This document shows, piece after piece, positions 1-64,000 of a stretch of DNA of 64,000 nucleotides. The position numbers were made by a program, and so were the translations under genes. The notes under the pieces are model-generated. The model was not told where the DNA came from and searched no databases. It saw nothing but the letters and a program-made list of their open reading frames with translations. The stretch spans positions 1 to 64,000 of the forward strand of contig JAAXCW010000006.1 in NCBI GenBank assembly GCA_013036095.1, given 5' to 3'. Every line of letters starts with the position of its first letter. The stretch's first letter is position 1. This DNA comes from Vulcanimicrobiota bacterium. GTDB lineage: Bacteria; Vulcanimicrobiota; Vulcanimicrobiia; Vulcanimicrobiales; Vulcanimicrobiaceae.

Positions 1-381
1 GAAGGCGCGCCGGGCGCACGGGCGACGCCCGACCACGTGGGCACGCTCCGTGGCGGGCAGGCGCGGCACAACGTCGGCAACATCGTCGTCATCGGTGACG
101 TCAATCCGGGCGCGGAGCTGAGCGCCGGCGGCGACATCGCGGTCTTCGGATCGCTGCGCGGAGTCGCGCACGCCGGAGCGCAGGGCGATGCGGGCGCGCG
201 CGTCTATGCGGTCGATCTCTCGCCGACGCAGCTGCGCATCGCTACGTTGATTGCAGCGGAAGCCGGCGCGCGAGGAGCTCGCAAAGAGCCCGAAGCCGCC
301 TGCGTGCAGAATGAACGCATTACAATCGTTCCGCTGGTTTCGGCGGATCGTTTTGCAAAGGGCAAGGAGAAGGTGGAGTGA
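1..381 (+). CDS. minC: Septum site-determining protein MinC, 3' part (5' end outside window)
   Basis: The reading frame is open from base 1 and ends at the TGA at 379-381. The visible 126 residues are the C-terminal beta-helix domain of MinC: repeated Gly-rich turns such as VNPGAELSAGGDIAVFGSLR and GVAHAGAQGD, followed by the usual TQLRIA segment. In the family this domain dimerises, binds MinD and blocks FtsZ bundling near the poles. The last 40 residues beyond the helix are less conserved. The gene overlaps the first minD by 4 nt (GTGA), so the two are translationally coupled. The N-terminal FtsZ-inhibiting domain cannot be judged. Confidence 0.93.
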   Translation, partial: EGAPGARATPDHVGTLRGGQARHNVGNIVVIGDVNPGAELSAGGDIAVFGSLRGVAHAGAQGDAGARVYAVDLSPTQLRIATLIAAEAGARGARKEPEAACVQNERITIVPLVSADRFAKGKEKVE

Positions 382-1169
382 AGGCTCGCAAGATCGTCCT
401 GACGTCGGGCAAAGGCGGCGTCGGAAAAACCACCGCAACGGTCAATATCGGCGCGGCGCTTGCCAAACGGGGCCACCGCGTGATTCTCGTCGACACCGAC
501 ATCGGGCTGCGCAACCTCGATTTGGTGCTCGGCCTGGAAAAACGGATCGTCTTCGACTTGGTTGAGGTGATCGAGGGGCGCTGCCAAGTCCGGCAAGCGT
601 TGATTAAAGACAAGCGTTTCGAATCGCTGGCGATCTTGCCGGCGGCGCAGACGCGCAACAAAGATGCGATCACGGAGGCGCAAATGGCCCGGCTAATCGA
701 CGAACTCGCGGAGATGGCCGATTACGTGCTGATTGATTGCCCCGCAGGTATCGAAGGCGGGTTCCGCAATGCGATCGCCGGCGCCGACGAAGCGATCGTC
801 GTGACGACGCCCGAAGTGAGCGCAATACGCGATGCGGATCGCGTGATCGGCAAACTTGCGGAGCGCTCGATTCCGATGCGCCTGATCATCAACCGCATCC
901 GGCCCGACATGGTGCGCAGCGGCGACATGCTTTCAATTGATGACGTCTGCGAGATCCTCTCGATTGAATTGCTCGGCATCATTCCCGACGACGAAGAGAT
1001 CATCGACACGACGAACCGCGGCGTGCCGCTCGTGCTCGGCGAAGGCTATCGTCTGCGCGGCATCTACGAAAAAATCGTGCGGCGCTTGGAAGGCGACCTC
1101 ATTCCCTTTACCAACCTCGACGCGCCCGGCTTCATCGGCCGGCTCATCGGCGCGCTGAAAGCAGGCTGA
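378..1169 (+). CDS. minD: Septum site-determining ATPase MinD, first copy
   Basis: 263 residues, the usual MinD length. A deviant Walker A motif KGGVGKTT lies at residues 11-18, followed by the switch-I region DTDIGLRNLD and the switch-II DCPAGIE. The C-terminus (GFIGRLIGALKAG) can form the short amphipathic helix that MinD uses for ATP-dependent membrane binding. The start is GTG at 378 with an AAGGAG about 8 nt upstream, overlapping the minC stop. In the family MinD recruits MinC to the membrane and is displaced by MinE. A second, clearly different MinD follows directly, so this copy may be specialised (for example as a hetero-partner); that is inference. Confidence 0.95.
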   Translation: MKARKIVLTSGKGGVGKTTATVNIGAALAKRGHRVILVDTDIGLRNLDLVLGLEKRIVFDLVEVIEGRCQVRQALIKDKRFESLAILPAAQTRNKDAITEAQMARLIDELAEMADYVLIDCPAGIEGGFRNAIAGADEAIVVTTPEVSAIRDADRVIGKLAERSIPMRLIINRIRPDMVRSGDMLSIDDVCEILSIELLGIIPDDEEIIDTTNRGVPLVLGEGYRLRGIYEKIVRRLEGDLIPFTNLDAPGFIGRLIGALKAG

Positions 1170-1170
1170 C

Positions 1171-2046
1171 ATGCTCCCTCTCCGTCAACCTTTCGACGTC
1201 ACGCAGAATGACGCGCAAGCAAACGCCGCGCAAGACGCGGCTGCGCCGGTGACCTTGGGCCGCGCGATCGTCGTGACGTCCGGAAAAGGCGGCGTGGGCA
1301 AGACCACGACGACGGCAAATCTCGGCGTCGCGCTGGCGAAGCGCGGTGCGAAGGTAGCGCTCGTTGACGCCGACGTGGGTTTGCGCAACCTGGATATCCT
1401 GATGGGCTTGGAAAGCCGCGTGCGCTATCATGTGCTGGACGTTCTCGAAGAAAAAGTCGAGCTCAACGAAGCGCTCGTGCGCGACAAACATTTCCCCAAT
1501 CTTTTCTTGCTGGCCGCCGCGCAGTCGCGCGAAAAGGACGAAGTCGATACTGAGTCCATGCGCGATCTGATCGAAGAGCTGCGCGAACAGTTCGACTACG
1601 TGTTGATCGACTGCCCGGCCGGTATCGAGATGGGCTTCACAAATGCGGTGGTCGGCGCGCAGGAAGCGATCGTCGTCTGCACGCCGGAGGTTTCGGCGGT
1701 ACGCGACGTCGACCGCGTCGTCGGGCTGCTCGGCAATGCATTCGCGCCGCAGCTGATCATCAACCGCGTGCGTCCGCACCTGGTGCACAAAGGCAAGATG
1801 CTCTCGGTGGAAGACGTCAATTCGATTCTGCGCCTGCCGCTGCTGGGCGTCCTCGCCGACGAACCCGACGTTATCGTGTCGACGAATAAGGGCGAGCCGC
1901 TCGCGCTGCGCTCCGATTCGGCGACCGCGAGGGCGTATCACACGATCGCGGCGCGCATCGCCGGCGAAGACGTCGCGGCGCCGATGGTCGACTATAAAGA
2001 AACATTCATGGACAAACTCGGATCGCTGCTGGGAGGCCGCAAATGA
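1171..2046 (+). CDS. minD: Septum site-determining ATPase MinD, second copy
   Basis: 291 residues. It has the same signature elements as the preceding gene (KGGVGKTT, DADVGLRNLD, DCPAGIE, C-terminal amphipathic FMDKLGSLLGGRK) but carries an extra N-terminal stretch of about 28 residues rich in Ala, Gln and Asp before the first beta-strand. It starts 1 nt after the stop of copy one. Its ATGA overlap with minE suggests it is the copy coupled to MinE synthesis. Tandem minD genes within a single min operon are unusual. Many residues differ between the copies, so this is an old duplication rather than an assembly artefact. Confidence 0.95.
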   Translation: MLPLRQPFDVTQNDAQANAAQDAAAPVTLGRAIVVTSGKGGVGKTTTTANLGVALAKRGAKVALVDADVGLRNLDILMGLESRVRYHVLDVLEEKVELNEALVRDKHFPNLFLLAAAQSREKDEVDTESMRDLIEELREQFDYVLIDCPAGIEMGFTNAVVGAQEAIVVCTPEVSAVRDVDRVVGLLGNAFAPQLIINRVRPHLVHKGKMLSVEDVNSILRLPLLGVLADEPDVIVSTNKGEPLALRSDSATARAYHTIAARIAGEDVAAPMVDYKETFMDKLGSLLGGRK

Positions 2047-2435
2047 CCTTCAACGATGTCTTCAACAATCTGAGTCGCCTGTTTGGCCGCGAGAAATCGG
2101 GAGAGACGGCAAAAGAACGGCTGCGGCTGGTGCTGATGTCGGATCATCTGTCGCTCGCGCCCGACATGGTCGAAGCGATGAAGCGCGATCTGGTCGAAGT
2201 GGTCTCGCGCTATGTCGAAGTCGATCGCGATAATATCGACGTGCGCTTCGAACATCAAGACAGCGTCTTCGCGATGCTCGCGAACGTGCCGATCATCTCC
2301 GTGAACCGGACTCCATCGCCGCCCGCAGGCCCGCCGCGCCGCCGCCGCCGCAAGAAACGCTCTCTGCAACCGACGCAGCCGGGGTTGCCGCAATCCGGCG
2401 CAGCCAGCAACGGAGCTCCGGCACCGGCGACCTAA
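2043..2435 (+). CDS. minE: Cell division topological specificity factor MinE
   Basis: 130 residues, longer than the usual 80-100. The MinE core is plain: AKERLRLVL, then a helix running through MKRDLVEVVSRYVEVD, then a strand pair ending in NVPIISV. The N-terminal amphipathic segment (FNNLSRLFGR) fits the membrane-targeting part. The last 40 residues form an extension rich in Pro, Arg and Lys (PPRRRRRKKR) followed by a low-complexity Pro/Ala/Ser tail, which is not part of the family fold. MinE stimulates MinD ATPase and drives pole-to-pole dynamics. The gene overlaps minD by 4 nt and meets a convergent gene at its stop. Confidence 0.92.
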   Translation: MTFNDVFNNLSRLFGREKSGETAKERLRLVLMSDHLSLAPDMVEAMKRDLVEVVSRYVEVDRDNIDVRFEHQDSVFAMLANVPIISVNRTPSPPAGPPRRRRRKKRSLQPTQPGLPQSGAASNGAPAPAT

Positions 2436-2902
2436 TTCTCTAGCGCGCGCAGTTCCTCGAACTGCCGGCTCAAGAGCTTCAGGCGCGACTTTGTTAAGCA
2501 TATGCGTTTCGAAAGACGCGTTCGGATTGCGGCCGGCTTCTTTCCGATCGGTACGTTGAAATAAATCTTAAATGGTGGAACCGAACTAAAAGCCATGAAC
2601 TCGTCTGGGCTGTAGCGGTCGAAACGCCAACCGTCGGCTTTCTTATAGGCGATCACAAACCGGAAGTGCTCCGCGTCCTCCGCAGCGGCCGCCCATTCCG
2701 TTAGTGTTGCTGCGCCGAAGCAATGAGTCTCCGCCCGCGTGAACTTGACCTCAAAAAGCCAGCGTACACCGTCTTTCTTGGCGGCAATGTCGGTTGGAGA
2801 GGCGCTGATCTGCACGTCGGAATAACCCTCGCGCTGCAGTATCTCTTGGAAGGCATGCTTCGCCTCGACGTCGCTTTTTAGGTTCTCGCTGACATTTTCC
2901 AT
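2432..2902 (-). CDS. PD-(D/E)XK nuclease-like small protein
   Basis: 156 residues, start ATG with a good GGAGG about 7 nt upstream. The N-terminal half has the layout of a PD-(D/E)XK fold: an acidic helix (EAKHAFQEIL), an Asp on the first core strand (SPTDIAAKK), and the ExK pair on the next strand (WLFEVKFTRAE), followed by an amphipathic helix with TLTEWAAAAEDAE. This resembles Mrr- or restriction-like domains that act on DNA, but I see no specificity domain and no methylase nearby. The gene lies on the strand opposite to the min operon, between minE and rodA, and its base composition is visibly less GC-rich than its neighbours, suggesting acquisition. Function is not established. Confidence 0.5.
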   Translation of the reverse strand: MENVSENLKSDVEAKHAFQEILQREGYSDVQISASPTDIAAKKDGVRWLFEVKFTRAETHCFGAATLTEWAAAAEDAEHFRFVIAYKKADGWRFDRYSPDEFMAFSSVPPFKIYFNVPIGKKPAAIRTRLSKRICLTKSRLKLLSRQFEELRALEN

Positions 2903-2985
2903 CGGAAACCTCCGCAGCCGGGAGGTTGCAGGGCGCTCGTCGTGGGATCCTGGATCCCCGAAAAACTATCCAGGAGGCATGGCTG

Positions 2986-3219
2986 ATGAAATACTACGTA
3001 TTGCTGATCACATCGGGGGTAGATGCTGAAGCAATCGGGCCTTTCGATACGCCCGCTGCGCGCGATCGCAATGCGAAGGAGACAGCCCGGGCGTCGGAAT
3101 TTCACGCCGCATACGACTCCGTCTTTCGTCTGGATCTCGGCGGCGACGAGCCAGAAATATATCCCTTCGCATCCGGCGAACTTGGCGAAGATGCGGAGAC
3201 GGCCCTATCGAGAATTTAG
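2986..3219 (+). CDS. Small hypothetical protein
   Basis: 77 residues beginning MKYYVLLITSG. The ATG at 2986 has AGGAGG at 2972-2977, an ideal ribosome-binding site; the open frame extends further upstream but without support. The protein is acidic, with alternating hydrophobic strands at the start and no membrane segment, and I recognise no family. It lies in the islet between minE and rodA, just before a glyoxalase-like gene in the same frame. Confidence 0.6.
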   Translation: MKYYVLLITSGVDAEAIGPFDTPAARDRNAKETARASEFHAAYDSVFRLDLGGDEPEIYPFASGELGEDAETALSRI

Positions 3220-3249
3220 ATTGAGCCCAGGCCCAATGGGAGTATCGAG

Positions 3250-3621
3250 ATCCAGCCAGCCTTAAAACGCACCATACCGATTTTGCGCATCTTCGATATC
3301 GCCAAGGCGCGCGAGTTTTATCTCGACTACCTCGGGTTCACTGTGGATTTCGAACACCGCTTTAATGAGAACGCTCCGCTATTTATGGGCATATCGCGCG
3401 GAGATATCGTTCTGTTCTTGAGCGAGCATCATGGCGACGGCACTCCCGGAACGCATGTCCTCATCGAGACGGACGGGCTAGACGCTTTGCTTGCGGAGTT
3501 GAAAGCCAAGAACTACCGCTACATGAATCCCGGAATTCAGGTGCAGGACTGGGGCCGGCGCGACCTTGTCGTCGTCGATCCCTTCGATAACCACATCAAC
3601 TTTAGCGAGCGGATCGAGTAG
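3250..3621 (+). CDS. Glyoxalase/bleomycin-resistance-fold protein (start codon uncertain)
   Basis: A single vicinal-oxygen-chelate domain: RIFDIAKAREFYLDYLGF at the start, EHRF, ISRGDIVLFLSEHHGD in the middle, and a C-terminal VVVDPFDNHINFSE. This subfamily often confers bleomycin-type resistance by drug binding or acts as a small dioxygenase-like enzyme; the metal ligands are not certain here. The first in-frame ATG/GTG/TTG is TTG at 3283, which would cut off the conserved opening IQPALKRTIPIL. The conserved frame runs back to the stop at 3217-3219 without any NTG start. I place the start at ATC 3250, 7 nt after a GGGAG. A one-base deletion after the ATG at 3236 is the alternative. Confidence 0.6.
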   Translation: MQPALKRTIPILRIFDIAKAREFYLDYLGFTVDFEHRFNENAPLFMGISRGDIVLFLSEHHGDGTPGTHVLIETDGLDALLAELKAKNYRYMNPGIQVQDWGRRDLVVVDPFDNHINFSERIE

Positions 3622-3626
3622 CAACG

Positions 3627-4754
3627 ATGGCGACGATGACGTTTGGCGCGCAGGCGCGCCGTTATGCCGGTCGCGTGAACTGGTACTTGGTCGTCGCCGC
3701 TCTTCTCGTCACGGCGTTCGGCATCGTGATCATTCAGTCCGCGGGTTTGCACACGGACCCCGGCGAGTACCGCAAGCAGGCACTCTACGCGATCCTCGGC
3801 ATCGGCGTAATGATCGGGTTCTCGCGTATCGATTATCGCGATCTCTCGAAGTGGGCGCCGGGACTGTATGTCGTCACGCTACTGCTGCTGGCATTCATTT
3901 TGCGCGGCGGGCATTCGTCGCACGGGGCGCAGCGCTGGATCAGCCTCGGTCCGCTTGGCACATTCCAGCCGTCCGAGCCGGCAAAGCTGATCCTAGCGAT
4001 CTCGATCGCGTGGGTGCTCTGTAAGGGCGAGTACAGGAAGCTGACGGAGCTGTGGAAACCGCTGTTAATGGTCGCCATTCCCGCGCTACTCGTGGCAAAA
4101 CAGCCCGACCTCGGAACGGCGTTGGTCTTTATGGCGATCATGAGCGCGCAGCTGTTTTTCGGTTTACCGAAATGGCAGCACTTCGCGGCATATGCGCTGG
4201 CGGGAGCGGCAGGGATGGCGCTGGCCATTGAAACGAAATACATCTTGAAGCCTTTCCAGAAAGCCCGGTTGCTGATCTTCCTCAATCCCAAAGCCGATCC
4301 GCAAGGCGCTGGCTACAATTTAAACCAGTCGAAGATCGCCGTCGGCAGCGGCGGGTGGTTCGGCCGGGGTTTGCATCACGGTACGCAGACGCAGCTGAAT
4401 TTCGTCCCCGAGCACTCGACCGATTTCATTTTTACCGTCGTCGGCGAAGAGCTCGGATTCGTTGGGACCGTCATGCTGCTTGCGTGCTATGGCGTGCTGC
4501 TGTTCGGCGGCGTGATCGCGATAATCAGCGCGCGCGACCGTTTTGGGTTCTTGCTCGCAAGCGGAATCGTTGCGATGTTCGCATTCCACATCGTCGTCAA
4601 CATCGGCATGACGATCGGCATCATGCCGATCACGGGCATACCGTTGCCATTCTTGTCGTACGGCGGCTCGGCGGTGCTTACAGACTTTGCGGCTATCGGC
4701 GTTTTGCTCAATATCTACACGCAGAAAGATCGGGGCGTTTTGGGTAACGCTTGA
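3627..4754 (+). CDS. rodA: Rod-shape SEDS peptidoglycan glycosyltransferase RodA
   Basis: 375 residues, polytopic with about ten membrane segments, the family's normal size. SEDS landmarks: FQPSEPAK after the third pair of helices, KQPDLGTALVF, PEHSTDFIFTVVGEELGF (this loop contains the Asp essential for polymerase activity in characterised RodA) and the C-terminal GIPLPFLSYGGSA. RodA polymerises glycan strands from lipid II with a class B PBP during elongation. The minCDE-rodA order is common in other bacteria; here three to four unrelated genes have been inserted between minE and rodA. Confidence 0.95.
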   Translation: MATMTFGAQARRYAGRVNWYLVVAALLVTAFGIVIIQSAGLHTDPGEYRKQALYAILGIGVMIGFSRIDYRDLSKWAPGLYVVTLLLLAFILRGGHSSHGAQRWISLGPLGTFQPSEPAKLILAISIAWVLCKGEYRKLTELWKPLLMVAIPALLVAKQPDLGTALVFMAIMSAQLFFGLPKWQHFAAYALAGAAGMALAIETKYILKPFQKARLLIFLNPKADPQGAGYNLNQSKIAVGSGGWFGRGLHHGTQTQLNFVPEHSTDFIFTVVGEELGFVGTVMLLACYGVLLFGGVIAIISARDRFGFLLASGIVAMFAFHIVVNIGMTIGIMPITGIPLPFLSYGGSAVLTDFAAIGVLLNIYTQKDRGVLGNA

Positions 4755-4758
4755 AGCG

Positions 4759-4821
4759 CCCCTCGATATGTGCGCCTGCCGGCGCACTACTCGGGGTCCT
4801 TCGACAAGCTCAGGATGACAC
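4759..4821. repeat. Intergenic palindromic (REP-like) element, copy 1
   Basis: Just after rodA there is a perfect 7-bp stem, GTGCGCC at 4770-4776 and GGCGCAC at 4781-4787 with a TGCC loop, flanked by an outer CCCC/GGGG pair (4759-4762, 4793-4796). It is followed by TCCTTCGACAAGCTCAGGAT-GACAC at 4797-4821. The two ends of that tail (TCCTTCGAC and CTCAGGATGACAC) recur at 62230-62280. The element may also serve as the rodA terminator. Confidence 0.6.
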
Positions 4822-4851
4822 GCTTATCGCTTTCAGGGAACAAAGCAGAGT

Positions 4852-5160
4852 ATGAGCGCAACCAATATCCGCGATTCGAAGTCATGGTTTGATGTACTGG
4901 AGACGGCGCAGCACTGCCAAACGGCGGTGATGACGTTGGCCCCGGGCGACGAAAGCGGTCCAAAACAGAACGAGCATCCCCAGAGCGAGCAGGTGCTCTA
5001 TCTGGTGGAAGGCGAGCTCGAAGCCGAGATCGGCGACCGCCGCCTGACGATGCGCGCCGGAGACTCGGTCATCGTCAAAACGCAGACGCCGCACCGGTTT
5101 AGCAACCGCTCGGATCGCGCGGCCATCACTTTCAACGTCTACGCGCCGCCCGCATATTAA
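4852..5160 (+). CDS. Small cupin-domain protein
   Basis: 102 residues, a single beta-barrel cupin. The first motif (EHPQSEQVLYLVEGELEAEI) and second motif (AGDSVIVKTQTPHRFSN) are both present. Putative metal ligands are His at EHPQ, a Glu/Gln two to three residues on, and His at TPHRF; one canonical His is replaced. Such stand-alone cupins bind small molecules or act as isomerases or dioxygenases, and the substrate cannot be inferred. It starts with ATG at 4852 after the repeat element and appears monocistronic. Confidence 0.8.
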   Translation: MSATNIRDSKSWFDVLETAQHCQTAVMTLAPGDESGPKQNEHPQSEQVLYLVEGELEAEIGDRRLTMRAGDSVIVKTQTPHRFSNRSDRAAITFNVYAPPAY

Positions 5161-5196
5161 AGGTCCGGTCCCCAGGCGGCGGGAACGGGGGGCCAA

Positions 5197-5234
5197 ACCG
5201 GCAGCCTGCCCTCTAAGCTATGGGCTGCGCCGGT
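5197..5234 (+). promoter_or_regulatory. Hairpin in the 157-nt region upstream of the RNase E/G gene
   Basis: ACCGGC (5197-5202) pairs with GCCGGT (5229-5234), followed after a 2-nt bulge by AGCC (5203-5206) with GGCT (5223-5226). A second nested pair, CAGGC (5173-5177) with GCCTG (5204-5208), could form an alternative fold. A short T-run lies at 5244-5248. It may be the terminator of the cupin gene or part of the RNase E/G leader. No known riboswitch class is recognised. Confidence 0.4.
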
Positions 5235-5317
5235 AACGTTCAGATTTTTAGAACCGCTAGCAGGCGATCGCAGGAGCTGAAAAGCCGGATGCTGGTCGTC
5301 CTCGCGGAGGAGTGAAT

Positions 5318-7834
5318 GTGTCAACCGAGATCCTCATATCGAGCGATCCCTGGGAAAACCGGGTCGCAATCCTCGAGGACAAGGTCCTCGCCGAACTCTA
5401 CATCGAGCGTGAAGAAAAAGTCATCGGCTCGATCTTCAAAGGAAAAGTCCAAAACGTTCTGCCCGGCATGGGCGCGAGTTTCGTCGACATCGGACTGGGG
5501 CGCAACGCGTTTCTGTACGTCGACGACATCAATAAGACGCCGCTGAACATCGGCGACGTCGAAATCACGCAAGGACGCAGCGGCTGGACGATCAGCGAAA
5601 AGGTCAACCGCGGCGACGACGTGCTCGTGCAGATCGTCAAAGAGCCGCGCGGCCTCAAAGGCGCGCGCATCAGCACCAACATCTCGCTGCCCGGACGCTA
5701 TCTGATTTTGATGCCGACCGGCAAGTACAGCGGCGTCTCGCGCAAGATCGACACCGCCGAAGAACGCAACCGGCTCAAAGCCGTCATGAAACGCATACGT
5801 CCCGAAGGCATGGCGACGGTCGTGCGCACGGCCGCGGCGGGCGTGAGCGAGGCCGAATTGATCGCGGACTTGGGCGTGCTGATCCGCATGTGGCACGGCA
5901 TCCTCGAAATGTACAAGCGCGCCGCCTCTCCCGCGCTGCTGCACAAAGACATGAACCTCGTCTACAAGGCTGCCCGCGATTTCGTGAGCGCCGACGTCGA
6001 CAAAGTTCTGATCGACAACGAGGAAGAGTACCGCAAGGTTTGCAGCTTCTTGCAACTGCTGGGCCCGCAATATTTGGACCGCGTTTCGTATTATCCGGGT
6101 GGCTCGTCGCTCTTTGCCGATTACAAGATCGACGAAGAGATCCAGCGCCTGATGAAGCCAAAGATCAATCTCCCCTCCGGCGGCTCGATCGTAATTGAAA
6201 CGACCGAAGCGCTTACCGTCATTGATGTCAACTCGGGCAAATTCACCGGCGGCAAGAATCTCGAAGACACGATCGTCAAGACGAACATCGAGGCCGCGGC
6301 CGAGATCGCGCGCCAGGTTCGCCTCCGCGACATCGGCGGCATCATCGTCTGCGATTTCATCGACATGAGCTCCGAAGCGGCGCGCAACAAGGTCGTGGGC
6401 GTACTCGAGGAAGGTCTGCGCCGCGATCGCACGCGCGCCACGATTCAGTCGTTCAGCAATCTCGGACTTTTGGAATTCACGCGCAAGCGCGTCGGAAAAG
6501 ATCTCTCGGCGCAACTGCGCGGAGCATGTCCCGATTGCGGCGGCTTGGGAACGGTGCTCTCTTCACAGTCCGTCGCAATCGAAACGCTGCGCAAACTGCG
6601 CGCGCAGCCGCTCAACGGCAAGCTATTGCTCGTCGAAAGCTCGCCTGGCGTCGCGGCGCAGCTCGAATTTTGGTACGAAGACGAAACCCGCAAGCTCGCG
6701 GAACAGCTCGAAGCGACGATCCATGTCCGGATCGATCCGCTGCTCCATCCGGAAAAAACGCGCATCCGCAGCGTGACGGAAGTCCCGCCCGACGCCGCCG
6801 TGCGCGTGGGTGACGAGCGCGAAGTCGAATTGCTTCCGGGACGCCTGCCGAATCCGGCATCTGCCGCCGCCGTGCTCGGCACGCGCATCGTCGAGGTTGA
6901 AAACGGCGCGAACATGGCCGGACAAAGCGCGCGCATCAAAGTTATCGACGTCGAAGACGATAAAGCGCTGGCCGAGCTTGCTGCCGCAGCGCCGGGAGAG
7001 AAGAAAAAACGCCGCCGCCGCCGTCCGGGCAAAGCGCTCACGCCTGCCGAGCAGGCCGAACAGCTGCGCGAGCTGGCCGAAGAAGCCGCCAAACAGTCGT
7101 CGGCGCGCCCGCCAATTGGCATTACAACCGTCACCGAGGAAGAAGAGCGCGAAGACAAGGCGATCGTCGCCGAGACGAAAGCCGAGCGTGCTCCCGAAGC
7201 GATTCTGATCGGCGAAGGCGGAGACGTACGCGATGGCGGACGCCACCGTCGCCGCGGGCGCCGTCGCCGTGGCCGCGGGGGTCATGGTACCGTCTCCGGC
7301 AACGGCCAGGTCGCGCCGGCCGCCGGAATTCCGCCTCACAGCGCCGAGGTGCAAGCCGAGATTCCAGCTCAGGTTCAACCCGCAGCGCCCATCGGCGATG
7401 GCGAACACCGCCGCCGCCGGCGCCGCCGCCGTCGCGGGGGCAGAGGAAGAGGCGAAGGTCCCGGATTAGGCGCCGCGCCGATTCCGCTGGGGCAGCCTAC
7501 GCCGCCGCCGGTTCCGGAACGTCACATTTTCCGCGTAGCGCGCGACGGCCGGGCAGAACCGACCGGGGTGACTGCGCCGCCGCAGCCCGTTCGCGCGATC
7601 GCGCCGTGGAACCGCAAGCTTCAACCGCCCGCGGTCGAAGCTCCGCCTCCCGCTTTGCACGTGCCGGAAGAGCCGGCGCAGCCGACCAAACCCGTGCGAC
7701 GACGGCGCGCTCCGAAAGCTGAGGCGGTGGCAGCGCTACCGGCCGCGCCGGACGAAGCAAAGCCGAGGAAGACGACGCGCGTGCGTAAGACTACCGCCGT
7801 AAAGAGCACGGCGCGCAAAAAGAAATCGACTTAA
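5318..7834 (+). CDS. rne: Ribonuclease E/G with arginine-rich C-terminal tail
   Basis: 838 residues from GTG 5318, chosen over GTG 5312 because CGGAGGA (5305-5311) needs the spacing. With this start the catalytic Asp303 and Asp346 and the zinc-link Cys404/Cys407 (CPDCGG) fall on exactly the E. coli RNase E numbers. An S1 domain lies at about 35-120, and the DNase I-like core contains VIDVNSGKFTGG and GIIVCDFIDM. The last 330 residues are disordered, rich in Pro and Ala, with several arginine clusters (for example KKKRRRRRPGK and HRRRRRRRRRGGRGRG). These resemble RNA-binding and degradosome scaffold segments but share no recognisable micro-domain. It performs endonucleolytic RNA decay and processing. 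Confidence 0.95.
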   Translation: MSTEILISSDPWENRVAILEDKVLAELYIEREEKVIGSIFKGKVQNVLPGMGASFVDIGLGRNAFLYVDDINKTPLNIGDVEITQGRSGWTISEKVNRGDDVLVQIVKEPRGLKGARISTNISLPGRYLILMPTGKYSGVSRKIDTAEERNRLKAVMKRIRPEGMATVVRTAAAGVSEAELIADLGVLIRMWHGILEMYKRAASPALLHKDMNLVYKAARDFVSADVDKVLIDNEEEYRKVCSFLQLLGPQYLDRVSYYPGGSSLFADYKIDEEIQRLMKPKINLPSGGSIVIETTEALTVIDVNSGKFTGGKNLEDTIVKTNIEAAAEIARQVRLRDIGGIIVCDFIDMSSEAARNKVVGVLEEGLRRDRTRATIQSFSNLGLLEFTRKRVGKDLSAQLRGACPDCGGLGTVLSSQSVAIETLRKLRAQPLNGKLLLVESSPGVAAQLEFWYEDETRKLAEQLEATIHVRIDPLLHPEKTRIRSVTEVPPDAAVRVGDEREVELLPGRLPNPASAAAVLGTRIVEVENGANMAGQSARIKVIDVEDDKALAELAAAAPGEKKKRRRRRPGKALTPAEQAEQLRELAEEAAKQSSARPPIGITTVTEEEEREDKAIVAETKAERAPEAILIGEGGDVRDGGRHRRRGRRRRGRGGHGTVSGNGQVAPAAGIPPHSAEVQAEIPAQVQPAAPIGDGEHRRRRRRRRRGGRGRGEGPGLGAAPIPLGQPTPPPVPERHIFRVARDGRAEPTGVTAPPQPVRAIAPWNRKLQPPAVEAPPPALHVPEEPAQPTKPVRRRRAPKAEAVAALPAAPDEAKPRKTTRVRKTTAVKSTARKKKST

Positions 7835-8457
7835 CGCACGTCTTCGTCGATTACGACGGAACCATAACCGATTTCGACACGTTCGACGTGCTCGTTCAGC
7901 ACTATGCGGGTCCGGACGAATGGGCGCGCTACGAGGAGCACCTCCAGGCCGGCTCGATGTCGCTTCGCGATACGCTCGCCGCGCAAGCGCACTTTGTGCG
8001 AGGGACGCTCGAGGAAGCCGACGAGCTGCTGGCGGCATCGACGCGAATCGACCCGGCGTTCGGGCACTTTTCGCAACGCTGCATCGAAGCGGGCGTAAAC
8101 CTTACGATCGTCAGCTCCGGAATCGCGCCGCTGATCGAACGCGCTCTCAAGCGCAGCGGCCTGGAACACATTCCTATTTTGGCAAACGATGTCTCGACGG
8201 ACGGATCCGGCTGGGCGTTGCGCTTCCGTGACGCTTCACTCAACGGTCACGACAAAGCGGCAGCCGTGCGGGAAGCTTCAGCTCTCGGGAAAGTCGCCTA
8301 CGTTGGGGACGGATACTCAGATTACGAAGCGGCGCTCGTTGCGGAAAAACGCTTCGCAAAACGCGGCCGCAGCCTCGAGCGTTATCTGCGAGACTGCGGC
8401 GTTGCCTTTACTCCGTTTGCGAGCTTCGACGAGGTCGAGTCGGCGCTCTTTGGTTAG
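7825..8457 (+). CDS. HAD-family phosphatase (MtnX-like), no canonical start codon
   Basis: HAD motif I is DYDGT encoded at 7849-7863, motif II SSG in TIVSSGIAP, and motif IV GDGYSDYEAA near the end, with a small helical cap; this is the layout of MtnX/phosphoserine phosphatase-like IB enzymes. The problem is the start. The frame opens after a stop at 7786-7788, and no ATG, GTG, TTG or CTG occurs before GTG 7888, which lies downstream of the catalytic DYDGT. Coordinates here use ATC 7825. The frame is -1 relative to rne, and an AAAAAGAAA run sits at the end of rne. Initiation at a rare codon, or a frameshift fusion to RNase E, are the options. Confidence 0.7.
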   Translation: MDLTHVFVDYDGTITDFDTFDVLVQHYAGPDEWARYEEHLQAGSMSLRDTLAAQAHFVRGTLEEADELLAASTRIDPAFGHFSQRCIEAGVNLTIVSSGIAPLIERALKRSGLEHIPILANDVSTDGSGWALRFRDASLNGHDKAAAVREASALGKVAYVGDGYSDYEAALVAEKRFAKRGRSLERYLRDCGVAFTPFASFDEVESALFG

Positions 8458-9779
8458 CCGTTCATGTGCGCGATGCGATCGTTGAGGAACTGAACCGCCC
8501 GGCCCAATTGCGCGTCGCGTGCCGGATCGCCGAAGCGGAAGCCGGCTCCCTTGTTTTCAATCACCTGAATATCGGGCGTAATGCCGACTAGATTGATGTC
8601 GCGATTGTGCGGCGTCAGGTACCGCGCGTCGGTAATTTTGATGGCCGATCCGTCGGGAAGCCCAACGATCTCTTGGACGACGCCCTTGCCGAAGGTTTTC
8701 GTTCCAATCACCGTGCCGACGCCGCTGTCTTGAATCGCGGCCGTCGTGATCTCCGAGGCGGACGCCGTGTGATCGTTCACCAAGACCGCTAGCGGAACCG
8801 GCGGGATGGCCGTGTCTTCGGCCTCGTAGGTCGTCACGTTTGACGCGCGCGATTCGACCGAAACGATCGGTCCGCTCGCGATGAACTTCGAACTCACCTG
8901 GATCGCGGCGTCGAGATAGCCGCCGCCGTTGTCGCGCAAGTCGAGAACCAGCGCGCGCGCGCCGTCTCGCTGCAGGCGATCCAGCGCCTGTTGCAACTCG
9001 GCGCCGGTGTCTTGTCCGAAGACGGTGAGTTCGACGTACCCGATCTTACCGGGCAGCATTTTTTCGTAGACTGAAAGCTCACGAATCTGCGCGCGCACGA
9101 TCGTAATCGGCGCGGAGAGTAACTGCCCGCCGCGCACGATCGTCAGCTTGACCGGGGTGCCGGCCTTGCCGCGCAGATGCGAGGAAGCTTCGGGCAGCTT
9201 CATGTTCTTGGTGGAGATGCCGTCGATCGCCGAGATGATGTCGCCATCTTGCACGCCCGCCTTATCCGCCGGACCGTCGGGAATAATGTTGCTGACGTCG
9301 ATGAACTTCGTCGTTTCGTCTTGCTCGATCACGATGCCCGTGCCGGCGAACGTGCCGCCGTTAAGTCCTTGGTTGAGATCCGCGTACTCTTTGGGCGTCA
9401 AAAACGTTGTGTACCGGTCGTGTACGGAGTTCAGCATCCCTGCGATTGCCGCATATGCGAGCATGTGCGAGCTAATCTTGCCGTGCGCCAGCCGGGTCGC
9501 GACGTCGACCTCATGGCTGACCGCGCGCGCCGTGCGGGTGGAGCTGTCGGCTGCGAAAATCAGCGGCAGCCCGGAGCCGATTCCGGCCAGGCGGAGCTGC
9601 TTGGCAATCTCCGTGCGGGCGCCGTTAACGATTGACTGGGCGTCAGTTTTCCGGTAGAAGTCGGCGCGCAGCTTCTCGTAGCTGAACTGAATTTCGCTCG
9701 CGTCTAGCGGTGCGATTTGTTGGGGCGCGGCCGCGGTCAGGAAAGCGGCGGCGCAGATCAGGGCGATGTAACGGTTCAT
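8454..9779 (-). CDS. S41-family C-terminal processing protease, distal copy
   Basis: 441 residues with a cleavable signal peptide (MNRYIALICAAAFLTAAAP). A helical N-terminal region precedes a PDZ domain (about 140-230, GIVIEQDE... DGDIISAIDG), then the protease core with the Ser nucleophile in ASASEIT and the Lys general base in FGKGVVQE. Such Ctp proteases act in the periplasm on cell-wall hydrolases and their adaptors. It is the last gene of the minus-strand ftsEX operon, 7 nt after its paralogue, and its stop overlaps the convergent HAD gene by 4 nt. Confidence 0.92.
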   Translation of the reverse strand: MNRYIALICAAAFLTAAAPQQIAPLDASEIQFSYEKLRADFYRKTDAQSIVNGARTEIAKQLRLAGIGSGLPLIFAADSSTRTARAVSHEVDVATRLAHGKISSHMLAYAAIAGMLNSVHDRYTTFLTPKEYADLNQGLNGGTFAGTGIVIEQDETTKFIDVSNIIPDGPADKAGVQDGDIISAIDGISTKNMKLPEASSHLRGKAGTPVKLTIVRGGQLLSAPITIVRAQIRELSVYEKMLPGKIGYVELTVFGQDTGAELQQALDRLQRDGARALVLDLRDNGGGYLDAAIQVSSKFIASGPIVSVESRASNVTTYEAEDTAIPPVPLAVLVNDHTASASEITTAAIQDSGVGTVIGTKTFGKGVVQEIVGLPDGSAIKITDARYLTPHNRDINLVGITPDIQVIENKGAGFRFGDPARDAQLGRAVQFLNDRIAHMNG

Positions 9780-9786
9780 ATTCTTT

Positions 9787-11196
9787 CTAACGCGTGAAGC
9801 GGTCCAGATATGCCTTGGCGGCTTGCAGTTGTTTGTCTTTCGGCGTGTCGATCAGCCTGAAATCCAGGGATTGGGCGACGTGTTGATCGGGCGCGATGCC
9901 TCTGTGCTGGATGTCGCGGCCGGCCGGGGTGAGGTAGCGCTCGGTCGTAATTTTGAGGGCGCCCCCGTTAGGCATCGTATAGATACCCTGAACGACGCCC
10001 TTACCGTAGGTCTGGGTGCCGATCAGCGTGGCCATCCTATAATCCTGAAGCGCGCCGGCGGTAATCTCCGAAGCGCTTGCCGTGTAGCCGTTGACGAGCA
10101 CGACCACCGGACGCAACCCGGCCATGTAGGCGCCGGTCGCTTCCTTCGAGTTTTTGTCGCCCGCGCGATCGATTTCGGTCACGATCGTTCCGTGCGGCAC
10201 GAAGTAGCTCGAGATGCTGACGGCCGCATCGAGCAATCCACCGCCGTTGAAGCGCAGATCCAGAATATATCCTTTGGCGTGCTTTGCCTTTCCGGCGAGC
10301 AGCGCTTTGCGAATCTCGTCGGCGGACGTCTGGCCGAAGTCGCTTAGGCGAATGTAGTCGTACCCGTTCTCCATCTTGGCGTGCACCGTCGGTACGTGAA
10401 TGATCTCGCGGGTAATCCGGAATTGGCGCGTCACCGTTCCTTTATAAGGGTGAGTCTTGAGCGTGACCTGAGTGCCCTCTGGCCCGCGTATCAAACGCTC
10501 GACGCGATCCAGCGCGAAGCCCTTAATCGCGTGCCCGTCGACGGCGTCGAGCAATTCGGCCTGCATGCCCGCGCGTGCAGCCGGTAGATCGGGAATCGGC
10601 TGCAAGAGCACTTGGCCGTTTTTCAGTTGATAGATGAAGACGCCGATGCCGCCGAAATCTCCGCCGTTAAGCTGCTCGTTCAGCGCGCGAATTTGCTCGG
10701 GTGGGAGATAGACCGTGTAAGGATCGCCGACCGACTTGAGCATGCCCGTGAGCGCCGCCTCCGTGAGATTCGCCGGCGGAATCCCTAACGGCGCGTAACG
10801 GCTGCGCGCGAATGCGAGCTGACTGTTGAGTGCGGAGAGCGCTTGCGATTCGTCGTTACCCGCGGCCACGGCCGGAATCTGCGGCTGAATGCGTTTCTTC
10901 TTCAGCGTATCCTTTAAGTACGAGAGCATCCCGGCGCGTTCGCCCTTGATAAGCGTTTGGGCGTCAACGCTCTTGTAATAGCTTTGCTCGACTTGATCGA
11001 ACGCGACGCGCAGGAGTTCGTTATCCGAATCGCTGCCGGAGCCGAGGTTCAGATTGAGTGAAGCCAGCTGGTCAGCTAGGGGTGCCCGCCCGGCGGCAGG
11101 ACCGGATGCCGTGCGCGATCCGAAATAGAGCGCTCCCGCAAAGAACGCGGCCGTGATGGCAAGCGCCACGATGAGCGCGCGGACGGGTGACGGCAT
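9787..11196 (-). CDS. S41-family C-terminal processing protease, proximal copy
   Basis: 469 residues. An N-terminal hydrophobic segment (ALIVALAITAAFFAGALYFG) probably anchors it, unlike the secreted paralogue next door. PDZ at about 180-260 (GGIGVFIYQLKNG), catalytic Ser in TASASEITAGAL, Lys in YGKGVVQG. The two adjacent paralogues share the same domain order but are well diverged. In several bacteria a CtpA-type protease sits directly downstream of ftsX/envC and trims peptidoglycan hydrolases, which fits the gene order here. Confidence 0.92.
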   Translation of the reverse strand: MPSPVRALIVALAITAAFFAGALYFGSRTASGPAAGRAPLADQLASLNLNLGSGSDSDNELLRVAFDQVEQSYYKSVDAQTLIKGERAGMLSYLKDTLKKKRIQPQIPAVAAGNDESQALSALNSQLAFARSRYAPLGIPPANLTEAALTGMLKSVGDPYTVYLPPEQIRALNEQLNGGDFGGIGVFIYQLKNGQVLLQPIPDLPAARAGMQAELLDAVDGHAIKGFALDRVERLIRGPEGTQVTLKTHPYKGTVTRQFRITREIIHVPTVHAKMENGYDYIRLSDFGQTSADEIRKALLAGKAKHAKGYILDLRFNGGGLLDAAVSISSYFVPHGTIVTEIDRAGDKNSKEATGAYMAGLRPVVVLVNGYTASASEITAGALQDYRMATLIGTQTYGKGVVQGIYTMPNGGALKITTERYLTPAGRDIQHRGIAPDQHVAQSLDFRLIDTPKDKQLQAAKAYLDRFTR

Positions 11197-11233
11197 ACTC
11201 GCTTAGTACCCACCTATCTGGGACGGGGTTTCG

Positions 11234-12403
11234 TTAGTGAAGGTAGGCTGTGGGATCGACGGGTTTTCCCGAGATGCGGACTTCGAAATGCAAGTGAGGC
11301 CCCGTCGAGGCGCCGGTCGAACCGACGGCGCCGATGATTTGGCCGCGCTGCACCTGCTGGCCATTCGAAACATCGATTCGCGATAGATGTCCGTAGCCTG
11401 TGGACATCCCGCCTCCGTGGTCGATCAAGATGTAGTTGCCATAACCGCCGTACCAGCCCGCCGAAATAATCGTTCCGGAAGCAGCCGCTTTGACCGGTGT
11501 GCCCATATCAGCACCAATGTCGAGACCCTGATGAAACTCAGGTGCGCCGCCGAAGGGGCTGCGCCTTGGCCCGAATGGCGATGTGATCACTCCGGTGACG
11601 GGCCACGCAAGCGCGCCAGGAGCCGTTTCGGGGGTCGTAATGCCCGCGGCGCGACGCGCGGCCGCGATCTGCGCTTCGCGTTCGCGAATCAGCGCGACGA
11701 GCTGATCGTTTTCGGCTTGGCTCAAGCCCTCCATCGCCGCAACTTCTCCGGCGACGTGATGGCGTTGCGCGTCAGCCAGAGCAACGAGATTCCCTCGTTC
11801 TTGAGCCAAAATGTCGAGCTGATTGCGCGCGCGTTGCTGCGCGAGCTGCTCGGCTTCGAGCGCGGACTGCGTTGCCTGCAAAGCTTGCTGTGCTGAACGG
11901 ACCTTCTTCTCGGCGGCTTTTCTCTCGCGCACCGCGCGCTGATTAGCGGCGATCAGCAGGCCCAAGTCTTGCCAGCGTTCCACAAAATCCGAAAACGATT
12001 TCGCGGCCATCAAGACGCTCAAATATCCAAGATCGCCGCGTTCGTACGTGTCGACGAGGCGACGCTTGAGCAAGTTGTCGTGCAGCGCTAACGTCTTGCG
12101 CGCCGCGTTCAGTTGGAGTGTATTAAAATCGAGTCTGCGCTGCGTTTGCGCGGCCTGCGACGCCAATCCGTTCAGGCGTGAGTTGACTTCGCCGATCGAA
12201 TGGTTCGTTTGATCGAGCGCACCCTGGAGATTGGTCACGCGCACCGTCGCCGCTTGGAGTTCCACTCGCTTCTGATGAAGCCGCCGGTCGATCGCCGCCT
12301 TTTTGGCTTGTTCCGCGCGAATGCGCGCGTTGAGATCGGACGGCACGGCCGTTGCCGGAACGAGCCCCAACAGTAAAACGATCGCGACCAGTCTACGGAT
12401 CAT
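11234..12403 (-). CDS. envC: EnvC-type murein hydrolase activator (coiled coil + M23)
   Basis: 389 residues: signal peptide (LVAIVLLLGLVPATAVPS), a long coiled coil over about 25-250 rich in Ala, Gln, Arg and Leu, and a C-terminal M23/LytM domain. The LytM domain keeps the metal-site residues in FHQGLDIGAD and HLHFEV as well as GYGHLSRI, so unlike E. coli EnvC it may itself be an active endopeptidase. EnvC binds the periplasmic loop of FtsX and activates septal amidases. Its start ATG overlaps the stop of the upstream response-regulator gene by 4 nt, within the ftsEX operon. Confidence 0.9.
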   Translation of the reverse strand: MIRRLVAIVLLLGLVPATAVPSDLNARIRAEQAKKAAIDRRLHQKRVELQAATVRVTNLQGALDQTNHSIGEVNSRLNGLASQAAQTQRRLDFNTLQLNAARKTLALHDNLLKRRLVDTYERGDLGYLSVLMAAKSFSDFVERWQDLGLLIAANQRAVRERKAAEKKVRSAQQALQATQSALEAEQLAQQRARNQLDILAQERGNLVALADAQRHHVAGEVAAMEGLSQAENDQLVALIREREAQIAAARRAAGITTPETAPGALAWPVTGVITSPFGPRRSPFGGAPEFHQGLDIGADMGTPVKAAASGTIISAGWYGGYGNYILIDHGGGMSTGYGHLSRIDVSNGQQVQRGQIIGAVGSTGASTGPHLHFEVRISGKPVDPTAYLH

Positions 12404-13326
12404 TGCCGGCGCTTGTCCTTCACGTAAACCGAACCCCCGATCGACTTGGCGTAGCGTTTGAGCTCGGCGGCCGTTTCGCCGATTTGCGCATAATCGGTCA
12501 GCTGGCGCTGCTCGCTCGAAACGAGCGCGATCGAGAGCGACATGATCGCGTACCGGTTGAGCGCGCCGCGCCTATCGTGCGTTTCGATGAAACCTTGGCG
12601 CAGGTCCTGCGGACGGTACAAGTCGCGAATGCCGCGATCGAAGTCCGCGATGATTTCGCGCGCGATTTCCTCGGCGCGTTCGGGCAGCGTGACGATCAGG
12701 AAATCGTCGCCGCCGATATGACCGACGAAATCCTTATGCGTGCCGCGCCGCCGCACGACGTCGACTCCGATCGAAGCGAGCATGCGAATAGCCTCGTCCC
12801 CGTGCGTAAATCCGTAGACGTCGTTGAAGGCTTTGAAATTGTCGAGATCCATGTAGAGCACGGCAAACGGAGCCTGCGACTCAATGCGCCGACGCAGCTC
12901 GGCTTCGATGGCCAGGTTCCCAGGCAATTTCGTCAGCGGGGAAAGCGACGCGTCCATCTCGACGCGCGCGATTTTCGCGCGGACGCGCGCGAGCAGCTCC
13001 TGTGGTCCGAACGGCTTGGTGATGTAGTCGTCGATGCCGGCCTCGAAGCCGGCGAGTTTATCGGCGATCTCACCCTTTGCGGTCAGCATGATAATCGGCA
13101 CGTGCGTGGTTGCGGGCTGCGAGCGAACGCGCCGCGCCAGCTCGTAGCCATCCATGGCCGGCATCATCACATCGAGCACGATCAGATCGGGTCGCATCAT
13201 TTCTAATGTGTGCAAAGCGTCGGCGGCATTGGGGACGGCGGTTACTTCGAATCCCGCAAGTTCCAAATTGGTCTGAATGATCTTGCGCAGGTTGCGGTCA
13301 TCGTCGACGACCAAAATTTGCGGCAT
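12400..13326 (-). CDS. Response regulator with GGDEF diguanylate-cyclase domain
   Basis: 308 residues. A receiver domain covers 1-120, with the acidic triad in VVDDD, the phospho-acceptor Asp in LIVLDVMMPAMDG, and Lys in ITKPFGP. A GGDEF domain follows from about 130 (LSPLTKLPG, YMDLDNFKAFNDVYG, HGDEA) with the active-site signature written GGDDF. The Glu-to-Asp change is tolerated in some cyclases, so activity is possible but unproven, and I see no RxxD I-site just upstream. It sits 1 nt into the preceding kinase gene and 4 nt into envC, so it is co-translated with the division hydrolase system. Confidence 0.9.
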   Translation of the reverse strand: MPQILVVDDDRNLRKIIQTNLELAGFEVTAVPNAADALHTLEMMRPDLIVLDVMMPAMDGYELARRVRSQPATTHVPIIMLTAKGEIADKLAGFEAGIDDYITKPFGPQELLARVRAKIARVEMDASLSPLTKLPGNLAIEAELRRRIESQAPFAVLYMDLDNFKAFNDVYGFTHGDEAIRMLASIGVDVVRRRGTHKDFVGHIGGDDFLIVTLPERAEEIAREIIADFDRGIRDLYRPQDLRQGFIETHDRRGALNRYAIMSLSIALVSSEQRQLTDYAQIGETAAELKRYAKSIGGSVYVKDKRRQ

Positions 13327-14021
13327 CAGCCGCGCTTGTGCAGCGAGATCGTGAACGTGGTGCCGCGTCCGGACTCGCTGCCGGCATCGATCTTTCCGCC
13401 GTGCGCACGTACGATCGCGCGAGCGATGTACAGCCCCAGTCCGCTGCCGCCGGCTGCGTCCACGATCTCCGAGTCCGCCCGGTAGAAACGCTCGAACACG
13501 TACGGAAGATCGTCGGCGGAGATCCCTATCCCCGAATCGCTGACTTCCACAATCGTCGCTTCAGCTTCTTCGCGTGCGCGAATGGCGATCGCGCCGCCAT
13601 CGGGAGAATATTTGATCGCGTTTTCTATCAGGTTGCGGAAAAGGTCGCGCAATCGGTCGGAATCGCCCGAAACCGTCGCGCCGGCGGTTTCGCGGACGAT
13701 CGGATGGCGATCGGTATCGAAATGGATCTCCGCCAAGGCCTCGTCCAAAACGGCGTCGAGCGGAACCGTCGTTCGCCTGCGCAGCAGCTGCCCGGCTTCT
13801 ACGCGCGTGACCAGCAACAGATCGTCGATCAGGCGCGAGAGGCGATCGGCTTGCTCCTCGATGATGCGCAGATACTCTTCGCGTTTTTCGGCAAAGAGCT
13901 CCGGGTTTTGGCGAAGAGTGGCGGTATACGCTTTTATCGCTGCAAGCGGAGTCTTGAGTTCGTGCGAAACGGTGCTGACGAGCTCATTTTTTAATTGTTC
14001 GATTTCGTCGATGCGGCGCAT
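13326..14021 (-). CDS. Histidine kinase without a sensor domain
   Basis: 231 residues from ATG 14021, 11 nt after the ftsX stop; longer readings would overlap ftsX. It begins almost directly with the HisKA dimerisation helix (H-box STVSHELKTPLAAIKAY), followed by the HATPase_c domain with N-box (NLIENAIKYS), G1 (VSDSGIGIS), F (ERFYRAD) and G2 (GSGLGLYIARAIV). There is no transmembrane segment, PAS or other input module, so it must sense through a partner. FtsX, encoded immediately upstream, is an obvious candidate, but that is inference. The cognate regulator is the next gene. Confidence 0.9.
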   Translation of the reverse strand: MRRIDEIEQLKNELVSTVSHELKTPLAAIKAYTATLRQNPELFAEKREEYLRIIEEQADRLSRLIDDLLLVTRVEAGQLLRRRTTVPLDAVLDEALAEIHFDTDRHPIVRETAGATVSGDSDRLRDLFRNLIENAIKYSPDGGAIAIRAREEAEATIVEVSDSGIGISADDLPYVFERFYRADSEIVDAAGGSGLGLYIARAIVRAHGGKIDAGSESGRGTTFTISLHKRG

Positions 14022-14032
14022 GGCATCAATCT

Positions 14033-14938
14033 CTAAGTCCGTAAGTACCGGCCGACCGCAATCCACGATGCTAACGCTCCCACCGCCGCGCCGACCGCAA
14101 ACAGCTCGAGCACCAGCGACGACAGATCGACAGCCACGGTGTTTATCGGAAGCCACGGAAGCGCCGAGGCGATTTTGGGAACCAGCGACGCTCGCGCCAG
14201 CGCGAGCGCGCCGACGGCGATGGCGGTTCCGGCCACGCCGGCGAGCAGCCCCTCGACGATGAACGGCATACGGATATACATATTGGTCGCGCCTACGAGC
14301 TGCATGATCGAGATCTCGCGACGCCGCGCGAAGACGGTCAGGCGTATCGTATTGGAGATGATGATGCCCGCGACCAGTAAGAAAAGCACGATGACTGCTA
14401 TACCCACCGGGCGCATAACCGCCGCCAGTTGGAGCAGCCTCTGCACCACTTGGCGGCCGTACTCGACGTTTTGCACGTGCGGCAGGCGGGCGATGCTCCG
14501 GGCGACCGCAGGCACTTCTTGGGCTTCTCGGACGCGCACCCTGAATTTGTCGGGGAGCGGATTCTCCGTCAGCAGCGATGTGTCGATCTGGCCCTTCATC
14601 AGGCGGCGCATCTGCGCGAGCCCCTCGCGCTTGGGGACGAAGCTCACGCTAAGGATGCGCGGGTCCTTCGCCAGCGCGGTCCGTATCGTGTCCTCTTGCG
14701 AAGCGGTCGCGGATGGATCGGCGTAGACGGAGATTTCGATCTGACTGAAGACGCCGGATTCGGCGTGCACGAACGCCGAGCGCGCGTACAGGAAAATGCC
14801 GAGCATGACGATCGTCACCGCAACGGTGCCGATTGCCGTGATCTGCATGCCGGCGTTCCGGGTGAAGTTCCGCCGAACCTCACCCAGAAAGAATCTGATC
14901 CTGCCCCAGTCCAAGGAAGTAGTAACCTCGTTCTTCAT
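14033..14938 (-). CDS. ftsX: Cell division protein FtsX
   Basis: 301 residues, the standard FtsX size. A cytoplasmic N-tail (GRIRFFLGEVRRNFTRNAG), TM1 (ITAIGTVAVTIVMLGIFLYA), a periplasmic loop of roughly 110 residues (EISVYADPSA to PHVQNVEYG) that would contact EnvC, then three more membrane helices with the conserved FARRREISIMQLVGAT segment between them. It overlaps ftsE by 59 nt; the conserved N-tail requires this start. With FtsE it forms the ABC-type complex coupling the Z-ring to septal peptidoglycan hydrolysis. Confidence 0.95.
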   Translation of the reverse strand: MKNEVTTSLDWGRIRFFLGEVRRNFTRNAGMQITAIGTVAVTIVMLGIFLYARSAFVHAESGVFSQIEISVYADPSATASQEDTIRTALAKDPRILSVSFVPKREGLAQMRRLMKGQIDTSLLTENPLPDKFRVRVREAQEVPAVARSIARLPHVQNVEYGRQVVQRLLQLAAVMRPVGIAVIVLFLLVAGIIISNTIRLTVFARRREISIMQLVGATNMYIRMPFIVEGLLAGVAGTAIAVGALALARASLVPKIASALPWLPINTVAVDLSSLVLELFAVGAAVGALASWIAVGRYLRT

Positions 14939-15590
14939 CGGTGATCACGCGGCCGTTATCCAAGCGCACGACGCGCCGGCGCATACGATCGACGACGGCT
15001 TGATTGTGCGTGGCGACGACTACCGTAGTGCCCTTGAGATTGATCCGGCGCAGCAATTCCATGATCTCCGTTGTGTTAGCCGGATCGAGATTGCCGCTGG
15101 GTTCGTCGCACAGCAGCAGTTTGGGATTATTGACGAGGGCACGCGCGATTGCGGTGCGCTGCTGTTCGCCGCCCGAAAGCTCGTTGGGATACATGCGGCT
15201 CTTGTGGGCGAGCCCGACCAAGTCGAGCGCGCGCGGTACCTGGCGCTGCACGTCGCGCGTGTGTGCGCCGGTAACTTGCAGCGCGAACGCAACGTTTCCC
15301 CACACGGTTTTATCGCTCAATAATTTGTAGTCTTGGAAGACGACGCCCAGGTGGCGGCGCAGCGCCGGAATGCGCCCGCGCGCGAGGCGGTCGACGCGAA
15401 TTCCATCGACGACGATATGCCCGCTCGAGGGACCCATTTCGCGGTAAAGCAGGCGAAGCAGACTCGATTTGCCCGTTCCCGAATGGCCGACGAGGAAGAC
15501 AAACTCACCCTTGCCGATCTCGAGACTGACGTTGTCGAGAGCGCGCACTCCGTTTGGATAAACGAGCGACACGCCGCGTAATGAGATCAT
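14880..15590 (-). CDS. ftsE: Cell division ATP-binding protein FtsE
   Basis: 236 residues from ATG 15590 (a TTG at 15611 would add seven residues). ABC ATPase motifs: Walker A GHSGTGKSS, Q-loop VFQDYKLL, signature LSGGEQQR, Walker B LLLCDEPSGNLD, and switch His in ATHNQ. The YPNG and GVVFQDYKLL stretches are typical of FtsE. The C-terminus is longer than usual by about 15 residues and overlaps the start of ftsX. First gene of a seven-gene minus-strand operon; its start lies only 50 nt from a divergent acyl-CoA dehydrogenase gene. Confidence 0.95.
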   Translation of the reverse strand: MISLRGVSLVYPNGVRALDNVSLEIGKGEFVFLVGHSGTGKSSLLRLLYREMGPSSGHIVVDGIRVDRLARGRIPALRRHLGVVFQDYKLLSDKTVWGNVAFALQVTGAHTRDVQRQVPRALDLVGLAHKSRMYPNELSGGEQQRTAIARALVNNPKLLLCDEPSGNLDPANTTEIMELLRRINLKGTTVVVATHNQAVVDRMRRRVVRLDNGRVITDEERGYYFLGLGQDQILSG

Positions 15591-15640
15591 CGCTGCAAGA
15601 GGGTTTTTCAAACTGCCCGAACGGATACCTCCGCTACGTT

Positions 15641-16789
15641 ATGAATCTTGACTTAACCGCAGAACAAGAGGCTATCCGGCGGACCGTCCGGGAATTCGCG
15701 CGCGAACGGGTTGCGCCGCGCGCCGAAGAGATGGACCGCGAGGAAGCGTTTCCATACGACTTGGTGCGTGAAATGGCCGGCCTTGGACTGATGGGGCTGC
15801 CGTTTCCCGAAGAATACGGCGGATCGGGCGCGGATACGGTGAGCTATGCGCTCGCCGTCATGGAACTCGCGCGGGCGGATGCTTCGACGGCCATTACGAT
15901 GGCTGCGCACGTGTCGCTCGGCGCGATGCCGTTCTACCTGTTCGGAACGAGCGAGCAAAAAGAGAAGTACCTCGTTCCGCTGGCGCGCGGTGAGCGGCTC
16001 TGGGGCTTCGGACTGACCGAGCCCAACGCCGGCAGCGACGCCGCCAACACGCAGACGAAGGCCGTACAGCGCGACGGCAAGTGGATCGTTAACGGCACGA
16101 AAGCTTTCATCACCAACAGTGGAACCGACATCACGGCCGGCACGACGATTACCGCGGTGACCGGGAAGCGAGCCGACGGCAAGCCCGAGATTAGCAATCT
16201 GATTGTGCCGCAAGACGCGCCCGGATTTTCGCGCAGCAAAAAATACCGCAAGATGGGCTGGCGCGCGTCGGATACGCGGGAACTCGTTTTCACGGACTGC
16301 GAAATTCCCGAAGAGAACGTGCTGGGAGCGCGCGGCGATGGGCTGAAGAACTTCTTGCAGATACTCGACGGGGGACGCATCTCGGTGGCGGCGCTCTCGG
16401 TCGGACTTGCGCGCGGCGCCTACGACGAGTCCGTGAAATACGCCAAGGAACGGCAAGCTTTCGGAAAACCGATCAGCAAGTTTCAAGCCATCGCTTTTAA
16501 GATCGTCGACATGGCCACCGAGATCGAACACGCCGAGCTCATGGTGCTCAAAGCGGCGTGGGAAAAGGATGAGGGACGCGATTTCGTTCGGAGCGCGAGC
16601 TACGCCAAACTGTTTGCAGCCGAATTGTCACACCGCGTCGTGAACGACGCCGTGCAGATCCACGGCGGCTACGGTTTTATGGACGAATATCCCGTGTCGC
16701 GCATGTACCGCGACCAAAAGATCAACGAGATCGGCGAAGGCACCAACGAAGTGCAGCGCATGATCTTGGCAAAGCTGCTCGGCCTTTAG
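15641..16789 (+). CDS. Acyl-CoA dehydrogenase (short-chain type)
   Basis: 382 residues from ATG 15641; the longer open frame upstream overlaps divergent ftsE and is not used. FAD- and substrate-site signatures: GFGLTEPNAGSDAANT, the KAFITNSGTD strand and the C-terminal INEIGEGTNEVQRMIL, whose Glu (IGEGT) is the catalytic base in butyryl-CoA-type enzymes. It oxidises a fatty acyl-CoA to the trans-2-enoyl form and passes electrons to ETF. No other beta-oxidation gene is adjacent, and the gene appears monocistronic. Confidence 0.93.
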   Translation: MNLDLTAEQEAIRRTVREFARERVAPRAEEMDREEAFPYDLVREMAGLGLMGLPFPEEYGGSGADTVSYALAVMELARADASTAITMAAHVSLGAMPFYLFGTSEQKEKYLVPLARGERLWGFGLTEPNAGSDAANTQTKAVQRDGKWIVNGTKAFITNSGTDITAGTTITAVTGKRADGKPEISNLIVPQDAPGFSRSKKYRKMGWRASDTRELVFTDCEIPEENVLGARGDGLKNFLQILDGGRISVAALSVGLARGAYDESVKYAKERQAFGKPISKFQAIAFKIVDMATEIEHAELMVLKAAWEKDEGRDFVRSASYAKLFAAELSHRVVNDAVQIHGGYGFMDEYPVSRMYRDQKINEIGEGTNEVQRMILAKLLGL

Positions 16790-17508
16790 CTCTGCACGGC
16801 CGTCGACCAGCCTGAGTAATCGCCCCCGAACTCTTCGGCAAGCGTTGTGAGCGCGACGCGCATCTCGGTGATTTTGAACGGATCTACGGTATCCAGCTTC
16901 GCGCATCGCACCGCGCGCTCGCCGGCGTCAATTGCCACGCGGTATCCCTTGTCCGCCATGACACGGGCAAAGCCGTCGAGCTGTTCGCGGTCGCCGAAGG
17001 TAACCGTGTGTTCGATCGGACGGCGCTTTTCGAGATCGTCGCCCGCATCGATGAGCACTTGCAGCGCTTTCATATCGTTTGCGAATGCCATCTGCTGCGC
17101 GTCGGGATAGAGGTAGTTCGTATAGACGGCCCAGAGCGGATCGCTGGCGGCGAGCAAACTGTACGTGTACTCTTGGTGCTTGGTCATCACGTCCGCGACG
17201 CGCGCGGCGACGTCGTCGCTTTGGGGTCCATAATAATGGAAGGTGCGCATGCCCCGGCCGGTCACGCGTCCCGCTTCGACCAAACCGGCCGGTTCGAGCG
17301 CCGAAGCGAGCTCCTCTTCGATGCGCTGCAGAACGCGATATTCGTTCGCGCCGGTCATCCCGTGCGAATCGGGCTCCCGCAGCGTTACGGCGATCGTGTA
17401 CGCTTCCGGCTGGTCCGGCCGCGGAGCGCCATCACGCAACTCGAGATCGACCGCCACCGAAATCGGCTCTCCCTCGACGCGCGCAAAGTACGACGACCAG
17501 TCCGCCAT
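16786..17508 (-). CDS. DUF695 / RraB-like protein (RNase E regulator-like)
   Basis: 240 residues from ATG 17508 with AAGGA upstream. The N-terminal half (ADWSSYFARVEGEPISVAVD onward) looks like the DUF695 domain. The C-terminal 100 residues match the RraB fold: DMKALQVLIDAGDDLEKRR, then HTVTFGDREQ, GYRVAI, and an ending EEFGGDYSGWSTA that parallels the conserved G-x-YDGW box. RraB in gammaproteobacteria binds RNase E and alters its degradosome; the DUF695-RraB combination is known in other phyla but uncharacterised. The same window encodes an RNase E/G with a scaffold-like tail, a possible target. Confidence 0.75.
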   Translation of the reverse strand: MADWSSYFARVEGEPISVAVDLELRDGAPRPDQPEAYTIAVTLREPDSHGMTGANEYRVLQRIEEELASALEPAGLVEAGRVTGRGMRTFHYYGPQSDDVAARVADVMTKHQEYTYSLLAASDPLWAVYTNYLYPDAQQMAFANDMKALQVLIDAGDDLEKRRPIEHTVTFGDREQLDGFARVMADKGYRVAIDAGERAVRCAKLDTVDPFKITEMRVALTTLAEEFGGDYSGWSTAVQS

Positions 17509-17561
17509 GCCGGTCCTTTTTCCCCAAAGGCCGCCCAGCCCGTGCTTTCGAAGAACCCAGA

Positions 17562-18101
17562 ATGTATCGTCGTCTTTTTCTGGCCGCCGCGCTGTCGGCG
17601 CTCGCTTCCGCACCCGCTCTAGCAAGCTTGCAAGCCGGCGCCACAGCGCCCAACTTCAAGGCTCAGGCTTCGCTCGGCGGCAAAGTCTTTGATTTCAATC
17701 TAGCCGACGCGCTCAAAAAGGGCCCGGTCGTTCTCTACTTTTATCCGGCGGCGTTCACGAAAGGCTGCACGATCGAAGCCCACGATTTCGCCGATGCCGT
17801 CGACCAATACAAAAAGCTGGGCGCAACCGTGATCGGCATTTCGCACGATACCATCGATACGCTGAACAAATTCTCGGTCAGCGAATGCCGAAGCAAGTTT
17901 GCCGTCGCCGCCGATCCGCAACTGACGGTAGCCAAAGCCTATGACGCGGTTTTGGCGCAGGCTCCCACCTACGCGAACCGGACCTCCTACGTGATCGCGC
18001 CCAACGGCAAGATCATCTACACCTACACCGACCTGAATCCCGCGATGCACGTCACGAACACGCTGCAGGCCTTGCAGCAGTACGAGGCGTCCCAGCACTG
18101 A
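17562..18101 (+). CDS. Secreted peroxiredoxin (AhpC/TSA, BCP-like)
   Basis: 179 residues with signal peptide (LFLAAALSALASAPALA). Thioredoxin fold with the peroxidatic site PAAFTKGCTIEAHDF; the Cys sits in the usual P-x3-T-x2-C context. The resolving Cys found five residues later in BCP enzymes is a His here. Another Cys (SECRSKF) could act as resolving Cys or the enzyme may be one-Cys. It would reduce peroxides in the periplasm. The ATG at 17562 is 53 nt from the divergent RraB-like gene. The next genes (cupredoxin, phosphoesterase) are also exported proteins. Confidence 0.9.
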   Translation: MYRRLFLAAALSALASAPALASLQAGATAPNFKAQASLGGKVFDFNLADALKKGPVVLYFYPAAFTKGCTIEAHDFADAVDQYKKLGATVIGISHDTIDTLNKFSVSECRSKFAVAADPQLTVAKAYDAVLAQAPTYANRTSYVIAPNGKIIYTYTDLNPAMHVTNTLQALQQYEASQH

Positions 18102-18137
18102 TCTGAACCGGCCGCAGCCCCCGCGCATAGAAAGGGC

Positions 18138-18449
18138 ATGAGAATCTTCATGCTCGCCGCGCTGGTTGCCGCAGTCGCAACCTCACCTCAGTCTGTCGAG
18201 ATCAAAGGCTTCGCGTTCAAACCCGCGGTGCTGACCGTCGCCGCCGGCGACACCATCACATTCGTCAACCACGATCAGGAAGCGCACACCGTGGTCGCGC
18301 AGGGCGGGGCCTTCAAGTCGAGCGGGCTCGATACGAACGATCAGTGGACCGTTCGCATCACCAAGCCTGGAAAGTACCCGTACTTTTGTTCGCTGCATCC
18401 GTATATGAAAGGCACGATCGTCGTGCGTGCCGCGCGAGGTATGCACTGA
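18138..18449 (+). CDS. Small periplasmic cupredoxin (amicyanin/plastocyanin-like)
   Basis: 103 residues with signal peptide (MLAALVAAVATS). Type-1 copper ligands are visible: His in NHDQEAHTV and the C-terminal Cys-x2-His-x2-Met set in YFCSLHPYMKG. The short beta-barrel of about 85 residues fits amicyanin-like electron carriers. Its stop overlaps the start of the phosphoesterase gene by 1 nt, so the two are co-translated. Electron partners are not evident from the context. Confidence 0.9.
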   Translation: MRIFMLAALVAAVATSPQSVEIKGFAFKPAVLTVAAGDTITFVNHDQEAHTVVAQGGAFKSSGLDTNDQWTVRITKPGKYPYFCSLHPYMKGTIVVRAARGMH

Positions 18450-19336
18450 TGCAGCGAAAAGACTTTCTCGGGCACCTTGCCTGGACCGGAGCAGGCATCG
18501 CCTATGCGCTGAGCGCCGGCGGACTCATGACCGGCACGGCCTTGGCGCGCGGCGTAACGGGGCCGATCGACTTCGTGCAGATCAGCGACAGCCACATCGG
18601 CTTTCATCAGGATGCAAATCCCGACGTCGCCGGAACGCTGCAGGCTGCAGTTAAGGCCATCAATGCGCTGCCGTCGCAGCCGAAGTTCGTCATCCATACC
18701 GGCGACGTGACGCACCTTTCAAAACTCGAGCAATTCGGAACTGCTAAAGATATTCTCGCGCAGCTGCGCGCCCCGCTGATCGTCATTCCCGGCGAGCACG
18801 ATTTCATCGGTAAAGATTACAATTCGTTTTTTCAGGCCTTTCCGACGCCCAAGGGCGGAAAGCAATGGTTCTCGTGGGATCAAAACGGCACGCATTTCGT
18901 CGCGCTGATTAACGTCTTCGATTTTGAAAAAATGGGATTGCTCGGCAACGATCAGCTGACGTGGTTGAAACGCGATCTCGCTGCGCAGCCGCGCTCGACA
19001 CCGATCGTCGTCTTCACGCACGCACCGCTCTACGCACTCTTTCCGTCGTGGGGCTGGACGACCGAAGACGGCACGAAAGCGATTGCGATGCTGCAGCGCT
19101 TCGACAACGTCACGGTGCTCAGCGGGCACATTCACCAGGTCGTCACCCACCAGGAAGGCAACATTCATTTTGCGACGGCCGATGCAACCGCATACCCGCA
19201 GCCCGCGCCGGGCACGGCGGATAAACCCGGACCGCTCGCACTTCCACACGATCAGCTGTTGCGCGCGATTGGGTACCGCAACGTCTTACTCGAGAAAGGG
19301 CATGCCGCCGTCATCGACGATCGAAGGTTCGCCTAG
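18449..19336 (+). CDS. Exported metallophosphoesterase
   Basis: 295 residues from ATG 18449. N-terminus MQRKDFLGHLAWTGAGIAYA resembles a Tat-type signal, though only RK rather than RR is present. Calcineurin-like motifs in order: DSHIG, GDVTH, GEHD (normally GNHD), FTHAPLY and SGHIHQ, giving a complete dinuclear metal site. Substrate unknown; related proteins hydrolyse cyclic nucleotides or phospholipid head groups. It is followed after 25 nt by an ECF sigma factor gene, so the exported trio upstream may be part of the same transcription unit. Confidence 0.85.
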   Translation: MQRKDFLGHLAWTGAGIAYALSAGGLMTGTALARGVTGPIDFVQISDSHIGFHQDANPDVAGTLQAAVKAINALPSQPKFVIHTGDVTHLSKLEQFGTAKDILAQLRAPLIVIPGEHDFIGKDYNSFFQAFPTPKGGKQWFSWDQNGTHFVALINVFDFEKMGLLGNDQLTWLKRDLAAQPRSTPIVVFTHAPLYALFPSWGWTTEDGTKAIAMLQRFDNVTVLSGHIHQVVTHQEGNIHFATADATAYPQPAPGTADKPGPLALPHDQLLRAIGYRNVLLEKGHAAVIDDRRFA

Positions 19337-19361
19337 AACCATCACCGCTCAAGAGCGCGCG

Positions 19362-19877
19362 ATGGAAAACGGATTCGTCGCGCGCGAAGCATGGGCGTTC
19401 GAGGCTGCCTATCAATCTTTCAAGACCGCGCTTTTTGGCGCCGCGGTCGGTATATTGGGCGATCGTGAAGAGGCCGAAGACGCCGTTCATGACGTCCTCG
19501 CGCGGCTCTGGCAGCGCGAGCACGCCTATTCGACGGCACGGGGAACGCTGCGCTCGTTCTTGGTCGCCTGCGTTCGTAACGAAGCGCTCTCGCGCCGGCG
19601 CAAGAGCAGCAACCGTCTGCGGATCGAGCAGACGATGCGTCCCGAATCGGTTGAAGCCGCCGACGAATCGCTGGCCGATCGCGACCGCATCGCGCGCGCT
19701 CTGGAACTGTTAGGAGAAAAACAGCGCGAGGCAATCCGTCTGGTTTACGAGGAGGGCTTGCCGTACGCCGAAATCGCGCGCCGGCTCAACGAGCCGGCCG
19801 GCACGATCAAGAGCAGGCTGTCGAACGCGGTGCGAACGCTCCGCGCTCACTTCGCCGCCCAAGGAGAAACATTGTGA
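19362..19877 (+). CDS. ECF-family RNA polymerase sigma factor
   Basis: 171 residues from ATG 19362. Region 2 contains EEAEDAVHDVLARLWQRE and region 4 the helix-turn-helix LPYAEIARRLNEPAGTIKSR followed by LSNAVRTLR. There is no region 3, as in all ECF factors. The last 4 nt (GTGA) overlap the start of the membrane anti-sigma gene, the standard coupling for such pairs. The stimulus is unknown; the neighbouring peroxiredoxin and cupredoxin make envelope redox stress plausible. Confidence 0.92.
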   Translation: MENGFVAREAWAFEAAYQSFKTALFGAAVGILGDREEAEDAVHDVLARLWQREHAYSTARGTLRSFLVACVRNEALSRRRKSSNRLRIEQTMRPESVEAADESLADRDRIARALELLGEKQREAIRLVYEEGLPYAEIARRLNEPAGTIKSRLSNAVRTLRAHFAAQGETL

Positions 19878-20503
19878 ACGATCCGCGGAACGAGCATCTT
19901 GAAGAGGCCGCCGAGCTCTATGCGCTCGGTGCGCTGCCTGATGCAGAACGCGAGGCGGCGGACGCACACATCGCGCGTTGCAAGGTATGCGCGCGACGCG
20001 TCGGTCAAGCCGAGGAAACGCTGGCGGTCTTGGTTCGGGCGCAGTCGCCGTCTTCGCAGCTGGACCGCCGCGTGCGCGCGACCTTCGTGCGGCGCAGCAG
20101 CGGTCGCGCGTTTTATCCGCTCGTTGCCGCAGGCCTGATACTGGCGCTGTTGCCCGGCGCGCTCTTTTGGCAGCGCGATCGCGATCTGCGCGCCTCGGAT
20201 GCGGTGAACCGGCAGGCCGTCGCGGCGATGATCGGCTCGCATTTTCTGCATTCGCAATTTGTGAAGGTTGCCGCGGATGCGCCGCCGGCAAAGGCGATCT
20301 TCGCGCGAAACGGGGCGTGGGTATATGTGATTGCCGTGACTGACCGCGACCTTACGTTGACTGCAGGCGGGCATGTACTCGGAAGAATTTCAGGAACCGG
20401 AAACGAGCGCGCGATATTCGTCGAGCATCCGCCGGCGGCGCGATCGCTGGTTCTCTCGGATGGTGCGCGCGTGCTGGCGCGCGCCGCTGTCGCGCTTCCT
20501 TAG
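19874..20503 (+). CDS. Membrane anti-sigma factor (zinc-finger, RskA-like)
   Basis: 209 residues. Cytoplasmic N-terminus with the zinc-binding anti-sigma motif His-x3-Cys-x2-Cys (HIARCKVC), then a transmembrane helix (YPLVAAGLILALLPGALFW) and an extracytoplasmic beta-rich domain of about 110 residues that would perceive the signal. It is expected to hold the ECF sigma factor inactive until stress. Translation is coupled to the sigma gene by a 4-nt GTGA overlap. Its stop overlaps the convergent rmuC stop by 4 nt. Confidence 0.9.
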   Translation: MNDPRNEHLEEAAELYALGALPDAEREAADAHIARCKVCARRVGQAEETLAVLVRAQSPSSQLDRRVRATFVRRSSGRAFYPLVAAGLILALLPGALFWQRDRDLRASDAVNRQAVAAMIGSHFLHSQFVKVAADAPPAKAIFARNGAWVYVIAVTDRDLTLTAGGHVLGRISGTGNERAIFVEHPPAARSLVLSDGARVLARAAVALP

Positions 20504-21615
20504 CCGGCGTGTTTGCGCTGCTGCGCATCGAGCGCCGTGATTTCGCGCGTCGCGAGCTCGACGGGCACGAGCTCGGGAAGTTCGGCGTCGGGCAACGACG
20601 CGAGTTCGCGGATCTTGCGACCTTGCGGTAAGACGCGGCTTTCCATCGAGCCGACGGCGCTGTTGTAAGCACCGACCGCTTTTTCGAGGCTCGCGCCGAT
20701 CGATGCGATATGCCCGGCGAATGCGCGGACGCGGTCGTAGAGCACGCGTGCGGCCTCAGCAATTTTCTTGGCGTTTTCTTCCTGCTGACGGTGCTGCCAG
20801 CCGAGCGCGTAGGAGCGAAGCAGGCCGATCATCGTCAGCGGGCTGGCGATATAGACGTCCTTGGCGGCGCCGTATTCGATCAGATCGGGATTCTCAGTGC
20901 AAGCCGCGCTTAAGAACGCTTCGCCCGGTACGAACATCACGACAAAATCTGCGGAGCGTTCGGCGCGCTGGTAATTGCGCCGCGCCAGCTGATCGATGTG
21001 ATTTTTGAAAGCCGCCGCATGCGCTCGGAAGCGTTCGCGCCGTCCGGCTTCGTCGGGAAGTTCGACGGCCTCGAGAAATGCGTTGAGCGGAACCTTCGCG
21101 TCCACGAAGATGCGCGAGTTCCCGGGAAGCTGCACGGTCAAGTCGGGACGTCCGCGATCTTCGCCGGTTTGCAGCGTCTGCTGCTCTCCGAAATCGCAGT
21201 ACGCTTCCATGCCCGCCAGTTCGACGACGCGGCGCAGCTGAATCTCGCCCCATTTTCCGCGCGTCGTCGGATTGCGTAACGCTGCGGAGAGCTGTGTTGC
21301 CGCAGTCTCCATTTTACCGCTGCGATCGATCAACCCCGATATTTGTTCGCGCAGGCCTTCGTAGGCGCCGGAACGCTTTTCTTCCATCTCGCGCACAAGC
21401 GCGTCGAACTCGGTGAGTTTTTGCTGGACGGGCGATACGATCGCCGCAAACTTCTCGTTGGCGAGCGTCAGAAACGAGTCGCGCTGCATCTCGGCTACGC
21501 GCGCATTGGCTTCGTGCAACTCGGCTTTGAGCCGTCCCGCCGCAAACCACATAATCGCGGCACCTGCGGCGACGCCGCCGAAGAGCGCGAAGAGAACGGC
21601 AAACGAGATCGTCAC
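20500..21615 (-). CDS. rmuC: DNA recombination protein RmuC homologue
   Basis: 371 residues: an N-terminal membrane anchor (FALFGGVAAGAAIMWFAAG), a coiled coil over 27-105, and the RmuC core with RGKWGEIQLRRVVELAGM and a PD-(D/E)XK-type strand pair (RPDLTVQLPG, IFVDAKVPL). The family limits inversions at short inverted repeats and may act as a nuclease on unusual DNA structures. It starts at GTG 21615, with the dienelactone hydrolase gene ending 16 nt upstream on the same strand. Confidence 0.92.
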   Translation of the reverse strand: MTISFAVLFALFGGVAAGAAIMWFAAGRLKAELHEANARVAEMQRDSFLTLANEKFAAIVSPVQQKLTEFDALVREMEEKRSGAYEGLREQISGLIDRSGKMETAATQLSAALRNPTTRGKWGEIQLRRVVELAGMEAYCDFGEQQTLQTGEDRGRPDLTVQLPGNSRIFVDAKVPLNAFLEAVELPDEAGRRERFRAHAAAFKNHIDQLARRNYQRAERSADFVVMFVPGEAFLSAACTENPDLIEYGAAKDVYIASPLTMIGLLRSYALGWQHRQQEENAKKIAEAARVLYDRVRAFAGHIASIGASLEKAVGAYNSAVGSMESRVLPQGRKIRELASLPDAELPELVPVELATREITALDAQQRKHAG

Positions 21616-21631
21616 CCTGGAACGATTCGCG

Positions 21632-22486
21632 CTAAGCTTTTAAATACTTTGTAAGGAAGGTGATCGTGCGCCGCCAGGCGTCTTCGGCAGCATCGGCAAC
21701 ATATGACGAGCGCTGATCGTCCATAAATGCATGCCCCGCGTCTGGGTAAACGACGAAGTCGTGCGGAACCTGTAAGTCCTGAGCAAACTTCTGCACCATG
21801 TCGCCGGGGATGCTTGTGTCGCGCCCTCCATAGCTTCCGACCACGGGAACTTTAACGGCCTGGACCACAACATTAGAGATATTTCCGTAGAATATCGCTC
21901 CAGCTGAGTATGGAACGGCATTAACGGCGATTTGTTCTAGCGCAATCGCACCGCCCATACAGAATCCCAATATGGCGATTTTGCCGGCTGCTTTATGGGA
22001 CCAAATCCACTGTGCGCCGGCCCGTAGATCGGCCGCAGTCTGGTCCTCGTTGAGCATCTGGGAGAATGGACGAAAAATTGAAAAATCGGTTGCGCCATCG
22101 CCCGGCGGCGCGTTTAGTAGCCCGTAAAGATCGGGCGATATCGACGTGAAACCCGCCTTGGCCAATCGGCGCACGAAGTCGCGGATCGACGTGTCGACGC
22201 CCCAGATGTGCATGACCACGACGATGCCGGGCGTTATTGGTCCCGTTTTCTTCGGCCACGCAGCATATGCGGGAATCGCGCCGCCGGGCGTTTGCAACCG
22301 GAGCTCAAGTGTTTCTATGCTGGGGTCGCTCTCCGGCACCAGCGGCGGGTGCGCTTTTCCGAGCTCGGTTTGCGCAAATGCGGGCCCGAGCGTTGCGGTT
22401 CCGGCTGCTGCCGCGGCAGTAGCTCCCAGAAACGTTGAGCGGCGCACGTTCGGGCTGGTCGAGTTTGTGGGATCAATCTCTTGCAT
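21632..22486 (-). CDS. Tat-exported dienelactone hydrolase family protein
   Basis: 284 residues from ATG 22486 with GGGAG upstream. The N-terminus carries a twin-arginine signal (VRRSTFLGATAAAAA). The alpha/beta-hydrolase core keeps the dienelactone-hydrolase triad: Cys in GFCMGGA, Asp in GGRDTSIPG, His in DAGHAFMD. In the family this hydrolyses dienelactones or related esters; an exported version with an unknown substrate is common in soil bacteria. Its start is only 33 nt from the divergent gene at 22520, leaving no room for two separate promoters. Confidence 0.9.
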   Translation of the reverse strand: MQEIDPTNSTSPNVRRSTFLGATAAAAAGTATLGPAFAQTELGKAHPPLVPESDPSIETLELRLQTPGGAIPAYAAWPKKTGPITPGIVVVMHIWGVDTSIRDFVRRLAKAGFTSISPDLYGLLNAPPGDGATDFSIFRPFSQMLNEDQTAADLRAGAQWIWSHKAAGKIAILGFCMGGAIALEQIAVNAVPYSAGAIFYGNISNVVVQAVKVPVVGSYGGRDTSIPGDMVQKFAQDLQVPHDFVVYPDAGHAFMDDQRSSYVADAAEDAWRRTITFLTKYLKA

Positions 22487-22519
22487 GGCGTAACTCCCTG
22501 GCGTCAGAAGAGGTGGTTC

Positions 22520-23209
22520 ATGAATCGGGCGTCGTTTCTTTCCAGCGCTACCGTCGCCGCGGCCGTTACAGGCGTGCCTGGCGGCTCGAACTTCGTTGAA
22601 CGCCGCGCGAACTTCGACGCGGCCGGCTTCGTCCGCGCCGTCAATAAACCGGCGGATATCCGCCAAGTCTGGGAAGCCGTCGCATTCCATCCGGCGATCT
22701 TCAACAACATGAAGAACGGACTGAACGGTCTGCACTTCGGTTTCGGCTATCCGGCAGATCGCATCAGCGTTGTGCTGGCGCCGCACGGTCCGTCAAGCGC
22801 ATACACCTATGCGGACGAGGTGTGGCAGAAATACCGCATCGGCGAAGCCTTCGGCCTCAAGGACGCTTCCGGAAAGGCGCTCGACTCCAATATCTTCCTG
22901 CGGCCGCCATCCGTATTCCTAAGCACAACCGATCCTGACGATCCGCAGAGTATTTTTCAAGACACATCGATCGCGACGCTGCAAAGCCGCGGGGTAGTCG
23001 TCTTGACCTGCCATACCGCGGTCGAAGAACAAGCGCGCGCGATCGTCAAGAACGGTTTCGCGCCGGCCGGGATGGATGCTACCGCCGTCGCAGACGATAT
23101 CTTAACGCACCTGATTCCGGGTACGCATGTCGTTCCCGCGATGATCGCCGCGATCGCGGAGCTGCAGCAGCGCTACCATTACAGTTACCTGACGCTAACA
23201 TTTGCATGA
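22520..23209 (+). CDS. Exported DsrE-like protein of unknown function
   Basis: 229 residues from ATG 22520 (SD AGAAGAGG). A short signal-like N-terminus (SFLSSATVAAAVTGVPG) precedes a domain with alternating strands and helices. The fragment FHPAIFNNMKNGLNGLHFGF, the single Cys in VVVLTCHTAVEEQAR and the closing LIPGTHVVPAMIAAIAELQQ resemble the DsrE/DsrF superfamily, whose members handle sulfur or persulfides. The 4-nt overlap with the TsdA-like cytochrome gene supports a sulfur-related role. Family assignment is tentative. Confidence 0.5.
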   Translation: MNRASFLSSATVAAAVTGVPGGSNFVERRANFDAAGFVRAVNKPADIRQVWEAVAFHPAIFNNMKNGLNGLHFGFGYPADRISVVLAPHGPSSAYTYADEVWQKYRIGEAFGLKDASGKALDSNIFLRPPSVFLSTTDPDDPQSIFQDTSIATLQSRGVVVLTCHTAVEEQARAIVKNGFAPAGMDATAVADDILTHLIPGTHVVPAMIAAIAELQQRYHYSYLTLTFA

Positions 23210-23991
23210 CAAAACTCGCGCTGCTCTTCGCGGTTTGCGTGTTGGCTGCTTGTGCCGGACAAAGTGCGCCCGCGCAGGCGCCTGCGTACGACGAAAAAGC
23301 GGTTCCTGCCGGTGCGCAGGGCGATCTGATCCGCTACGGACGCGAGCTGATCGTCAACACGCGCGCACACATGCGCGGCTATGTGGTGGCAAACTTGGAT
23401 TGCGCGGCCTGTCACGTCGCGGGCGGAACGAAACCAAAAGGCGGAAGTTTCGTCGGTATCTACGGGCAGTTTCCGCAGTGGAACGCGCGCGCGCATCGCG
23501 TGATCGCACTGCAGGACCGGCTGGCGGAGTGTTTTCTTTACAGCATGAACGGCAAGCCGCCGGCGTACAACAGCCGCGAGATGATCGCGCTGGTTGCGTA
23601 CATCGCCTACCTTTCGCGCGGAACGCCGGTCGGCGCGACGCCCGATCCGTCGGTAAAACTCACGGAGTTTGCGCCTCCGCGGCGGGCGAGCGTGCAGCGC
23701 GGATCGGCCATCTATGCGCAGCAGTGCTCGGCCTGTCACGACGCGGGTGGCGCGGGCTCAGCCGCATTTCCGCCGCTGTGGGGTCCGACCTCGTTCAACG
23801 GCGGCGCAGGCATGCACCGGCTCTGGAGAATGGCCGCGTTCGTGCGCTACAACATGCCGCAAAACGCCCCCGGCTCGCTCACACCGCAAGAAGCCTACGA
23901 CGTCTCGGCCTTCGTCCTCAGCCACGCCCGGCCGAAGTTCCAAGGGACCCGGCTGGTCGGGTTTCCGGAGCGTCCGGCCAAGTATTTCTAA
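23206..23991 (+). CDS. tsdA: Di-haem cytochrome c lipoprotein, thiosulfate dehydrogenase (TsdA)-like
   Basis: 261 residues. The N-terminus is a lipoprotein signal with lipobox LAAC (Cys16). Two haem c sites: CAACH at 66-70 and CSACH at 174-178. Between them, DRLAECFLYSMNGKPP supplies Cys109, 43 residues after the first haem Cys, the spacing of the axial Cys ligand in characterised TsdA enzymes. FPPLWGPTSFN, GAGMHRL and RYNMPQNAP complete the TsdA pattern. TsdA couples two thiosulfates to tetrathionate, or the reverse. Most TsdA proteins are soluble periplasmic, so the lipid anchor is a variant. Confidence 0.82.
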   Translation: MTKLALLFAVCVLAACAGQSAPAQAPAYDEKAVPAGAQGDLIRYGRELIVNTRAHMRGYVVANLDCAACHVAGGTKPKGGSFVGIYGQFPQWNARAHRVIALQDRLAECFLYSMNGKPPAYNSREMIALVAYIAYLSRGTPVGATPDPSVKLTEFAPPRRASVQRGSAIYAQQCSACHDAGGAGSAAFPPLWGPTSFNGGAGMHRLWRMAAFVRYNMPQNAPGSLTPQEAYDVSAFVLSHARPKFQGTRLVGFPERPAKYF

Positions 23992-24078
23992 GGGGTGCGA
24001 CCGGGCAGGTTGCATCCGATAGCCAAAACGGGGCAATCTTGGGAAGGGCCTTTATAGTGGTAGACGGAGAGAACATTC

Positions 24079-27000
24079 TTGCCTGAGACCCTGGTGCGGA
24101 TTGTTTTGCCCGAGATGGGCGAGTCGGTGACCGAAGGTTCGGTCGTCGCGTGGCGGAAGCAGCCCGGCGACTTTATCGCCGAAGGCGATCCGCTCGTCGA
24201 GATCACGACCGACAAAGTCGACGTCGAGGTTCCGGCGACGGTTTCGGGCGTGGTGAAGCAGTTGCTTGCGGCTGAAGGCGACACGGTTGCCGTTGGCGCC
24301 GCGCTCGCTGAAATCGATACGACCGCCAAAGCTCCTGACGCCGCCCAAACTCCGGCGCCGGGCGCCGCGAAAGCCGCACCGCCCAAACCGCGGGCTCCGG
24401 CTGCCGAATCACAGCCAAAACGCGCGAATGGCGCTTTCGTCGCTACGCCGCAGGCCAAGCGCATTGCGCGTCAACTTGACGTCGATCTCGCGCGCGTACG
24501 CGGCAGCGGGCCCGACGGTTTGATTCTGCGTGAAGACGTCGACCGTCAAGCGGAGAGCTTGCCGGCGGCGAGCCGCGGCGCACAACTGCCTGCGCTACCG
24601 CCGCTTCCGTCTGGCGCGCAAGTCACGCCGATCAAAGGTCCCGCGGCCGCGCTGGCTTCGTACATGGAGCAAAGTCTTTCGATTCCGACGGCCACGAGCT
24701 TCCGTACGATCGCCGTCGACACGCTCGACACGCGCAGACGCGAACTGAACGCAGGCATAAAAGCTGCCGGCCGATCGGAAAAGATTTCGTTCACGCATAT
24801 TATTGCGTACGCACTCGTGCGCGCCGCGCACGAGATGCCGTTCATCACTGCGCATTTTCGCCGCGACGAAAATCAGTCCGTGCGCGTCGAGCCCGGCGTT
24901 CACTTAGGATTAGCCGTCGACGCCGAGCGGAAAGACGGTTCGCGGTTTCTCGTTGTGCCGGTGATCAAAGATGCCTCGTCTTTGGATTTCGCCGCGTTCC
25001 GTAACGCGTACGAAGATCTCGTCGCGAAGGCGCGCGCAAACAAACTCGCAGCCGACGATCTGCAAGGCGCATCTTTCACACTCACAAATCCGGGCGGCAT
25101 CGGAACTTCCGCGTCGGTACCGCGCTTGATGCCGGGCCAGGGTGCGATCATCGCGGCGGGAGCGATCGGCTATCCGCCCGGTTTTGCGAAAGCGAACGAA
25201 GCCTCGCTGAAATCACTCGGCATGACGAAGATCATGCAGATGACGTCCACCTACGATCATCGCGTGATTCAGGGCGCGCAATCCGGCGAATATCTCAAGC
25301 GCATCGACGACCTGCTTCAAGGTAAAGACGGATTCTTCGAGACGCTCTTCGCGTCGCTCGGTTTGAAGCGGGGCGAAACGGAGGCGCCGGGTGCCGAACG
25401 GCCTGCGATTGCCGCATCGGACGAAATGCTGCGCGCGGTGGCCGCGGGAATGGCGCTGGTAGCGGCATACCGCACGCACGGACATCTCGCTGCTCATCTC
25501 GATCCGCTCGGTTCTCCGCCGCCGGGCGATCCGTCGCTCGAACCCGCCAACTGGGGTCTCACGCCGGCGCTGCAGTCCGCCGTTCCGGCATCGGTGCTGC
25601 GCGTCAAAGTTCCCGGAAATACCCTCGCTGAAGTTTTGCCGCAGCTGCGCGAGACGTACAGCTCGACGATCGCCTACGAAGTCGAACACATCTCGAACAC
25701 CGAGCAGCGCGAGTGGCTGCGCGACGCGATCGAATCGGGACGCTACAAGATCACGTTCTCCGACGATCGCAAGATCGATCTGCTGCGCCGCCTGACGCGC
25801 GTGGAGACCTTCGAGCGCTATCTGCGCAAGATGTTCTTGGGGCAAAAGACGTTTTCGCTCGAAGGTCTCGATGCGATGGTTCCAATGCTTGAGGAATTAT
25901 TGGCTCTGATCGCTGCTGACGGAACGCAGGCTGCCGTCATCGGGATGGCTCACCGCGGCCGGTTGAATACGATCGCGCACATCTTGAACCGGCCGTATGA
26001 AGAGATCCTCACGGAGTTCGAAGCGGCGCACGAGCGCGGCGAGCTCGGCTCCGCCGACGTTACCGGCGACGTCAAGTATCACCAGGGCGCCGAGGGCGTT
26101 TTCGAGACGCCTGACGGCAAGAAAGTGCGCGTCACCCTTTCGAACAATCCGAGCCATCTCGAAGCGGTCAATCCAATCGTCGAAGGAACCGCTCGCGCGC
26201 TTCAAACCGATCATTCTCAACCGGTTGCGCAGCTCGATCCGAAAAAAGCGGTTCCGATTCTGATCCACGGCGACGCGGCATTTCCGGGCCAAGGCGTCGT
26301 TGCCGAGGTTTTGAATCTGCAATCGCTGACTGGATATTCAACCGGCGGCACCGTCCACATCATTGCGAACAATCAGATCGGTTTCACGACCGACCCCCGC
26401 GATGCGCGCTCTACGCGCTACGCATCGGACTTGGCTAAGGGCTTCGACGTGCCGATCGTGCACGTGAACGCCGACGATCTCAACGCCTGCATCTGGGCCG
26501 TCCATTTGGCCGCCGAATTCCGCCGCCGCTTCGGCCGCGACGTCGTGATCGACGTCATCGGGTACCGCCGTTTCGGCCACAACGAACAGGACGAGCCGGC
26601 GTATACCCAACCGGCGATGACCGAAAAGATCAAGGCGCATCCGACGGCGCGCGATCTATTCGCCAACAACCTCGTAGCACAGGGCGTGCTGGCTCCCGAA
26701 CGCGTTGCGGAACTCGCGGCTGACGCCGGAGCGCATCTTCAAGAGACCCACCGCACGGTTAAGAGCGGAAAGCATAACGTGGCGGGAATGCTCGCGAAGA
26801 TCAGTGCGACGGCTCCGATCGAAGCAGTGCCGCTCGCCGCGGCCGGCAAGGATCGTTTGCTCGCGTGGAGCGAGGAACTCACGCGAGTGCCCGAAGGTTT
26901 TTCCGCGAACAAGAAGCTGCAGTCGCAATTTGAGCGGCGCCAATCGACTATCGCTCAAAAGGGACTGGTCGACTGGGGAATGGCCGAAGCGCTGGCGTTT

Positions 27001-27996
27001 GCATCGCTGCTGACGCAAGGCACGCCGGTCCGCTTAACCGGCCAAGACACCGAGCGCGGTACGTTCAGCCATCGTCACGCAGTTCTCCACGATCCCGCCG
27101 CGCGCGCCGAGTACGTGCCTCTGCAGCACGTCGCCGGATCGAAAGCATCTTTTGAAATTTACGACAGCCCGCTCTCCGAATACGCATGTTTGGGCTTCGA
27201 GTACGGATATAGCGCGACCATTCCGAAATCACTCGTGCTTTGGGAAGCGCAGTTCGGCGACTTCAATAACGGCGCGCAGATCGTGATCGATCAGTTTATT
27301 GCGGCCGGACAAGCGAAATGGGGACAAACCGCGCGGCTCACGCTGCTGCTCCCGCACGGTTATGAAGGCATGGGTCCGGAACACTCCAGCGCGCGTCTCG
27401 AGCGGTTCCTGCAGTTGACCGCCGAGGGAAATCTACGCGTCGCCAATCCATCCCATGCCGCGAATTACTATCATTTGCTGCGCCAGCAAGCGACGATGCC
27501 GCAGCCGGTTCCGCTCATCGTGATGACGCCGAAGTCGCTGCTGCGTCATGAGGCCGCGGCCGGCAGCCTCGACGAGATGGCCAACGGCGAATTCCGCCCA
27601 GTGCTCGACGACCCGCGCGTCTCCGACAAGAGCGTCATCGAACGGCTGCTGCTCTGTAGCGGAAAGATTTATTACGATCTGACGCTTCACGAAAAATATA
27701 AAGATCTCAAGAAAACGGCGATCGTGCGCATCGAGCTGCTCTCCCCGCTGCCCTACACCGAGATCAACTCCATCATCGCAACCTATCCGAATCTCAAGAA
27801 ATTGGTCTGGGTGCAAGAGGAGCCGAAGAACATGGGCGCGCGCGCTTACGTCCGCCGCCGTTTGATCGAGCGCCGCACCGATAACCTCGAGATCGGCTAC
27901 ATCGGGCGTCCTTATCGCGCGAGCCCGTCGGAAGGCTACGCGGGCGCGCACGCCGTTGCGCAAGAACGCGTCATTATGGAAGCGCTGACCGAGTGA
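24079..27996 (+). CDS. Fused 2-oxoglutarate dehydrogenase: lipoyl-E2-E1 multifunctional protein
   Basis: 1305 residues. A lipoyl domain at 1-80 has the lipoylated Lys46 in TTDKVDVE. A linker leads to a peripheral-subunit-binding domain (VATPQAKRIARQLDVD, about 121-156). The E2 acyltransferase domain follows at about 185-415, with catalytic His394 in TYDHRVIQGAQSG. A full SucA-type E1 runs from about 450 to the end (MAHRGRLN, NNQIGFTTDP, RFGHNEQDEPAYTQP, TGQDTERGTFSHRH). Actinobacterial OdhA/Kgd has a similar E2-E1 fusion but lacks the lipoyl domain; this one contains both. It oxidises 2-oxoglutarate in the TCA cycle and needs a separate E3, not encoded here. Start TTG 24079 with GGAGA upstream. 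Confidence 0.93.
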   Translation: MPETLVRIVLPEMGESVTEGSVVAWRKQPGDFIAEGDPLVEITTDKVDVEVPATVSGVVKQLLAAEGDTVAVGAALAEIDTTAKAPDAAQTPAPGAAKAAPPKPRAPAAESQPKRANGAFVATPQAKRIARQLDVDLARVRGSGPDGLILREDVDRQAESLPAASRGAQLPALPPLPSGAQVTPIKGPAAALASYMEQSLSIPTATSFRTIAVDTLDTRRRELNAGIKAAGRSEKISFTHIIAYALVRAAHEMPFITAHFRRDENQSVRVEPGVHLGLAVDAERKDGSRFLVVPVIKDASSLDFAAFRNAYEDLVAKARANKLAADDLQGASFTLTNPGGIGTSASVPRLMPGQGAIIAAGAIGYPPGFAKANEASLKSLGMTKIMQMTSTYDHRVIQGAQSGEYLKRIDDLLQGKDGFFETLFASLGLKRGETEAPGAERPAIAASDEMLRAVAAGMALVAAYRTHGHLAAHLDPLGSPPPGDPSLEPANWGLTPALQSAVPASVLRVKVPGNTLAEVLPQLRETYSSTIAYEVEHISNTEQREWLRDAIESGRYKITFSDDRKIDLLRRLTRVETFERYLRKMFLGQKTFSLEGLDAMVPMLEELLALIAADGTQAAVIGMAHRGRLNTIAHILNRPYEEILTEFEAAHERGELGSADVTGDVKYHQGAEGVFETPDGKKVRVTLSNNPSHLEAVNPIVEGTARALQTDHSQPVAQLDPKKAVPILIHGDAAFPGQGVVAEVLNLQSLTGYSTGGTVHIIANNQIGFTTDPRDARSTRYASDLAKGFDVPIVHVNADDLNACIWAVHLAAEFRRRFGRDVVIDVIGYRRFGHNEQDEPAYTQPAMTEKIKAHPTARDLFANNLVAQGVLAPERVAELAADAGAHLQETHRTVKSGKHNVAGMLAKISATAPIEAVPLAAAGKDRLLAWSEELTRVPEGFSANKKLQSQFERRQSTIAQKGLVDWGMAEALAFASLLTQGTPVRLTGQDTERGTFSHRHAVLHDPAARAEYVPLQHVAGSKASFEIYDSPLSEYACLGFEYGYSATIPKSLVLWEAQFGDFNNGAQIVIDQFIAAGQAKWGQTARLTLLLPHGYEGMGPEHSSARLERFLQLTAEGNLRVANPSHAANYYHLLRQQATMPQPVPLIVMTPKSLLRHEAAAGSLDEMANGEFRPVLDDPRVSDKSVIERLLLCSGKIYYDLTLHEKYKDLKKTAIVRIELLSPLPYTEINSIIATYPNLKKLVWVQEEPKNMGARAYVRRRLIERRTDNLEIGYIGRPYRASPSEGYAGAHAVAQERVIMEALTE

Positions 27997-28394
27997 CGCG
28001 ATTGCTCGTTGCGCCGCGTTCTTCATCGCGAAAGCTCACTGTCCTGACGCTGTCGGGATTGTTGCTTACCGAGGTATGTGCGTACATCGGCAAACCGGGC
28101 GCGTACCCACCACTGCTTGAAGCCGGGATATGGAGTGGATTGGCGCTCTTCATTTTTGGCCTCGTCGTTCTCATTCGAGGAGGTTTGCTGCGCGCCAAAA
28201 CTTTGCGCTCCGAAACCGGTGATGCGCAGGTTGATCTTCCCAAAGTGTTCCGATGGACGATGCTCGCCGGCATTCTTTTGCTGAATGCGGGAATCTGGAT
28301 ATCAGCGTTTCTGCCGGGCCGGCCTGTTGTGTCGCCGGTTTTGGAGTTTGTTGGAATTGCGGTCATGCTCGTCACCCTCGAGCGGTTCGCCTAG
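27993..28394 (+). CDS. Small membrane protein, unknown
   Basis: 133 residues from GTG 27993, overlapping the 2-oxoglutarate dehydrogenase stop by 4 nt. Four hydrophobic stretches are visible: LTVLTLSGLLLTEVCAYI, IWSGLALFIFGLVVLI, WTMLAGILLLNAGIWISAFL and PVLEFVGIAVMLVTL. No family is recognised and no catalytic motif is seen. The overlap suggests co-expression with the dehydrogenase, but a link in function is not implied. Confidence 0.65.
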   Translation: MTRLLVAPRSSSRKLTVLTLSGLLLTEVCAYIGKPGAYPPLLEAGIWSGLALFIFGLVVLIRGGLLRAKTLRSETGDAQVDLPKVFRWTMLAGILLLNAGIWISAFLPGRPVVSPVLEFVGIAVMLVTLERFA

Positions 28395-28401
28395 ATCGCC
28401 A

Positions 28402-28599
28402 GTGACCGCTTTGCGTAGGACCGGCCGCCGAATTCAGATAGCGGCGCTACCGTTCATACTTCTGGCGAACATCATGATGTGGTTCCATCTTTCAAGCGGT
28501 TGGCGCCCCCGCTGGTATGACGAGGTTCTTTTGACGCTACTGCTAGGCTTCGCCGTGCTCCAACTCGTCTTGCTATTCTTTTACTCGCGCGATGCCTGA
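28402..28599 (+). CDS. Very small two-helix membrane protein, unknown
   Basis: 65 residues from GTG 28402. Two membrane helices (IAALPFILLANIMMWFHL and LLTLLLGFAVLQLVLLFFY) are separated by a short loop with WRPRWYDE. It lies 7 nt after the previous membrane-protein gene and overlaps the next gene by 8 nt, so it fits a compact operon. The same frame is open further upstream, but that part overlaps the preceding gene. Confidence 0.5.
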   Translation: MTALRRTGRRIQIAALPFILLANIMMWFHLSSGWRPRWYDEVLLTLLLGFAVLQLVLLFFYSRDA

Positions 28600-28966
28600 G
28601 CGGTACGAGCGCGGCGAAAAATTACTGCGTAAAGTCGACGGCGACAAAGTCGCGGATAACCTCATCGCAGACTATGAGAAAATAGCACCCGATTTTACGA
28701 GGTATCTCATCGAATTTGCCTTCGGCGAAATTTACGCGCGCGAAGGCGACCTGAAACAGAAAGAACTCGTCGCGATCGCATCCCTGGCGACGATGGGTGG
28801 CTGCGACAAGCAGCTGGGAACGCACGTGCGCGGCGCGCTTAACGTCGGACTGACGGAAGCAGAGGTCGTCGAAGCGGTGATGACGCTGATTCCTTACATC
28901 GGGTTTCCCAGGGCGCTCAATGCGATGGCGGTGGTCAAGCACGTAATGGACAAGCGGAAAACATAA
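28592..28966 (+). CDS. Carboxymuconolactone decarboxylase family protein
   Basis: 124 residues, all-helical AhpD/CMD fold: KVADNLIADYEKIAPDF, KQKELVAIASLATMGGCDKQ, GTHVRGALNVGLTEAEVVE and TLIPYIGFPRALNAM. The family's PcaC branch decarboxylates gamma-carboxymuconolactone; this protein has one Cys (GGCDKQ) rather than a CxxC, so a peroxidase role of the AhpD type is unlikely. No aromatic-degradation genes are close, so the substrate is open. Confidence 0.85.
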   Translation: MPERYERGEKLLRKVDGDKVADNLIADYEKIAPDFTRYLIEFAFGEIYAREGDLKQKELVAIASLATMGGCDKQLGTHVRGALNVGLTEAEVVEAVMTLIPYIGFPRALNAMAVVKHVMDKRKT

Positions 28967-28976
28967 TGGCTTTGTT

Positions 28977-29558
28977 TTAGCGAGCCTTTTGGCTCTGGTT
29001 TTGGGCTCCCTGCGACTTTTTAGGAAAGAGCAGATCCAGCAACTCGCCCGGTGATTCCGCGGAATAAATGAGCATGCGGTTGCGCGGAGTCACGAAACCT
29101 TCGCGTACCATGTGATCGAAGAGCGCGATGAGATCGTCGTAATACCCGAACGCGTTCAGCAGTCCGACGGGTTTGTCGTGAATGCGCAGCTGTGCCCACG
29201 TCAGTATTTCGCAGAACTCGTCCATGGTTCCGTAACCGCCGGGCAGCGCGATGAACGCGTCGCTCAGATCCGCCATCAGCGCTTTGCGTTCGTGCATGCT
29301 CTGCACGACATGGAGTTCGCTCAGGCCGTCGTGCGCGATCTCGCGTCCCGAAAGCGCTTGCGGAATGACGCCGATAACTTCGCCGCCCGCCGCCAGCGCG
29401 GTGTCCGCCAGTACGCCCATCAGTCCGACCCGGCCGCCTCCATAGACGACGGCCATGCCGCGCGCGACGATCGCGCTCGCCGTTAGGATTGCTGCGTCGA
29501 TGTAACGCGCGTCGCTTCCGGATTGAGAGCCGCAGAATACGCCGACGCGGGAAGGCAT
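28977..29558 (-). CDS. LOG-family nucleotide 5'-monophosphate phosphoribohydrolase
   Basis: 193 residues from ATG 29558. Rossmann-like start VGVFCGSQSG, then VYGGGRVGLMG, SMHERKALM and the signature PGGYGTMDE (PGGxGTxxE), which define the Lonely Guy/TIGR00730 family. These enzymes remove ribose 5-phosphate from AMP-type nucleotides and can activate cytokinins in plant-associated organisms; in most bacteria the role is nucleotide housekeeping. Convergent with the decarboxylase-family gene and divergent from the gene at 29608 with a 49-nt spacer. Confidence 0.92.
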   Translation of the reverse strand: MPSRVGVFCGSQSGSDARYIDAAILTASAIVARGMAVVYGGGRVGLMGVLADTALAAGGEVIGVIPQALSGREIAHDGLSELHVVQSMHERKALMADLSDAFIALPGGYGTMDEFCEILTWAQLRIHDKPVGLLNAFGYYDDLIALFDHMVREGFVTPRNRMLIYSAESPGELLDLLFPKKSQGAQNQSQKAR

Positions 29559-29607
29559 GGCGGGCGGTTTGGCGGGGCGCGGCCGCGCGCCTGCCGTAGA
29601 ACCGGAG

Positions 29608-30048
29608 ATGGAATACCGCTTGTTCGGAGCGCGTGAAGTTCCGCGGCGTTTCGTGCTGGTCTTTGAAACCGGCGACGACGTCATGGCCGAAATGCAGCGC
29701 TTCGCCGAAGAGCAGAACGTCATGGCCGCGTTTTTTAAGGGACTCGGCGGTTTTCAGCGCGCGACCGTCGGATTTTATAATCTCGACCAGCAGCGCTACG
29801 AGCCGATCGAAGCCGACCAGCAGGTTGAAGTGCTTTCACTGCTCGGCAACGTGGCGATCTATGATGGTAAACCGAAGATACACATCCATTGCACGCTTTC
29901 GTATCGCGACGGGCACGCCGTCGGAGGGCATCTGCTGCAGGCGACGGTTCGTCCAACGCTGGAAGTCGTGCTCGACGAACTCGCCGGAAATCTGCACCGC
30001 AGCGATCGCCCCGAGATCGGCATACCGCTGCTCGACCTGACGCACTAA
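29608..30048 (+). CDS. PPC/DUF296 domain protein
   Basis: 146 residues from ATG 29608. The single domain matches the plants-and-prokaryotes-conserved fold: FVLVFETGDDVMAEMQRFA, AAFFKGLGGFQRATVGF, and the terminal HIHCTLSYRDGHAVGGHLL that carries the conserved His cluster for metal binding. In plants the domain accompanies AT-hook DNA-binding; bacterial single-domain members form trimers of unknown function. No AT-hook is present here. Confidence 0.85.
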   Translation: MEYRLFGAREVPRRFVLVFETGDDVMAEMQRFAEEQNVMAAFFKGLGGFQRATVGFYNLDQQRYEPIEADQQVEVLSLLGNVAIYDGKPKIHIHCTLSYRDGHAVGGHLLQATVRPTLEVVLDELAGNLHRSDRPEIGIPLLDLTH

Positions 30049-30065
30049 GCAGCATGCGCTAGGAG

Positions 30066-31439
30066 TTAGGCCAGCACCAACTGCTCGTCGCCCGCGCCGG
30101 CTTGGCGCAGCGCTTCGTGAATCATCCGATCTTGGATCTCTTTGACGGCCCAGCGCGCTTGCGCATCGGGTGAAAGACGATCGATCGGATCGAAATACAT
30201 GAAGGCTTTGCCGGGCTTGACGCTCGGAGCGGCGTAGACGGCAATGCCGTTCTCGCGGTCGTAGTACTCGAAGCTGTGCACGTCGCGCTTCCCTCCGCCT
30301 CCGGGTGCGTCGCAAACGAACGTCGGCGAATTGAACCCTGCGGTGCTGCCGCGCACGAATTTTTCGACGTCGATGGCCGTTTGAACGGTCGTCCGCAGAT
30401 CCTCGACGCCCTTGACCATGTCGTGCATGTAGACGTAGTACGAATGTACGTTCACGTAGCTCAAACGCTTGACCAGCAGCTGCATTCGCTCGGGCTCGTC
30501 GTTGACGCCGCGTATCAGCACGGACTGATTGCGAACGAAGACGCCGCGCTCGAAGAGCACGCTCATGGCCTTTTCGGTGATCCACGTGATCTCTTCGGGA
30601 GCGTTGAAGTGCGTGTGCAATACAACGTCTTTGCCGAGCTTTCGCCCGCGTTCAACGACTCCGACGATCGCGTCGACCCATGCCGGATCGGTGAGGAGCT
30701 TCATCGGCATAATCGCCGGACCTTTGGTCGCAAAGCGCATGCGGCGCACGTGCGGGATGTCGAGCAACGCGTTACCGATAAGCTCGACGTTTTTGGGCGG
30801 CAGCTGGTAGACGTCGCCGCCGGAAATGACGATATCCTCAAGTTCCGGGCGGCTCGCAATGTATGTGAAAGCGTCGTGCCACTGTTTGGGCGTTCGCGCG
30901 AGCTCGACTTTGTCGACTTCCTCGGTGTCGGGGCCGATCGCGTAACTTCGCGTGCAGAACCGGCAGTATACCGGGCAAACCGCCAGCGGGAGAAACAGCG
31001 CCTTGTCCACGTAGCGGTGGACGAGACCAGGTACGGGCGAGTCGGCTTGTTCGTGCAGCGAATCGAGTACGAGCCGCGGATGATCGGGCAAGAACGTGCT
31101 CTTGACCGGAATGAATTGCCGGCGGATCGGATCGCCGTACGGATCGTTCCAGTCGATGAGCGAGATCGCGTACGGAGAGACTCTGACGGCCATGGGCGCG
31201 TGCGCGAATCCGGCCCGCGCGTCTTCGATAAACTCGGCCGAAGCAAGGCCTGCGATCGTTTGCAGCAGCTCTTCAGGCGTCTTTACGGAGTGCTTCTGCT
31301 GCCACAAGTGGTCGAGGAACGTCTTTTCGTCGACGTCCTTATAAGCTGGGACGTGCCGCCAGAATTCACCCTGCTTCAGATTCTTGAAGTCGAAGTATTC
31401 GGGGCCGACGGGGGGCTTGGTGTGAAGCACGGTATTCAT
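30066..31439 (-). CDS. kamA: Lysine 2,3-aminomutase
   Basis: 457 residues. The radical-SAM cluster is CPVYCRFCTRS (Cys-x3-Cys-x2-Cys). The PLP-site motif CDAPGGGGKRDVHS contains the Lys that binds the cofactor in KamA, and the C-terminal YDRENGIAVYAAP fits the domain-swapped zinc/PLP region. The reaction converts L-lysine to L-beta-lysine. It overlaps kdd by 4 nt, and an Lrp regulator heads the operon, which argues for lysine catabolism rather than osmolyte synthesis. The 5,6-aminomutase and cleavage-enzyme genes of the classic pathway are not in this window. Confidence 0.93.
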   Translation of the reverse strand: MNTVLHTKPPVGPEYFDFKNLKQGEFWRHVPAYKDVDEKTFLDHLWQQKHSVKTPEELLQTIAGLASAEFIEDARAGFAHAPMAVRVSPYAISLIDWNDPYGDPIRRQFIPVKSTFLPDHPRLVLDSLHEQADSPVPGLVHRYVDKALFLPLAVCPVYCRFCTRSYAIGPDTEEVDKVELARTPKQWHDAFTYIASRPELEDIVISGGDVYQLPPKNVELIGNALLDIPHVRRMRFATKGPAIMPMKLLTDPAWVDAIVGVVERGRKLGKDVVLHTHFNAPEEITWITEKAMSVLFERGVFVRNQSVLIRGVNDEPERMQLLVKRLSYVNVHSYYVYMHDMVKGVEDLRTTVQTAIDVEKFVRGSTAGFNSPTFVCDAPGGGGKRDVHSFEYYDRENGIAVYAAPSVKPGKAFMYFDPIDRLSPDAQARWAVKEIQDRMIHEALRQAGAGDEQLVLA

Positions 31440-32509
31440 AGGAGTCTCTCCGCGGGACGCGCGAACGCGTAGTATTTCTTAAAATATGCGTGAACGGCCG
31501 CATTGTCGCGCAAGGTCTGCAGCGCAATCGCTGCGTGATCTTTGGTATAGCCGTTTCCGATGAGCATCGTTACCTCTTTCCCAACGCCTTCGGCTCCCAG
31601 CGCGGCGGCCGTGAACGACGTGTTCATGGAAAAGAAATAGACGGTACCCGAATCTTTCGCGCAGAGAATCGAGGCCAGCTCGGTGCCGTCGACGTTGACG
31701 CAGTTGACGACGAGGTCCGCAAGCGCCGGCGCCTCGTTCGAAACGAGCTCGGAGAGCGAAAGCGCGTCGCGCGCATCCGCTTCCACGAATCTGTCCACGA
31801 TGCGTTCTCTCACCAGCATCGTTGCCGATTCGCTCGCGCGCGGCGCGACGCCGATAAGCATTCCGGAACGGCCCAATCGGGCGCGAGCCCGCGCGCAAGC
31901 CAGAACCCCGGACTTCCCATCCGCGCCGATGACGACGACGGTCATTCCAGGGCGCACGAGTCTTTCGATCTGCGCGGGCGCACCGGCAACGTCCAAAACG
32001 GCAAGCGCGACTCCGGGATCGATATCGGGCGGCAACTTCGACCACGAAGCGGATTCGAACAGGATCGCCGTTCCACGGACGCTCACATGTCCGCTGGCGA
32101 CCTGCACGCCGGTGATGGCGTTCAAGCGCAGCGGCGTCAGCGTGAGCGAAACAAGCGATGCAATCGCGTCACCTTCGCGCAAGTCAATGCCGCGCAAGTC
32201 CTCGCCGATCTCGCGGACGCGGCCGACGAACATACCGCCGCTTCCGGTTACGGCGTTGTGCTGTTTTCCACGCTCGCGTACAGTCGCCAAAATGTGTTCG
32301 GCAATCTTTTGTTCGTCGTCGGAACAGAATGCGCGGATCTGCGCGAAGGACGCCGAGTCGAGATTGAGCGCGTCGACGTCGCAGAGAATTTCATTCGCGA
32401 ACGGAACCGGCGTGTCGTCCAGCTTCCACGCATTTTGCGGCATGGTGCCCGGCGGGGCGATGACGCGGTGCGCGCCGAAACGGTGACCGGCTTTTTTTGA
32501 AACGTTCAT
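31436..32509 (-). CDS. kdd: L-erythro-3,5-diaminohexanoate dehydrogenase
   Basis: 357 residues. The opening KAGHRFGAHRVIAPPGTMPQ and PVPFANEILCDVDALNLDSAS are typical of Kdd, as are the NAD-binding stretch VVVIGADGKSGVLACA and the Ser/Asn-rich VYFFSMNTSFTAAALGAEG. The enzyme deaminates 3,5-diaminohexanoate to 5-amino-3-oxohexanoate in lysine fermentation. It is flanked by kamA and an lrp-type gene with 4-nt overlaps on both sides, so the three form one unit. Confidence 0.88.
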   Translation of the reverse strand: MNVSKKAGHRFGAHRVIAPPGTMPQNAWKLDDTPVPFANEILCDVDALNLDSASFAQIRAFCSDDEQKIAEHILATVRERGKQHNAVTGSGGMFVGRVREIGEDLRGIDLREGDAIASLVSLTLTPLRLNAITGVQVASGHVSVRGTAILFESASWSKLPPDIDPGVALAVLDVAGAPAQIERLVRPGMTVVVIGADGKSGVLACARARARLGRSGMLIGVAPRASESATMLVRERIVDRFVEADARDALSLSELVSNEAPALADLVVNCVNVDGTELASILCAKDSGTVYFFSMNTSFTAAALGAEGVGKEVTMLIGNGYTKDHAAIALQTLRDNAAVHAYFKKYYAFARPAERLL

Positions 32510-32991
32510 GTGACCGATATCCCGCCGCGTTCGAACGGCGTCGAGAGCACGATCGTGGTTTTCGTGCGGGCCATGCCGGGAACGCTCTTCAGGCGCGAAA
32601 GCAGTTCGTCCAGGTGCGCGGTCGAGCGCGTCATGACTTTGAGTACGAACGATTCTTCGCCTGCGACGCTGTGGATCTCGGAGATCTCCGGCATCGCGGT
32701 CAGCGCCGCAATGAACGCGTCATAGCTGCAGTCGGGCGTTGTATAGCAGCCGATGAACGCTACGAGCGCCAGCCCCAAGAGTTTCCCGTCGAGCTGCGCC
32801 GAGTATCCGCGCACGTACCCGCGGCTCTCCAATCGCTTGACGCGGTCGTGCACGGCAGACGCCTTTAGGCCGACGGCTTCACCGAGATCGGCAAAGGTCG
32901 AGCGCGCGTTGCTTTGCAGCGCCGAGAGCAGCCGAAGGTCGAGCTCGTCGAGTCCGCTTGGTTCGGTGGTACCGTTCGGAGTTTTGTTCAT
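32506..32991 (-). CDS. Lrp/AsnC-family transcriptional regulator
   Basis: 161 residues: an N-terminal winged helix-turn-helix (LDELDLRLLSALQSNARST, SAVHDRVKRLESRGYVRGY) and a C-terminal RAM/effector domain (ALVAFIGCYTTPDCSYDAF, SVAGEESFVLKVMTRST). It is the first gene of the lysine operon and overlaps kdd by 4 nt. It probably regulates that operon in response to lysine or an intermediate and may autoregulate through the small palindrome just upstream of its start. Confidence 0.9.
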   Translation of the reverse strand: MNKTPNGTTEPSGLDELDLRLLSALQSNARSTFADLGEAVGLKASAVHDRVKRLESRGYVRGYSAQLDGKLLGLALVAFIGCYTTPDCSYDAFIAALTAMPEISEIHSVAGEESFVLKVMTRSTAHLDELLSRLKSVPGMARTKTTIVLSTPFERGGISVT

Positions 32992-32995
32992 AGGG

Positions 32996-33010
32996 CCGAA
33001 TAATCTTCGG
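32996..33010. promoter_or_regulatory. Inverted repeat before the lrp-kdd-kamA operon
   Basis: CCGAA-TAATC-TTCGG is a perfect 5-bp inverted repeat with an AT-rich centre, 5 bp upstream of the Lrp-type start codon. Placement suggests an autoregulatory operator or a translational hairpin. Short palindromes occur by chance in such sequence, so confidence is low. Confidence 0.3.
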
Positions 33011-33088
33011 GAAATTCATTCTACTACCGGAGGACCTTCGGCGCAAGGACTCGCGGGTTGCGCGGGCCAGCCCCGAGAACGCCCTGCC

Positions 33089-34684
33089 ATGCGAAAGTCA
33101 TGGCGGCCCATATTTGCGGCCGCGCTGCTGGCCGCGGGCTGCTCGATGGGGGCGCCGCACCGGCTCGCCGTGCGCTTCGACCTGGCCGCCGATCCGGCGA
33201 ATTTAAATCCGCTCTTTTTGCATCAGGATGCGGCATCCGTCGAGCAGCAAGCCGCGCGCTTGGCTTTCGAACCGTTCATCGACTTCGATCAAAACGGGCG
33301 GGAGGTTCCGCAACTGCTGCTGCGAGTCCCGACGATCGCCAACGGAGATCTCTCGCGCGACGGCCGGACCATCGTCTACCGCCTGCGGCCGCAGGTGCGA
33401 TGGAGCGATGGAGTGCCGGTCACGTCGGACGACGTGATCTTCACCCTGCGCGCCATCCTCGATCCGCGCAATCCCGTTCCTTCACGCGAAGGCTACGATC
33501 TGATCGATCGCGCGCAGGCGCGCGGTCCGCATGCCGTCGTCTTTCATTTAAAACGCGCGTGGGCGCCGGCCGTCGACACGTTTTTTTCTTACGGGTACCG
33601 TCCGCAGTTCGTGCTGCCGGCTCACATCCTGCGCACCCAGCAGCCACTCGGGCAGGCGCCGTTCAACGCAGCGCCCATCGTCGGCGACGGGCCGTACACG
33701 TTTGTGTCCTGGCGGCGTGGAGAGTCGCTGGTCTACGTGGCAAACCCGCGCTACTGGCGCGGCGCTCCGCGCGCACAGCGTCTGGATATTCGCATCATCC
33801 CCGATCCGGCGACGAATCTCGTGCTGCTGCAATCACGCGAGCTCGACTGGAATTTGATCGCGCCGGCCCAGCAAAGCACGCTCCGCTCGCATGCGGATAT
33901 CACTTACCGCTACGTCTCGACCGGCGTCGTCGCCGGCTTAGTTTTGAACCTGGCGCATGCGCCGCTCGACGATGTGCGCGTGCGGCGCGCGCTCGCGATG
34001 TCGCTGGACCGCGCCGGCATAAGCCGCAAGATTACGCTCGGACGCTATCCGGTCACCGATGTGATCCAGCCGAGGTTTTCGTGGGCTTTCGATCCGTCGG
34101 TCAAGGAGCCGGCATACGATCCCGCCGCTGCCGACAGACTTTTCGACGCCGCGGGCTGGCGGCTCGGGCCGGACGGCGTGCGTCACCGTCAAGGGAAGAC
34201 GCTGACGCTGCTTTACGTGCAGTTCAAAGATACGGCGACCGGCGTTCGTGTAGCAACCGCCGCGCAAGCGATGCTGAGGAAGCGCGGCGTCGACGTGCAA
34301 ATGAAAACGATCAGCGGCGCGCAGCTGTTTTTGCCGCGCACGGGCGTGCTCGCGAGCGGCAACTTCGATCTGGCCTACGTTCCGTTCACGATGGGATCGG
34401 ATCCGGACGATTCTTCGATCTTGGGCTGCGGAGCGACGAGCAACTATATGCGTTACTGCAACCACGCGGTCGACGCGCTCGAGACTGCCGCGCTGGCTTC
34501 GCCTTCGCGCCCCGCGCGCAAGATTTTGTACGGACGGATCGAACGGCTGGTCGCAGGAGATGTTCCGATCGTGTACCTTTTCGATGCGAATTATATCTAC
34601 GCTTACAGAAGAGCGTTGAGCGGCTTCTATCCTAATGCGTTCTTGCCAACGTGGAACGCGTACAGTTGGCATCTGGAACCGTGA
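33089..34684 (+). CDS. Family 5 extracellular solute-binding lipoprotein
   Basis: 531 residues from ATG 33089. Lipobox LLAAGC at the N-terminus. The peptide/nickel-type SBP_bac_5 fold is shown by FDLAADPANLNPLF, VRWSDGVPVTSDDVIFTLR, PIVGDGPYTFVSWRRGESLV, NPRYWRG and ALAMSLDRAGI. It would bind oligopeptides or similar solutes outside the cytoplasmic membrane for an ABC importer; no permease or ATPase gene is adjacent, so it is an orphan here. The longer open frame upstream overlaps the divergent lrp gene and is not used. Confidence 0.88.
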   Translation: MRKSWRPIFAAALLAAGCSMGAPHRLAVRFDLAADPANLNPLFLHQDAASVEQQAARLAFEPFIDFDQNGREVPQLLLRVPTIANGDLSRDGRTIVYRLRPQVRWSDGVPVTSDDVIFTLRAILDPRNPVPSREGYDLIDRAQARGPHAVVFHLKRAWAPAVDTFFSYGYRPQFVLPAHILRTQQPLGQAPFNAAPIVGDGPYTFVSWRRGESLVYVANPRYWRGAPRAQRLDIRIIPDPATNLVLLQSRELDWNLIAPAQQSTLRSHADITYRYVSTGVVAGLVLNLAHAPLDDVRVRRALAMSLDRAGISRKITLGRYPVTDVIQPRFSWAFDPSVKEPAYDPAAADRLFDAAGWRLGPDGVRHRQGKTLTLLYVQFKDTATGVRVATAAQAMLRKRGVDVQMKTISGAQLFLPRTGVLASGNFDLAYVPFTMGSDPDDSSILGCGATSNYMRYCNHAVDALETAALASPSRPARKILYGRIERLVAGDVPIVYLFDANYIYAYRRALSGFYPNAFLPTWNAYSWHLEP

Positions 34685-34694
34685 AGGAGCAAGC

Positions 34695-35228
34695 GTGATC
34701 GCAACGGCTGTTCGCAGTATCCTCAGCAACCTCGAGCTCGTCCTGATTGCCGTAGCGATTGGAACCACTGTTCTCAAACTGCGCCGCGCTAAGGCGCATC
34801 ATACGGTGATGACTACGGGCTATACGTTTTGGGGCGAGCTGGTGTTTTACGCCGTCGGTTTTGGCTTGCTATGGAGCGGAATCTTCCACGCGTTCTTTCA
34901 GCAGCTCGCCGCGCCGTCGATCGGATGGCAGCCCAGTCCGTTTGAGTGGGAACTCGCTTGGGCTTCCTTCGGCATCGCGCTCGTGGCGCTGCTCTCGCTC
35001 GCGCGAGGATACGAAATGCGGCTGGCGGCAACGCTGATGGCGTCCGTCTTTTCTTTCGGCGCGGCGGTTCAGCACGTCAACCAAATGCTCTGCTGCCACA
35101 ACTACGCGCCGGGAAATGCCGGCACGATTCTCTGGATCAACGATATCGGCTTGCCGATCGTATTGCTGTTTCTGGCTTACTCGTCCCGCGATGCATACGA
35201 ACGAAGCACGCGCGTAGGTCTTCACTAG
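34695..35228 (+). CDS. Four-helix membrane protein, DUF6790-like
   Basis: 177 residues from GTG 34695 with AAGGAG 6 nt upstream. Membrane helices are evident at SNLELVLIAVAIGTTVL, GELVFYAVGFGLLWSGIFHA, WELAWASFGIALVALLSLA and LATLMASVFSFGAAVQHVN, plus a last one in IGLPIVLLFLAYS. The loop IGWQPSPFEWELAWASFG matches the pattern I associate with DUF6790 proteins. Function unknown; it follows the solute-binding protein by 10 nt but is not a typical permease. Confidence 0.65.
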   Translation: MIATAVRSILSNLELVLIAVAIGTTVLKLRRAKAHHTVMTTGYTFWGELVFYAVGFGLLWSGIFHAFFQQLAAPSIGWQPSPFEWELAWASFGIALVALLSLARGYEMRLAATLMASVFSFGAAVQHVNQMLCCHNYAPGNAGTILWINDIGLPIVLLFLAYSSRDAYERSTRVGLH

Positions 35229-35319
35229 CGAAGATAGCCTCGCCGCTATACTAAGCGAAGATAGCCTCGGCTCGAAACGCTAAACATACGCTGCGTTTTG
35301 GGACGAGGTTATCTTGGCT
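35227..35319. terminator. Direct repeat plus long imperfect hairpin between convergent genes
   Basis: AGCGAAGATAGCCTCG occurs twice in direct orientation (35227-35242, 35254-35269) and once inverted with two mismatches (CGAGGTTATCTTGGCT, 35304-35319). The second and third copies, with AAACGC and GCGTTTT between them, fold into an imperfect stem of roughly 25 bp. It sits between two convergent stops (35228 and 35326) and is well placed as a bidirectional terminator. Confidence 0.6.
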
Positions 35320-35325
35320 GAGATA

Positions 35326-36735
35326 TTAGAGAGCTTTAACCGCCGAGACGAGCGAGTCGACACTGGCTTTGGCGTCGCCGAAAAGCATCGCGGTCTTCGG
35401 ATCTTCGTAGAGCGGGTTTTCGATGCCAGCAAATCCGGAACGCATCGAGCGTTTGAGCACGACGACGTTGGCGGCTTTGTCCACGTCGAGAATCGGCATG
35501 CCGTAAATCGGCGATGAAGCAACATTGCGCGCGGCGGGGTTGGTGACGTCGTTCGCACCGATCACCAGCGCGACGTCGGTGCGCGCGAATTCGGGATTGA
35601 CGTCGTCCATGTCGTAGAGCTGATTGTACGGAACGTTGGCTTCGGCGAGCAGCACGTTCATATGTCCGGGCATGCGGCCTGCGACCGGATGGATCGCGTA
35701 TTTTACGGTAACGCCGCGCTTTTCGAGCTGATCGGCAAGTTCGCGGACGCTGTGCTGCGCTTGCGCGACGGCCATTCCGTACCCCGGAACCACGATCACT
35801 TGATGCGCGAATGCGAGCATGACGGCGACGTCGTCAACCGTGACGCTGCGAATATTTTGCTGACCGCCCTTAGCAGCGGCGACGTCCATTCCGCCGCTCG
35901 CGCCGAACGCGCCGAAGAGCACGTTGCGCAGCGGACGGTTCATCGCTTTCCCCATGAGGATGGTGAGCATCGTGCCGCTAGCACCGACGAGCGTCCCCGC
36001 GATGATCAGCAAGTTGTAACGCAGCTCGAACCCGGTAATGGCGACTGCGAGTCCGGTGAACGAGTTGAGCAGCGAGATGACGACCGGCATGTCAGCTCCG
36101 CCGATCGGCAACACGAACATGACGCCGAGGACGAGTGCGAGCGCGACCATGACGCCGTACGCCCACGTCGGCTCGACGCCCAGCGTAATCATCACCCACG
36201 CGGCAAGCCCCGCAATCGCGAGCGCTACGATCCCGTTGACGAATTGCTGTCCGCGATAAGTGACCGGACGGCCGGTCATGAGTTCCTGCAGCTTCAGAAA
36301 CGCAACGACCGAGCCCGCCGCGCTGACGGCGCCGATAATCGCGCTGATGACCAGCGAAACGTCGGTAAGCACGTCGAGCGGAACGCCCGCGTTGTGCGCG
36401 CGTTCCCACAAGAGATATTGCACGGTTGAAACGGCCGCAGCGGCGCCGCCGCCCGCGCCGTTGAAGAGCGCGACCATTTGCGGCATCGCGGTCATCTTTA
36501 CTTTTAGCGCGGAATAGAGTCCGACGGCCGTGCCGATGACGACGCCCACCAGAATCGCCCACCAGCCGTAACCGTGCGACGGCGCAAGTGCGGCGATGAT
36601 GGCGATGAGCATGCCCGCTGCCGCGAGCCGGTTTCCGAAACGCGCCGTTGCAGGCGAGCTCAGGAAATGCAGGCCGAGAATGAAGAGCACGATGGCGGCG
36701 ATCTCGGCAAGCCGCAGCAGAACGAAAGCGGTCAC
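35326..36735 (-). CDS. pntB: NAD(P) transhydrogenase subunit beta
   Basis: 469 residues from GTG 36735. About eight or nine membrane helices fill the first 260 residues. The C-terminal NADP-binding domain III has VVPGYGMAVAQAQH, HPVAGRMPGHMNVLLAEANV, YDMDDVNPEFARTD and VALVIGANDVTNPAA. It couples hydride transfer from NADH to NADP+ with proton flow. It overlaps the upstream pntAB gene by 4 nt. The stop lies next to the hairpin described at 35254-35319. Confidence 0.95.
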   Translation of the reverse strand: MTAFVLLRLAEIAAIVLFILGLHFLSSPATARFGNRLAAAGMLIAIIAALAPSHGYGWWAILVGVVIGTAVGLYSALKVKMTAMPQMVALFNGAGGGAAAAVSTVQYLLWERAHNAGVPLDVLTDVSLVISAIIGAVSAAGSVVAFLKLQELMTGRPVTYRGQQFVNGIVALAIAGLAAWVMITLGVEPTWAYGVMVALALVLGVMFVLPIGGADMPVVISLLNSFTGLAVAITGFELRYNLLIIAGTLVGASGTMLTILMGKAMNRPLRNVLFGAFGASGGMDVAAAKGGQQNIRSVTVDDVAVMLAFAHQVIVVPGYGMAVAQAQHSVRELADQLEKRGVTVKYAIHPVAGRMPGHMNVLLAEANVPYNQLYDMDDVNPEFARTDVALVIGANDVTNPAARNVASSPIYGMPILDVDKAANVVVLKRSMRSGFAGIENPLYEDPKTAMLFGDAKASVDSLVSAVKAL

Positions 36736-37055
36736 TTCTTCGCGGGCTCGCGTTTCTTGAACATCTGAAGCATGCGTTCGGTCACGGCGAAACCGCCGAC
36801 GACGTTGATCGTCCCAAGTGTGACCGCGACGATCGTGATCGCGGTCAGCAGCGGCGTCGCCAGCGCGTGCGCGGGATCGAGGAGCTTCACCGTCACGATG
36901 ATCGCACCGACCAGTACGATTCCGTGAATGGCGTTGGTCGCGGACATCAGCGGCGTATGCAAGGTCGTCGGGACTTTGGAGATGACTTCGAAGCCGACGA
37001 AAATTGCGAGCACGAAGACGGTCAGCAGCGCGAAAAACGTAGAGAGTTCGTTCAC
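36732..37055 (-). CDS. pntAB: NAD(P) transhydrogenase subunit alpha, membrane part
   Basis: 107 residues. Three membrane helices (FFALLTVFVLAIFVGFEVI, AIHGIVLVGAIIVTVKLL, TAITIVAVTLGTINVVGGF) with the conserved SKVPTTLHTPLMSATNAIHG loop. It forms the alpha part of domain II of the proton channel. The split of alpha into two polypeptides is the arrangement seen in Rhodospirillum-type transhydrogenases. Overlaps both neighbours by 4 nt. Confidence 0.95.
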   Translation of the reverse strand: MNELSTFFALLTVFVLAIFVGFEVISKVPTTLHTPLMSATNAIHGIVLVGAIIVTVKLLDPAHALATPLLTAITIVAVTLGTINVVGGFAVTERMLQMFKKREPAKK

Positions 37056-38194
37056 GTTGCAACTCCTGCGCCGAGGGTCTCGATCGTCGGCTGGTGCACG
37101 ATTTCGCCGGCGCGCACGATCGTGGTTCCGCGCGCGATTTCGTCGGCCGGATCGAGGTTCAGTGCCCCGTCTTTGATGAGCGCCTCGAGCAGCGCTTGCA
37201 CGTTACGCGAATAGAGTTGCGACGCGTGGTAGGGCATCGTCCCGGCCAGATTCGTTTGACCGATCACGTGCACGCCGTTGGGCGTGACGATCGTTTTTCC
37301 GGGAACGGTCAGCGCGCAGTTGCCGCCGGCTTCGGCTGCGAGATCGACGATCACCGAACCAGGGCCCATTGCCGCGACGGCTTCCTGCGTGATCAGAAGC
37401 GGAGCGCGGCGTCCGGGTACCAGCGCGGTCGTGATCACAACGTCGGACGCGCCGATGTGATCGACCATGAATTGACGCTGCTTTTGAATCTGCTCCGGCG
37501 TTAGCTCCTTAGCGTAGCCGCCCGCGCCTTCCGCGTCCGCGCCGAGATCGAATTCCAAAAATGACGCGCCCAAGCTCTGCACTTGCTCTTTGACCACCGC
37601 GCGCGTGTCGTACGCGCTGACGACCGCTCCAAGCCGGCGCGCCGTCGCGATCGCCTGCAGCCCGGCGACGCCTGCGCCGAGAATGAGAACTTTTGCGGGT
37701 CGAATGGTGCCGGCCGCCGTCGTCAGCATCGGAAAGAATTTTGGAAGTTCCGATGCCGCGAGCAGCACGGCTTTGTAGCCCGCGATATTGCTTTGCGAAC
37801 TGAGCGCATCCATGGCTTGCGCGCGCGTGATGCGTGGAATCGCGTCCATCGAAAGTGCCGTTATTCCGGCGGCGGCCAAACGCCGCACGTAATCTGGATC
37901 GCCGAGCGGCGCGAGCAAGCCGAGCAGCACGGCTTTCTTGGGCATCGCAGCGAGCACGGCATTGTCCGGTCTTCCAACGCCCAGCACGAGGTCGGCGCCT
38001 TCTAAGATCTGCGCTCGATCCGCAACGGTCGCTCCGGCCTTGGTATACAGCTCGTCGGGGAAGGCCGCTTGCTCGCCGGCGCCGCGTTCGATCTGCATCG
38101 TCATGCCGTTCTTCACGAGCTTCGCGACGGTTTCTGGAACCAGCGCGACGCGCGTTTCGTTGGGCGCGGATTCGCGCAGCACGGCGATCTTCAT
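37052..38194 (-). CDS. pntAA: NAD(P) transhydrogenase subunit alpha, NAD-binding part
   Basis: 380 residues from the ATG giving MKIAVLRES (in-frame starts up to 30 nt upstream are possible). Alanine-dehydrogenase-like fold: ETRVALVPETVAKLVK, the Rossmann motif VLILGAGVAGLQAIATARR, YDTRAVVKEQVQSLGASF and the RQFMVDHIGASDVVITTALV helix. Binds NAD(H) on the cytoplasmic side. The three pnt genes are chained by 4-nt overlaps, and an FAH-family gene ends 41 nt upstream on the same strand. Confidence 0.95.
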   Translation of the reverse strand: MKIAVLRESAPNETRVALVPETVAKLVKNGMTMQIERGAGEQAAFPDELYTKAGATVADRAQILEGADLVLGVGRPDNAVLAAMPKKAVLLGLLAPLGDPDYVRRLAAAGITALSMDAIPRITRAQAMDALSSQSNIAGYKAVLLAASELPKFFPMLTTAAGTIRPAKVLILGAGVAGLQAIATARRLGAVVSAYDTRAVVKEQVQSLGASFLEFDLGADAEGAGGYAKELTPEQIQKQRQFMVDHIGASDVVITTALVPGRRAPLLITQEAVAAMGPGSVIVDLAAEAGGNCALTVPGKTIVTPNGVHVIGQTNLAGTMPYHASQLYSRNVQALLEALIKDGALNLDPADEIARGTTIVRAGEIVHQPTIETLGAGVAT

Positions 38195-38235
38195 CGGGCC
38201 GTCCGTTTCCATCCCGGCGACCACAAACCTTCGCT

Positions 38236-39078
38236 TTAGATAATGCGAATGTTGTTGCGCAAGATGCCGATCTTTTCGATCTCGACTTCGACGTCGTCGC
38301 CGTCGCTGAGAAACTCGGGGGGCTTGCGTGCAAACCCGACTCCCTCGGGCGTTCCGGTTGCAATAACGTCGCCGGGCTCGAGGGTCATGCCTTTGCTGAG
38401 CGACGCAATGAGGGCGGGAAGCGAAAAGATCATGTTGGCCGTCGTGCTGCGCTGCTTTTCCGCGCCGTTGACGCGCAGCGCGATCGCGAGATCTTGCGCG
38501 TTTCCAATTTCATCCGGCGTCACGATCCAGGGTCCCATCGGCGCAGCCGAGTCTAAGCTCTTTCCTTTAAACCACTGGACGTGCGCACGCTGCAAGTCGC
38601 GCGCCGTGAGGTCGTTAAAGCACGTGTATCCAAAAACGGCATCCAGCGCCTCGGCCTCGCCGACGTCCTTTGCGCGCGACCCGATCACGACCGCCAGCTC
38701 CGCTTCCCAATCGTACTCGCTCGAGACTTTCGACGAAAACTCCAGCGTTTGTCCGGGTGCCGCGAGCGCCGTCGGCGCTTTCGTGAAAAATGTCGGCACG
38801 TCGGGTAACTTGAGCTCGCGTCCGCTCAATTGCGAGACTTCGAGCGCGTGATCCAAGTAATTCTTCCCGACGCAAAAGATGTTCTTGTGCGGGCGGACCG
38901 GCGCGGCTAGCGTTACGCCCGACAGCGGGTGAAACTCCGTAAGGCGCCGCTCCTCGCGAGCTTCCGCCGGAAGCCCGATATATTCGAGCAGCGTGTTGCA
39001 AGCGATCGAGCCGACTCGGTCGCCGTCGAGGTAACCGGGACGGAGCCGTCCTTCGAGCTCGAAGGTTACGTACCGCAC
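38236..39078 (-). CDS. Fumarylacetoacetate hydrolase family protein
   Basis: 280 residues from GTG 39078. Metal-binding Glu/Asp residues lie in the typical places: IFCVGKNYLDHALE, SSEYDWEAELAVVIG, CFNDLTARDLQ and the closing DVIATGTPEGVGFARKP. Family members split acylpyruvates or decarboxylate oxaloacetate and related diketo acids; the exact substrate is not evident. It is 7 nt after a secreted-protein gene and 41 nt before pntAA, so all five genes may share one transcript. Confidence 0.9.
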   Translation of the reverse strand: MRYVTFELEGRLRPGYLDGDRVGSIACNTLLEYIGLPAEAREERRLTEFHPLSGVTLAAPVRPHKNIFCVGKNYLDHALEVSQLSGRELKLPDVPTFFTKAPTALAAPGQTLEFSSKVSSEYDWEAELAVVIGSRAKDVGEAEALDAVFGYTCFNDLTARDLQRAHVQWFKGKSLDSAAPMGPWIVTPDEIGNAQDLAIALRVNGAEKQRSTTANMIFSLPALIASLSKGMTLEPGDVIATGTPEGVGFARKPPEFLSDGDDVEVEIEKIGILRNNIRII

Positions 39079-39085
39079 CTACAGG

Positions 39086-39643
39086 TTACGGATGCGGGGA
39101 CGGCGTCGGCGTTGCCCGCGACTTCTTGAGGGCGGCGTTGATGTCGGGAAGATTCGGATTTTCCGCGGCTTTCTTTTGTTGCTCCGCTTTTAATTTTGCG
39201 AGAGCGGCGGCGGCTGCTTGCGCCTCTTTCTTGGCATCCGAAACGATCTTGGTTGCGGCGCCCGGCTCGTTAGCCCAGCTGCCGCCGCGCTTGAAGAGCG
39301 CGAACGTGCGTTTGACCGCATGCGTGCTTGGATTGTAATCGTAGTGCACTTTGTAGAGTCCGACGACCGCGGTGATCGTCTTGCCGCGCTGGTCGCGGAT
39401 CCACATTTGCAGTGCGTTGCCCATCACCATCGTGTCGAAGGGCGCGTCGCCGGAAAGATTTCCATGCAGCACGCGCACGACCTGACCGAGCTTGTTCACC
39501 TCGACCTGCAAATCAACGTGTAGCGGCTTGGAGGGCAGCTTCGGCGACGGCATGGGGGACGGCGCCGGCGCGGCGGCGGCCACTAAGGGAAAGGCCAAGA
39601 GAGCCGCCGCGAGCGCGCCTATGCAATGCAGTTTGGAACGCAT
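39086..39643 (-). CDS. Secreted protein of unknown function
   Basis: 185 residues from the ATG giving MRSKLHCIGALAAALLAFPL, a clear signal peptide cut near AAAAPAP; an open frame continues upstream without a good site. Then a Pro-rich stretch, a compact domain of about 90 residues (LHVDLQVEVNKLGQVVRVLHG, TITAVVGLYKVHYDY) and a charged Ala/Lys helix ending in a Pro/Ser/Thr tail. I know no family. It lies at the head of the FAH-pnt gene string and is divergent from polA. Confidence 0.6.
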   Translation of the reverse strand: MRSKLHCIGALAAALLAFPLVAAAAPAPSPMPSPKLPSKPLHVDLQVEVNKLGQVVRVLHGNLSGDAPFDTMVMGNALQMWIRDQRGKTITAVVGLYKVHYDYNPSTHAVKRTFALFKRGGSWANEPGAATKIVSDAKKEAQAAAAALAKLKAEQQKKAAENPNLPDINAALKKSRATPTPSPHP

Positions 39644-39780
39644 CGAAGGTTCTTCGCCGCCCGAGCGCAGGCGCCTCATGCCGCTACCGTCGAAAGCCGA
39701 GCGCTCATGTCTGGGGGTTTCTTCCATCCCGGTACTAACGTAAGCACCCGGTTCGATCGTTCGCATTCGGGCCGCCGCTA

Positions 39781-42393
39781 GTGGCGAACCTCATGTTGCT
39801 CGATACGTACGGGCTCGTCTACCGGGCTTTTTTCGCGCTGCCCCCGCTGACGACCACGCGCGGCATGCCGATCAACGCCGCGTATGGATTTACGATGATG
39901 CTCAACAAAATTATCGCCGACGAAAAACCGACGCACGTGATCGCCGCTTTCGATAAGGGCATGCCGGCGCACCGCGTCGCGCTCTATCAGCAGTACAAGG
40001 CGCAGCGCGACGGGATGCCCGACGATTTGCGTCCGCAGTTCGCGCTCGTGCGCCAGATTCTGCAGACCAATCGCATTCCGATTCTGGAGATTGAGGGCGA
40101 GGAAGCCGACGATGTCATTGCGACGCTCGCACGGCAAGCGAAGGAGGCCGGCGAGCGTGCGCTGGTCGTGACGGGCGATCTCGATTTGCTTCAGCTGGTA
40201 GATGAAGCGACGACGGTGCTCATGACGCGGCGCGGCATTACGGAGCTCGCGCGCTACGATGCCGCAGCCGTGCGCGAACGCTTCGATTTGCATCCGAAGC
40301 AACTGCCGGATTATCGCGGACTCAAAGGCGATCCGTCCGACAACCTTCCCGGCATCCCGGGCGTCGGTGAAAAAACGGCGATCAAATTGATCAAAGCTGC
40401 GGGCTCGCTCGACGCGCTCGTCGCCAATCCGGCACTTGCCGGATCGCCCAAACTGCAGAAGCTCGTGGAAGAATACGGAAAACAGGCGTTGGTTTGCCGC
40501 GACGTATCGGTAGCGAACGATCGTTTGGATGTGGCGATCGACTGGGACGAGTCGCAGTACACGCCGGCCGGCAACGACGACCTTTACCGGCTTTACAGCG
40601 AGCTCGAATTCAAAACGCTGCTGGGCCGGCTGAACGTACCAACGGAGTTGCCGCTGCTGCACGCGCACGAACGCGTAACCGGCAACTACCGCTCCTACAT
40701 CGCGGCCACCGATCCGCCCGAATACGCCCAGCTCGCGCGCGAACTCGAGGGGCTCTCCTCGGCTGATAGCCTCGCATTTGCGGTAAAGGCCGGCGGCGAA
40801 ATCGGCGTATCGAGCGCAACCGGAACCGGGCTGTCGTTCCTGGCGGGATCGCTTGCACACGAGCCGGTCCGAGCCGCTTTCGAAAAGCTGCTGCTCGCGG
40901 CTCCGCGCCTGGCCGCGCACGACGTCAAAGCCGTTCTCCACGTCTTGCACGATCGCGGCTTCACCGCGCCGCCCTTCGCGGACGACACGATGATCGGCGC
41001 GCATTTGCTCAACCCGTCACGGACTTTTGCTCGAGTCGAGGACGCCGCGCAAGAATTTCTCGCGCTCAGCGCCGGCGACGATGTGGCGGCTCAGGCCGAC
41101 GCCGTAACGCGTCTGGTCGAAAAAGAACGCGAGGAGCTGCAGTCGCGCGATCAGTTGCGTCTGTATGAAGACGTTGAGGTGCCACTCGCGCCGATCTTAG
41201 CGAAACTTGAGTGGACGGGCGTCGCTATCGATCCGGCGGAGCTCACCCGCCTCGCGAAAGAAATCGACAAAGCCGTCGCGCGTCTGCAGCGCGAGATCTA
41301 CGATTTGGCCGGCGACGAATTCAATATCGGATCGCCGCAGCAACTCGGCAACATCCTTTTTGAAAAGTTGTGTCTTCCGTCGGGAAAGAAAACCAAAACC
41401 GGCTGGGCGACCGGTGTGGAGATTCTTCAGGGCCTGTCGCGCGATTATCCGATCTGTGCGCGCGTGCTCGAATATCGCGAGGTCACCAAACTCAAGAACA
41501 CCTACGTCGACGTTATTCCGGCGCTAACCGATCCGCGCGACGGGCGCTTGCGCACGATCTTCAATCAAACGAGCACGGCCACCGGACGATTGAGTTCGAC
41601 CAATCCCAATCTGCAGAACATTCCCGTGCGCGGCGAACTCGGACGGCGGATCCGGCGCGCGTTCGTGGCGCCCGAAAAAGAGAGCATACTGCTTGCGGCG
41701 GATTACAACCAGATCGAGCTGCGGCTGATGGCGCACCTCTCCGGCGACGAGGCGATGCGGCGGGCGTTTCACGAAGGACAAGACATCCACGATTTTACGG
41801 CGCGCCAAATCTTCGCCGTGCCCGCAGGCAGCAGCGTCGATCCGAATCAGCGCCGCATGGCAAAATCCGTAAACTTTGGATTGCTCTACGGTATGTCAGA
41901 TTTTGGGCTTGCGCAGCGCTTGGAGATCGGTCGCGCCGAAGCGCGAGAGATGACAACCGCCTACTTCGCCCGCTTTCCCAGCGTGCGCGCGTATATAGAT
42001 GACGCGATCGCGCAGGGACGCGAGCTCGGCTACGTCACGACGCTCTTGGGGCGGCGCCGCTATATGCCGGCCCTGAAATCGAGCAACTACATGCTGCGCT
42101 CCGCGGCGGAACGCGAAGCGACCAACGCGCCGTTACAAGGCAGCGCCGCAGATCTGATGAAGCTCGCCATGGTACGGGTGGACGCCGGTCTCGCGGCCGC
42201 GGGGCTGACGGCGCGCATGCTGCTGCAGATTCACGACGAGCTTATCTTTGAGGTTCCGCGAGCCGAACTCTCCGATGTGGCTGCCATCGTGCGTAAGGAA
42301 ATGAAAGATGTGGTCGAGCTGAGCGTGCCGCTGGACGTAACGATCAAGGTCGGACAGAATTGGTACGACGTCGAGGAGGCGGCGGATGTTTGA
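39781..42393 (+). CDS. polA: DNA polymerase I, proofreading domain apparently inactive
   Basis: 870 residues from GTG 39781. The 5'-3' exonuclease/FEN domain is intact (DTYGLVYRAFF, EGEEADDVIATLA, GDLDLLQL, LKGDPSDNLPGIPGVG). The 3'-5' exonuclease domain at about 305-425 is present in fold, but the strand that should carry the catalytic Asp-x-Glu reads LAFAVKAGG, so proofreading is likely lost. The polymerase motifs are complete: A (DYNQIELRLMAHLSGD), B (RRMAKSVNFGLLYG), C (QIHDELIFEVP). It acts in Okazaki processing and repair. The 3' end overlaps the DUF192 gene by 8 nt. Confidence 0.95.
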   Translation: MANLMLLDTYGLVYRAFFALPPLTTTRGMPINAAYGFTMMLNKIIADEKPTHVIAAFDKGMPAHRVALYQQYKAQRDGMPDDLRPQFALVRQILQTNRIPILEIEGEEADDVIATLARQAKEAGERALVVTGDLDLLQLVDEATTVLMTRRGITELARYDAAAVRERFDLHPKQLPDYRGLKGDPSDNLPGIPGVGEKTAIKLIKAAGSLDALVANPALAGSPKLQKLVEEYGKQALVCRDVSVANDRLDVAIDWDESQYTPAGNDDLYRLYSELEFKTLLGRLNVPTELPLLHAHERVTGNYRSYIAATDPPEYAQLARELEGLSSADSLAFAVKAGGEIGVSSATGTGLSFLAGSLAHEPVRAAFEKLLLAAPRLAAHDVKAVLHVLHDRGFTAPPFADDTMIGAHLLNPSRTFARVEDAAQEFLALSAGDDVAAQADAVTRLVEKEREELQSRDQLRLYEDVEVPLAPILAKLEWTGVAIDPAELTRLAKEIDKAVARLQREIYDLAGDEFNIGSPQQLGNILFEKLCLPSGKKTKTGWATGVEILQGLSRDYPICARVLEYREVTKLKNTYVDVIPALTDPRDGRLRTIFNQTSTATGRLSSTNPNLQNIPVRGELGRRIRRAFVAPEKESILLAADYNQIELRLMAHLSGDEAMRRAFHEGQDIHDFTARQIFAVPAGSSVDPNQRRMAKSVNFGLLYGMSDFGLAQRLEIGRAEAREMTTAYFARFPSVRAYIDDAIAQGRELGYVTTLLGRRRYMPALKSSNYMLRSAAEREATNAPLQGSAADLMKLAMVRVDAGLAAAGLTARMLLQIHDELIFEVPRAELSDVAAIVRKEMKDVVELSVPLDVTIKVGQNWYDVEEAADV

Positions 42394-42832
42394 AGCGTTG
42401 GCGCTAACCGCCGCGCTCGCACAGAGCTCGCCGCAGCCGGTTCCCACGCCGCAGACGCTGCGCGTGATCTCGCTACGGGCTCCGGCCGCGCGCCTCCGTG
42501 TGCAAGTCGCCGCGACCGAAGCGCAGCGCGAGCGTGGTCTGATGGGCGTGCGCTCGCTCGCGCCGCACACCGGGATGCTCTTCGTCTTTGACTCCGACGC
42601 TCCGATCGAATTCTGGATGAAAGATACGCTGATTCCGCTGGACATGGTTTTTATCGGGAAGAACGGTACCGTTCGCAGTGTCTTTTCGAACGTTCCGGTC
42701 GTTTCGATCGACACGCCCGATGCGCGCATTCCGCGCCGCGACGGCGTCGCAAAGTACGTGCTGGAACTGCCGGCCGGCGAAGCGGCACGCGACGGTCTGA
42801 CCGGCGGCGTCTCCATCGCGCATCTCCCCTAG
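42386..42832 (+). CDS. DUF192 family protein
   Basis: 148 residues. A weakly hydrophobic N-terminus (FEALALTAALAQSSPQP) may be a signal peptide. The DUF192 core is clear: EAQRERGLMGVRSL, GMLFVFDSDAPIEFWMKDTL, IPLDMVFIGKNGTV and the closing YVLELPAGEAARDGL. Proteins of this family are small exported beta-barrels of unknown function. It starts inside the end of polA and is followed without a gap by mutM. Confidence 0.88.
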   Translation: MFEALALTAALAQSSPQPVPTPQTLRVISLRAPAARLRVQVAATEAQRERGLMGVRSLAPHTGMLFVFDSDAPIEFWMKDTLIPLDMVFIGKNGTVRSVFSNVPVVSIDTPDARIPRRDGVAKYVLELPAGEAARDGLTGGVSIAHLP

Positions 42833-43645
42833 ATGCCCGAGCTTCCTGAAGTCGAGACGATCGCGCGCGGCCTAGCCGGCGCGATCGCCGGTAAGACGAT
42901 CGAGCGTGCCACGGTTGCGCTTCCGAAGATGGCTGTGGCGCCGGCGCGCATGAATTTCAAGCGCGCGATTCGCGGAGAGCGGATCGTTTCGGTGGGCCGT
43001 CGCGGAAAGTATGCCGTTATCGAGCTGAGCTCCGGACGTCGCCTGATCGTCAGCCTGCGGATGACCGGGCGCCTTGTCGTACTGGATCGCGGCCAAGCGA
43101 AGCTCCCGTACGAGCACGTTTCTGTGCATTTTACCGACGGGACCCGGCTAGCATTTGCAGACTCGCGGCAATTCGGACGCATGCGCCTGGTAGAGCCCGG
43201 CGAGCTGTGGGATGCCGGCCTCGGCGTCGAGCCTTTGTCGGGGGACTTTACTCCTGAGCGCTTTATCGGTATGCTTTCGGGGCGGACGACGCCTATCAAG
43301 GCGTTGTTGCTGGATCAGCGGCGTATCGCAGGGGTGGGAAACATCTATGCTTGCGAGGCGCTGTGGGGAGCCCGGATCCGTCCGAGCACTCCCGCGAAAG
43401 CGTTGACGAAGCCGGCCATACGCCGGTTGCATGACGCCCTCGTCGAGGTTTTGCAGCGTTCGATCGCAATGCGCGGCACGAGCGTCGACGACTACGTCGA
43501 CGCGCGGGGCGTGCAGGGCGGCTTTCAAAATTCGCTTTCGGTTTACGGCCGGGCCGGCTCCGGGTGCGAACGTTGCGGCCGCGCGATCGTGCGAACCGTA
43601 TTGGCTCAGCGCGGCACGTGGTGGTGCCGCACCTGTCAAAGATAA
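42833..43645 (+). CDS. mutM: Formamidopyrimidine-DNA glycosylase
   Basis: 270 residues. The N-terminal PELPEVETI supplies the catalytic Pro2/Glu3 after Met removal, GRRGKYAVIEL carries the conserved Lys, and the C-terminal zinc finger is C-x2-C...C-x2-C (CERCGRAI, WWCRTCQ). VGNIYACEALWGARIRP is the helix-two-turn-helix. It excises 8-oxoguanine and formamidopyrimidines. It directly follows the DUF192 gene, and together with polA makes a small repair cluster. Confidence 0.95.
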   Translation: MPELPEVETIARGLAGAIAGKTIERATVALPKMAVAPARMNFKRAIRGERIVSVGRRGKYAVIELSSGRRLIVSLRMTGRLVVLDRGQAKLPYEHVSVHFTDGTRLAFADSRQFGRMRLVEPGELWDAGLGVEPLSGDFTPERFIGMLSGRTTPIKALLLDQRRIAGVGNIYACEALWGARIRPSTPAKALTKPAIRRLHDALVEVLQRSIAMRGTSVDDYVDARGVQGGFQNSLSVYGRAGSGCERCGRAIVRTVLAQRGTWWCRTCQR

Positions 43646-43677
43646 GGACAAATATATATAAAGGATGGAAAGCTAAA

Positions 43678-44832
43678 ATCTCTACAACGCCAACCGCTCC
43701 GGTGCAAGAAGAGGAAGAAGACCAACTCGCACTCGAGCAGCAACTCTACGAAGACTCGCTCAAAGTCCTCGACGAAGGACAAGTCCTTAACGGACTGATC
43801 GTCGCCAAATACCAGGACGAACTGCTCGTCGATATCGGCGGAAAATCCGAAGGCACGCTGCCGTTCCGGGAACTCTCTTTAGCGATAGAGCCCAAAGAAT
43901 TAAAAGTCGGCGACACGCTGGAAGTCATGATCCACCGCATCGACGACAACGACGGCACGCTCTTTCTCTCCGAGCGGCGCGCGCGCGCGCTCAAAACGTG
44001 GGAGAAAGTCATCGCGGCCCACGAACACGACGAAGTCATCGAGGCGACCGTTACGCAGGTCGTCAAGGGCGGAGTCCTCGTCGATCTGGGCATGCGCGGA
44101 TTCGTTCCCGCTTCGCAGATCAGGCGTCAGCCGATCGGCAACCTGGAAGAACTTGTCGGAAAGAAGCTTAGGCTCAAAGTGATCGATCTCGATCACAAGC
44201 GCCACCGCGTCGTTCTCTCGCAGCGCTTGGTTCTGGAAGAAGAACTCAACGCCAAGAAACAGGAATTGCTCGGCACGCTCGAGGTCGGACAGATTCGCGA
44301 GGGCGTCGTCGTGCGCTTGGCGGAGTTCGGCGCGTTCGTGGATCTCGGCGGCATTGATGGCCTGATTCACAACAGCGAGCTCTCCTACGCGCGGATAAAG
44401 CATCCGTCGGAAGTGGTCAAGATTGGCGACGTCGTCAACGTCGAGATCATGAAATTTGATCCTGACGCCAAGAAGGTCAGCCTGTCACTCAAGCATGCGC
44501 TGCCCGACCCGTGGGATGAATACGCCAACAAGCTCTACGAAACAAACCGGTTGACGGCACAGATCGTTAAGGTCACGCCCAATTACTTGCTGGTGGAAAT
44601 CGTCCCCGGGGTGCTCGCAATGGTTCCGAAAGGTGAATTCGATCCGGGCGCTCAGTTCAGTCCTGGCCAAGAAGTCGAAGTGACGCTGCTGACGATCAAT
44701 CACTCGACGCGCCGCATTACGGCGTCGATTCAGCACGTTGCCGACATTCCGCCTGAAGAGATCGAAAAGATTGAAGTCCCGGAGTTGCCGGAAGTTGAAT
44801 CGCAGGAGGGCGAACCGTCCGAGTCGGCCTGA
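43678..44832 (+). CDS. rpsA: Four-domain S1 RNA-binding protein (ribosomal protein S1-like)
   Basis: About 384 residues. Four S1 repeats: GQVLNGLIVAKYQDELLVDI; EVIEATVTQVVKGGVLVDLG; GQIREGVVVRLAEFGAFVDL with GGIDGLIHNSELS; and a diverged fourth ending TRRITASIQH. An acidic N-terminus and an acidic tail flank them. Ribosomal S1 aids initiation on structured mRNAs. The start is unclear: after the mutM stop the only codon giving a natural N-terminus (STTPTAPVQEEEED) is ATC 43678, about 12 nt after AAAGGA, while GTG 43702 is in frame but has no SD. An ATG at 43665 is out of frame and opens a three-codon ORF. Confidence 0.85.
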   Translation: MSTTPTAPVQEEEEDQLALEQQLYEDSLKVLDEGQVLNGLIVAKYQDELLVDIGGKSEGTLPFRELSLAIEPKELKVGDTLEVMIHRIDDNDGTLFLSERRARALKTWEKVIAAHEHDEVIEATVTQVVKGGVLVDLGMRGFVPASQIRRQPIGNLEELVGKKLRLKVIDLDHKRHRVVLSQRLVLEEELNAKKQELLGTLEVGQIREGVVVRLAEFGAFVDLGGIDGLIHNSELSYARIKHPSEVVKIGDVVNVEIMKFDPDAKKVSLSLKHALPDPWDEYANKLYETNRLTAQIVKVTPNYLLVEIVPGVLAMVPKGEFDPGAQFSPGQEVEVTLLTINHSTRRITASIQHVADIPPEEIEKIEVPELPEVESQEGEPSESA

Positions 44833-45395
44833 CCGGCGGGATCGGATCCGGTAAGAGCGAGGTCGCGCGCTGCATGGAGACATTCGGCGCGTATGTTATC
44901 GATACCGATAAACTCGCGCGCGAAGCTGTGGCGCCCGGCAGCGACGCGCTGCGTGAGATCGCGCGCACGTGGCCGTCGGTCGTTCGCATGGGCGGCCTAA
45001 ACCGTCCGGCGCTCGCCGAGATCGTGTTTGCGGATCCAAGCGCGCGCGAACGGCTCAATGCGATCGTTCATCCGCACGTGCGCCGTTTGGCCGACGCTGC
45101 CGAAGCTTACGCCAAACCGGGACAGATCGTCGTGCAAGTCGTGCCGCTGTTGTTCGAAACCGGCTACGACGAGCGGTGCGACGCGTCGGTGGTCGTCATC
45201 GCGCCGGACAGCGAGCGTATCGCGCGCATCGCGCGCCGCGACAAGTTGAGCGAAGACCAAATTCGCGCCCGGATGGGCTCGCAAATCGATCCGGAGCAGG
45301 CTCGCTCGCGAGCAACATACGTTATCGAAAACGATGGAGATTTCGTTCAGCTCAAGGAACGCACGCGCGCCGTTTACGACGCGCTCTCCGGCTAA
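44817..45395 (+). CDS. coaE: Dephospho-CoA kinase, start codon non-canonical
   Basis: About 192 residues. The P-loop is LTGGIGSGKSEVA, followed by YVIDTDKLAREAVAPG, LFETGYDERCDASVVVIA and RRDKLSEDQIRARMGSQID, all standard for CoaE, which phosphorylates dephospho-CoA in the last CoA step. The P-loop lies upstream of the first in-frame ATG (44874). The frame opens after a stop at 44796-44798 and has no ATG, GTG or TTG before the P-loop. A strong AGGAGGG at 44804-44810 points to GTC 44817 (giving M/V-RVGLTGG) as start; CTG 44829, overlapping the S1 stop, would delete the first strand. Confidence 0.85.
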   Translation, partial: VRVGLTGGIGSGKSEVARCMETFGAYVIDTDKLAREAVAPGSDALREIARTWPSVVRMGGLNRPALAEIVFADPSARERLNAIVHPHVRRLADAAEAYAKPGQIVVQVVPLLFETGYDERCDASVVVIAPDSERIARIARRDKLSEDQIRARMGSQIDPEQARSRATYVIENDGDFVQLKERTRAVYDALSG

Positions 45396-45487
45396 AGCCT
45401 CGTCCCAACGGCCATTTTTCGTTTAACAAGCGGTCGAGTGGGTATTTAATCCGCGATACATTCCCAATCATTAAGGGGCTACACCAC

Positions 45488-45706
45488 ATGGCGATTCAAG
45501 ACCAAGCGCAAAATCCGGGCGGAGGCATGACTGTTCGGGAAGCAGGCAAGCGTGGCGGCGAACGCGTCAAGGCCAAGTACGGCACGGAGTTCTACGAGGC
45601 CATCGGACGTAAGGGCGGCGAGGCCACCAAAGAAAAGTACGGGCCTTCGTTCTATGAGGTCATAGGCCAAAAAGGCGGCCAAAAGCTCAAACGTAAGAGC
45701 TCGTAG
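45488..45706 (+). CDS. KGG-repeat stress protein, short copy
   Basis: 72 residues from ATG 45488. Units of about 20 residues of the form G-x2-FYE-x-IG-x-KGG-x5-K occur: GTEFYEAIGRKGGEATKEKY and GPSFYEVIGQKGGQKLKRK, after MTVREAGKRGGERVKAKY. This is the KGG/con-10 (general stress) repeat family: highly hydrophilic, disordered proteins linked to desiccation or stationary-phase survival. A longer paralogue follows 21 nt downstream. Confidence 0.85.
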   Translation: MAIQDQAQNPGGGMTVREAGKRGGERVKAKYGTEFYEAIGRKGGEATKEKYGPSFYEVIGQKGGQKLKRKSS

Positions 45707-45727
45707 CGGCTATTCTGCGGGCACCCC

Positions 45728-46039
45728 ATGGCAAAACCATACAAAGCCGACGACAAGCCGCCGGGTGGCGAGATGTCCGTGCGCGAGGCCGGCAAAAAGG
45801 GCGGTGACACCGTCCGCGACCGCTATGGCCCCGGGTTCTATGAGGCGATCGGGCGCAAGGGCGGACAAGCGACGCGTCAGCGCCACGGCGTAGAATTTTA
45901 CGAGTCGATCGGACAAAAAGGCGGCCGCGTCGTCAAGGAAAAATACGGCGCCGATTTTTACGAAGAGATCGGCCATAAGGGCGGCCAAAAAGTCAAACGG
46001 CTGATTGCCGAAGCGAAAAAGAAAAACAGCGGCGGTTAG
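45728..46039 (+). CDS. KGG-repeat stress protein, long copy
   Basis: 103 residues. Four KGG units: AGKKGGDTVRDRYGPGFYEA, IGRKGGQATRQRHGVEFYES, IGQKGGRVVKEKYGADFYEE and IGHKGGQKVKRLI. The spacing is 20 to 21 residues, so the gene contains roughly 63-bp imperfect direct repeats shared with the preceding gene. The pair probably arose by duplication and unequal repeat expansion. It ends 3 nt from the convergent lnt-lptC stop. Confidence 0.85.
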   Translation: MAKPYKADDKPPGGEMSVREAGKKGGDTVRDRYGPGFYEAIGRKGGQATRQRHGVEFYESIGQKGGRVVKEKYGADFYEEIGHKGGQKVKRLIAEAKKKNSGG

Positions 46040-46042
46040 AGA

Positions 46043-48118
46043 TTAGGGCGAGACGCCGCCGCTGACGCGGCCGAAATGAATCTCGCCGCTATTGAAGTTC
46101 ACGTTTATCGAAGAAACCCTTAACGTCTGGCCGCCGCTGCGCACGACGCTCGGATGCGGCAGCGTCAGTAGTTTTGGCGCATTGACCCATTGAATCAGAT
46201 CCGTATCGAACGAGCGCTCCGAGCTGGCATCTTGCGTTTGCGTAACGTGCACGTCGCCGGTCGCCGTGAAATCGAATGTCTGTGTATTTACCGAGACTTG
46301 TTCGGCGCGCACGCTGAGATAGGGTTTGCCGTTCTTATAAAGCACGCCGCGGCGTACGCCTTGGACGGTGGCGAGCACGCCGTCGGCGGACATCGCGGCA
46401 TGGTCGTATTCAAACATCCAGGACTTGGTGCTCATGCGGTTTCCCGTGACGCGTCCGCCGTGCAGCGTCAGGGGCGTCATGCCGTGCGGCGCCGCACCAG
46501 GTTCGTTGCCCGCCAAAACGACGCCGGCAATCACCCAAATCAGCGCGCCGGCACCTGCCAGCAACACGTAGAGTTTCCAGCGCGCCCCCGCTGGGCGCCA
46601 TTGCGGCGTACGCCACTGCACCGCGCGTACGCGCAATCTTCGGAGTGCGAGACTCCCCGCGTAAACAACCAGGAGCGCAATGCCCACCGGCGTCGGACCG
46701 ATACGCGCGAAGATCGAACCGGGCGGCGATCCGATCGTGCCCGCGACGATTGCCGGTTTATCCAAGGCCGTTCGCTGCGTCCACGATCCGTCGGGCGCGA
46801 TGATTCCGCTGATGCCGGTGGCGGCCGACTGTAAGACCCATTGGCCGTTTTCGATGGCGCGCATCTGCGCGATCTGCGCATGCTGATACGTGCCGGATGT
46901 TTCGCCGAACCATGCATCATCGGTCGATATCACTAAGAACTGCGCGCCGCGCGAGACCTGCGCGTGCACGAGGTCGGCAAAAGCCGATTCCCAACAAATC
47001 AGGGGAGCGAATGCGGCGCCGCCGGCCGGGATAATAGTGTCGTCTCCTCCGGCGGCAAAACGGCCGATGAGATCGGAGTCGGGCAGCCACTTGAGAAAGG
47101 GTTCGCCCGGAAAAGATTCGGTAAACGGAACAAGTTGGCGTTTTTCGTAGACTTGTGAGATATGTCCCGACGGTTGAAAGACGAAGAGCGCGTTGTAGTC
47201 TTTCGGGCCGCGCGCTTCCAAACTCCCGACCACAAGCGTCGCTTTCAAACTGTGCGCGAGCGCCGAAAAATCCGAGCGGACCATGGCCCGGACGCCGTTG
47301 GGATCGGAGGCGTTCAGATCGGTTGGAATCACGGTTTCAGGAAGCACGACGAGCTGCGCATGCAGCGGCTGCAGTTTGCGTGTCTGCGCGAGGTACGTGT
47401 TGACGGTCGGCCAAAACGCCTGCGGATTCCACTTGACCGTCTGCGCGATGTTGCCTTGCACCGCGCCCACGCGCAACAGCGGCACTCGAGAATTGTGGCG
47501 TGCCGGCCAGGCCGCAAAACAGAGCGCCCAGGCGGCGGCGACAACGACTACTGCGATCGCGAGCGGTCTCGGATCGCGGTTTGCCAGCGCCTGCGCGCCA
47601 TACGCTCCTAACAGCATGACGACGAACGTGATCCCGAACGCGCCGACGTATGGCGCAAATGCGATCAGCGGCGTAACGGTTTGCGAGTAGCCGATCTGCG
47701 CGAACGGCACGGCAAGCAATCCAATCGATCGGAGCCACTCGAAGACGGTGAACGCCGCCGCAGCTGCTGCGGGCGCCGCCCATGCCGGACCGAACCGTTC
47801 CGCGACGCGCGCGGCCACTGCGCTCGCAGCGAACGTCAGCCCCTCGACCAGCGCGGGAATCAGCACCACCGCGAATGCGAACGATCCGACGTAGCTGCCG
47901 ACCGTGTACGTGAACCAGGAAAAATTTATCGCGAAAAAGATCGTGCCGGCGAACCATCCGGCGAAGAAGGCGCGTTTCCAGGAGAGCCGTTGCCAAGCCC
48001 AGAACAGGCCCGCCGCCGCAAGCGGGGCGAGCCACGCCTGTCCCGCCTTGGGAAAAGCAAGTGCGAGCGCAACCGCGCTCAAAGCGGATACGATGACGGA
48101 GGTGAAGGTGCTACGCAA
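46043..48118 (-). CDS. lnt: Fusion of apolipoprotein N-acyltransferase with an LptC-like domain
   Basis: About 691 residues. The first 500 are Lnt: multiple N-terminal membrane helices, then the carbon-nitrogen hydrolase domain with Glu in VVLPETVIPTD, Lys in YEKRQLVPFTES and the Cys nucleophile in APLICWESAFADL. After the usual last helix comes an added membrane segment (LYVLLAGAGALIWVIAGVVL) and about 140 residues of beta-strands (SWMFEYDHAAMSADGVLATV, RAEQVSVNTQTFDFTATGDV, INVNFNSGEIHFGRVSGG) of the LptC/OstA periplasmic type. Lnt N-acylates lipoproteins; LptC links the LPS-export ABC to LptA. Start taken as TTG 48118; it overlaps a divergent gene's start. Confidence 0.85.
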   Translation of the reverse strand: MRSTFTSVIVSALSAVALALAFPKAGQAWLAPLAAAGLFWAWQRLSWKRAFFAGWFAGTIFFAINFSWFTYTVGSYVGSFAFAVVLIPALVEGLTFAASAVAARVAERFGPAWAAPAAAAAAFTVFEWLRSIGLLAVPFAQIGYSQTVTPLIAFAPYVGAFGITFVVMLLGAYGAQALANRDPRPLAIAVVVVAAAWALCFAAWPARHNSRVPLLRVGAVQGNIAQTVKWNPQAFWPTVNTYLAQTRKLQPLHAQLVVLPETVIPTDLNASDPNGVRAMVRSDFSALAHSLKATLVVGSLEARGPKDYNALFVFQPSGHISQVYEKRQLVPFTESFPGEPFLKWLPDSDLIGRFAAGGDDTIIPAGGAAFAPLICWESAFADLVHAQVSRGAQFLVISTDDAWFGETSGTYQHAQIAQMRAIENGQWVLQSAATGISGIIAPDGSWTQRTALDKPAIVAGTIGSPPGSIFARIGPTPVGIALLVVYAGSLALRRLRVRAVQWRTPQWRPAGARWKLYVLLAGAGALIWVIAGVVLAGNEPGAAPHGMTPLTLHGGRVTGNRMSTKSWMFEYDHAAMSADGVLATVQGVRRGVLYKNGKPYLSVRAEQVSVNTQTFDFTATGDVHVTQTQDASSERSFDTDLIQWVNAPKLLTLPHPSVVRSGGQTLRVSSINVNFNSGEIHFGRVSGGVSP

Positions 48119-48824
48119 AATGTTGTTCGTCGTCTCTGTCGCGGCGTTCACGTTTGCTGCCTGCGGCCGCCAAGTAACTCCCGACCGCGGTTCCGTGACG
48201 CCTTCGGGACTTCCGGCGGGTTTCATGCAGGTGAAGTTCACGACCGCTCAGGCTATGGATTTCACCAACGTCCAATACGTCATCATGTTCAACACGTCGA
48301 CGAGCGGCGGAATGCCCTATGCGAACGGCTACCAGACCAATTATGCGAACTATTGGTTTGCGATCGTCGTCGGCGGCAACGGCGTAACGTCTACGGTGCA
48401 AGTCGTGCAGTACGTGCGTCAGCCCGGGCTCGGCGGAGGCACGGTCGCTACGCCGCAGGTCATCCCGTATACTCCACAGCAGCTGCAATACAACCTCAAT
48501 AGCAACGGACAGAACACGCAGTTCACGGTGACGTTCGATCGCCGTCTCTTCAACGGCATTGTCGCGACGCCGAGTCCCGTGCCTGGCGCGAACCCGAAGC
48601 TCTGGTACGTCAACTGGTTTACGACGAACGCTTCCGGTCAACCGATCGACGCGCCCGGCATCGGCGGGCCGCAAGATCAGACGTTCACTTTTCCGACGTC
48701 GGGACTGCCCGGCATCGACATCTCGACATCGTTCGATCAGCAATTCAATGCGAACGCCGGCTGGCCGCAAGTCACGCCGCGCAGCGCGCAAATTGCCGGC
48801 GGCGAGGTCATCAACAGCCCGTAA
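48108..48824 (+). CDS. Lipoprotein of unknown function
   Basis: 238 residues from GTG 48108 (GGAGG at 48098-48102). Signal with lipobox FTFAAC. The mature part is Asn-, Gln- and Thr-rich and beta-predicted: AQAMDFTNVQYVIMFNTSTS, NYWFAIVVGGNGVTSTVQVV and KLWYVNWFTTNASGQP, without known motifs. Its 5' end overlaps the 5' end of the divergent lnt-lptC gene by about 11 bp, and it ends head-on to the metallothionein stop. The envelope setting suggests an outer-membrane or surface protein, not more. Confidence 0.65.
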   Translation: MLRKMLFVVSVAAFTFAACGRQVTPDRGSVTPSGLPAGFMQVKFTTAQAMDFTNVQYVIMFNTSTSGGMPYANGYQTNYANYWFAIVVGGNGVTSTVQVVQYVRQPGLGGGTVATPQVIPYTPQQLQYNLNSNGQNTQFTVTFDRRLFNGIVATPSPVPGANPKLWYVNWFTTNASGQPIDAPGIGGPQDQTFTFPTSGLPGIDISTSFDQQFNANAGWPQVTPRSAQIAGGEVINSP

Positions 48825-48986
48825 TTACGGCACGTCGCAAGGCGGGTGCCCGCACTTGCACGCCTCGGACTCAATCCCTCCGGCCTCGTCGTCTTTGCAA
48901 ACGGGGCTGCAATACTCTTCGGTCTCTATCTCGGCCGTCAGCGTACAATTGCACAAATCGTGCGCGCACTCAATAGTCTGTTGCAT
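48825..48986 (-). CDS. Metallothionein (SmtA/BmtA type)
   Basis: 53 residues, too short for most ORF screens. It encodes eight Cys and two His in the cyanobacterial SmtA layout: CAHDLCNCTL at the start, YCSPVCKDD in the middle and ACKCGHPPCD at the end, parallel to SmtA's C-x2-C-x-C, YCS-x2-C and CGH-x2-C blocks. Such proteins bind a Zn4 or Cd/Cu cluster for metal storage and detoxification. The ATG is 23 nt after the lptD stop on the same strand, and the gene ends against the convergent lipoprotein stop. No clear SD is visible, so it probably relies on read-through from lptD. Confidence 0.88.
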   Translation of the reverse strand: MQQTIECAHDLCNCTLTAEIETEEYCSPVCKDDEAGGIESEACKCGHPPCDVP

Positions 48987-49009
48987 GCAGCCACTATACC
49001 CATGTTGCC

Positions 49010-52000
49010 CTAGAAGTTGAAGCTGGTCGGAATGATCGAGCCGGTCGTGTTCAAGCCGAAGCTCGCGCCACGTGACGGGAAGGCGAGCAGGTTGAGTGTG
49101 AGATTCACTTGCTTGGCGGCTTGATTGTATTGGAGCTGGATTTGATAGCAGTCACCGATGATGCGGCTCCAATAGATGCTCTTGTTGATGATCCGGCCTT
49201 TGTTCTTCCAGTCGATGTCGCCGATAAACTGCAGCGTCGAACCGTTTCCGAACGGCGTCGAGAACTGCAGGTTTGTCGTGAAGAAACCGTTGCCCGGACC
49301 GGGAATGAACGATCCCGCGAGTGAGACGTACGAGCGGCGCGACGGATGCACCGCTAACTGATACTGCACCGGCTGAGCTGCGCGATTGAACGCGGTGCTG
49401 AAACTGAGCGTCAGGTTGTAAAAGTCGCTGTTGAAGAACCGCAAGATGTCGGCCGCGCTCTTATAGTTGAACGTCGGCTGCTGGTCGAGCGTGCTGAACG
49501 GCACAAATGCCGGCCCGTTGTAATTCGTTTCGTTGTAAGTGATCGCGTTGAGGGCGTGGCGTCCGATCGGCGTCGACATCGTCGCCGTCTGCTCGATGCT
49601 GGCTTTCATATCGCCCGTGCCGTACGCGAACTGGTGCACCTTCACCCCGGCGCTGATGTCGCTGCCTAAGACGTGGTAGAGCGCCGGACCAAAATTGAAA
49701 TACAAGTCTGCGCGTGAAGTCGAGAGCGGAGTCTGCGGCTCGTTGTAGTTTCCAATCGTGAACGAGGATGTGATCGGAATGATGAAGCGCTTCAGGAAAC
49801 TGTACGGATGAATTTCGAGTTCGGGCTCTTTGTTTAAGCCGTAAGGAATGCGAGCGAAAGCCTTGTCATACCTTAGCGTATAAGCCGCGAGTTTGTTGCT
49901 CCACTGCAAGAGATCGCTAAATGAACCCGCCGAATTACTGCTCAGGTTGTTGGGCCCATAATTCGTTCGCGCCGAACTGAGGTTGACGCTGAGGCTATTC
50001 TGCGTGACCGGGCCGAAAGCGCGTGATTCGGTGAACCCAAAATTGTCGGTTGCCGACAGCGTGGTAATGCTGGTGTGCGCGAACGTATAATTTTGCTGTG
50101 CGCGCACGCCGGTGTGGACAATGGACGCGCTGATGCTTTCGTTGGGCGGAATGTTTATGAGTGGACCGAAGTTGCTGGTGTAGGCGAAACCAAAGCGCGC
50201 ACGAAGCGCCTGCGAGAAATTCTCGGCATCTTGCGCATTGAGGTTGTTCTGGCCGTGAAAACGGTAAAAGTCAACTGAGGATTGGCGTCTCCCATTCTGT
50301 TTGGTGAGGAAAGCCGTGTAGCCTAGGCCGAAACCCTGTTTAGTGTAATATTCCAGCCGGTAGTAACCGTAAAAATATTGGTCGCTCCCGAATCCGACCT
50401 TTGCCTTGATGTAAAATCCCTGATATGAATTGTATCCGACTTCGGGAAAAAACGACGGACGCTGGCGTTCGTCTTGGATGCTGCGCAGCGGAATGATCAG
50501 TTTGGGCAGATAGAAAACGGCGGCGGCCCCCAGGAACAGCACGGCTTTACTGATGACCATCCGGTCGCCGGGATAGATGTCGATGGTACGTCCGGTGATG
50601 TGGTATCCCGCGCGCGGACGTTCGCACGTCGTGACGTTCGCGTAGTCGCCGTGCGAGACGCCGTGTTCGTCGGCCTTCAAATCTTTCGCGCTGAAATAGA
50701 CGAGCCCGCGTTCGACGCCTTCCGAACTTTCGCCGCGGCCGTTAATCAACTCGGCGCGCTGCGCGACCGTGTCGAACAAGATCTCATCTCCGCGCAAGAT
50801 CGATGTATTCGTATTGTTGGCGATATACGGGTTGCCGCTGATCGTGACCGTTTTGAATCCGTCATAGTGCGCGCGATCGCCGACGAGCACTTCGTCTTGA
50901 TAAAAGATGTGCACGTTGCCGATCGCGTCACCGGGGGCGCCCGGTTTGTTGAAGTTCCCGACGAACCTGTCGGCCATCACTGCCATGAAGCCCGGGCGCA
51001 GGGTCGGGGCGACGATCGGCGCCGGTGTCGCGGAAGGCGTCGGCGAGCCGTTGGGCACGATCGAAGGCGGCGCGGAGCCGCGAATGAGGAAGACCGGTCC
51101 CGCGCTTGCTTTCGCACTCGGCACTGGCGTGGGGATCGGCGGCGGCGTCACTGCGCTCCCGCTTGGAATCGGCGTGGTGTAGAGGTGGCCGGGCGCTAAC
51201 GGCGCGTTCGGAACGGGAGCGCTGGAGCTCGGTGACGGCGCGGGCGTCGGCGTGACCTGCGCCACCAAATCGCTCGAGCGCAAAGCGCGCGACGCGCACG
51301 TGTTTGCATTGAGCAGTCCAAAGATCGCTTCCGATGACATCACGTTGCCGGCAGGCGGCGGCGCGGGCGAAGGTGCGGGAGCCGGCAGGGGAGAGGGTGT
51401 GAGCGACGGGAGCGGCGTGAGCAAAGGATGCGGCGCCGGCGCACGCGGCGCCGGAAGAATATGCGGCTGGGGCGGCGCGATCGCCGCAATCTTGCGCACG
51501 GAAGGCTTGCGCCCGGCGAGCGGTTTGGGCGACGTCGCCAGGAGCGGCTTTGCGCGTGCGATCGCAATTTTTGGGGGTGCGGCAGTTACGCGCACGACCG
51601 GCGCGGGCGTTACGTGTATGATCGGCGTTGGTGAAGGTGTTGCGGCGGGCGCCGATATCTCGGGCAGCGGCGTCGCCAACGCGATTTCGTCTGAACGCTG
51701 CACGTTTTGCATGCTGGCGCCGAGCCATCGCGCACCGCGTGTATCGGTTCGCAAGAGATTTGCGCCCTGCAAGTTCGCGTCGCGGAAATCGGCGAGCCGA
51801 AGGTTTGCCGTTTCCAGATTCGCGCCGGCGAGATCGGCGTGCCGCAAATGAGCGCGGTAAAAATTCGCGCCATAGAATAGCGCGCTTTGCAGGTTTGCCT
51901 GTTCCAAGCTCGCGCCTTGAAAGATTGCGTCTTGCGAGTCGGCCGACTGCAGATTGGCGCGCACCAGGATCGCGTTTTGGAGGATCGCGCTTTGTAAATG

Positions 52001-52231
52001 CGCGCCTTGCAAATTCGCTCCCGTGAGGTTCGCGCGCGTGAGGTTTGCGCCGCTCAAGTCGGCGCCTTGCAGATCCGCGTTGCGCAGGTCCGCGTTGCGG
52101 AAGTCGTGCTTCTTCAGGTTCGCGTTTTGAAAGTTGACGTCGCGCGCCGGCGCCGCAAGAGGAAAAAATCCTGCGACAAACGCGGCCAAGCAGATCGTTG
52201 CGCGAACGGAGCGCTTTTGCAAACCGAACAC
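49010..52231 (-). CDS. lptD: LptD/OstA-like outer-membrane protein with N-terminal pentapeptide repeats
   Basis: 1073 residues from GTG 52231 (AGGGCG upstream, 8 nt after the lptG stop). Signal peptide (ICLAAFVAGFFPLAAPA). Residues about 31-178 are some 29 pentapeptide repeats of the A(D/N)LxX type (ADLRNADLQGADLSGANLTR), predicting a quadrilateral beta-helix. A 230-residue Pro/Ala/Ser linker follows. Then comes an OstA-like domain from about 410 (HIFYQDEVLVGDRAHYDGFK) with TTCERPRAGYHITGRTIDIY, and a C-terminal barrel ending in aromatic-rich strands (TGSIIPTSFNF). LptD inserts LPS in the outer leaflet. The pentapeptide part is not known from standard LptD. Confidence 0.85.
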   Translation of the reverse strand: MFGLQKRSVRATICLAAFVAGFFPLAAPARDVNFQNANLKKHDFRNADLRNADLQGADLSGANLTRANLTGANLQGAHLQSAILQNAILVRANLQSADSQDAIFQGASLEQANLQSALFYGANFYRAHLRHADLAGANLETANLRLADFRDANLQGANLLRTDTRGARWLGASMQNVQRSDEIALATPLPEISAPAATPSPTPIIHVTPAPVVRVTAAPPKIAIARAKPLLATSPKPLAGRKPSVRKIAAIAPPQPHILPAPRAPAPHPLLTPLPSLTPSPLPAPAPSPAPPPAGNVMSSEAIFGLLNANTCASRALRSSDLVAQVTPTPAPSPSSSAPVPNAPLAPGHLYTTPIPSGSAVTPPPIPTPVPSAKASAGPVFLIRGSAPPSIVPNGSPTPSATPAPIVAPTLRPGFMAVMADRFVGNFNKPGAPGDAIGNVHIFYQDEVLVGDRAHYDGFKTVTISGNPYIANNTNTSILRGDEILFDTVAQRAELINGRGESSEGVERGLVYFSAKDLKADEHGVSHGDYANVTTCERPRAGYHITGRTIDIYPGDRMVISKAVLFLGAAAVFYLPKLIIPLRSIQDERQRPSFFPEVGYNSYQGFYIKAKVGFGSDQYFYGYYRLEYYTKQGFGLGYTAFLTKQNGRRQSSVDFYRFHGQNNLNAQDAENFSQALRARFGFAYTSNFGPLINIPPNESISASIVHTGVRAQQNYTFAHTSITTLSATDNFGFTESRAFGPVTQNSLSVNLSSARTNYGPNNLSSNSAGSFSDLLQWSNKLAAYTLRYDKAFARIPYGLNKEPELEIHPYSFLKRFIIPITSSFTIGNYNEPQTPLSTSRADLYFNFGPALYHVLGSDISAGVKVHQFAYGTGDMKASIEQTATMSTPIGRHALNAITYNETNYNGPAFVPFSTLDQQPTFNYKSAADILRFFNSDFYNLTLSFSTAFNRAAQPVQYQLAVHPSRRSYVSLAGSFIPGPGNGFFTTNLQFSTPFGNGSTLQFIGDIDWKNKGRIINKSIYWSRIIGDCYQIQLQYNQAAKQVNLTLNLLAFPSRGASFGLNTTGSIIPTSFNF

Positions 52232-52239
52232 GGAGCGCC

Positions 52240-53394
52240 CTAGTGTTCTTCGTACCAAAGCAACGCCAAGCCGCCCAGGCCGAAAACCAGGTTCGGAACC
52301 CAAGAGACGAGGTACGGGTTCACGCGTCCCGTGCTGCCGAACGCGGCCGCCGCTTCGGAGAGAATGAAATAGATGAAGAACGCGATGATCGACATTGCGA
52401 TGCCCATCATGCGCCCCTTCTTGCCGAACATGACGGCGAGCGGCAGCGCGAGCAGAACGGCCACCAGCGCCGAGAATGGAAACGCGAGCTTATCTGCGAG
52501 GTTGACTTGCAGATTCCCAAGCGCTTCGCCGCCCACGCCCTGCGCTTGCAATGCGCTCACCTGGTGGGAGAGCTGTTTGGAATCCATCGTCCACGCATCG
52601 CTGCTCGCACTGCTCAGGAACTGTGCAGCGTTCTCTCCCAGCGGCAGGCCGATGCTGGCTTCAGACTTGTCCACTTGCGACGTCATGTAACCTTGGCCGT
52701 TGTAAAATGTGATCACGACGCCGTTCAGGACGAGGGTTGGTCCGACGACGTGCGCGGTCTTGGCCTGAATCGTTTCGTTCCAGTAACCATTGCGCCCGGG
52801 TTTGAATATCTGCACGCCGACCATGGTACGGCCGTCAGCGAGCACGTGGTCGATGAAGAACTCGTTGTTGGTATCGGGATCCTTGCGGAAAAACTGCGAC
52901 TCGACCGGCAGCGCTCCGGTATGATAGATGATCTGATAGAACGTCCGCGTCGAGATTTCGACGGACTTAGGCGCGACGAATTCGTTCATCATCCATGAGA
53001 ACAGGAAGACGACGAATCCAAAAAGCAGCGGCGTAAGGCAGAGGCGCCACAGCGATGTGCCGGACGTGCGAATCGCGTTGATTTCGTTGTCGGCCATCAA
53101 CCGTCCGATGCCCAGCAGTGTCGCGAAAAGGGCCGCGAACGGAAAGGCCATCGGGATCGACTGCGGGATGCGGAACACGACGAACCGCAAGACGAGAAAG
53201 AACGGCGCGCCGTGCCCGATGACCTGATTTGCAGCCAAGAAGAAAATGTTGAAGCCCCAAAATAAAAAGAACGCCAGGAACGCGAAGACGAACGGCCCGA
53301 TGAACTCGCGCAAAATGTAAGCGTCGAGCAGCGGCAAGCGTAAGGAGCGGAGCAGGTTGATTGGCGCGGGGCGTGCTCCGGAAATGGAGGCCAT
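52240..53394 (-). CDS. lptG: LPS export permease LptG/LptF (YjgP/YjgQ family)
   Basis: 384 residues. Two N-terminal helix blocks (FVFAFLAFFLFWGFNIFFL, PMAFPFAALFATLLGIGRL) with the DNEINAIRTSG cytoplasmic loop typical of the family, a middle periplasmic jellyroll of about 150 residues, and the C-terminal helices (FSALVAVLLALPLAVMFG, GIAMSIIAFFIYFILSEA). It forms the channel of the LPS extractor with LptB. Only one LptF/G-type gene is visible. It lies 8 nt before the lptD-like gene and 15 nt after the transglycosylase gene. Confidence 0.92.
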   Translation of the reverse strand: MASISGARPAPINLLRSLRLPLLDAYILREFIGPFVFAFLAFFLFWGFNIFFLAANQVIGHGAPFFLVLRFVVFRIPQSIPMAFPFAALFATLLGIGRLMADNEINAIRTSGTSLWRLCLTPLLFGFVVFLFSWMMNEFVAPKSVEISTRTFYQIIYHTGALPVESQFFRKDPDTNNEFFIDHVLADGRTMVGVQIFKPGRNGYWNETIQAKTAHVVGPTLVLNGVVITFYNGQGYMTSQVDKSEASIGLPLGENAAQFLSSASSDAWTMDSKQLSHQVSALQAQGVGGEALGNLQVNLADKLAFPFSALVAVLLALPLAVMFGKKGRMMGIAMSIIAFFIYFILSEAAAAFGSTGRVNPYLVSWVPNLVFGLGGLALLWYEEH

Positions 53395-53409
53395 CCGCGT
53401 TAACGTTCG

Positions 53410-53883
53410 CTAGTAGCTGCGGTAAGCCGTCAGAACGCGGTCGACGTAGGCTTGCGTTTCGGCATACGGCGGAACGCCGTGATATTGGTCGACGGCGCCC
53501 GGCCCTGCGTTATACGCCGCAACGGCGAGTTCGACGTTATTGCCGTAGCGAACGAGCAGACCGTGAAGATAGCGCGTTCCGCAGTCGACGTTCTCGGCAG
53601 GATCGAACGCATTGCCGATCCCGCAGCCGGCTGCCGTACCGGGCATCAGTTGCATAAGACCTTGCGCTCCGGCGCTGCTGATCGCTGACGGATCGCCGGC
53701 CGATTCGGCCATGACGACGGCGTTGACGAGTCCGGTGGGCACGCCGTTGCGCGCAGCCGCCGAGCTGACCAGCCTCTGAAGTTGCGCGGGATTGAGCGCG
53801 TGCGGCGCATACGGAAGATAACCCGCTCCGCTACAACCGCAGAGCAAGCTCAGGAATAGCGCAGTCCCGAGCAATCTTTTCAT
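53410..53883 (-). CDS. Lytic transglycosylase lipoprotein (SLT domain)
   Basis: 157 residues from ATG 53883. Lipobox LLCGC at the N-terminus. Goose-lysozyme-like SLT fold: catalytic Glu in VVMAESAGDPSAIS, then GAQGLMQLMPGTA, ENVDCGTRYLHGLL and AVAAYNAGPGAVDQYHG. It cleaves the MurNAc-GlcNAc bond, giving anhydro ends, presumably at the outer membrane. It is the first gene of the lptG-lptD string. The 238-nt region upstream is shared with the divergent mraZ promoter. Confidence 0.9.
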   Translation of the reverse strand: MKRLLGTALFLSLLCGCSGAGYLPYAPHALNPAQLQRLVSSAAARNGVPTGLVNAVVMAESAGDPSAISSAGAQGLMQLMPGTAAGCGIGNAFDPAENVDCGTRYLHGLLVRYGNNVELAVAAYNAGPGAVDQYHGVPPYAETQAYVDRVLTAYRSY

Positions 53884-54021
53884 AAGGGTCTCGAGTCTCT
53901 TCTGCAAGGTATCGACCCTGCCTTCGACCTTCCTTACAACGAGGCAGATGCGCGTGCTGTTTCGGCGTAGTCTGCTCGGCTCCAAACGATTTCATAGCGC
54001 GATGCGCAGTTATTCCTAAAT

Positions 54022-54035
54022 CGAACACGCGTTCG
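54022..54035. promoter_or_regulatory. LexA-box-like palindrome between the transglycosylase and mraZ genes
   Basis: CGAACACGCGTTCG matches the Gram-positive/actinobacterial LexA consensus CGAACRNRYGTTYG in every defined position. It is part of the perfect inverted repeat TCGAAC-ACGC-GTTCGA (54021-54036). It sits 16 bp upstream of the -35 box of the dcw promoter and 138 bp from the divergent transglycosylase start. If this lineage's LexA uses that consensus, either gene set could be SOS-linked. Confidence 0.5.
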
Positions 54036-54051
54036 ATTCCCAATTTTACGC

Positions 54052-54081
54052 TTGCCACACGCACCTACGGAAGCGTATAGT
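54052..54081 (+). promoter_or_regulatory. Sigma-70-type promoter of the dcw operon
   Basis: TTGCCA at 54052-54057 and TATAGT at 54076-54081 with an 18-bp spacer. The -10 element runs into the first MraZ repeat, so repression by MraZ would block RNA polymerase directly. Transcription would start near 54088, leaving a 34-nt leader. Confidence 0.6.
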
Positions 54082-54105
54082 GGTGCAAAGTGGTGCATTG
54101 TGGTG
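54081..54105 (+). promoter_or_regulatory. MraZ operator (three 10-bp-spaced repeats)
   Basis: TGGTG occurs at 54081, 54091 and 54101, each separated by 5 nt. This is the same geometry as the E. coli MraZ box (TGGGN repeats with 5-nt spacers) that the ring-shaped MraZ oligomer contacts on one helical face. The site overlaps the -10 and the likely transcription start of mraZ, supporting autorepression of the division cluster. Confidence 0.75.
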
Positions 54106-54121
54106 ACCGAGGGAGGATTGG

Positions 54122-54565
54122 TTGCACGCGGATTTGCCGCGCTTTACTGGTACGGTCGAGCATGCCCTTGACGACAAGGGCCGTCTCATCGTGCCCGCGC
54201 GCTTCCGCGAACGCCTAGGGACCGGCTTCGTTTTAACCATCGCGCAGCCGGACCCGTGCCTCGCCCTCTATCCGCAAGCGGCTTGGGCCGATTTCTGCAG
54301 CCGGCTCGAAGGCGCCCCGCGGAAGGACGAGCGTTTCCGCCGCCTCGTGCGTCATATCTTTGGGCACACCGAGGAGGTTGCATGCGACGTTCAAGGACGT
54401 CTGCTCATCCCGTCGGCTCTCCGGGCGTACGCCGGCATCGAGCGCGAGGTCGTTTCGGTCGGCTCGCTCACGCGGGTCGAGATCTGGGCAGCAGAGCGCT
54501 ACGCCTCGCACGCCGCGCCCGATCCCGAAGCCGGTGACTTAATGGCGGAGCTGGGGCTTTACTGA
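54122..54565 (+). CDS. mraZ: Transcriptional regulator MraZ
   Basis: 147 residues. TTG start at 54122 with GGGAGG at 54111-54116. Two SpoVT/AbrB-like halves each carry the DxxxR signature (LDDKGRLIVPARFR and CDVQGRLLIPSALR). The protein forms a ring and represses its own promoter by binding repeated boxes, which are present 17-41 nt upstream. First gene of the dcw cluster; rsmH follows after 15 nt. Confidence 0.95.
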   Translation: MHADLPRFTGTVEHALDDKGRLIVPARFRERLGTGFVLTIAQPDPCLALYPQAAWADFCSRLEGAPRKDERFRRLVRHIFGHTEEVACDVQGRLLIPSALRAYAGIEREVVSVGSLTRVEIWAAERYASHAAPDPEAGDLMAELGLY

Positions 54566-54580
54566 TGGCGGGCTGGAGCG

Positions 54581-55453
54581 ATGCAACACATTCCCGTTTT
54601 TCACGCGCAAGCTTTAGAGTGGCTGGCGATCCGCCCGTCTGGGATCTATGTGGATGCGACCTTCGGCGCGGGTGGCCATTCGCGTGGCATCCTCTCGCGT
54701 TTGAAGGGCGGGCGGCTCATTGCGCTCGACGCGGATCCTTCGGCCGGGCAGCGGGCTGCCGAGATCGGCGATACAGCCTTTACATTTATTCATGCGAATT
54801 TCCGCGAGCTGCCGGACGTTCTCGATCGCCTCGGCATCGAGCTGGTGGACGGCGTGCTGTACGACTTGGGGGTTTCTTCGATGCAATTTGACGAACCGTC
54901 GCGCGGTTTTTCTTTCCGGGAATCCGGACCGCTCGACATGCGCATGAATCCGCTAGCCGGGCGCAGCGCTTACGACGTGCTGATGAGCGCGAGCGAAACC
55001 GAACTTGCGGAAATCTTCTTCGACTACGGCCAAGAGCGCGCCGCGCGAAGGATCGCGCGTACGATCGTGCACCGCCGCAAAGCCGGATCGTTCCCGGGAA
55101 CGACGCTGGAGTTCGCGCGCATGGTCAGCGGGCTGATGCACCGCCCGGGACGGCGCGAACGCATTCATCCCGCGACGCGCGTCTTTCAAGCGCTGCGCAT
55201 CGCCGTCAATGACGAGCTCGAGGCACTGCGCGAAAGCCTGGACGGCGCCGTCGACCGGCTCCGCGGCGCGGGGCGGGTCGTTGCGATTAGTTTCCATTCG
55301 CTGGAAGACCGCATCGTCAAACGAAAATTCCTCCAAGACGATCGGCTGGAAGTGCTGACGCGCAAGCCGCTGGTCCCTGATTCCGACGAGATCGAGCAGA
55401 ATCCGCGCGCGAGCAGTGCCAAGATGCGCGCCGCTGAGCGGAGAGCGAGCTGA
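54581..55453 (+). CDS. rsmH: 16S rRNA (cytosine-1402 N4) methyltransferase RsmH
   Basis: 290 residues. SAM-binding VDATFGAGGHSRGIL, then DADPSAGQ, LYDLGVSSMQFDEPSRGFSF, MRMNP and the C-terminal VVAISFHSLEDRIVKRKFL, all family signatures. It methylates C1402 in the 30S decoding site. As in most bacteria, the gene sits between mraZ and ftsL, and its stop overlaps the ftsL start (TGATG). Confidence 0.96.
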   Translation: MQHIPVFHAQALEWLAIRPSGIYVDATFGAGGHSRGILSRLKGGRLIALDADPSAGQRAAEIGDTAFTFIHANFRELPDVLDRLGIELVDGVLYDLGVSSMQFDEPSRGFSFRESGPLDMRMNPLAGRSAYDVLMSASETELAEIFFDYGQERAARRIARTIVHRRKAGSFPGTTLEFARMVSGLMHRPGRRERIHPATRVFQALRIAVNDELEALRESLDGAVDRLRGAGRVVAISFHSLEDRIVKRKFLQDDRLEVLTRKPLVPDSDEIEQNPRASSAKMRAAERRAS

Positions 55454-55872
55454 TGGTCGCCTATCAGGCGAATCCGCGGCTGCGCAATGTCCGCACCGCT
55501 AAACATGCAACACATCTGCGTAAGACTCGCGCATCGCGCTCGCGCTACACCAGCCTGGTCCGGTTTTGCGGCGGGCTCGGCGTCGTGCTCGTCGGCGTGA
55601 TGATCTACGTCATGCTCATCGCGAACTTGACCAGCCTGAATTACGCCGTCGCGCGCGCGGACCGGCAACGCGCATCGCTTCAGGCGGAAACCGCGCGTCT
55701 CGACGACCGTCTGGCGGCACTCCGCTCCGACGACCGCTTGGCGCGGATGGCGTCGGCGCTGCACATGCGCGAGCCGCAGCAGTTCGCGCTGGTCACGCTT
55801 CCGCCGGCTGCGCCGCAGGGACGTTCGAGGCTCTTTCTTTCCAGTTTAGCGAGCTGGTTCGGCGCTAAATAG
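55453..55872 (+). CDS. ftsL: FtsL-like bitopic division protein
   Basis: 139 residues: basic cytoplasmic tail, one membrane helix (FCGGLGVVLVGVMIYVMLI), then a coiled coil (ARADRQRASLQAETARLDDR LAAL) and a short periplasmic end. Sequence similarity in this family is weak; the call rests on topology and on position between rsmH and ftsI. With FtsB and FtsQ it scaffolds the septal synthase FtsWI. It starts within the rsmH stop and is followed 16 nt later by ftsI. Confidence 0.8.
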   Translation: MVAYQANPRLRNVRTAKHATHLRKTRASRSRYTSLVRFCGGLGVVLVGVMIYVMLIANLTSLNYAVARADRQRASLQAETARLDDRLAALRSDDRLARMASALHMREPQQFALVTLPPAAPQGRSRLFLSSLASWFGAK

Positions 55873-55888
55873 GGTCTGCAAGAGACTC

Positions 55889-57679
55889 GTGCATCGCCGA
55901 AACTTCTCGCGCGTCGCTCCCCGCCGTGCAAAAGCGCTCTTTTACTTCGCAGCTGCCATCGCCCTGATACTGGGGTGGCGCCTCGTCGAGGTGCAAGTTT
56001 TTAAAGGGCCGATCTACGCGAAGCAGGCGCTGGCGCAGCGCAGCGATACCGTCGACGTCTTTGCGCGCCGCGGCAGCATCCTCGATCGCGACGGCAACGT
56101 GCTGGCGTACTCGCTTCCCTCCGAAAGCGTTTATGCGGTGCCGCACGATCTCGGCGACGCCGGCACCACGATCGCGCGGCTGCAAAAAGTGCTTGGCGGG
56201 ATCCCTGAGTCGACGACCGCGCTGCTGCGCGATCGCACGATGCAATTCGTCTGGGTCGCCCGCAAGATTCCCCACGATGAGGCCGACGCGATTTCGGCGC
56301 TGCAGTTGCCGGGAATTTCCGTCATGGAAGAAGATACCGGCCGCCGCGTCGATCTGGCCGGAGAAACGGCTTCAACGGTCGTCGGATTTGTCGGAATCGA
56401 CGAGAACGGGTTGGCCGGAATCGAGTACGCATATGACGACCTCTTAAAAGGAACGTCGGGGCGCGTCACGCTTGAGGCGGACGAGTTCGGACATCCCATT
56501 CCGTTTGGACGCCAGCGCGCCGTGCGGCCGGCCAAACCAGGGATGACGCTCGAATTGACCATCGATCCATATCTGCAGTACGTCACCGAGTCTGCGCTCA
56601 AAAAACAAGTCGCCGAGTTCCACGCGCAAAGCGGCACGGCGCTTGTGATCGAGCCGTTCACAGGCGAAGTGCTCGCGCTGGCCGACTTGCCGCACTTCGA
56701 TCCGAACACGTATTGGAAGTTTTCGCCCGATGCGCGGCGTGAGCGCGCCGTACAAGACGCTTACGAGCCCGGGTCGACATTCAAGCTGCTGACCGCGGCA
56801 GCCGCGCTCGAAAGCGGCAAAGTGACGACGTCTTCATATTTCCCGGCACGCAACGCGATCGAAGTCGGCGGGCGCGTGATTCATAACGCCGAGGACGACA
56901 TGCCGGTTCGCGGCAGCAGCGAGACGCTTGAAGATATCATCGCGTATTCGCATAACGTGGGAGCGGCCGAAGTCGGCCTCTCGATTGGCGGCAAGACCTT
57001 TTACGACATGGAACTGCGCGCGGGGTTCGGTGACTCGACGCACGTCGGTTTCGCGGGTGAAAATCCCGGAATCGTGCCGGCTCCCGCGGAGTGGAGCGAC
57101 AGTTCGCTCGCGACGATGGCGTTCGGACAAGGCGTCTCGGTAACGCCGCTCGCTCTCGCGCGCTATTATTGCGCCATCGCGAACGGCGGACTGCTCGTGC
57201 GTCCGCGACTGGTCCGCGCGATCTTCGATACCCAGGGACGACTGGTCTATCAATACGGGCCCGAGATCGAACGGCGCGTCTTTTCACGGCGCACCGCCGA
57301 TACGCTGCGGCGTTTTCTGCGAGCCGTCGTCGTGCGCGGAACCGGGAACCCGAGCGCGCAGCTGGCCGGGTATACGACGGCGGGTAAGACCGGAACCGCG
57401 CAGGTCGTCGAAAACGGGCGATACGAACCGGGCGCGTACATCGCTTCCTTTATAGGTATGGTGCCCTACGAGCATCCACGGTATTTGATCTACGTGAAAG
57501 TGGAGCGCCCCGAAGGCGCGATCTACGGCTCGGTGGTGGCAGCGCCGGCGTTTTCTGAAATCGCTCGTCAGGCGATGCTGCACGCCGGAACACTCCCGGC
57601 GACACCGCGCCCGAAGCTGTCGCCCGTTCCCAAGAAGCGCTTGGTCCGCCCCGGACGCACGGCGAACCTCACCCCATGA
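55889..57679 (+). CDS. ftsI: Septal class B penicillin-binding protein FtsI/PBP3
   Basis: 596 residues from GTG 55889. Membrane anchor (ALFYFAAAIALILGWRLVEV), pedestal domain (RRGSILDRDGNVLAYSLP, GIEYAYDDLLKGTSGRVTLE), and the transpeptidase domain with the Ser nucleophile in EPGSTFK, SHN in AYSHNVGAAE and KTGTAQVV. There is no PASTA domain. It crosslinks septal peptidoglycan together with FtsW, whose gene begins at the end of this cluster. The stop overlaps the murE start by 4 nt. Confidence 0.95.
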   Translation: MHRRNFSRVAPRRAKALFYFAAAIALILGWRLVEVQVFKGPIYAKQALAQRSDTVDVFARRGSILDRDGNVLAYSLPSESVYAVPHDLGDAGTTIARLQKVLGGIPESTTALLRDRTMQFVWVARKIPHDEADAISALQLPGISVMEEDTGRRVDLAGETASTVVGFVGIDENGLAGIEYAYDDLLKGTSGRVTLEADEFGHPIPFGRQRAVRPAKPGMTLELTIDPYLQYVTESALKKQVAEFHAQSGTALVIEPFTGEVLALADLPHFDPNTYWKFSPDARRERAVQDAYEPGSTFKLLTAAAALESGKVTTSSYFPARNAIEVGGRVIHNAEDDMPVRGSSETLEDIIAYSHNVGAAEVGLSIGGKTFYDMELRAGFGDSTHVGFAGENPGIVPAPAEWSDSSLATMAFGQGVSVTPLALARYYCAIANGGLLVRPRLVRAIFDTQGRLVYQYGPEIERRVFSRRTADTLRRFLRAVVVRGTGNPSAQLAGYTTAGKTGTAQVVENGRYEPGAYIASFIGMVPYEHPRYLIYVKVERPEGAIYGSVVAAPAFSEIARQAMLHAGTLPATPRPKLSPVPKKRLVRPGRTANLTP

Positions 57680-59136
57680 TTGAGCCGGGCGTGCTGCTGG
57701 AATTGCTGCTGGAAGGGTTGCCGGACAGCCGCATCGCCGGCGGCGGCTCCGTGATGATTTCATCGCTCTCTTTCGATTCGCGATCGGTCCGGCCGGGGGC
57801 GCTGTTTTTTGCGATTGTCGGCGAGCATACCGACGGCCACCGCTACGTGAGTGAAGCGATCGCGCGCGGCGCCTCCGCAGTGATCGTCGAACGCCAGATC
57901 GATCTTCCGCCACACGTTGCGAGCGTTGTCGTTCCGGATTCGGCAGCGGCGCTTTCGAAAATTGCCGACACGTTTTATCGTTCGCCCTCGCGCAATTTAG
58001 TCATCGCCGGGATCACCGGCACGAACGGGAAGACGACTGTCACACACATGATCGCGGCTATCGCCAACGAGGCCGGAGTATCGGCCGGCATCGTCGGTAC
58101 GCTCGGAACGAAATTCGACGGCATAGACCGGCCGCTCGACCATACGACGCCGCTCGCATCGGAGCTGCAAGCGCTGCTCGCGCAGATGCGCGACAAAGCG
58201 GTGAAAATCGTGGCGATGGAAGTCAGCTCGCACGCGCTTGCGCTCGGTCGCGTCTCCGACGTCCATTTTTCGGTAGCGGGACTGACCAACGTCACGCGCG
58301 ATCATTTGGACTTTCATAAGACGCCCGAAAACTACGCCGCCGCTAAGCGACGGCTTTTCGACCTAGCGGAGCGTGCCGTCCTCAACGCCGACGATCCGTA
58401 CGGCGCGCGTTGGGCGGCCGAGCTGCGCGGCCGCAAACCCATTCTCACATTTGGAACGGAGAGCTCGGGTGACGTGCACGCCGAAAAGGTCCGAGTGAAC
58501 GAAAGAGGTTCGCAGTTCCAAGTGGACGGCCGGCAATTCGATCTGCATTTGACAGGCGGATTTAACGTGAGCAATGCGTTATGTGCGATTGGAGTCGCGC
58601 GAATGCTCGGTCTCCCCGACGACGTCTCGGCGCGCGCATTGGCTTCGATCGAACGCATCCGCGGGCGCATGGAGCGCATCGATGGCGGCAGCGTCGAGGT
58701 GATTATCGATTACGCGCACACACCCGATGCACTCGAGTCCGCGCTCCGTGCGTTGCGCGAGACCGTGCAAGGCCGCTGCATCGTGGTCTTCGGTTGCGGC
58801 GGCGATCGCGATCGCGGCAAGCGGCGCGAAATGGGTGCGGTCGCCGTGCAAAACGCGGACTACGTCTACGTTACTTCCGACAATCCGCGCACGGAAGACC
58901 CGCGCGCGATTATCGAAGAGATTCTCGCCGGCGTCGGCGGCGCGCCGCACGAGGTCGAACCCGACCGCCGCCGCGCGATCACAGCGGCGATTCGAGACGC
59001 GCGTCCGGGCGATTCGATCTTGATCGCGGGCAAAGGTCACGAGACGTACCAGATCGTCGGTAAGGAGGTGTTGCCGTTTGACGACGCCGCGGAAGCGCGC
59101 CGCGCGCTTGCCGAACGCGAGCGGGTTCTTTCATGA
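57676..59136 (+). CDS. murE: UDP-MurNAc-L-Ala-D-Glu:meso-diaminopimelate ligase
   Basis: 486 residues. ATP loop GITGTNGKTTVTHMI, then VAMEVSSHALALGRV, DHLDFHKTPENYA and the substrate motif DNPRTEDP, where DNPR marks specificity for meso-diaminopimelate rather than L-lysine. It adds the third residue of the stem peptide. It overlaps ftsI and murF by 4 nt on each side, so it belongs to a strictly coupled chain. Confidence 0.95.
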   Translation: MIEPGVLLELLLEGLPDSRIAGGGSVMISSLSFDSRSVRPGALFFAIVGEHTDGHRYVSEAIARGASAVIVERQIDLPPHVASVVVPDSAAALSKIADTFYRSPSRNLVIAGITGTNGKTTVTHMIAAIANEAGVSAGIVGTLGTKFDGIDRPLDHTTPLASELQALLAQMRDKAVKIVAMEVSSHALALGRVSDVHFSVAGLTNVTRDHLDFHKTPENYAAAKRRLFDLAERAVLNADDPYGARWAAELRGRKPILTFGTESSGDVHAEKVRVNERGSQFQVDGRQFDLHLTGGFNVSNALCAIGVARMLGLPDDVSARALASIERIRGRMERIDGGSVEVIIDYAHTPDALESALRALRETVQGRCIVVFGCGGDRDRGKRREMGAVAVQNADYVYVTSDNPRTEDPRAIIEEILAGVGGAPHEVEPDRRRAITAAIRDARPGDSILIAGKGHETYQIVGKEVLPFDDAAEARRALAERERVLS

Positions 59137-60503
59137 TGCTTACCTTCGATCGCGCGGCTGAAGCGACGGGGGCTCAAGTCCGCGGGCGCGAGCGCGCTCC
59201 CGAAACGCTCACGGTTGTCACGGATACGCGATCGCTCAATCCGGGCGACACGTTTCTCGCGCTGCGTGGTGAGCGGTTCGACGGTCACGATTTCATCGGC
59301 GAGGCCTTAAAAAAAGGCGCCGCCGCGATTGTGGTGGATTCCGCCGCCGCGCAAAGCGATGGCGTCGCGGCCTTAATCGTGCGCGACACGCGCCGGGCAT
59401 ACATGGATTTGGCTGCCGCGGCGCGCGCGCAGTTTTCGGGCCGGGTCGTTGCTGTAACCGGCAGCAGCGGGAAAACAACGACCAAGGATTTTCTCTGCCA
59501 GCTTTTGATTGCGACCCTGGGGACTTCTGCGGTGGCCGCATCGCCGGGAAATGAAAACAACGAAATCGGGGTCAGTAAACTGTTGCTCTCCGTCTCGCCG
59601 CAGCAACAGATGCTCGTCGTCGAAATGGGTGCCAGGCATGCCGGCGAGATTGCGGAGCTGGTCGCGATTGCGTCGCCGCATATCGGTATTTTGACCAACG
59701 TCGGCGACGCGCATTTGGAGATTTTCGGATCGCGCGAACGGTTGGCTGCGACAAAGTGGGGATTATTTTCCGAGGGCGCGCAGGCCGTACTCAATGCGCG
59801 CGATGAGATTTCGCGCAATCGAGCGAGTTCGCTCGGCGCGCCGCCGCTCTGGTTCGGCGAGGGCGAACCTTCCTTGCCGGGCGTATGGGTGCGCGACGAG
59901 GGGACGCTCGTGCTGAACTACGGCGGCGCCTCGCAAACGCTTTCGATCCGCACTCCGTTTCCCGGCGCGCACAATCGCGCGAATCTCGCGGCCGCAATTG
60001 CGGGTGCGCTGCTGCTCGGAATAAACGCTGAGGAAATTGCCGGCAACGTCGCCGGACTGATTCTGCCGCCAGGCCGCTACGAAAATATCGCGCTTCCTGC
60101 GGGCCCAAGATTGATCTACGACGCGTACAACGCGAATGCGAGTGGGACCATTGCGACCCTGACAACATTCTCGTCGGAAAACGCGCGCCGCCGCATCGCC
60201 GTGCTTTCGAGCATGGCCGAGCTTGGAGCCGACGCTCCCGCAATCCATGAACGCGTCGGCGCGCACGCCGCGGCCATGAACATCGACGTGCTGCTGGTCG
60301 GCGGAGATTTTGCCGCATCGCTTGCCGCGGGCGCGGTGCGTGCCGGTTTTTCGCGCGAGCATATCGTAACGTTTGGCGAAAACGAAGAAGCCGCGGAGTG
60401 GCTGCGCAAAAACGCCACCGATCAAGACGTCGTTTTATTGAAGGGCTCGCGCAAGTACCGAATGGAGGAGATCGTGCAGTCGCTTCGCGCAGGTGCCGCA
60501 TGA
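59133..60503 (+). CDS. murF: UDP-MurNAc-tripeptide:D-Ala-D-Ala ligase MurF
   Basis: 456 residues. N-terminal substrate-binding fold (DTRSLNPGDTFLALRGERFD), ATP loop VTGSSGKTTTKDFL, GNENNEIGVSKLLL, EMGARHAGEIAEL and the C-terminal YDAYNANASGTIATL. It completes the pentapeptide of lipid precursors in the cytoplasm. The stop overlaps the CofE-like gene by 4 nt. Confidence 0.95.
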   Translation: MMLTFDRAAEATGAQVRGRERAPETLTVVTDTRSLNPGDTFLALRGERFDGHDFIGEALKKGAAAIVVDSAAAQSDGVAALIVRDTRRAYMDLAAAARAQFSGRVVAVTGSSGKTTTKDFLCQLLIATLGTSAVAASPGNENNEIGVSKLLLSVSPQQQMLVVEMGARHAGEIAELVAIASPHIGILTNVGDAHLEIFGSRERLAATKWGLFSEGAQAVLNARDEISRNRASSLGAPPLWFGEGEPSLPGVWVRDEGTLVLNYGGASQTLSIRTPFPGAHNRANLAAAIAGALLLGINAEEIAGNVAGLILPPGRYENIALPAGPRLIYDAYNANASGTIATLTTFSSENARRRIAVLSSMAELGADAPAIHERVGAHAAAMNIDVLLVGGDFAASLAAGAVRAGFSREHIVTFGENEEAAEWLRKNATDQDVVLLKGSRKYRMEEIVQSLRAGAA

Positions 60504-61204
60504 GCGGTAGCTTGCGTGTCGATCGCCCGCAGATTCCGGCGGGTATGGTTGCGATTCCGGTGCGCACGCGTCTCGTTCAGCCGGGGGAAGATCTCGCCGC
60601 GCTGATTCAAGCGTCGGTTGCCGGTATCGCACAGCCCGGCGACGTGCTGGCGGTTTCCGAAACGGCCGTCGCGATCGCGCAGCGTCAAGCTGTGCCGGCC
60701 GAGTACGTGCGGCCGTCGCGTCTCGCGCTGCTGCTCTCGCGCCACGCCGGCGCGATGGCGACCGTGAGCCAACCGGAGTCGGTGCAGATCGTTATCGACA
60801 ATGTCGGTGCCGCGAAAGTCGTCTATGCCGCGGTCATGCAAGTGTTGGGCCGGCTGGCCGGCCGTCGCGGCATGTTCTATGAAATCTTGGGCGAGGCAAT
60901 CGCCGCGATCGATGGCTACACCGGCACGATGCCGCCGTTCGATAATCTCATCGTTTTCGCGCCGCAAAATCCCGACGCGTTTGCGCAATCCGTGTTCGAG
61001 CGAACCGGCATCGCATGCACGGTGGTCGACGCGAACGATCTCAGTGCGGCTAAAGTTCTGGGTGCGTCGAACGGCGTCAATCACGACGGCGTCGCTGAGG
61101 CGTTGCTTTCAAACCCCCATGGCAACGGCGACGAGCAAACGCCGATCGTGGTCCTCAAGTGGCGCGGCGATGGTGTAAACCCGTTGATTGGGCCTGGCCC
61201 GTGA
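60500..61204 (+). CDS. CofE/COG1478-like protein in the dcw cluster
   Basis: 234 residues from ATG 60500. The opening IPAGMVAIPVRTRLVQPGED, then GDVLAVSETAVAIAQRQAVP and a C-terminal half with GASNGVNHDGVAEALL parallel the F420-0:gamma-glutamyl ligase fold (the GDVLVV-x-KVVS loop is altered to GDVLAVSETAVA). True CofE adds glutamates to coenzyme F420. Here the gene is locked between murF and mraY by 4-nt overlaps on both sides, which suggests an amide-ligase or amidation role on a cell-wall precursor instead. No other F420 gene is present in the window, and the assigned role is inference. Confidence 0.72.
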   Translation: MSGSLRVDRPQIPAGMVAIPVRTRLVQPGEDLAALIQASVAGIAQPGDVLAVSETAVAIAQRQAVPAEYVRPSRLALLLSRHAGAMATVSQPESVQIVIDNVGAAKVVYAAVMQVLGRLAGRRGMFYEILGEAIAAIDGYTGTMPPFDNLIVFAPQNPDAFAQSVFERTGIACTVVDANDLSAAKVLGASNGVNHDGVAEALLSNPHGNGDEQTPIVVLKWRGDGVNPLIGPGP

Positions 61205-62193
61205 ACAGCGCCCAATTGCTTTTGTTAGTCGTTGCGTGCGCGCTTATAGTAGGCTTTCTCTGCGCTCTGATCGGCGGCTACCTCGTCATACGCGTCGCGA
61301 CGCCGCTGAAACTATTTCAACGGGCCTACGAAGACGCGCCCCAAACCCATCAAAGCAAAAGCGGTACCCCTACGATGGGCGGGTTTGCATTCATCGCCGC
61401 GATGTTGCCGTTATTGGTCCTCGTCAGCATTGCGCCCTTGGCTCCGGGCCCGCAGGCGGCTCTACGTGCTTTAATTTTCCTGGTCCTTGCATGTGCGGCC
61501 ATAGGTTTTGTCGACGACTACATGGCAATTCGACGCGGACGCAATCGCGGTCTACGAGCCCGCACGAAATATTTAGCGACTGCGCTTGTCGCGGTAATGT
61601 TTCTGCGAATGATTCCCGAACCGCATGTCAATAGTACAATTTTCCTGGCAGGAAGCTACGCGCTGCAGGTGCCGTACTGGATGTGGCTTTTGTTGGGAGT
61701 CATAGCGATTACGGGAACCGTCCATGCGGTTAATCTCACGGATGGGCTCGACGGGCTAGCTGCCGGAACGATAATAAGCCCGCTTATCGTCCTTGGCATT
61801 GTGTCGCTGCAGAATGAGTTGCTCCCAGCTACCTTTGTTGCGGTATTGGCCATTGGAGCGTGCCTGGGGTTTCTTGTTTACAACCGTTATCCGGCAAAGC
61901 TCATCATGGGCGACACCGGGTCGCTGGCGTTAGGCGCATTGCTTTCCGGTTTGGCAATCCTCAGTGGTGAGATGCTGTTGCTGATCGTTATCGGAGGCGT
62001 TTTCGTGGCCGAGGCGCTCTCTGTAATGTTGCAAGTTGTGTATTTTAAATTGACGCACGGCAAGCGCATCTTTAAGATGTCACCGCTGCATCATCACTTC
62101 GAGCTCTCGGGGTGGCCTGAAACGAAAGTTACCACGCGTTTTTGGTTCGCGTCGGCGATTTGCTCCGCAGTTGGATTGGCGATAGTAAGATGA
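61201..62193 (+). CDS. mraY: Phospho-MurNAc-pentapeptide translocase MraY
   Basis: 330 residues from GTG 61201, about ten membrane helices. Motifs: QSKSGTPTMGGFAF, the Asp pair in GFVDDYMAIRRGRNRGL, VNLTDGLDGLAAGT and the HHHFELSGWPETKV loop. It makes lipid I by transferring phospho-MurNAc-pentapeptide to undecaprenyl phosphate. It overlaps the previous gene by 4 nt; a 136-nt gap with a palindromic repeat separates it from murD. Confidence 0.95.
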   Translation: MNSAQLLLLVVACALIVGFLCALIGGYLVIRVATPLKLFQRAYEDAPQTHQSKSGTPTMGGFAFIAAMLPLLVLVSIAPLAPGPQAALRALIFLVLACAAIGFVDDYMAIRRGRNRGLRARTKYLATALVAVMFLRMIPEPHVNSTIFLAGSYALQVPYWMWLLLGVIAITGTVHAVNLTDGLDGLAAGTIISPLIVLGIVSLQNELLPATFVAVLAIGACLGFLVYNRYPAKLIMGDTGSLALGALLSGLAILSGEMLLLIVIGGVFVAEALSVMLQVVYFKLTHGKRIFKMSPLHHHFELSGWPETKVTTRFWFASAICSAVGLAIVR

Positions 62194-62229
62194 TGTTTGT
62201 GCCCCACGGCCCTCGACTTCGCTCGGGCG

Positions 62230-62280
62230 TCCTTCGACTGCGCGTTTTGCCAAGGGCAAAACGCTCTCTCAGGATGACAC
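62230..62280. repeat. Intergenic palindromic (REP-like) element, copy 2
   Basis: It shares TCCTTCGAC (62230-62238) and CTCAGGATGACAC (62268-62280) with the element at 4797-4821, but in place of the 3-nt AAG there is a 29-bp insert. That insert holds a perfect 10-bp stem, GCGTTTTGCC and GGCAAAACGC with an AAG loop (62242-62264). It lies between mraY and murD and breaks the otherwise overlapping gene chain. Confidence 0.6.
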
Positions 62281-62329
62281 TACTTTTAACGACACGTGGT
62301 GTGCCGACGCTCCCTACTGCGGCCGCCTT

Positions 62330-63709
62330 ATGAACTTTTCCGCCGGCGAAACGATCCTGGTCATCGGGCTCGGACGCAGCGGAAAAGCTGTCGTTGAAGT
62401 GTTGCGTGAGCGAGGCGCCGAGGTGTACGCGATCGACGAAAAACCGCGGGCTGAGCTCGCCGAGACGATCGCCGGCCTCGAGGCGATGGGCGCGCAGTAC
62501 GTGGCGCCCGAGAATATCGGTGAACTCACCAACGTGAATTGCGCCGTTCTCTCTCCGGGCGTGCCGCTGAACGGGCCGCTGGTTCGCAAGGTTCAGAGCG
62601 GCAACGTCCCGGTGTACAGCGAGATCGAAGTCGCTTACCGTTTGTGCAAAGCGCCGATTATCGCCGTGACCGGCACCAAGGGGAAATCGACGACGGCTTC
62701 ACTCATCGGCCACTTGCTCCGCGCGGCCGGCAAAGATGCGCGCGTCGGCGGCAACATCGGCAATCCGCTCATTCTCGAAGCCGTCGCGGCACCGCCGGAA
62801 AGCTGGGTCGTAGCGGAGGTGTCGTCGTTCCAGCTCGAAACGATTCGATCGTTTCATCCCCGCATTTCCGTGATTCTGAACATTTCCGCCGATCATCTCG
62901 ACCGGTATCATTCGATGGACGAATATATCGAAGCGAAGTACCGTGTCTTCGCAAATCAAAACGAACACGACGTCTTCATCGGAAACCTCGACGATCCGGT
63001 GTTAGCGCTTTTGCATTGGCACTCGGGCGAGGCGCGCGTGCGCGCCAAGCAGATGTGGTTTACGCTTGGTGACGACAGCAAGCACGCGACGATGTACCTG
63101 CGCGACGGCGCGCTGACGTATTCTCCGGTGACCGGCGATCCGCGACCGATCGCTATTGCGGGTCGCGACGATATTCCGCTGGCCGGATTGCACAACGTGC
63201 AAAACGTGATGGCCGCGGCGCTCGCGGTACTGGCTGCCGGAATCGAACCGCGCGATCTTCGCGACGGAATCCGGTCATTCGGCCCTATGTCGCACCGCAT
63301 GCAACCCGTCGGCGAAGTCGACGGTGTGCTCTACGTCGACGATTCCAAAGCCACCAATCCCGGCGCCGTCATTGCGGCTCTGCGCGCCTACGACAAACCG
63401 ATCGTGCTGATTGCCGGCGGGAAACCAAAGAATACGGATTTCACCGAACTCGGGCGGATCGTCGACGAACGCGCTCGAGCGATCGTGGTGATCGGTGAAG
63501 CGGCCGACGACATTGCGGCACACGTCTACCGGACGCCAATCGAGCGCGCCGGTTCGATGGAAGAAGCGGTTCGCAGAGCTCAATCGCTGGCGCGGCCCGG
63601 TGACGTCGTGCTGCTTTCGCCGGGATGCGCTTCGTTCGACATGTTCGAATCGGCTGAAGATCGCGGCCAAAAATTTACCGATGCGGTGCTAGGATCGCCG
63701 GCTCGATGA
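62330..63709 (+). CDS. murD: UDP-MurNAc-L-alanine:D-glutamate ligase MurD
   Basis: 459 residues. N-terminal Rossmann segment ILVIGLGRSGKAVVEVL, ATP loop VTGTKGKSTTASLIG, SSFQLETIRSFHP, ISADHLDRYHSM and YVDDSKATNPGAVIAAL. It adds D-Glu to UDP-MurNAc-L-Ala. The start ATG 62330 follows the palindromic element; no strong SD is visible. The stop overlaps ftsW by 4 nt. Confidence 0.95.
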   Translation: MNFSAGETILVIGLGRSGKAVVEVLRERGAEVYAIDEKPRAELAETIAGLEAMGAQYVAPENIGELTNVNCAVLSPGVPLNGPLVRKVQSGNVPVYSEIEVAYRLCKAPIIAVTGTKGKSTTASLIGHLLRAAGKDARVGGNIGNPLILEAVAAPPESWVVAEVSSFQLETIRSFHPRISVILNISADHLDRYHSMDEYIEAKYRVFANQNEHDVFIGNLDDPVLALLHWHSGEARVRAKQMWFTLGDDSKHATMYLRDGALTYSPVTGDPRPIAIAGRDDIPLAGLHNVQNVMAAALAVLAAGIEPRDLRDGIRSFGPMSHRMQPVGEVDGVLYVDDSKATNPGAVIAALRAYDKPIVLIAGGKPKNTDFTELGRIVDERARAIVVIGEAADDIAAHVYRTPIERAGSMEEAVRRAQSLARPGDVVLLSPGCASFDMFESAEDRGQKFTDAVLGSPAR

Positions 63710-64000
63710 AAGTTTCGGTTGCCAAGCGTCAATCGCACGCCCAAGAGCTGCCGCGGTCGTTCGTAGCTTCTCCCCCCGATACGTGGTTATTCATCGCGGT
63801 AGCGAGTTTGGTCGCGATCGGTCTGGTCATGATCTTCAGCGCTTCGAGCGCCCAGGCGTACGCCGACCATCACGACACGGCCTACTATGTGAAGCGCCAG
63901 GCAATCTATCTGGTCATCGGTGCGATATGCGCGTTGGGCGCCTATAAGATCGACTACCGCAAGCTGCGCGCGTTCGCGCCCTACGCGCTGCTGCTCTGCA
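63706..64000 (+). CDS. ftsW: Septal SEDS glycosyltransferase FtsW, 5' part (3' end outside window)
   Basis: The first 98 residues are seen. A hydrophilic N-tail is followed by the first membrane helix (WLFIAVASLVAIGLVMIFSA), SSAQAYADHHDTAYYVKRQA, the second helix (IYLVIGAICALGAYKIDYRK) and the start of the third. The pattern matches the SEDS start also seen in rodA at 3627. Its place directly after murD (4-nt overlap) identifies it as FtsW, the partner of FtsI. The catalytic loops are outside the window. Confidence 0.9.
   Translation, partial: MKVSVAKRQSHAQELPRSFVASPPDTWLFIAVASLVAIGLVMIFSASSAQAYADHHDTAYYVKRQAIYLVIGAICALGAYKIDYRKLRAFAPYALLLC

Follow-up and report, generated by a model that had tools for sequence, protein, structure and literature searches.

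Introduction

Among described proteins, those closest to the one reported here are the cyanobacterial metallothionein SmtA of Synechococcus elongatus (1jjd) and the metallothioneins of Pseudomonas. In the cyanobacterial smt operon the gene for SmtA is adjoined by the divergent smtB, which encodes an ArsR-family repressor, and the zinc-finger site of SmtA is usually given as C9, C14, C32 and C36. Its metal core is Zn4Cys9His2 (PMC10119931). In the Pseudomonas metallothioneins the first C-x-C is retained and the tail is disordered (PMC7387436), and in both respects they are unlike the family described below. Here we examine a short gene in the window, as we call the whole 64,000-nucleotide stretch of DNA analysed. 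Its product appears to be a divergent SmtA-like metallothionein, a distant relative of the cyanobacterial protein, and is probably metal-binding.

A small conserved gene

The gene lies on the minus strand between two larger neighbours:

48825..48986, minus strand: metallothionein-like gene, 53 aa, ATG start, TAA stop, C-x4-C-x-C / YC-x3-C / C-x-C-G-H-x2-C
49010..52303, minus strand: LptD-like gene with N-terminal pentapeptide repeats, the upstream neighbour of the metallothionein-like gene
48120..48824, plus strand: convergent lipoprotein-like gene, no Pfam or NCBIfam family, 5' end approximate

Translation of 48825-48986 on the minus strand gives MQQTIECAHDLCNCTLTAEIETEEYCSPVCKDDEAGGIESEACKCGHPPCDVP followed by the stop. 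The initial annotation had described it correctly as a 53-residue ORF with 8 Cys and 2 His, and the distance of 23 nt that it gave to the lptD-like ORF (which ends at 49010) is also right, the gap being 48987-49009. On the other side there is no gap at all: the TAA occupies 48825-48827 and the convergent lipoprotein-like stop ends at 48824, leaving 0 nt between them.

Our genome-wide statistics come from a 464 kb sample of the same genome. Among its 1133 small ATG ORFs (40-80 aa), four have at least 8 Cys and only the ORF described here has the ordered Cys pattern, which puts it far from chance. Each of the six congeneric genomes that we searched contains the ORF, with 85-96% identity. Between congener pairs NG86 dN/dS is 0.02-0.08 where defined, indicating purifying selection, and variable sites among congeners fall 8, 5 and 38 at codon positions 1, 2 and 3 (third position 38/51). 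The 53-residue ORF is a real conserved gene.

Cysteine pattern and relationship to SmtA

In an alignment of 31 homologues, C7, C12, C14, C26, C30, C43, C45, H47 and C50 are invariant and G46 is nearly so. The initial annotation had made conservation of the Cys pattern in relatives a check on its reading, and all eight Cys are conserved. The family pattern is C-x4-C-x-C ... [YF]C-x3-C ... C-x-C-[GS]-H-x2-C, and position 9 is commonly His, otherwise Asn or Tyr. Small size (53 aa), eight invariant Cys, one aromatic residue and C-x-C motifs are sequence traits of the metallothionein functional class.

The initial annotation had also proposed an HMM check with PF02069 (Metallothio_Pro). The window protein scores 12.6 bits (E = 0.16) against a gathering cut-off of 33 bits, whereas 8 of the 31 homologues match weakly, at E ≤ 0.01 (best 2.7e-5). 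Searching the genomes of relatives with PF02069 returned members of the window protein's own family, none of them at or above the cut-off. Homology to PF02069 is nonetheless detectable at the level of the family, through these eight homologues and two profile comparisons. Searched against the PDB, the family profile retrieves four sequences, all metallothioneins, with SmtA 1jjd first (E = 0.0036). Profile-profile comparison with SmtA and two Pseudomonas sequences (PflQ2 MT) gives a probability of 95.7%, with E = 9.9e-9 for one comparison. The Pseudomonas metallothioneins (PflQ2 MT, 6gv6/6gv7/6grv) share with the family their N-terminal Cys layout and the Y-C-S-x2-C motif, and score more weakly than SmtA (E 0.18-0.29 for 6gv6, 6gv7 and 6grv in the PDB search). 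Given the phylum-wide Cys pattern, profiles that align with SmtA and the Pseudomonas proteins, and the return of no other PDB entry, the original reading of the protein as a metallothionein was largely right.

An AlphaFold2 model built without metal is compact (pLDDT 81), with strands at residues 2-6 and 15-19 and a helix at 28-36. Foldseek gave no significant match for this model, and VIA-align placed SmtA 1jjd in the top row, a weak match (Z 3.5, rmsd 3.0, 44 residues). Other candidate families were set aside. The Pfam Paramyxovirus V zinc-finger (E 0.012) is below its cut-off, and none of the 31 homologues reaches E ≤ 0.01 with it; RING and CCCH fingers, from a single-sequence phmmer search (E 0.24 and worse), were put down to composition.

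The alignment with SmtA spans the whole protein. The two proteins share their length, a C-x4-C-x-C start, a Y-C-S-x2-C middle and a C-G-H-x2-C end. With SmtA numbered as the 56-residue protein, C7, C12, C14, C26, C30, C45, H47 and C50 correspond to SmtA C9, C14, C16, C32, C36, C47, H49 and C52, so that all four residues usually assigned to the SmtA zinc-finger site are kept. The SmtA arrangement claimed in the initial annotation holds for the approximate order, but SmtA has nine Cys to the eight of the window protein and the sets differ at three positions: SmtA Cys11 becomes H9 (or Asn or Tyr), Cys54 has no counterpart, and C43, two residues ahead of C-G-H, is new. SmtA His40 is not kept either, and the linker is acidic, unlike that of SmtA. 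Because the PF02069 cut-off is not reached and the Cys set is different, we file the protein as a variant rather than as a PF02069 member. The family can be regarded as a natural variation on the SmtA metal cluster in which the Cys are rearranged. No NCBIfam model matches the window protein, which, together with its score below the PF02069 cut-off, suggests that annotation probably misses metallothioneins in this uncultured soil phylum.

Could the protein instead be an SmtA-like structural zinc finger, holding one or two Zn and serving a regulatory or protein-binding role rather than storing metal? We consider this rather unlikely. The putative core of C7, C12, C26 and C30 is invariant, but four more Cys and H47 are just as invariant, and they show the C-x-C spacing that clusters typically have. 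Among the weak structural rows are other small zinc fingers, for example YacG and the FCS finger, and YacG-type bacterial proteins possibly have a core similar to that of the window protein. YacG binds one Zn on four Cys, however, unlike a family with eight invariant Cys and one His, and in the PDB the sequence profile matches metallothioneins alone. The acidic linker offers a possible binding site for a partner, yet the non-Cys positions are mostly free to vary from genus to genus. That no metal-resistance genes were seen among the neighbours examined also fits a zinc finger.

Genomic position and neighbours

The initial annotation called the upstream neighbour lptD-like. HMM support for this is weak, with an NCBIfam LptD match at E = 0.0012 and no match to Pfam LptD/OstA for the protein encoded at 49010..52303, but a clear LptF/LptG gene precedes it, and together with the NCBIfam match this makes the label reasonable. 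The LptD-like protein carries pentapeptide repeats (PF00805, E 1.2e-33) ahead of its LptD-like part. This fusion is unusual; in the congener G002 the N-terminal region aligns in part only. On the far side of the metallothionein-like gene, a predicted Lnt gene (46043-48241, minus strand) and the divergent lipoprotein-like ORF (47904-48824, plus strand) overlap at their starts by 338 nt. Judging by the lipoprotein signal LRKMLFVVSVAAFTFAACG, the true start of the latter would be at ~48093-48120, and the part upstream of it a shadow ORF. Two adjacent small plus-strand genes (the C-terminal part of ORF 44969-45706, and 45728-46039) contain a repeated YGxxFYExIGxKGG within 45450-46039, and by eye these repeats look KGG stress-protein-like.

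In 16 genera of the family, the metallothionein-like gene is found between the lptD-like and lipoprotein genes, which converge on this slot. It shares the strand of lptD in only three (the window's own genus, g1, with g9 and g20) and that of the lipoprotein gene, opposite lptD, in the other 13. In a tree built from LptD C-termini, two independent changes are required for the orientation on the lptD strand, forced by well-supported branches. The slot is empty in twelve other genomes examined, five of which (G009, G022, G024, G029 and G036) have a strong homologue elsewhere with unrelated genes adjoining, and in the sister family of the order and in a more distant family the gene is found at unrelated sites. 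Within the genus, 4 of 7 congeners have an unrelated inserted stretch between lptD and the metallothionein-like gene. Co-directional linkage to lptD is thus not conserved, and the adjacency looks like chromosomal position rather than an operon. The locus shows clearly how a tiny gene can stay in one chromosomal slot while changing strand, and it is a warning that adjacency in a single genome should not be taken for operon function.

An AT-rich hairpin occurs in the inserted stretch of G003, G005 and G006, with a variant in G004, and is not in the window. It may be a mobile element or a terminator:

L031:4931-4954: hairpin CAAAAAAACATGGANNTTTTTTTG, between lptD and the metallothionein-like gene
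L032:4934-4957: the same hairpin, in the same position
L034:962-985: the same hairpin, in the same position

Unlike the SmtA gene, the window gene has no adjacent smtB. Five ArsR-type (HTH_5) matches were found in the genome, none of them on the window contig, so the arrangement is not that of an smt operon, and the neighbours examined of the out-of-slot copies include no recurring metal-homeostasis gene. Without an ArsR/SmtB gene on the contig or metal-handling neighbours, the genome gives no sign of metal regulation.

A promoter-like element at fixed spacing

The gap to the LptD-like gene contains one further feature:

48987..49001, minus strand: promoter-like element GGGTATAGTGGCTGC, the 15 nt immediately before the ATG

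The TA of this element begins exactly 12 nt ahead of the start codon, and the 15 nt before the window ATG contain no Shine-Dalgarno sequence. GGGTAT is at constant distance in 7 of 7 congeners, though the sequence just upstream is non-homologous. In the ~22 nt preceding each of 40 family starts, taken from 20 genera, we counted GGTA 21 times, with its T at -12 in 19 cases, at -13 in 2 and nowhere else, a count slightly biased by G105, G106 and G111, for which the start codon was chosen among alternatives after the motif was known. Half of the genera (10/20) have the element with TA at -12, and it is present for both gene orientations and for out-of-slot copies. In the 464 kb sample TANNNT or GGGTA at -12 shows a weak genome-wide excess. 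Sister-family members have Shine-Dalgarno-like sequences instead. Scans for sigma-70 promoters and terminators around the gap gave no match, and Rfam no element near the gene. The -12 spacing fits a -10 element for a transcript that starts at the ATG, and the element may therefore mark a leaderless mRNA; its fixed spacing suggests that the gene has its own promoter. Expression would then most likely be independent of lptD read-through.

These results bear on whether the protein acts with the Lpt proteins as an operon member, for instance by governing the metal or thiol state while LptD folds. The window alone might suggest so, with the gene co-directional and 23 nt downstream of the lptD-like gene, and the slot beside lptD is kept in many genera of the family. 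Such a role is very unlikely, however, given the opposite strand in most genera and the two independent flips, the twelve empty slots (five with the gene elsewhere), the insertions behind lptD in congeners, the gene's own promoter-like element and a sequence in which a signal peptide is not evident. The attachment to an LPS-transport operon proposed in the initial annotation is accordingly unsupported as a functional link.

Proposed function

We think it likely that the gene is independently transcribed and specifies a small SmtA-type metallothionein, of a divergent 8-Cys class, that buffers zinc in the cytosol. C7, C12, C26 and C30, the equivalents of the SmtA zinc-finger core, would hold one tightly bound structural zinc, while the other four Cys (C14, C43, C45 and C50), together with invariant H47 and the usually present H9, may form a small thiolate cluster that takes up additional Zn(II) or Cd(II). 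From a ligand set of eight Cys and one or two His, a total of about three metals per protein would be a reasonable expectation. We infer that this bound pool buffers cytosolic zinc, and that the gene is an independent transcription unit whose -10-type promoter would put the mRNA start at the ATG. That the protein is a Cu(I) metallothionein with a function like that of mycobacterial MymT is very unlikely: C-x-C thiolate motifs, which are present here, can hold Cu(I), but the SmtA-like layout points to zinc, with its invariant His in C-G-H that the zinc binder SmtA also has, and no search returned a copper metallothionein.

The zinc-buffering reading can be extended, tentatively and with considerable doubt. 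The proteins might form an unnamed bacterial metallothionein class (eight Cys, acidic linker) that is old in Candidatus Eremiobacterota, leaderless, without an adjacent metal regulator and present in seven copies in some genomes, serving as a standing zinc buffer rather than as an inducible detoxifier.

Distribution

Judged by sequence searches, the 8-Cys class is widespread in Candidatus Eremiobacterota. A single-sequence search found a homologue in 36 of 60 relatives, and the 31-sequence profile a relative in 90 of 149 phylum genomes, the sister family and the more distant family among them. Beyond the phylum, convincing matches were found neither in plasmids, by tblastn with the window protein and two divergent members as queries, nor for the window protein against phages, nor for the 31-sequence family profile against viral contigs; an approximate consensus of similar proteins from other phyla matched nothing in plasmids. 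A literature search for metallothionein together with Eremiobacter gave no paper.

Copy number rises in the more distant family, to as many as seven metallothionein-like copies per genome. In the class relatives G044 and G049, seven copies occur in one genome, several of them with longer C-terminal tails. In family f2, L068 has a second metallothionein-like copy, flanked by thiC and by the gene for an ilvD-type dihydroxy-acid dehydratase, both of which encode Fe-S enzymes, and in L078 a second copy is found beside large genes whose sizes and order match those of L068.

Follow-up and report, generated by a model that had tools for sequence, protein, structure and literature searches.

The 64,000-nucleotide stretch of DNA analyzed here (the window) carries on its minus strand an lptD gene with an N-terminal pentapeptide-repeat domain (49010–52231), which runs without internal stop from a GTG at 52231 to a stop codon at 49010–49012 and encodes 1073 amino acids. 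The open reading frame and its translation are matched by full-length orthologues, 75–86% identical, in four other genomes, while a sixth orthologue is cut by a scaffold gap. A first-pass annotation of this DNA had described a signal peptide, about 29 pentapeptides, a linker, an OstA-like domain and a barrel in a single frame, and our analysis confirms this order: signal peptide, pentapeptide repeats, a Pro/Ala/Ser-rich stretch, an OstA-like jellyroll and a β-barrel.

All parts of the protein are encoded on the minus strand. The signal peptide (residues 1–29; 52145–52231) is recognized by its basic N-terminus, hydrophobic core and A-P-A-R/D sequence, with a hydrophobic helix at residues 5–20 in the model; residue 9 provides an alternative GTG start. 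It is followed by the pentapeptide-repeat domain of about 29–30 repeats (residues 31–179; 51695–52141). The Pro/Ala/Ser-rich stretch (residues 180–407), previously read as one linker of 230 residues, does have that composition (25% Pro, 17% Ala and 11% Ser over residues 181–400), but it consists of two linkers flanking a conserved cysteine segment. Linker 1 (residues 180–300; 51332–51694) is Pro/Ala-rich, bears a net charge of +7 and is present in the alignment only in fused orthologues; the ancestral mature N-terminus of LptD (FGLLNANTCAS, with Cys312) and linker 2 come next (residues 301–407; 51011–51331). The OstA/LptD_N jellyroll with the C536 region (residues 408–545; 50597–51010) and the LptD β-barrel with Cys1028 (residues 546–1073; 49013–50596) complete the protein.

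Directly upstream, separated by 8 nt, lies an lptF/lptG-type permease gene (52240–53394, minus strand; Pfam LptF_LptG E=2.6e-69), and downstream lies lnt (46043–48241, minus strand; TIGR00546 E=1.9e-83). The order lptF/G–lptD–lnt is common to fused and unfused genomes, with lptF/G directly upstream in all loci checked, and each of the seven genomes of the genus has LpxC, so that both the gene neighborhood and the lipid A context are those of an LptD. In Vulcanimicrobium alpinus, a cultured member of the phylum, the wall is of the Gram-negative kind and its outer membrane is covered with LPS (PMC9758169). Lnt itself seems to carry an LptC-like OstA domain fused to its C-terminus, beside lptD (TIGR04409 LptC_YrbK E=1.7e-5, under the cut-off), and a frame close to lptD in one genome of the genus (G025) scores above the Pfam LptC cut-off. 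On the plus strand, positions 45400–46039 hold two small tandem genes with repeated GxxFYExIGxKGG motifs (KGG stress-type repeats).

Repeat domain: Thirty pentapeptide blocks in a row make up residues 32–181; 16 of these fit A(D/N)(L/F) strictly, and the pattern breaks at residues 97–101 (ADSQD) and 162–166 (TDTRG). Among 2000 shuffles, the number of strict motifs averaged 1.1 and never exceeded 5, and the longest unbroken loose run, 15 blocks in the protein, never exceeded 6. The domain matches Pfam Pentapeptide (PF00805) at E=1.1e-33 and solved pentapeptide proteins in the PDB at up to E=3e-30. In the full-length AlphaFold model it is a β-helix of about 7.3 coils and about 36 Å, with pLDDT mostly 65–79 and two weaker spots, and a Foldseek search with the modeled repeat returned pentapeptide structures (E=1e-11). 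Profile, structure, shuffle and model evidence therefore agree on tandem A(D/N)LxX repeats folded as a quadrilateral β-helix. No OstA jellyroll was found within this domain; residues 31–179 match only pentapeptide families in Pfam and are modeled as a pentapeptide helix.

C-terminal domain: The C-terminal two thirds of the protein are a real but very divergent LptD, an identity on which four independent lines of evidence converge. The mature protein contains only three cysteines, C312, C536 and C1028, conserved in 15 of 16, 23 of 23 and 23 of 23 relatives covering each position. In position and context they correspond to E. coli C31, C173 and C724/C725 (NVTTC to SFTSC and GDCYQIQLQY to SSCCYAIRVGY), so that the predicted disulfide cysteines lie close to the two termini and after the jellyroll. 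In the barrel part, the motif LGAAAVFYLPKLIIPLR aligns with E. coli VGPVPIFYSPYLQLPV. A distant homologue from the same phylum (L128), found with the family profile (A2) at E=6e-25, in turn aligns over 290 residues with N. gonorrhoeae LptD (7omm; E=4e-8). Structural comparison gives a third line: the ten best Foldseek matches of the model of residues 403–1073 are all LptD (E from 2e-8 to 4e-6), and VIA-align places the first 110 residues of this model on LptA and LptC with Z about 10, the LptA/LptC-type jellyroll at residues ~409–513 scoring 10.6 against LptA 2r1a_C and 10.2 against LptC 4b54. The cysteines, the bridging homologue, the structural matches and the gene order together identify this part as LptD, in agreement with the first-pass annotation. 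At class level, a further homologue (L138) exceeds the Pfam LptD_N cut-off.

Direct comparisons reflect the divergence of the protein. The best direct family match is NCBIfam LptD (E=0.0024, 16 bits). Pfam LptD (PF04453) has no match in the window's own genome, which we did not treat as a defining failure, as this family matches in only 2 of 14 control genomes and covers few lineages. A PDB profile search with A2 gave no match, hhalign against E. coli LptD alone gave a probability of 0.65%, and a shuffle-controlled HMM comparison with E. coli LptD did not rise above the shuffles. In both AlphaFold models the barrel is of poor quality (mean pLDDT 37 for the full-length protein and 41 for residues 403–1073), probably because only 8–9 relatives were aligned, yet a large C-terminal LptD-type outer-membrane barrel is recognizable despite this low confidence. 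Set beside known LptD structures (4q35, 5iv9, 7omm, 9ia5), the window protein shares the OstA jellyroll, the large C-terminal barrel, the lptF/G neighbor, the N-terminal, middle and C-terminal cysteines, and the FYLP..PLR motif after the middle cysteine. It differs in its extra pentapeptide domain, its long Pro-rich linkers, its divergence beyond the reach of the Pfam LptD family, and a single C-terminal cysteine in place of the Cys-Cys pair.

The fusion occurs in six of the seven genomes of one genus of Candidatus Eremiobacterota, which are soil bacteria; the sister species G049 has an unfused gene. The frame is open throughout in five of the six (G000, the window's own genome, and G058, G025, G062 and G061), and in the sixth, G063, it is interrupted by a run of N at a scaffold gap. 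All 61 sampled genomes of the family match the LptD protein, weakly in G032, which is 63% complete, and the match extends over the repeat only in members of the genus; long LptD frames elsewhere in the family (L134–L137, L141) contain no hidden repeat. Outside the genus, then, no sampled LptD of the family has the repeat, which was regarded from the outset as unusual for LptD. Although every genome involved is a draft assembly, there is next to no chance that an assembly error or frameshift joined two genes, leaving the repeat on a separate polypeptide, since identical junctions occur in independent assemblies (the Candidatus Eremiobacterota MAGs bin6B, palsa_1493, palsa_1523, fen_1528 and H17), the frame is open in all of them, codon-level selection spans the join, and the split in G063 is a run of N; with the fusion recurring in six genomes of the genus, this explanation was rejected.

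Unfused orthologues, that of G049 included, pass straight from the signal peptide to the ‘ALxLLNxQSCA’ segment that holds the first cysteine, which implies that the repeat and a new linker of 120 residues were inserted exactly between the two. A tree built from the C-terminal region, with unfused proteins as outgroups, unites all six fusions in a single clade (100/100) and makes G049 their sister, so that one gain is the simplest history. At the level of sequence, these comparisons show that the repeat was inserted a single time, after the signal peptide and ahead of the first LptD cysteine, in the common ancestor of the six fused genomes; taken together with the identity as LptD, we consider this history very probable. 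What is new is the N-terminal module, LptD itself being already known, and our literature search turned up no earlier account of an LptD bearing a pentapeptide repeat.

E. coli requires LptD for viability, nearly all diderms possess it and the protein is delicate to assemble, which makes a selected domain ahead of the first disulfide cysteine unexpected. Between orthologues, dN/dS is 0.08–0.15 for the repeat, mostly 0.03–0.15 for the OstA/barrel part and 0.21–0.39 for linker 1; over six orthologues the repeat varies in length by at most one codon, while linker 1 has several indels. Judged from these codon comparisons, purifying selection on the repeat is about as strong as that on the barrel, while the linker drifts. 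Such selection could merely preserve a foldable domain on an essential protein.

The same module heads other envelope proteins. A second OstA-like barrel protein of the window's own genome, C5 (L031:2599-5202), resembles the window LptD in its layout of signal peptide, pentapeptides and linker, in its OstA-like start and in its occurrence with the module in the same six genomes; the module is missing from its orthologue in G049 and from every other family orthologue whose N-terminus was inspected. It differs from LptD in having no cysteine column common to at least three family members and only a weak LptD profile match, restricted to the OstA start. The modules of LptD and C5 can be aligned over most of their length with no gap and are 50–61% identical in register, compared with at most 44–51% at any other repeat offset; the two therefore have a common ancestry that goes further than the repeat consensus. 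The C5 module of G025 and the linker after it look nearer to the LptD type, as if partly re-copied, which suggests that the two genes recombined there. A third carrier (L032) combines pentapeptides with a Cu-amine-oxidase-like stalk domain and a barrel-like C-terminus; relatives of this stalk protein elsewhere are mostly frames of 420–530 aa, and the copies in the genus reach 730–860. By alignment, then, these genomes encode two further barrel-type envelope proteins fronted by homologous modules.

The analysis also brought up several related genes. The C5 orthologues across the family (L058–L087) form a cysteine-poor, OstA-like barrel protein present in nearly all family genomes, a possible paralogue within the LptD superfamily. 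Locus G000:C2 encodes an almost pure secreted pentapeptide protein of 406 aa (L032:2816-4036), adjoined by the pentapeptide, copper-amine-oxidase-N-like stalk and barrel-like protein (L032:3801-6170), whose family has many copies per genome. At G000:C10, a BlaR1-type M56 peptidase sensor whose C-terminus is a pentapeptide-repeat domain (L033:2731-4815, minus strand) adjoins another secreted pentapeptide protein.

Our preferred explanation, to which we assign a probability of roughly 0.55, is an LptD carrying a once-inserted module that would act as a tethered periplasmic docking domain. After export, the barrel and jellyroll would fold and act as an ordinary LptD, the LPS translocon, and Cys312 would form the usual N-terminal disulfide, which would fix the beginning of the ancestral portion on the periplasmic side. 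The repeat would be a rigid periplasmic rod, about 36 Å in length, held by a flexible tether of some 120 residues for which we estimate about 70–100 Å rms. There it may dock to, or tether, a partner common to all carriers, with peptidoglycan or a periplasmic protein as candidates, probably through a conserved face lined with Asn and Gln, and it would neither carry LPS nor replace LptA. That the same rod also heads two or more further outer-membrane proteins points to a common docking element rather than to a substitute for the LPS bridge. The docking function, scored by itself, is tentative and falls a little short of even odds.

The outward residues of the helix offer a candidate surface for such docking. 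On one face 18 of 24 are invariant, compared with 8–12 of 21–22 on the other three faces; an Asn/Asp-x-Gln ladder runs along this face, on which the window LptD and C5 modules are also most alike, although in the G061 comparisons face 3 was about equal to face 0. The pattern is suggestive of a binding surface, in an after-the-fact analysis of few sequences in which the pentapeptide consensus itself favors Asn/Asp at one position.

The module may instead be a neutral passenger, a mobile secreted-protein N-terminus recombined onto several genes, harmless and hard to lose from an essential one. The same module does head several unrelated proteins, and N-termini do recombine, as the C5 module of G025, seemingly part re-copied from an LptD-type module, illustrates; but a repeat length constant to one codon and a dN/dS of 0.08–0.15, next to a linker with indels and 0.21–0.39, make this reading rather unlikely.

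We give a similarly low chance to a role like that of YjbI/PerA in Caulobacter crescentus, in which the repeat would embed in or contact the outer membrane or LPS layer and sense or adjust the state of the envelope while fixed to the translocon. YjbI is a secreted pentapeptide protein that simulation and thiol probing place in the LPS layer, and it controls outer-membrane composition (PMC12864828). The window repeat is likewise an exported quadrilateral β-helix linked to the outer membrane, and its linker 1 is basic (+7). However, it precedes the periplasmic OstA domain and so should stay periplasmic, whereas YjbI is a free-standing protein of 183 residues in the LPS layer; moreover, the two flanking cysteine pairs and free charged tail of YjbI are absent, as residues 31–300 contain no cysteine and the C-terminus of the helix enters the linker. 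Our search for pentapeptide-barrel fusions in the literature found nothing beyond YjbI. DotG/IcmE of type IVB secretion (7muc; match E=5e-7) is also an envelope-spanning machine component with pentapeptide-like repeats, but it belongs to an unrelated machine and not to an LPS transporter.

The first-pass annotation had proposed that the repeat acts as a periplasmic spacer or replaces part of the LptA bridge, no lptA having been seen. The repeat is indeed a rigid β-solenoid on the periplasmic side of LptD, but extension or replacement of the bridge is very improbable, and we rejected it on gene content and fold. Two tandem lptA-like genes lie elsewhere in the window's own genome (G000:C7, L039), which leaves LptA replacement unsupported, and the same pair is found in the unfused G049; LptC-family matches occur in every member of the genus, the OstA jellyroll belonging to LptD itself is intact, other barrel proteins carry homologous modules, and pentapeptide helices have a packed core with no open lipid groove. 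The spacer idea survives loosely, as a rigid domain on a flexible tether.

A natural LptD fusion gives physical form to the link, known from YjbI, between secreted pentapeptide proteins and outer-membrane composition, and sister genomes with and without the fusion, their Lpt genes otherwise similar, provide a clean natural comparison. Beyond the tethered docking domain on LptD, a broader and more speculative possibility, which we hold to be on the unlikely side, is that a mobile secreted pentapeptide module serves as a genus-wide periplasmic ‘plug’, having moved by recombination to the LPS translocon and further barrel proteins so that all fit one common anchor. If this were true, the sites of LPS insertion in these bacteria would be physically tied to other envelope machinery.
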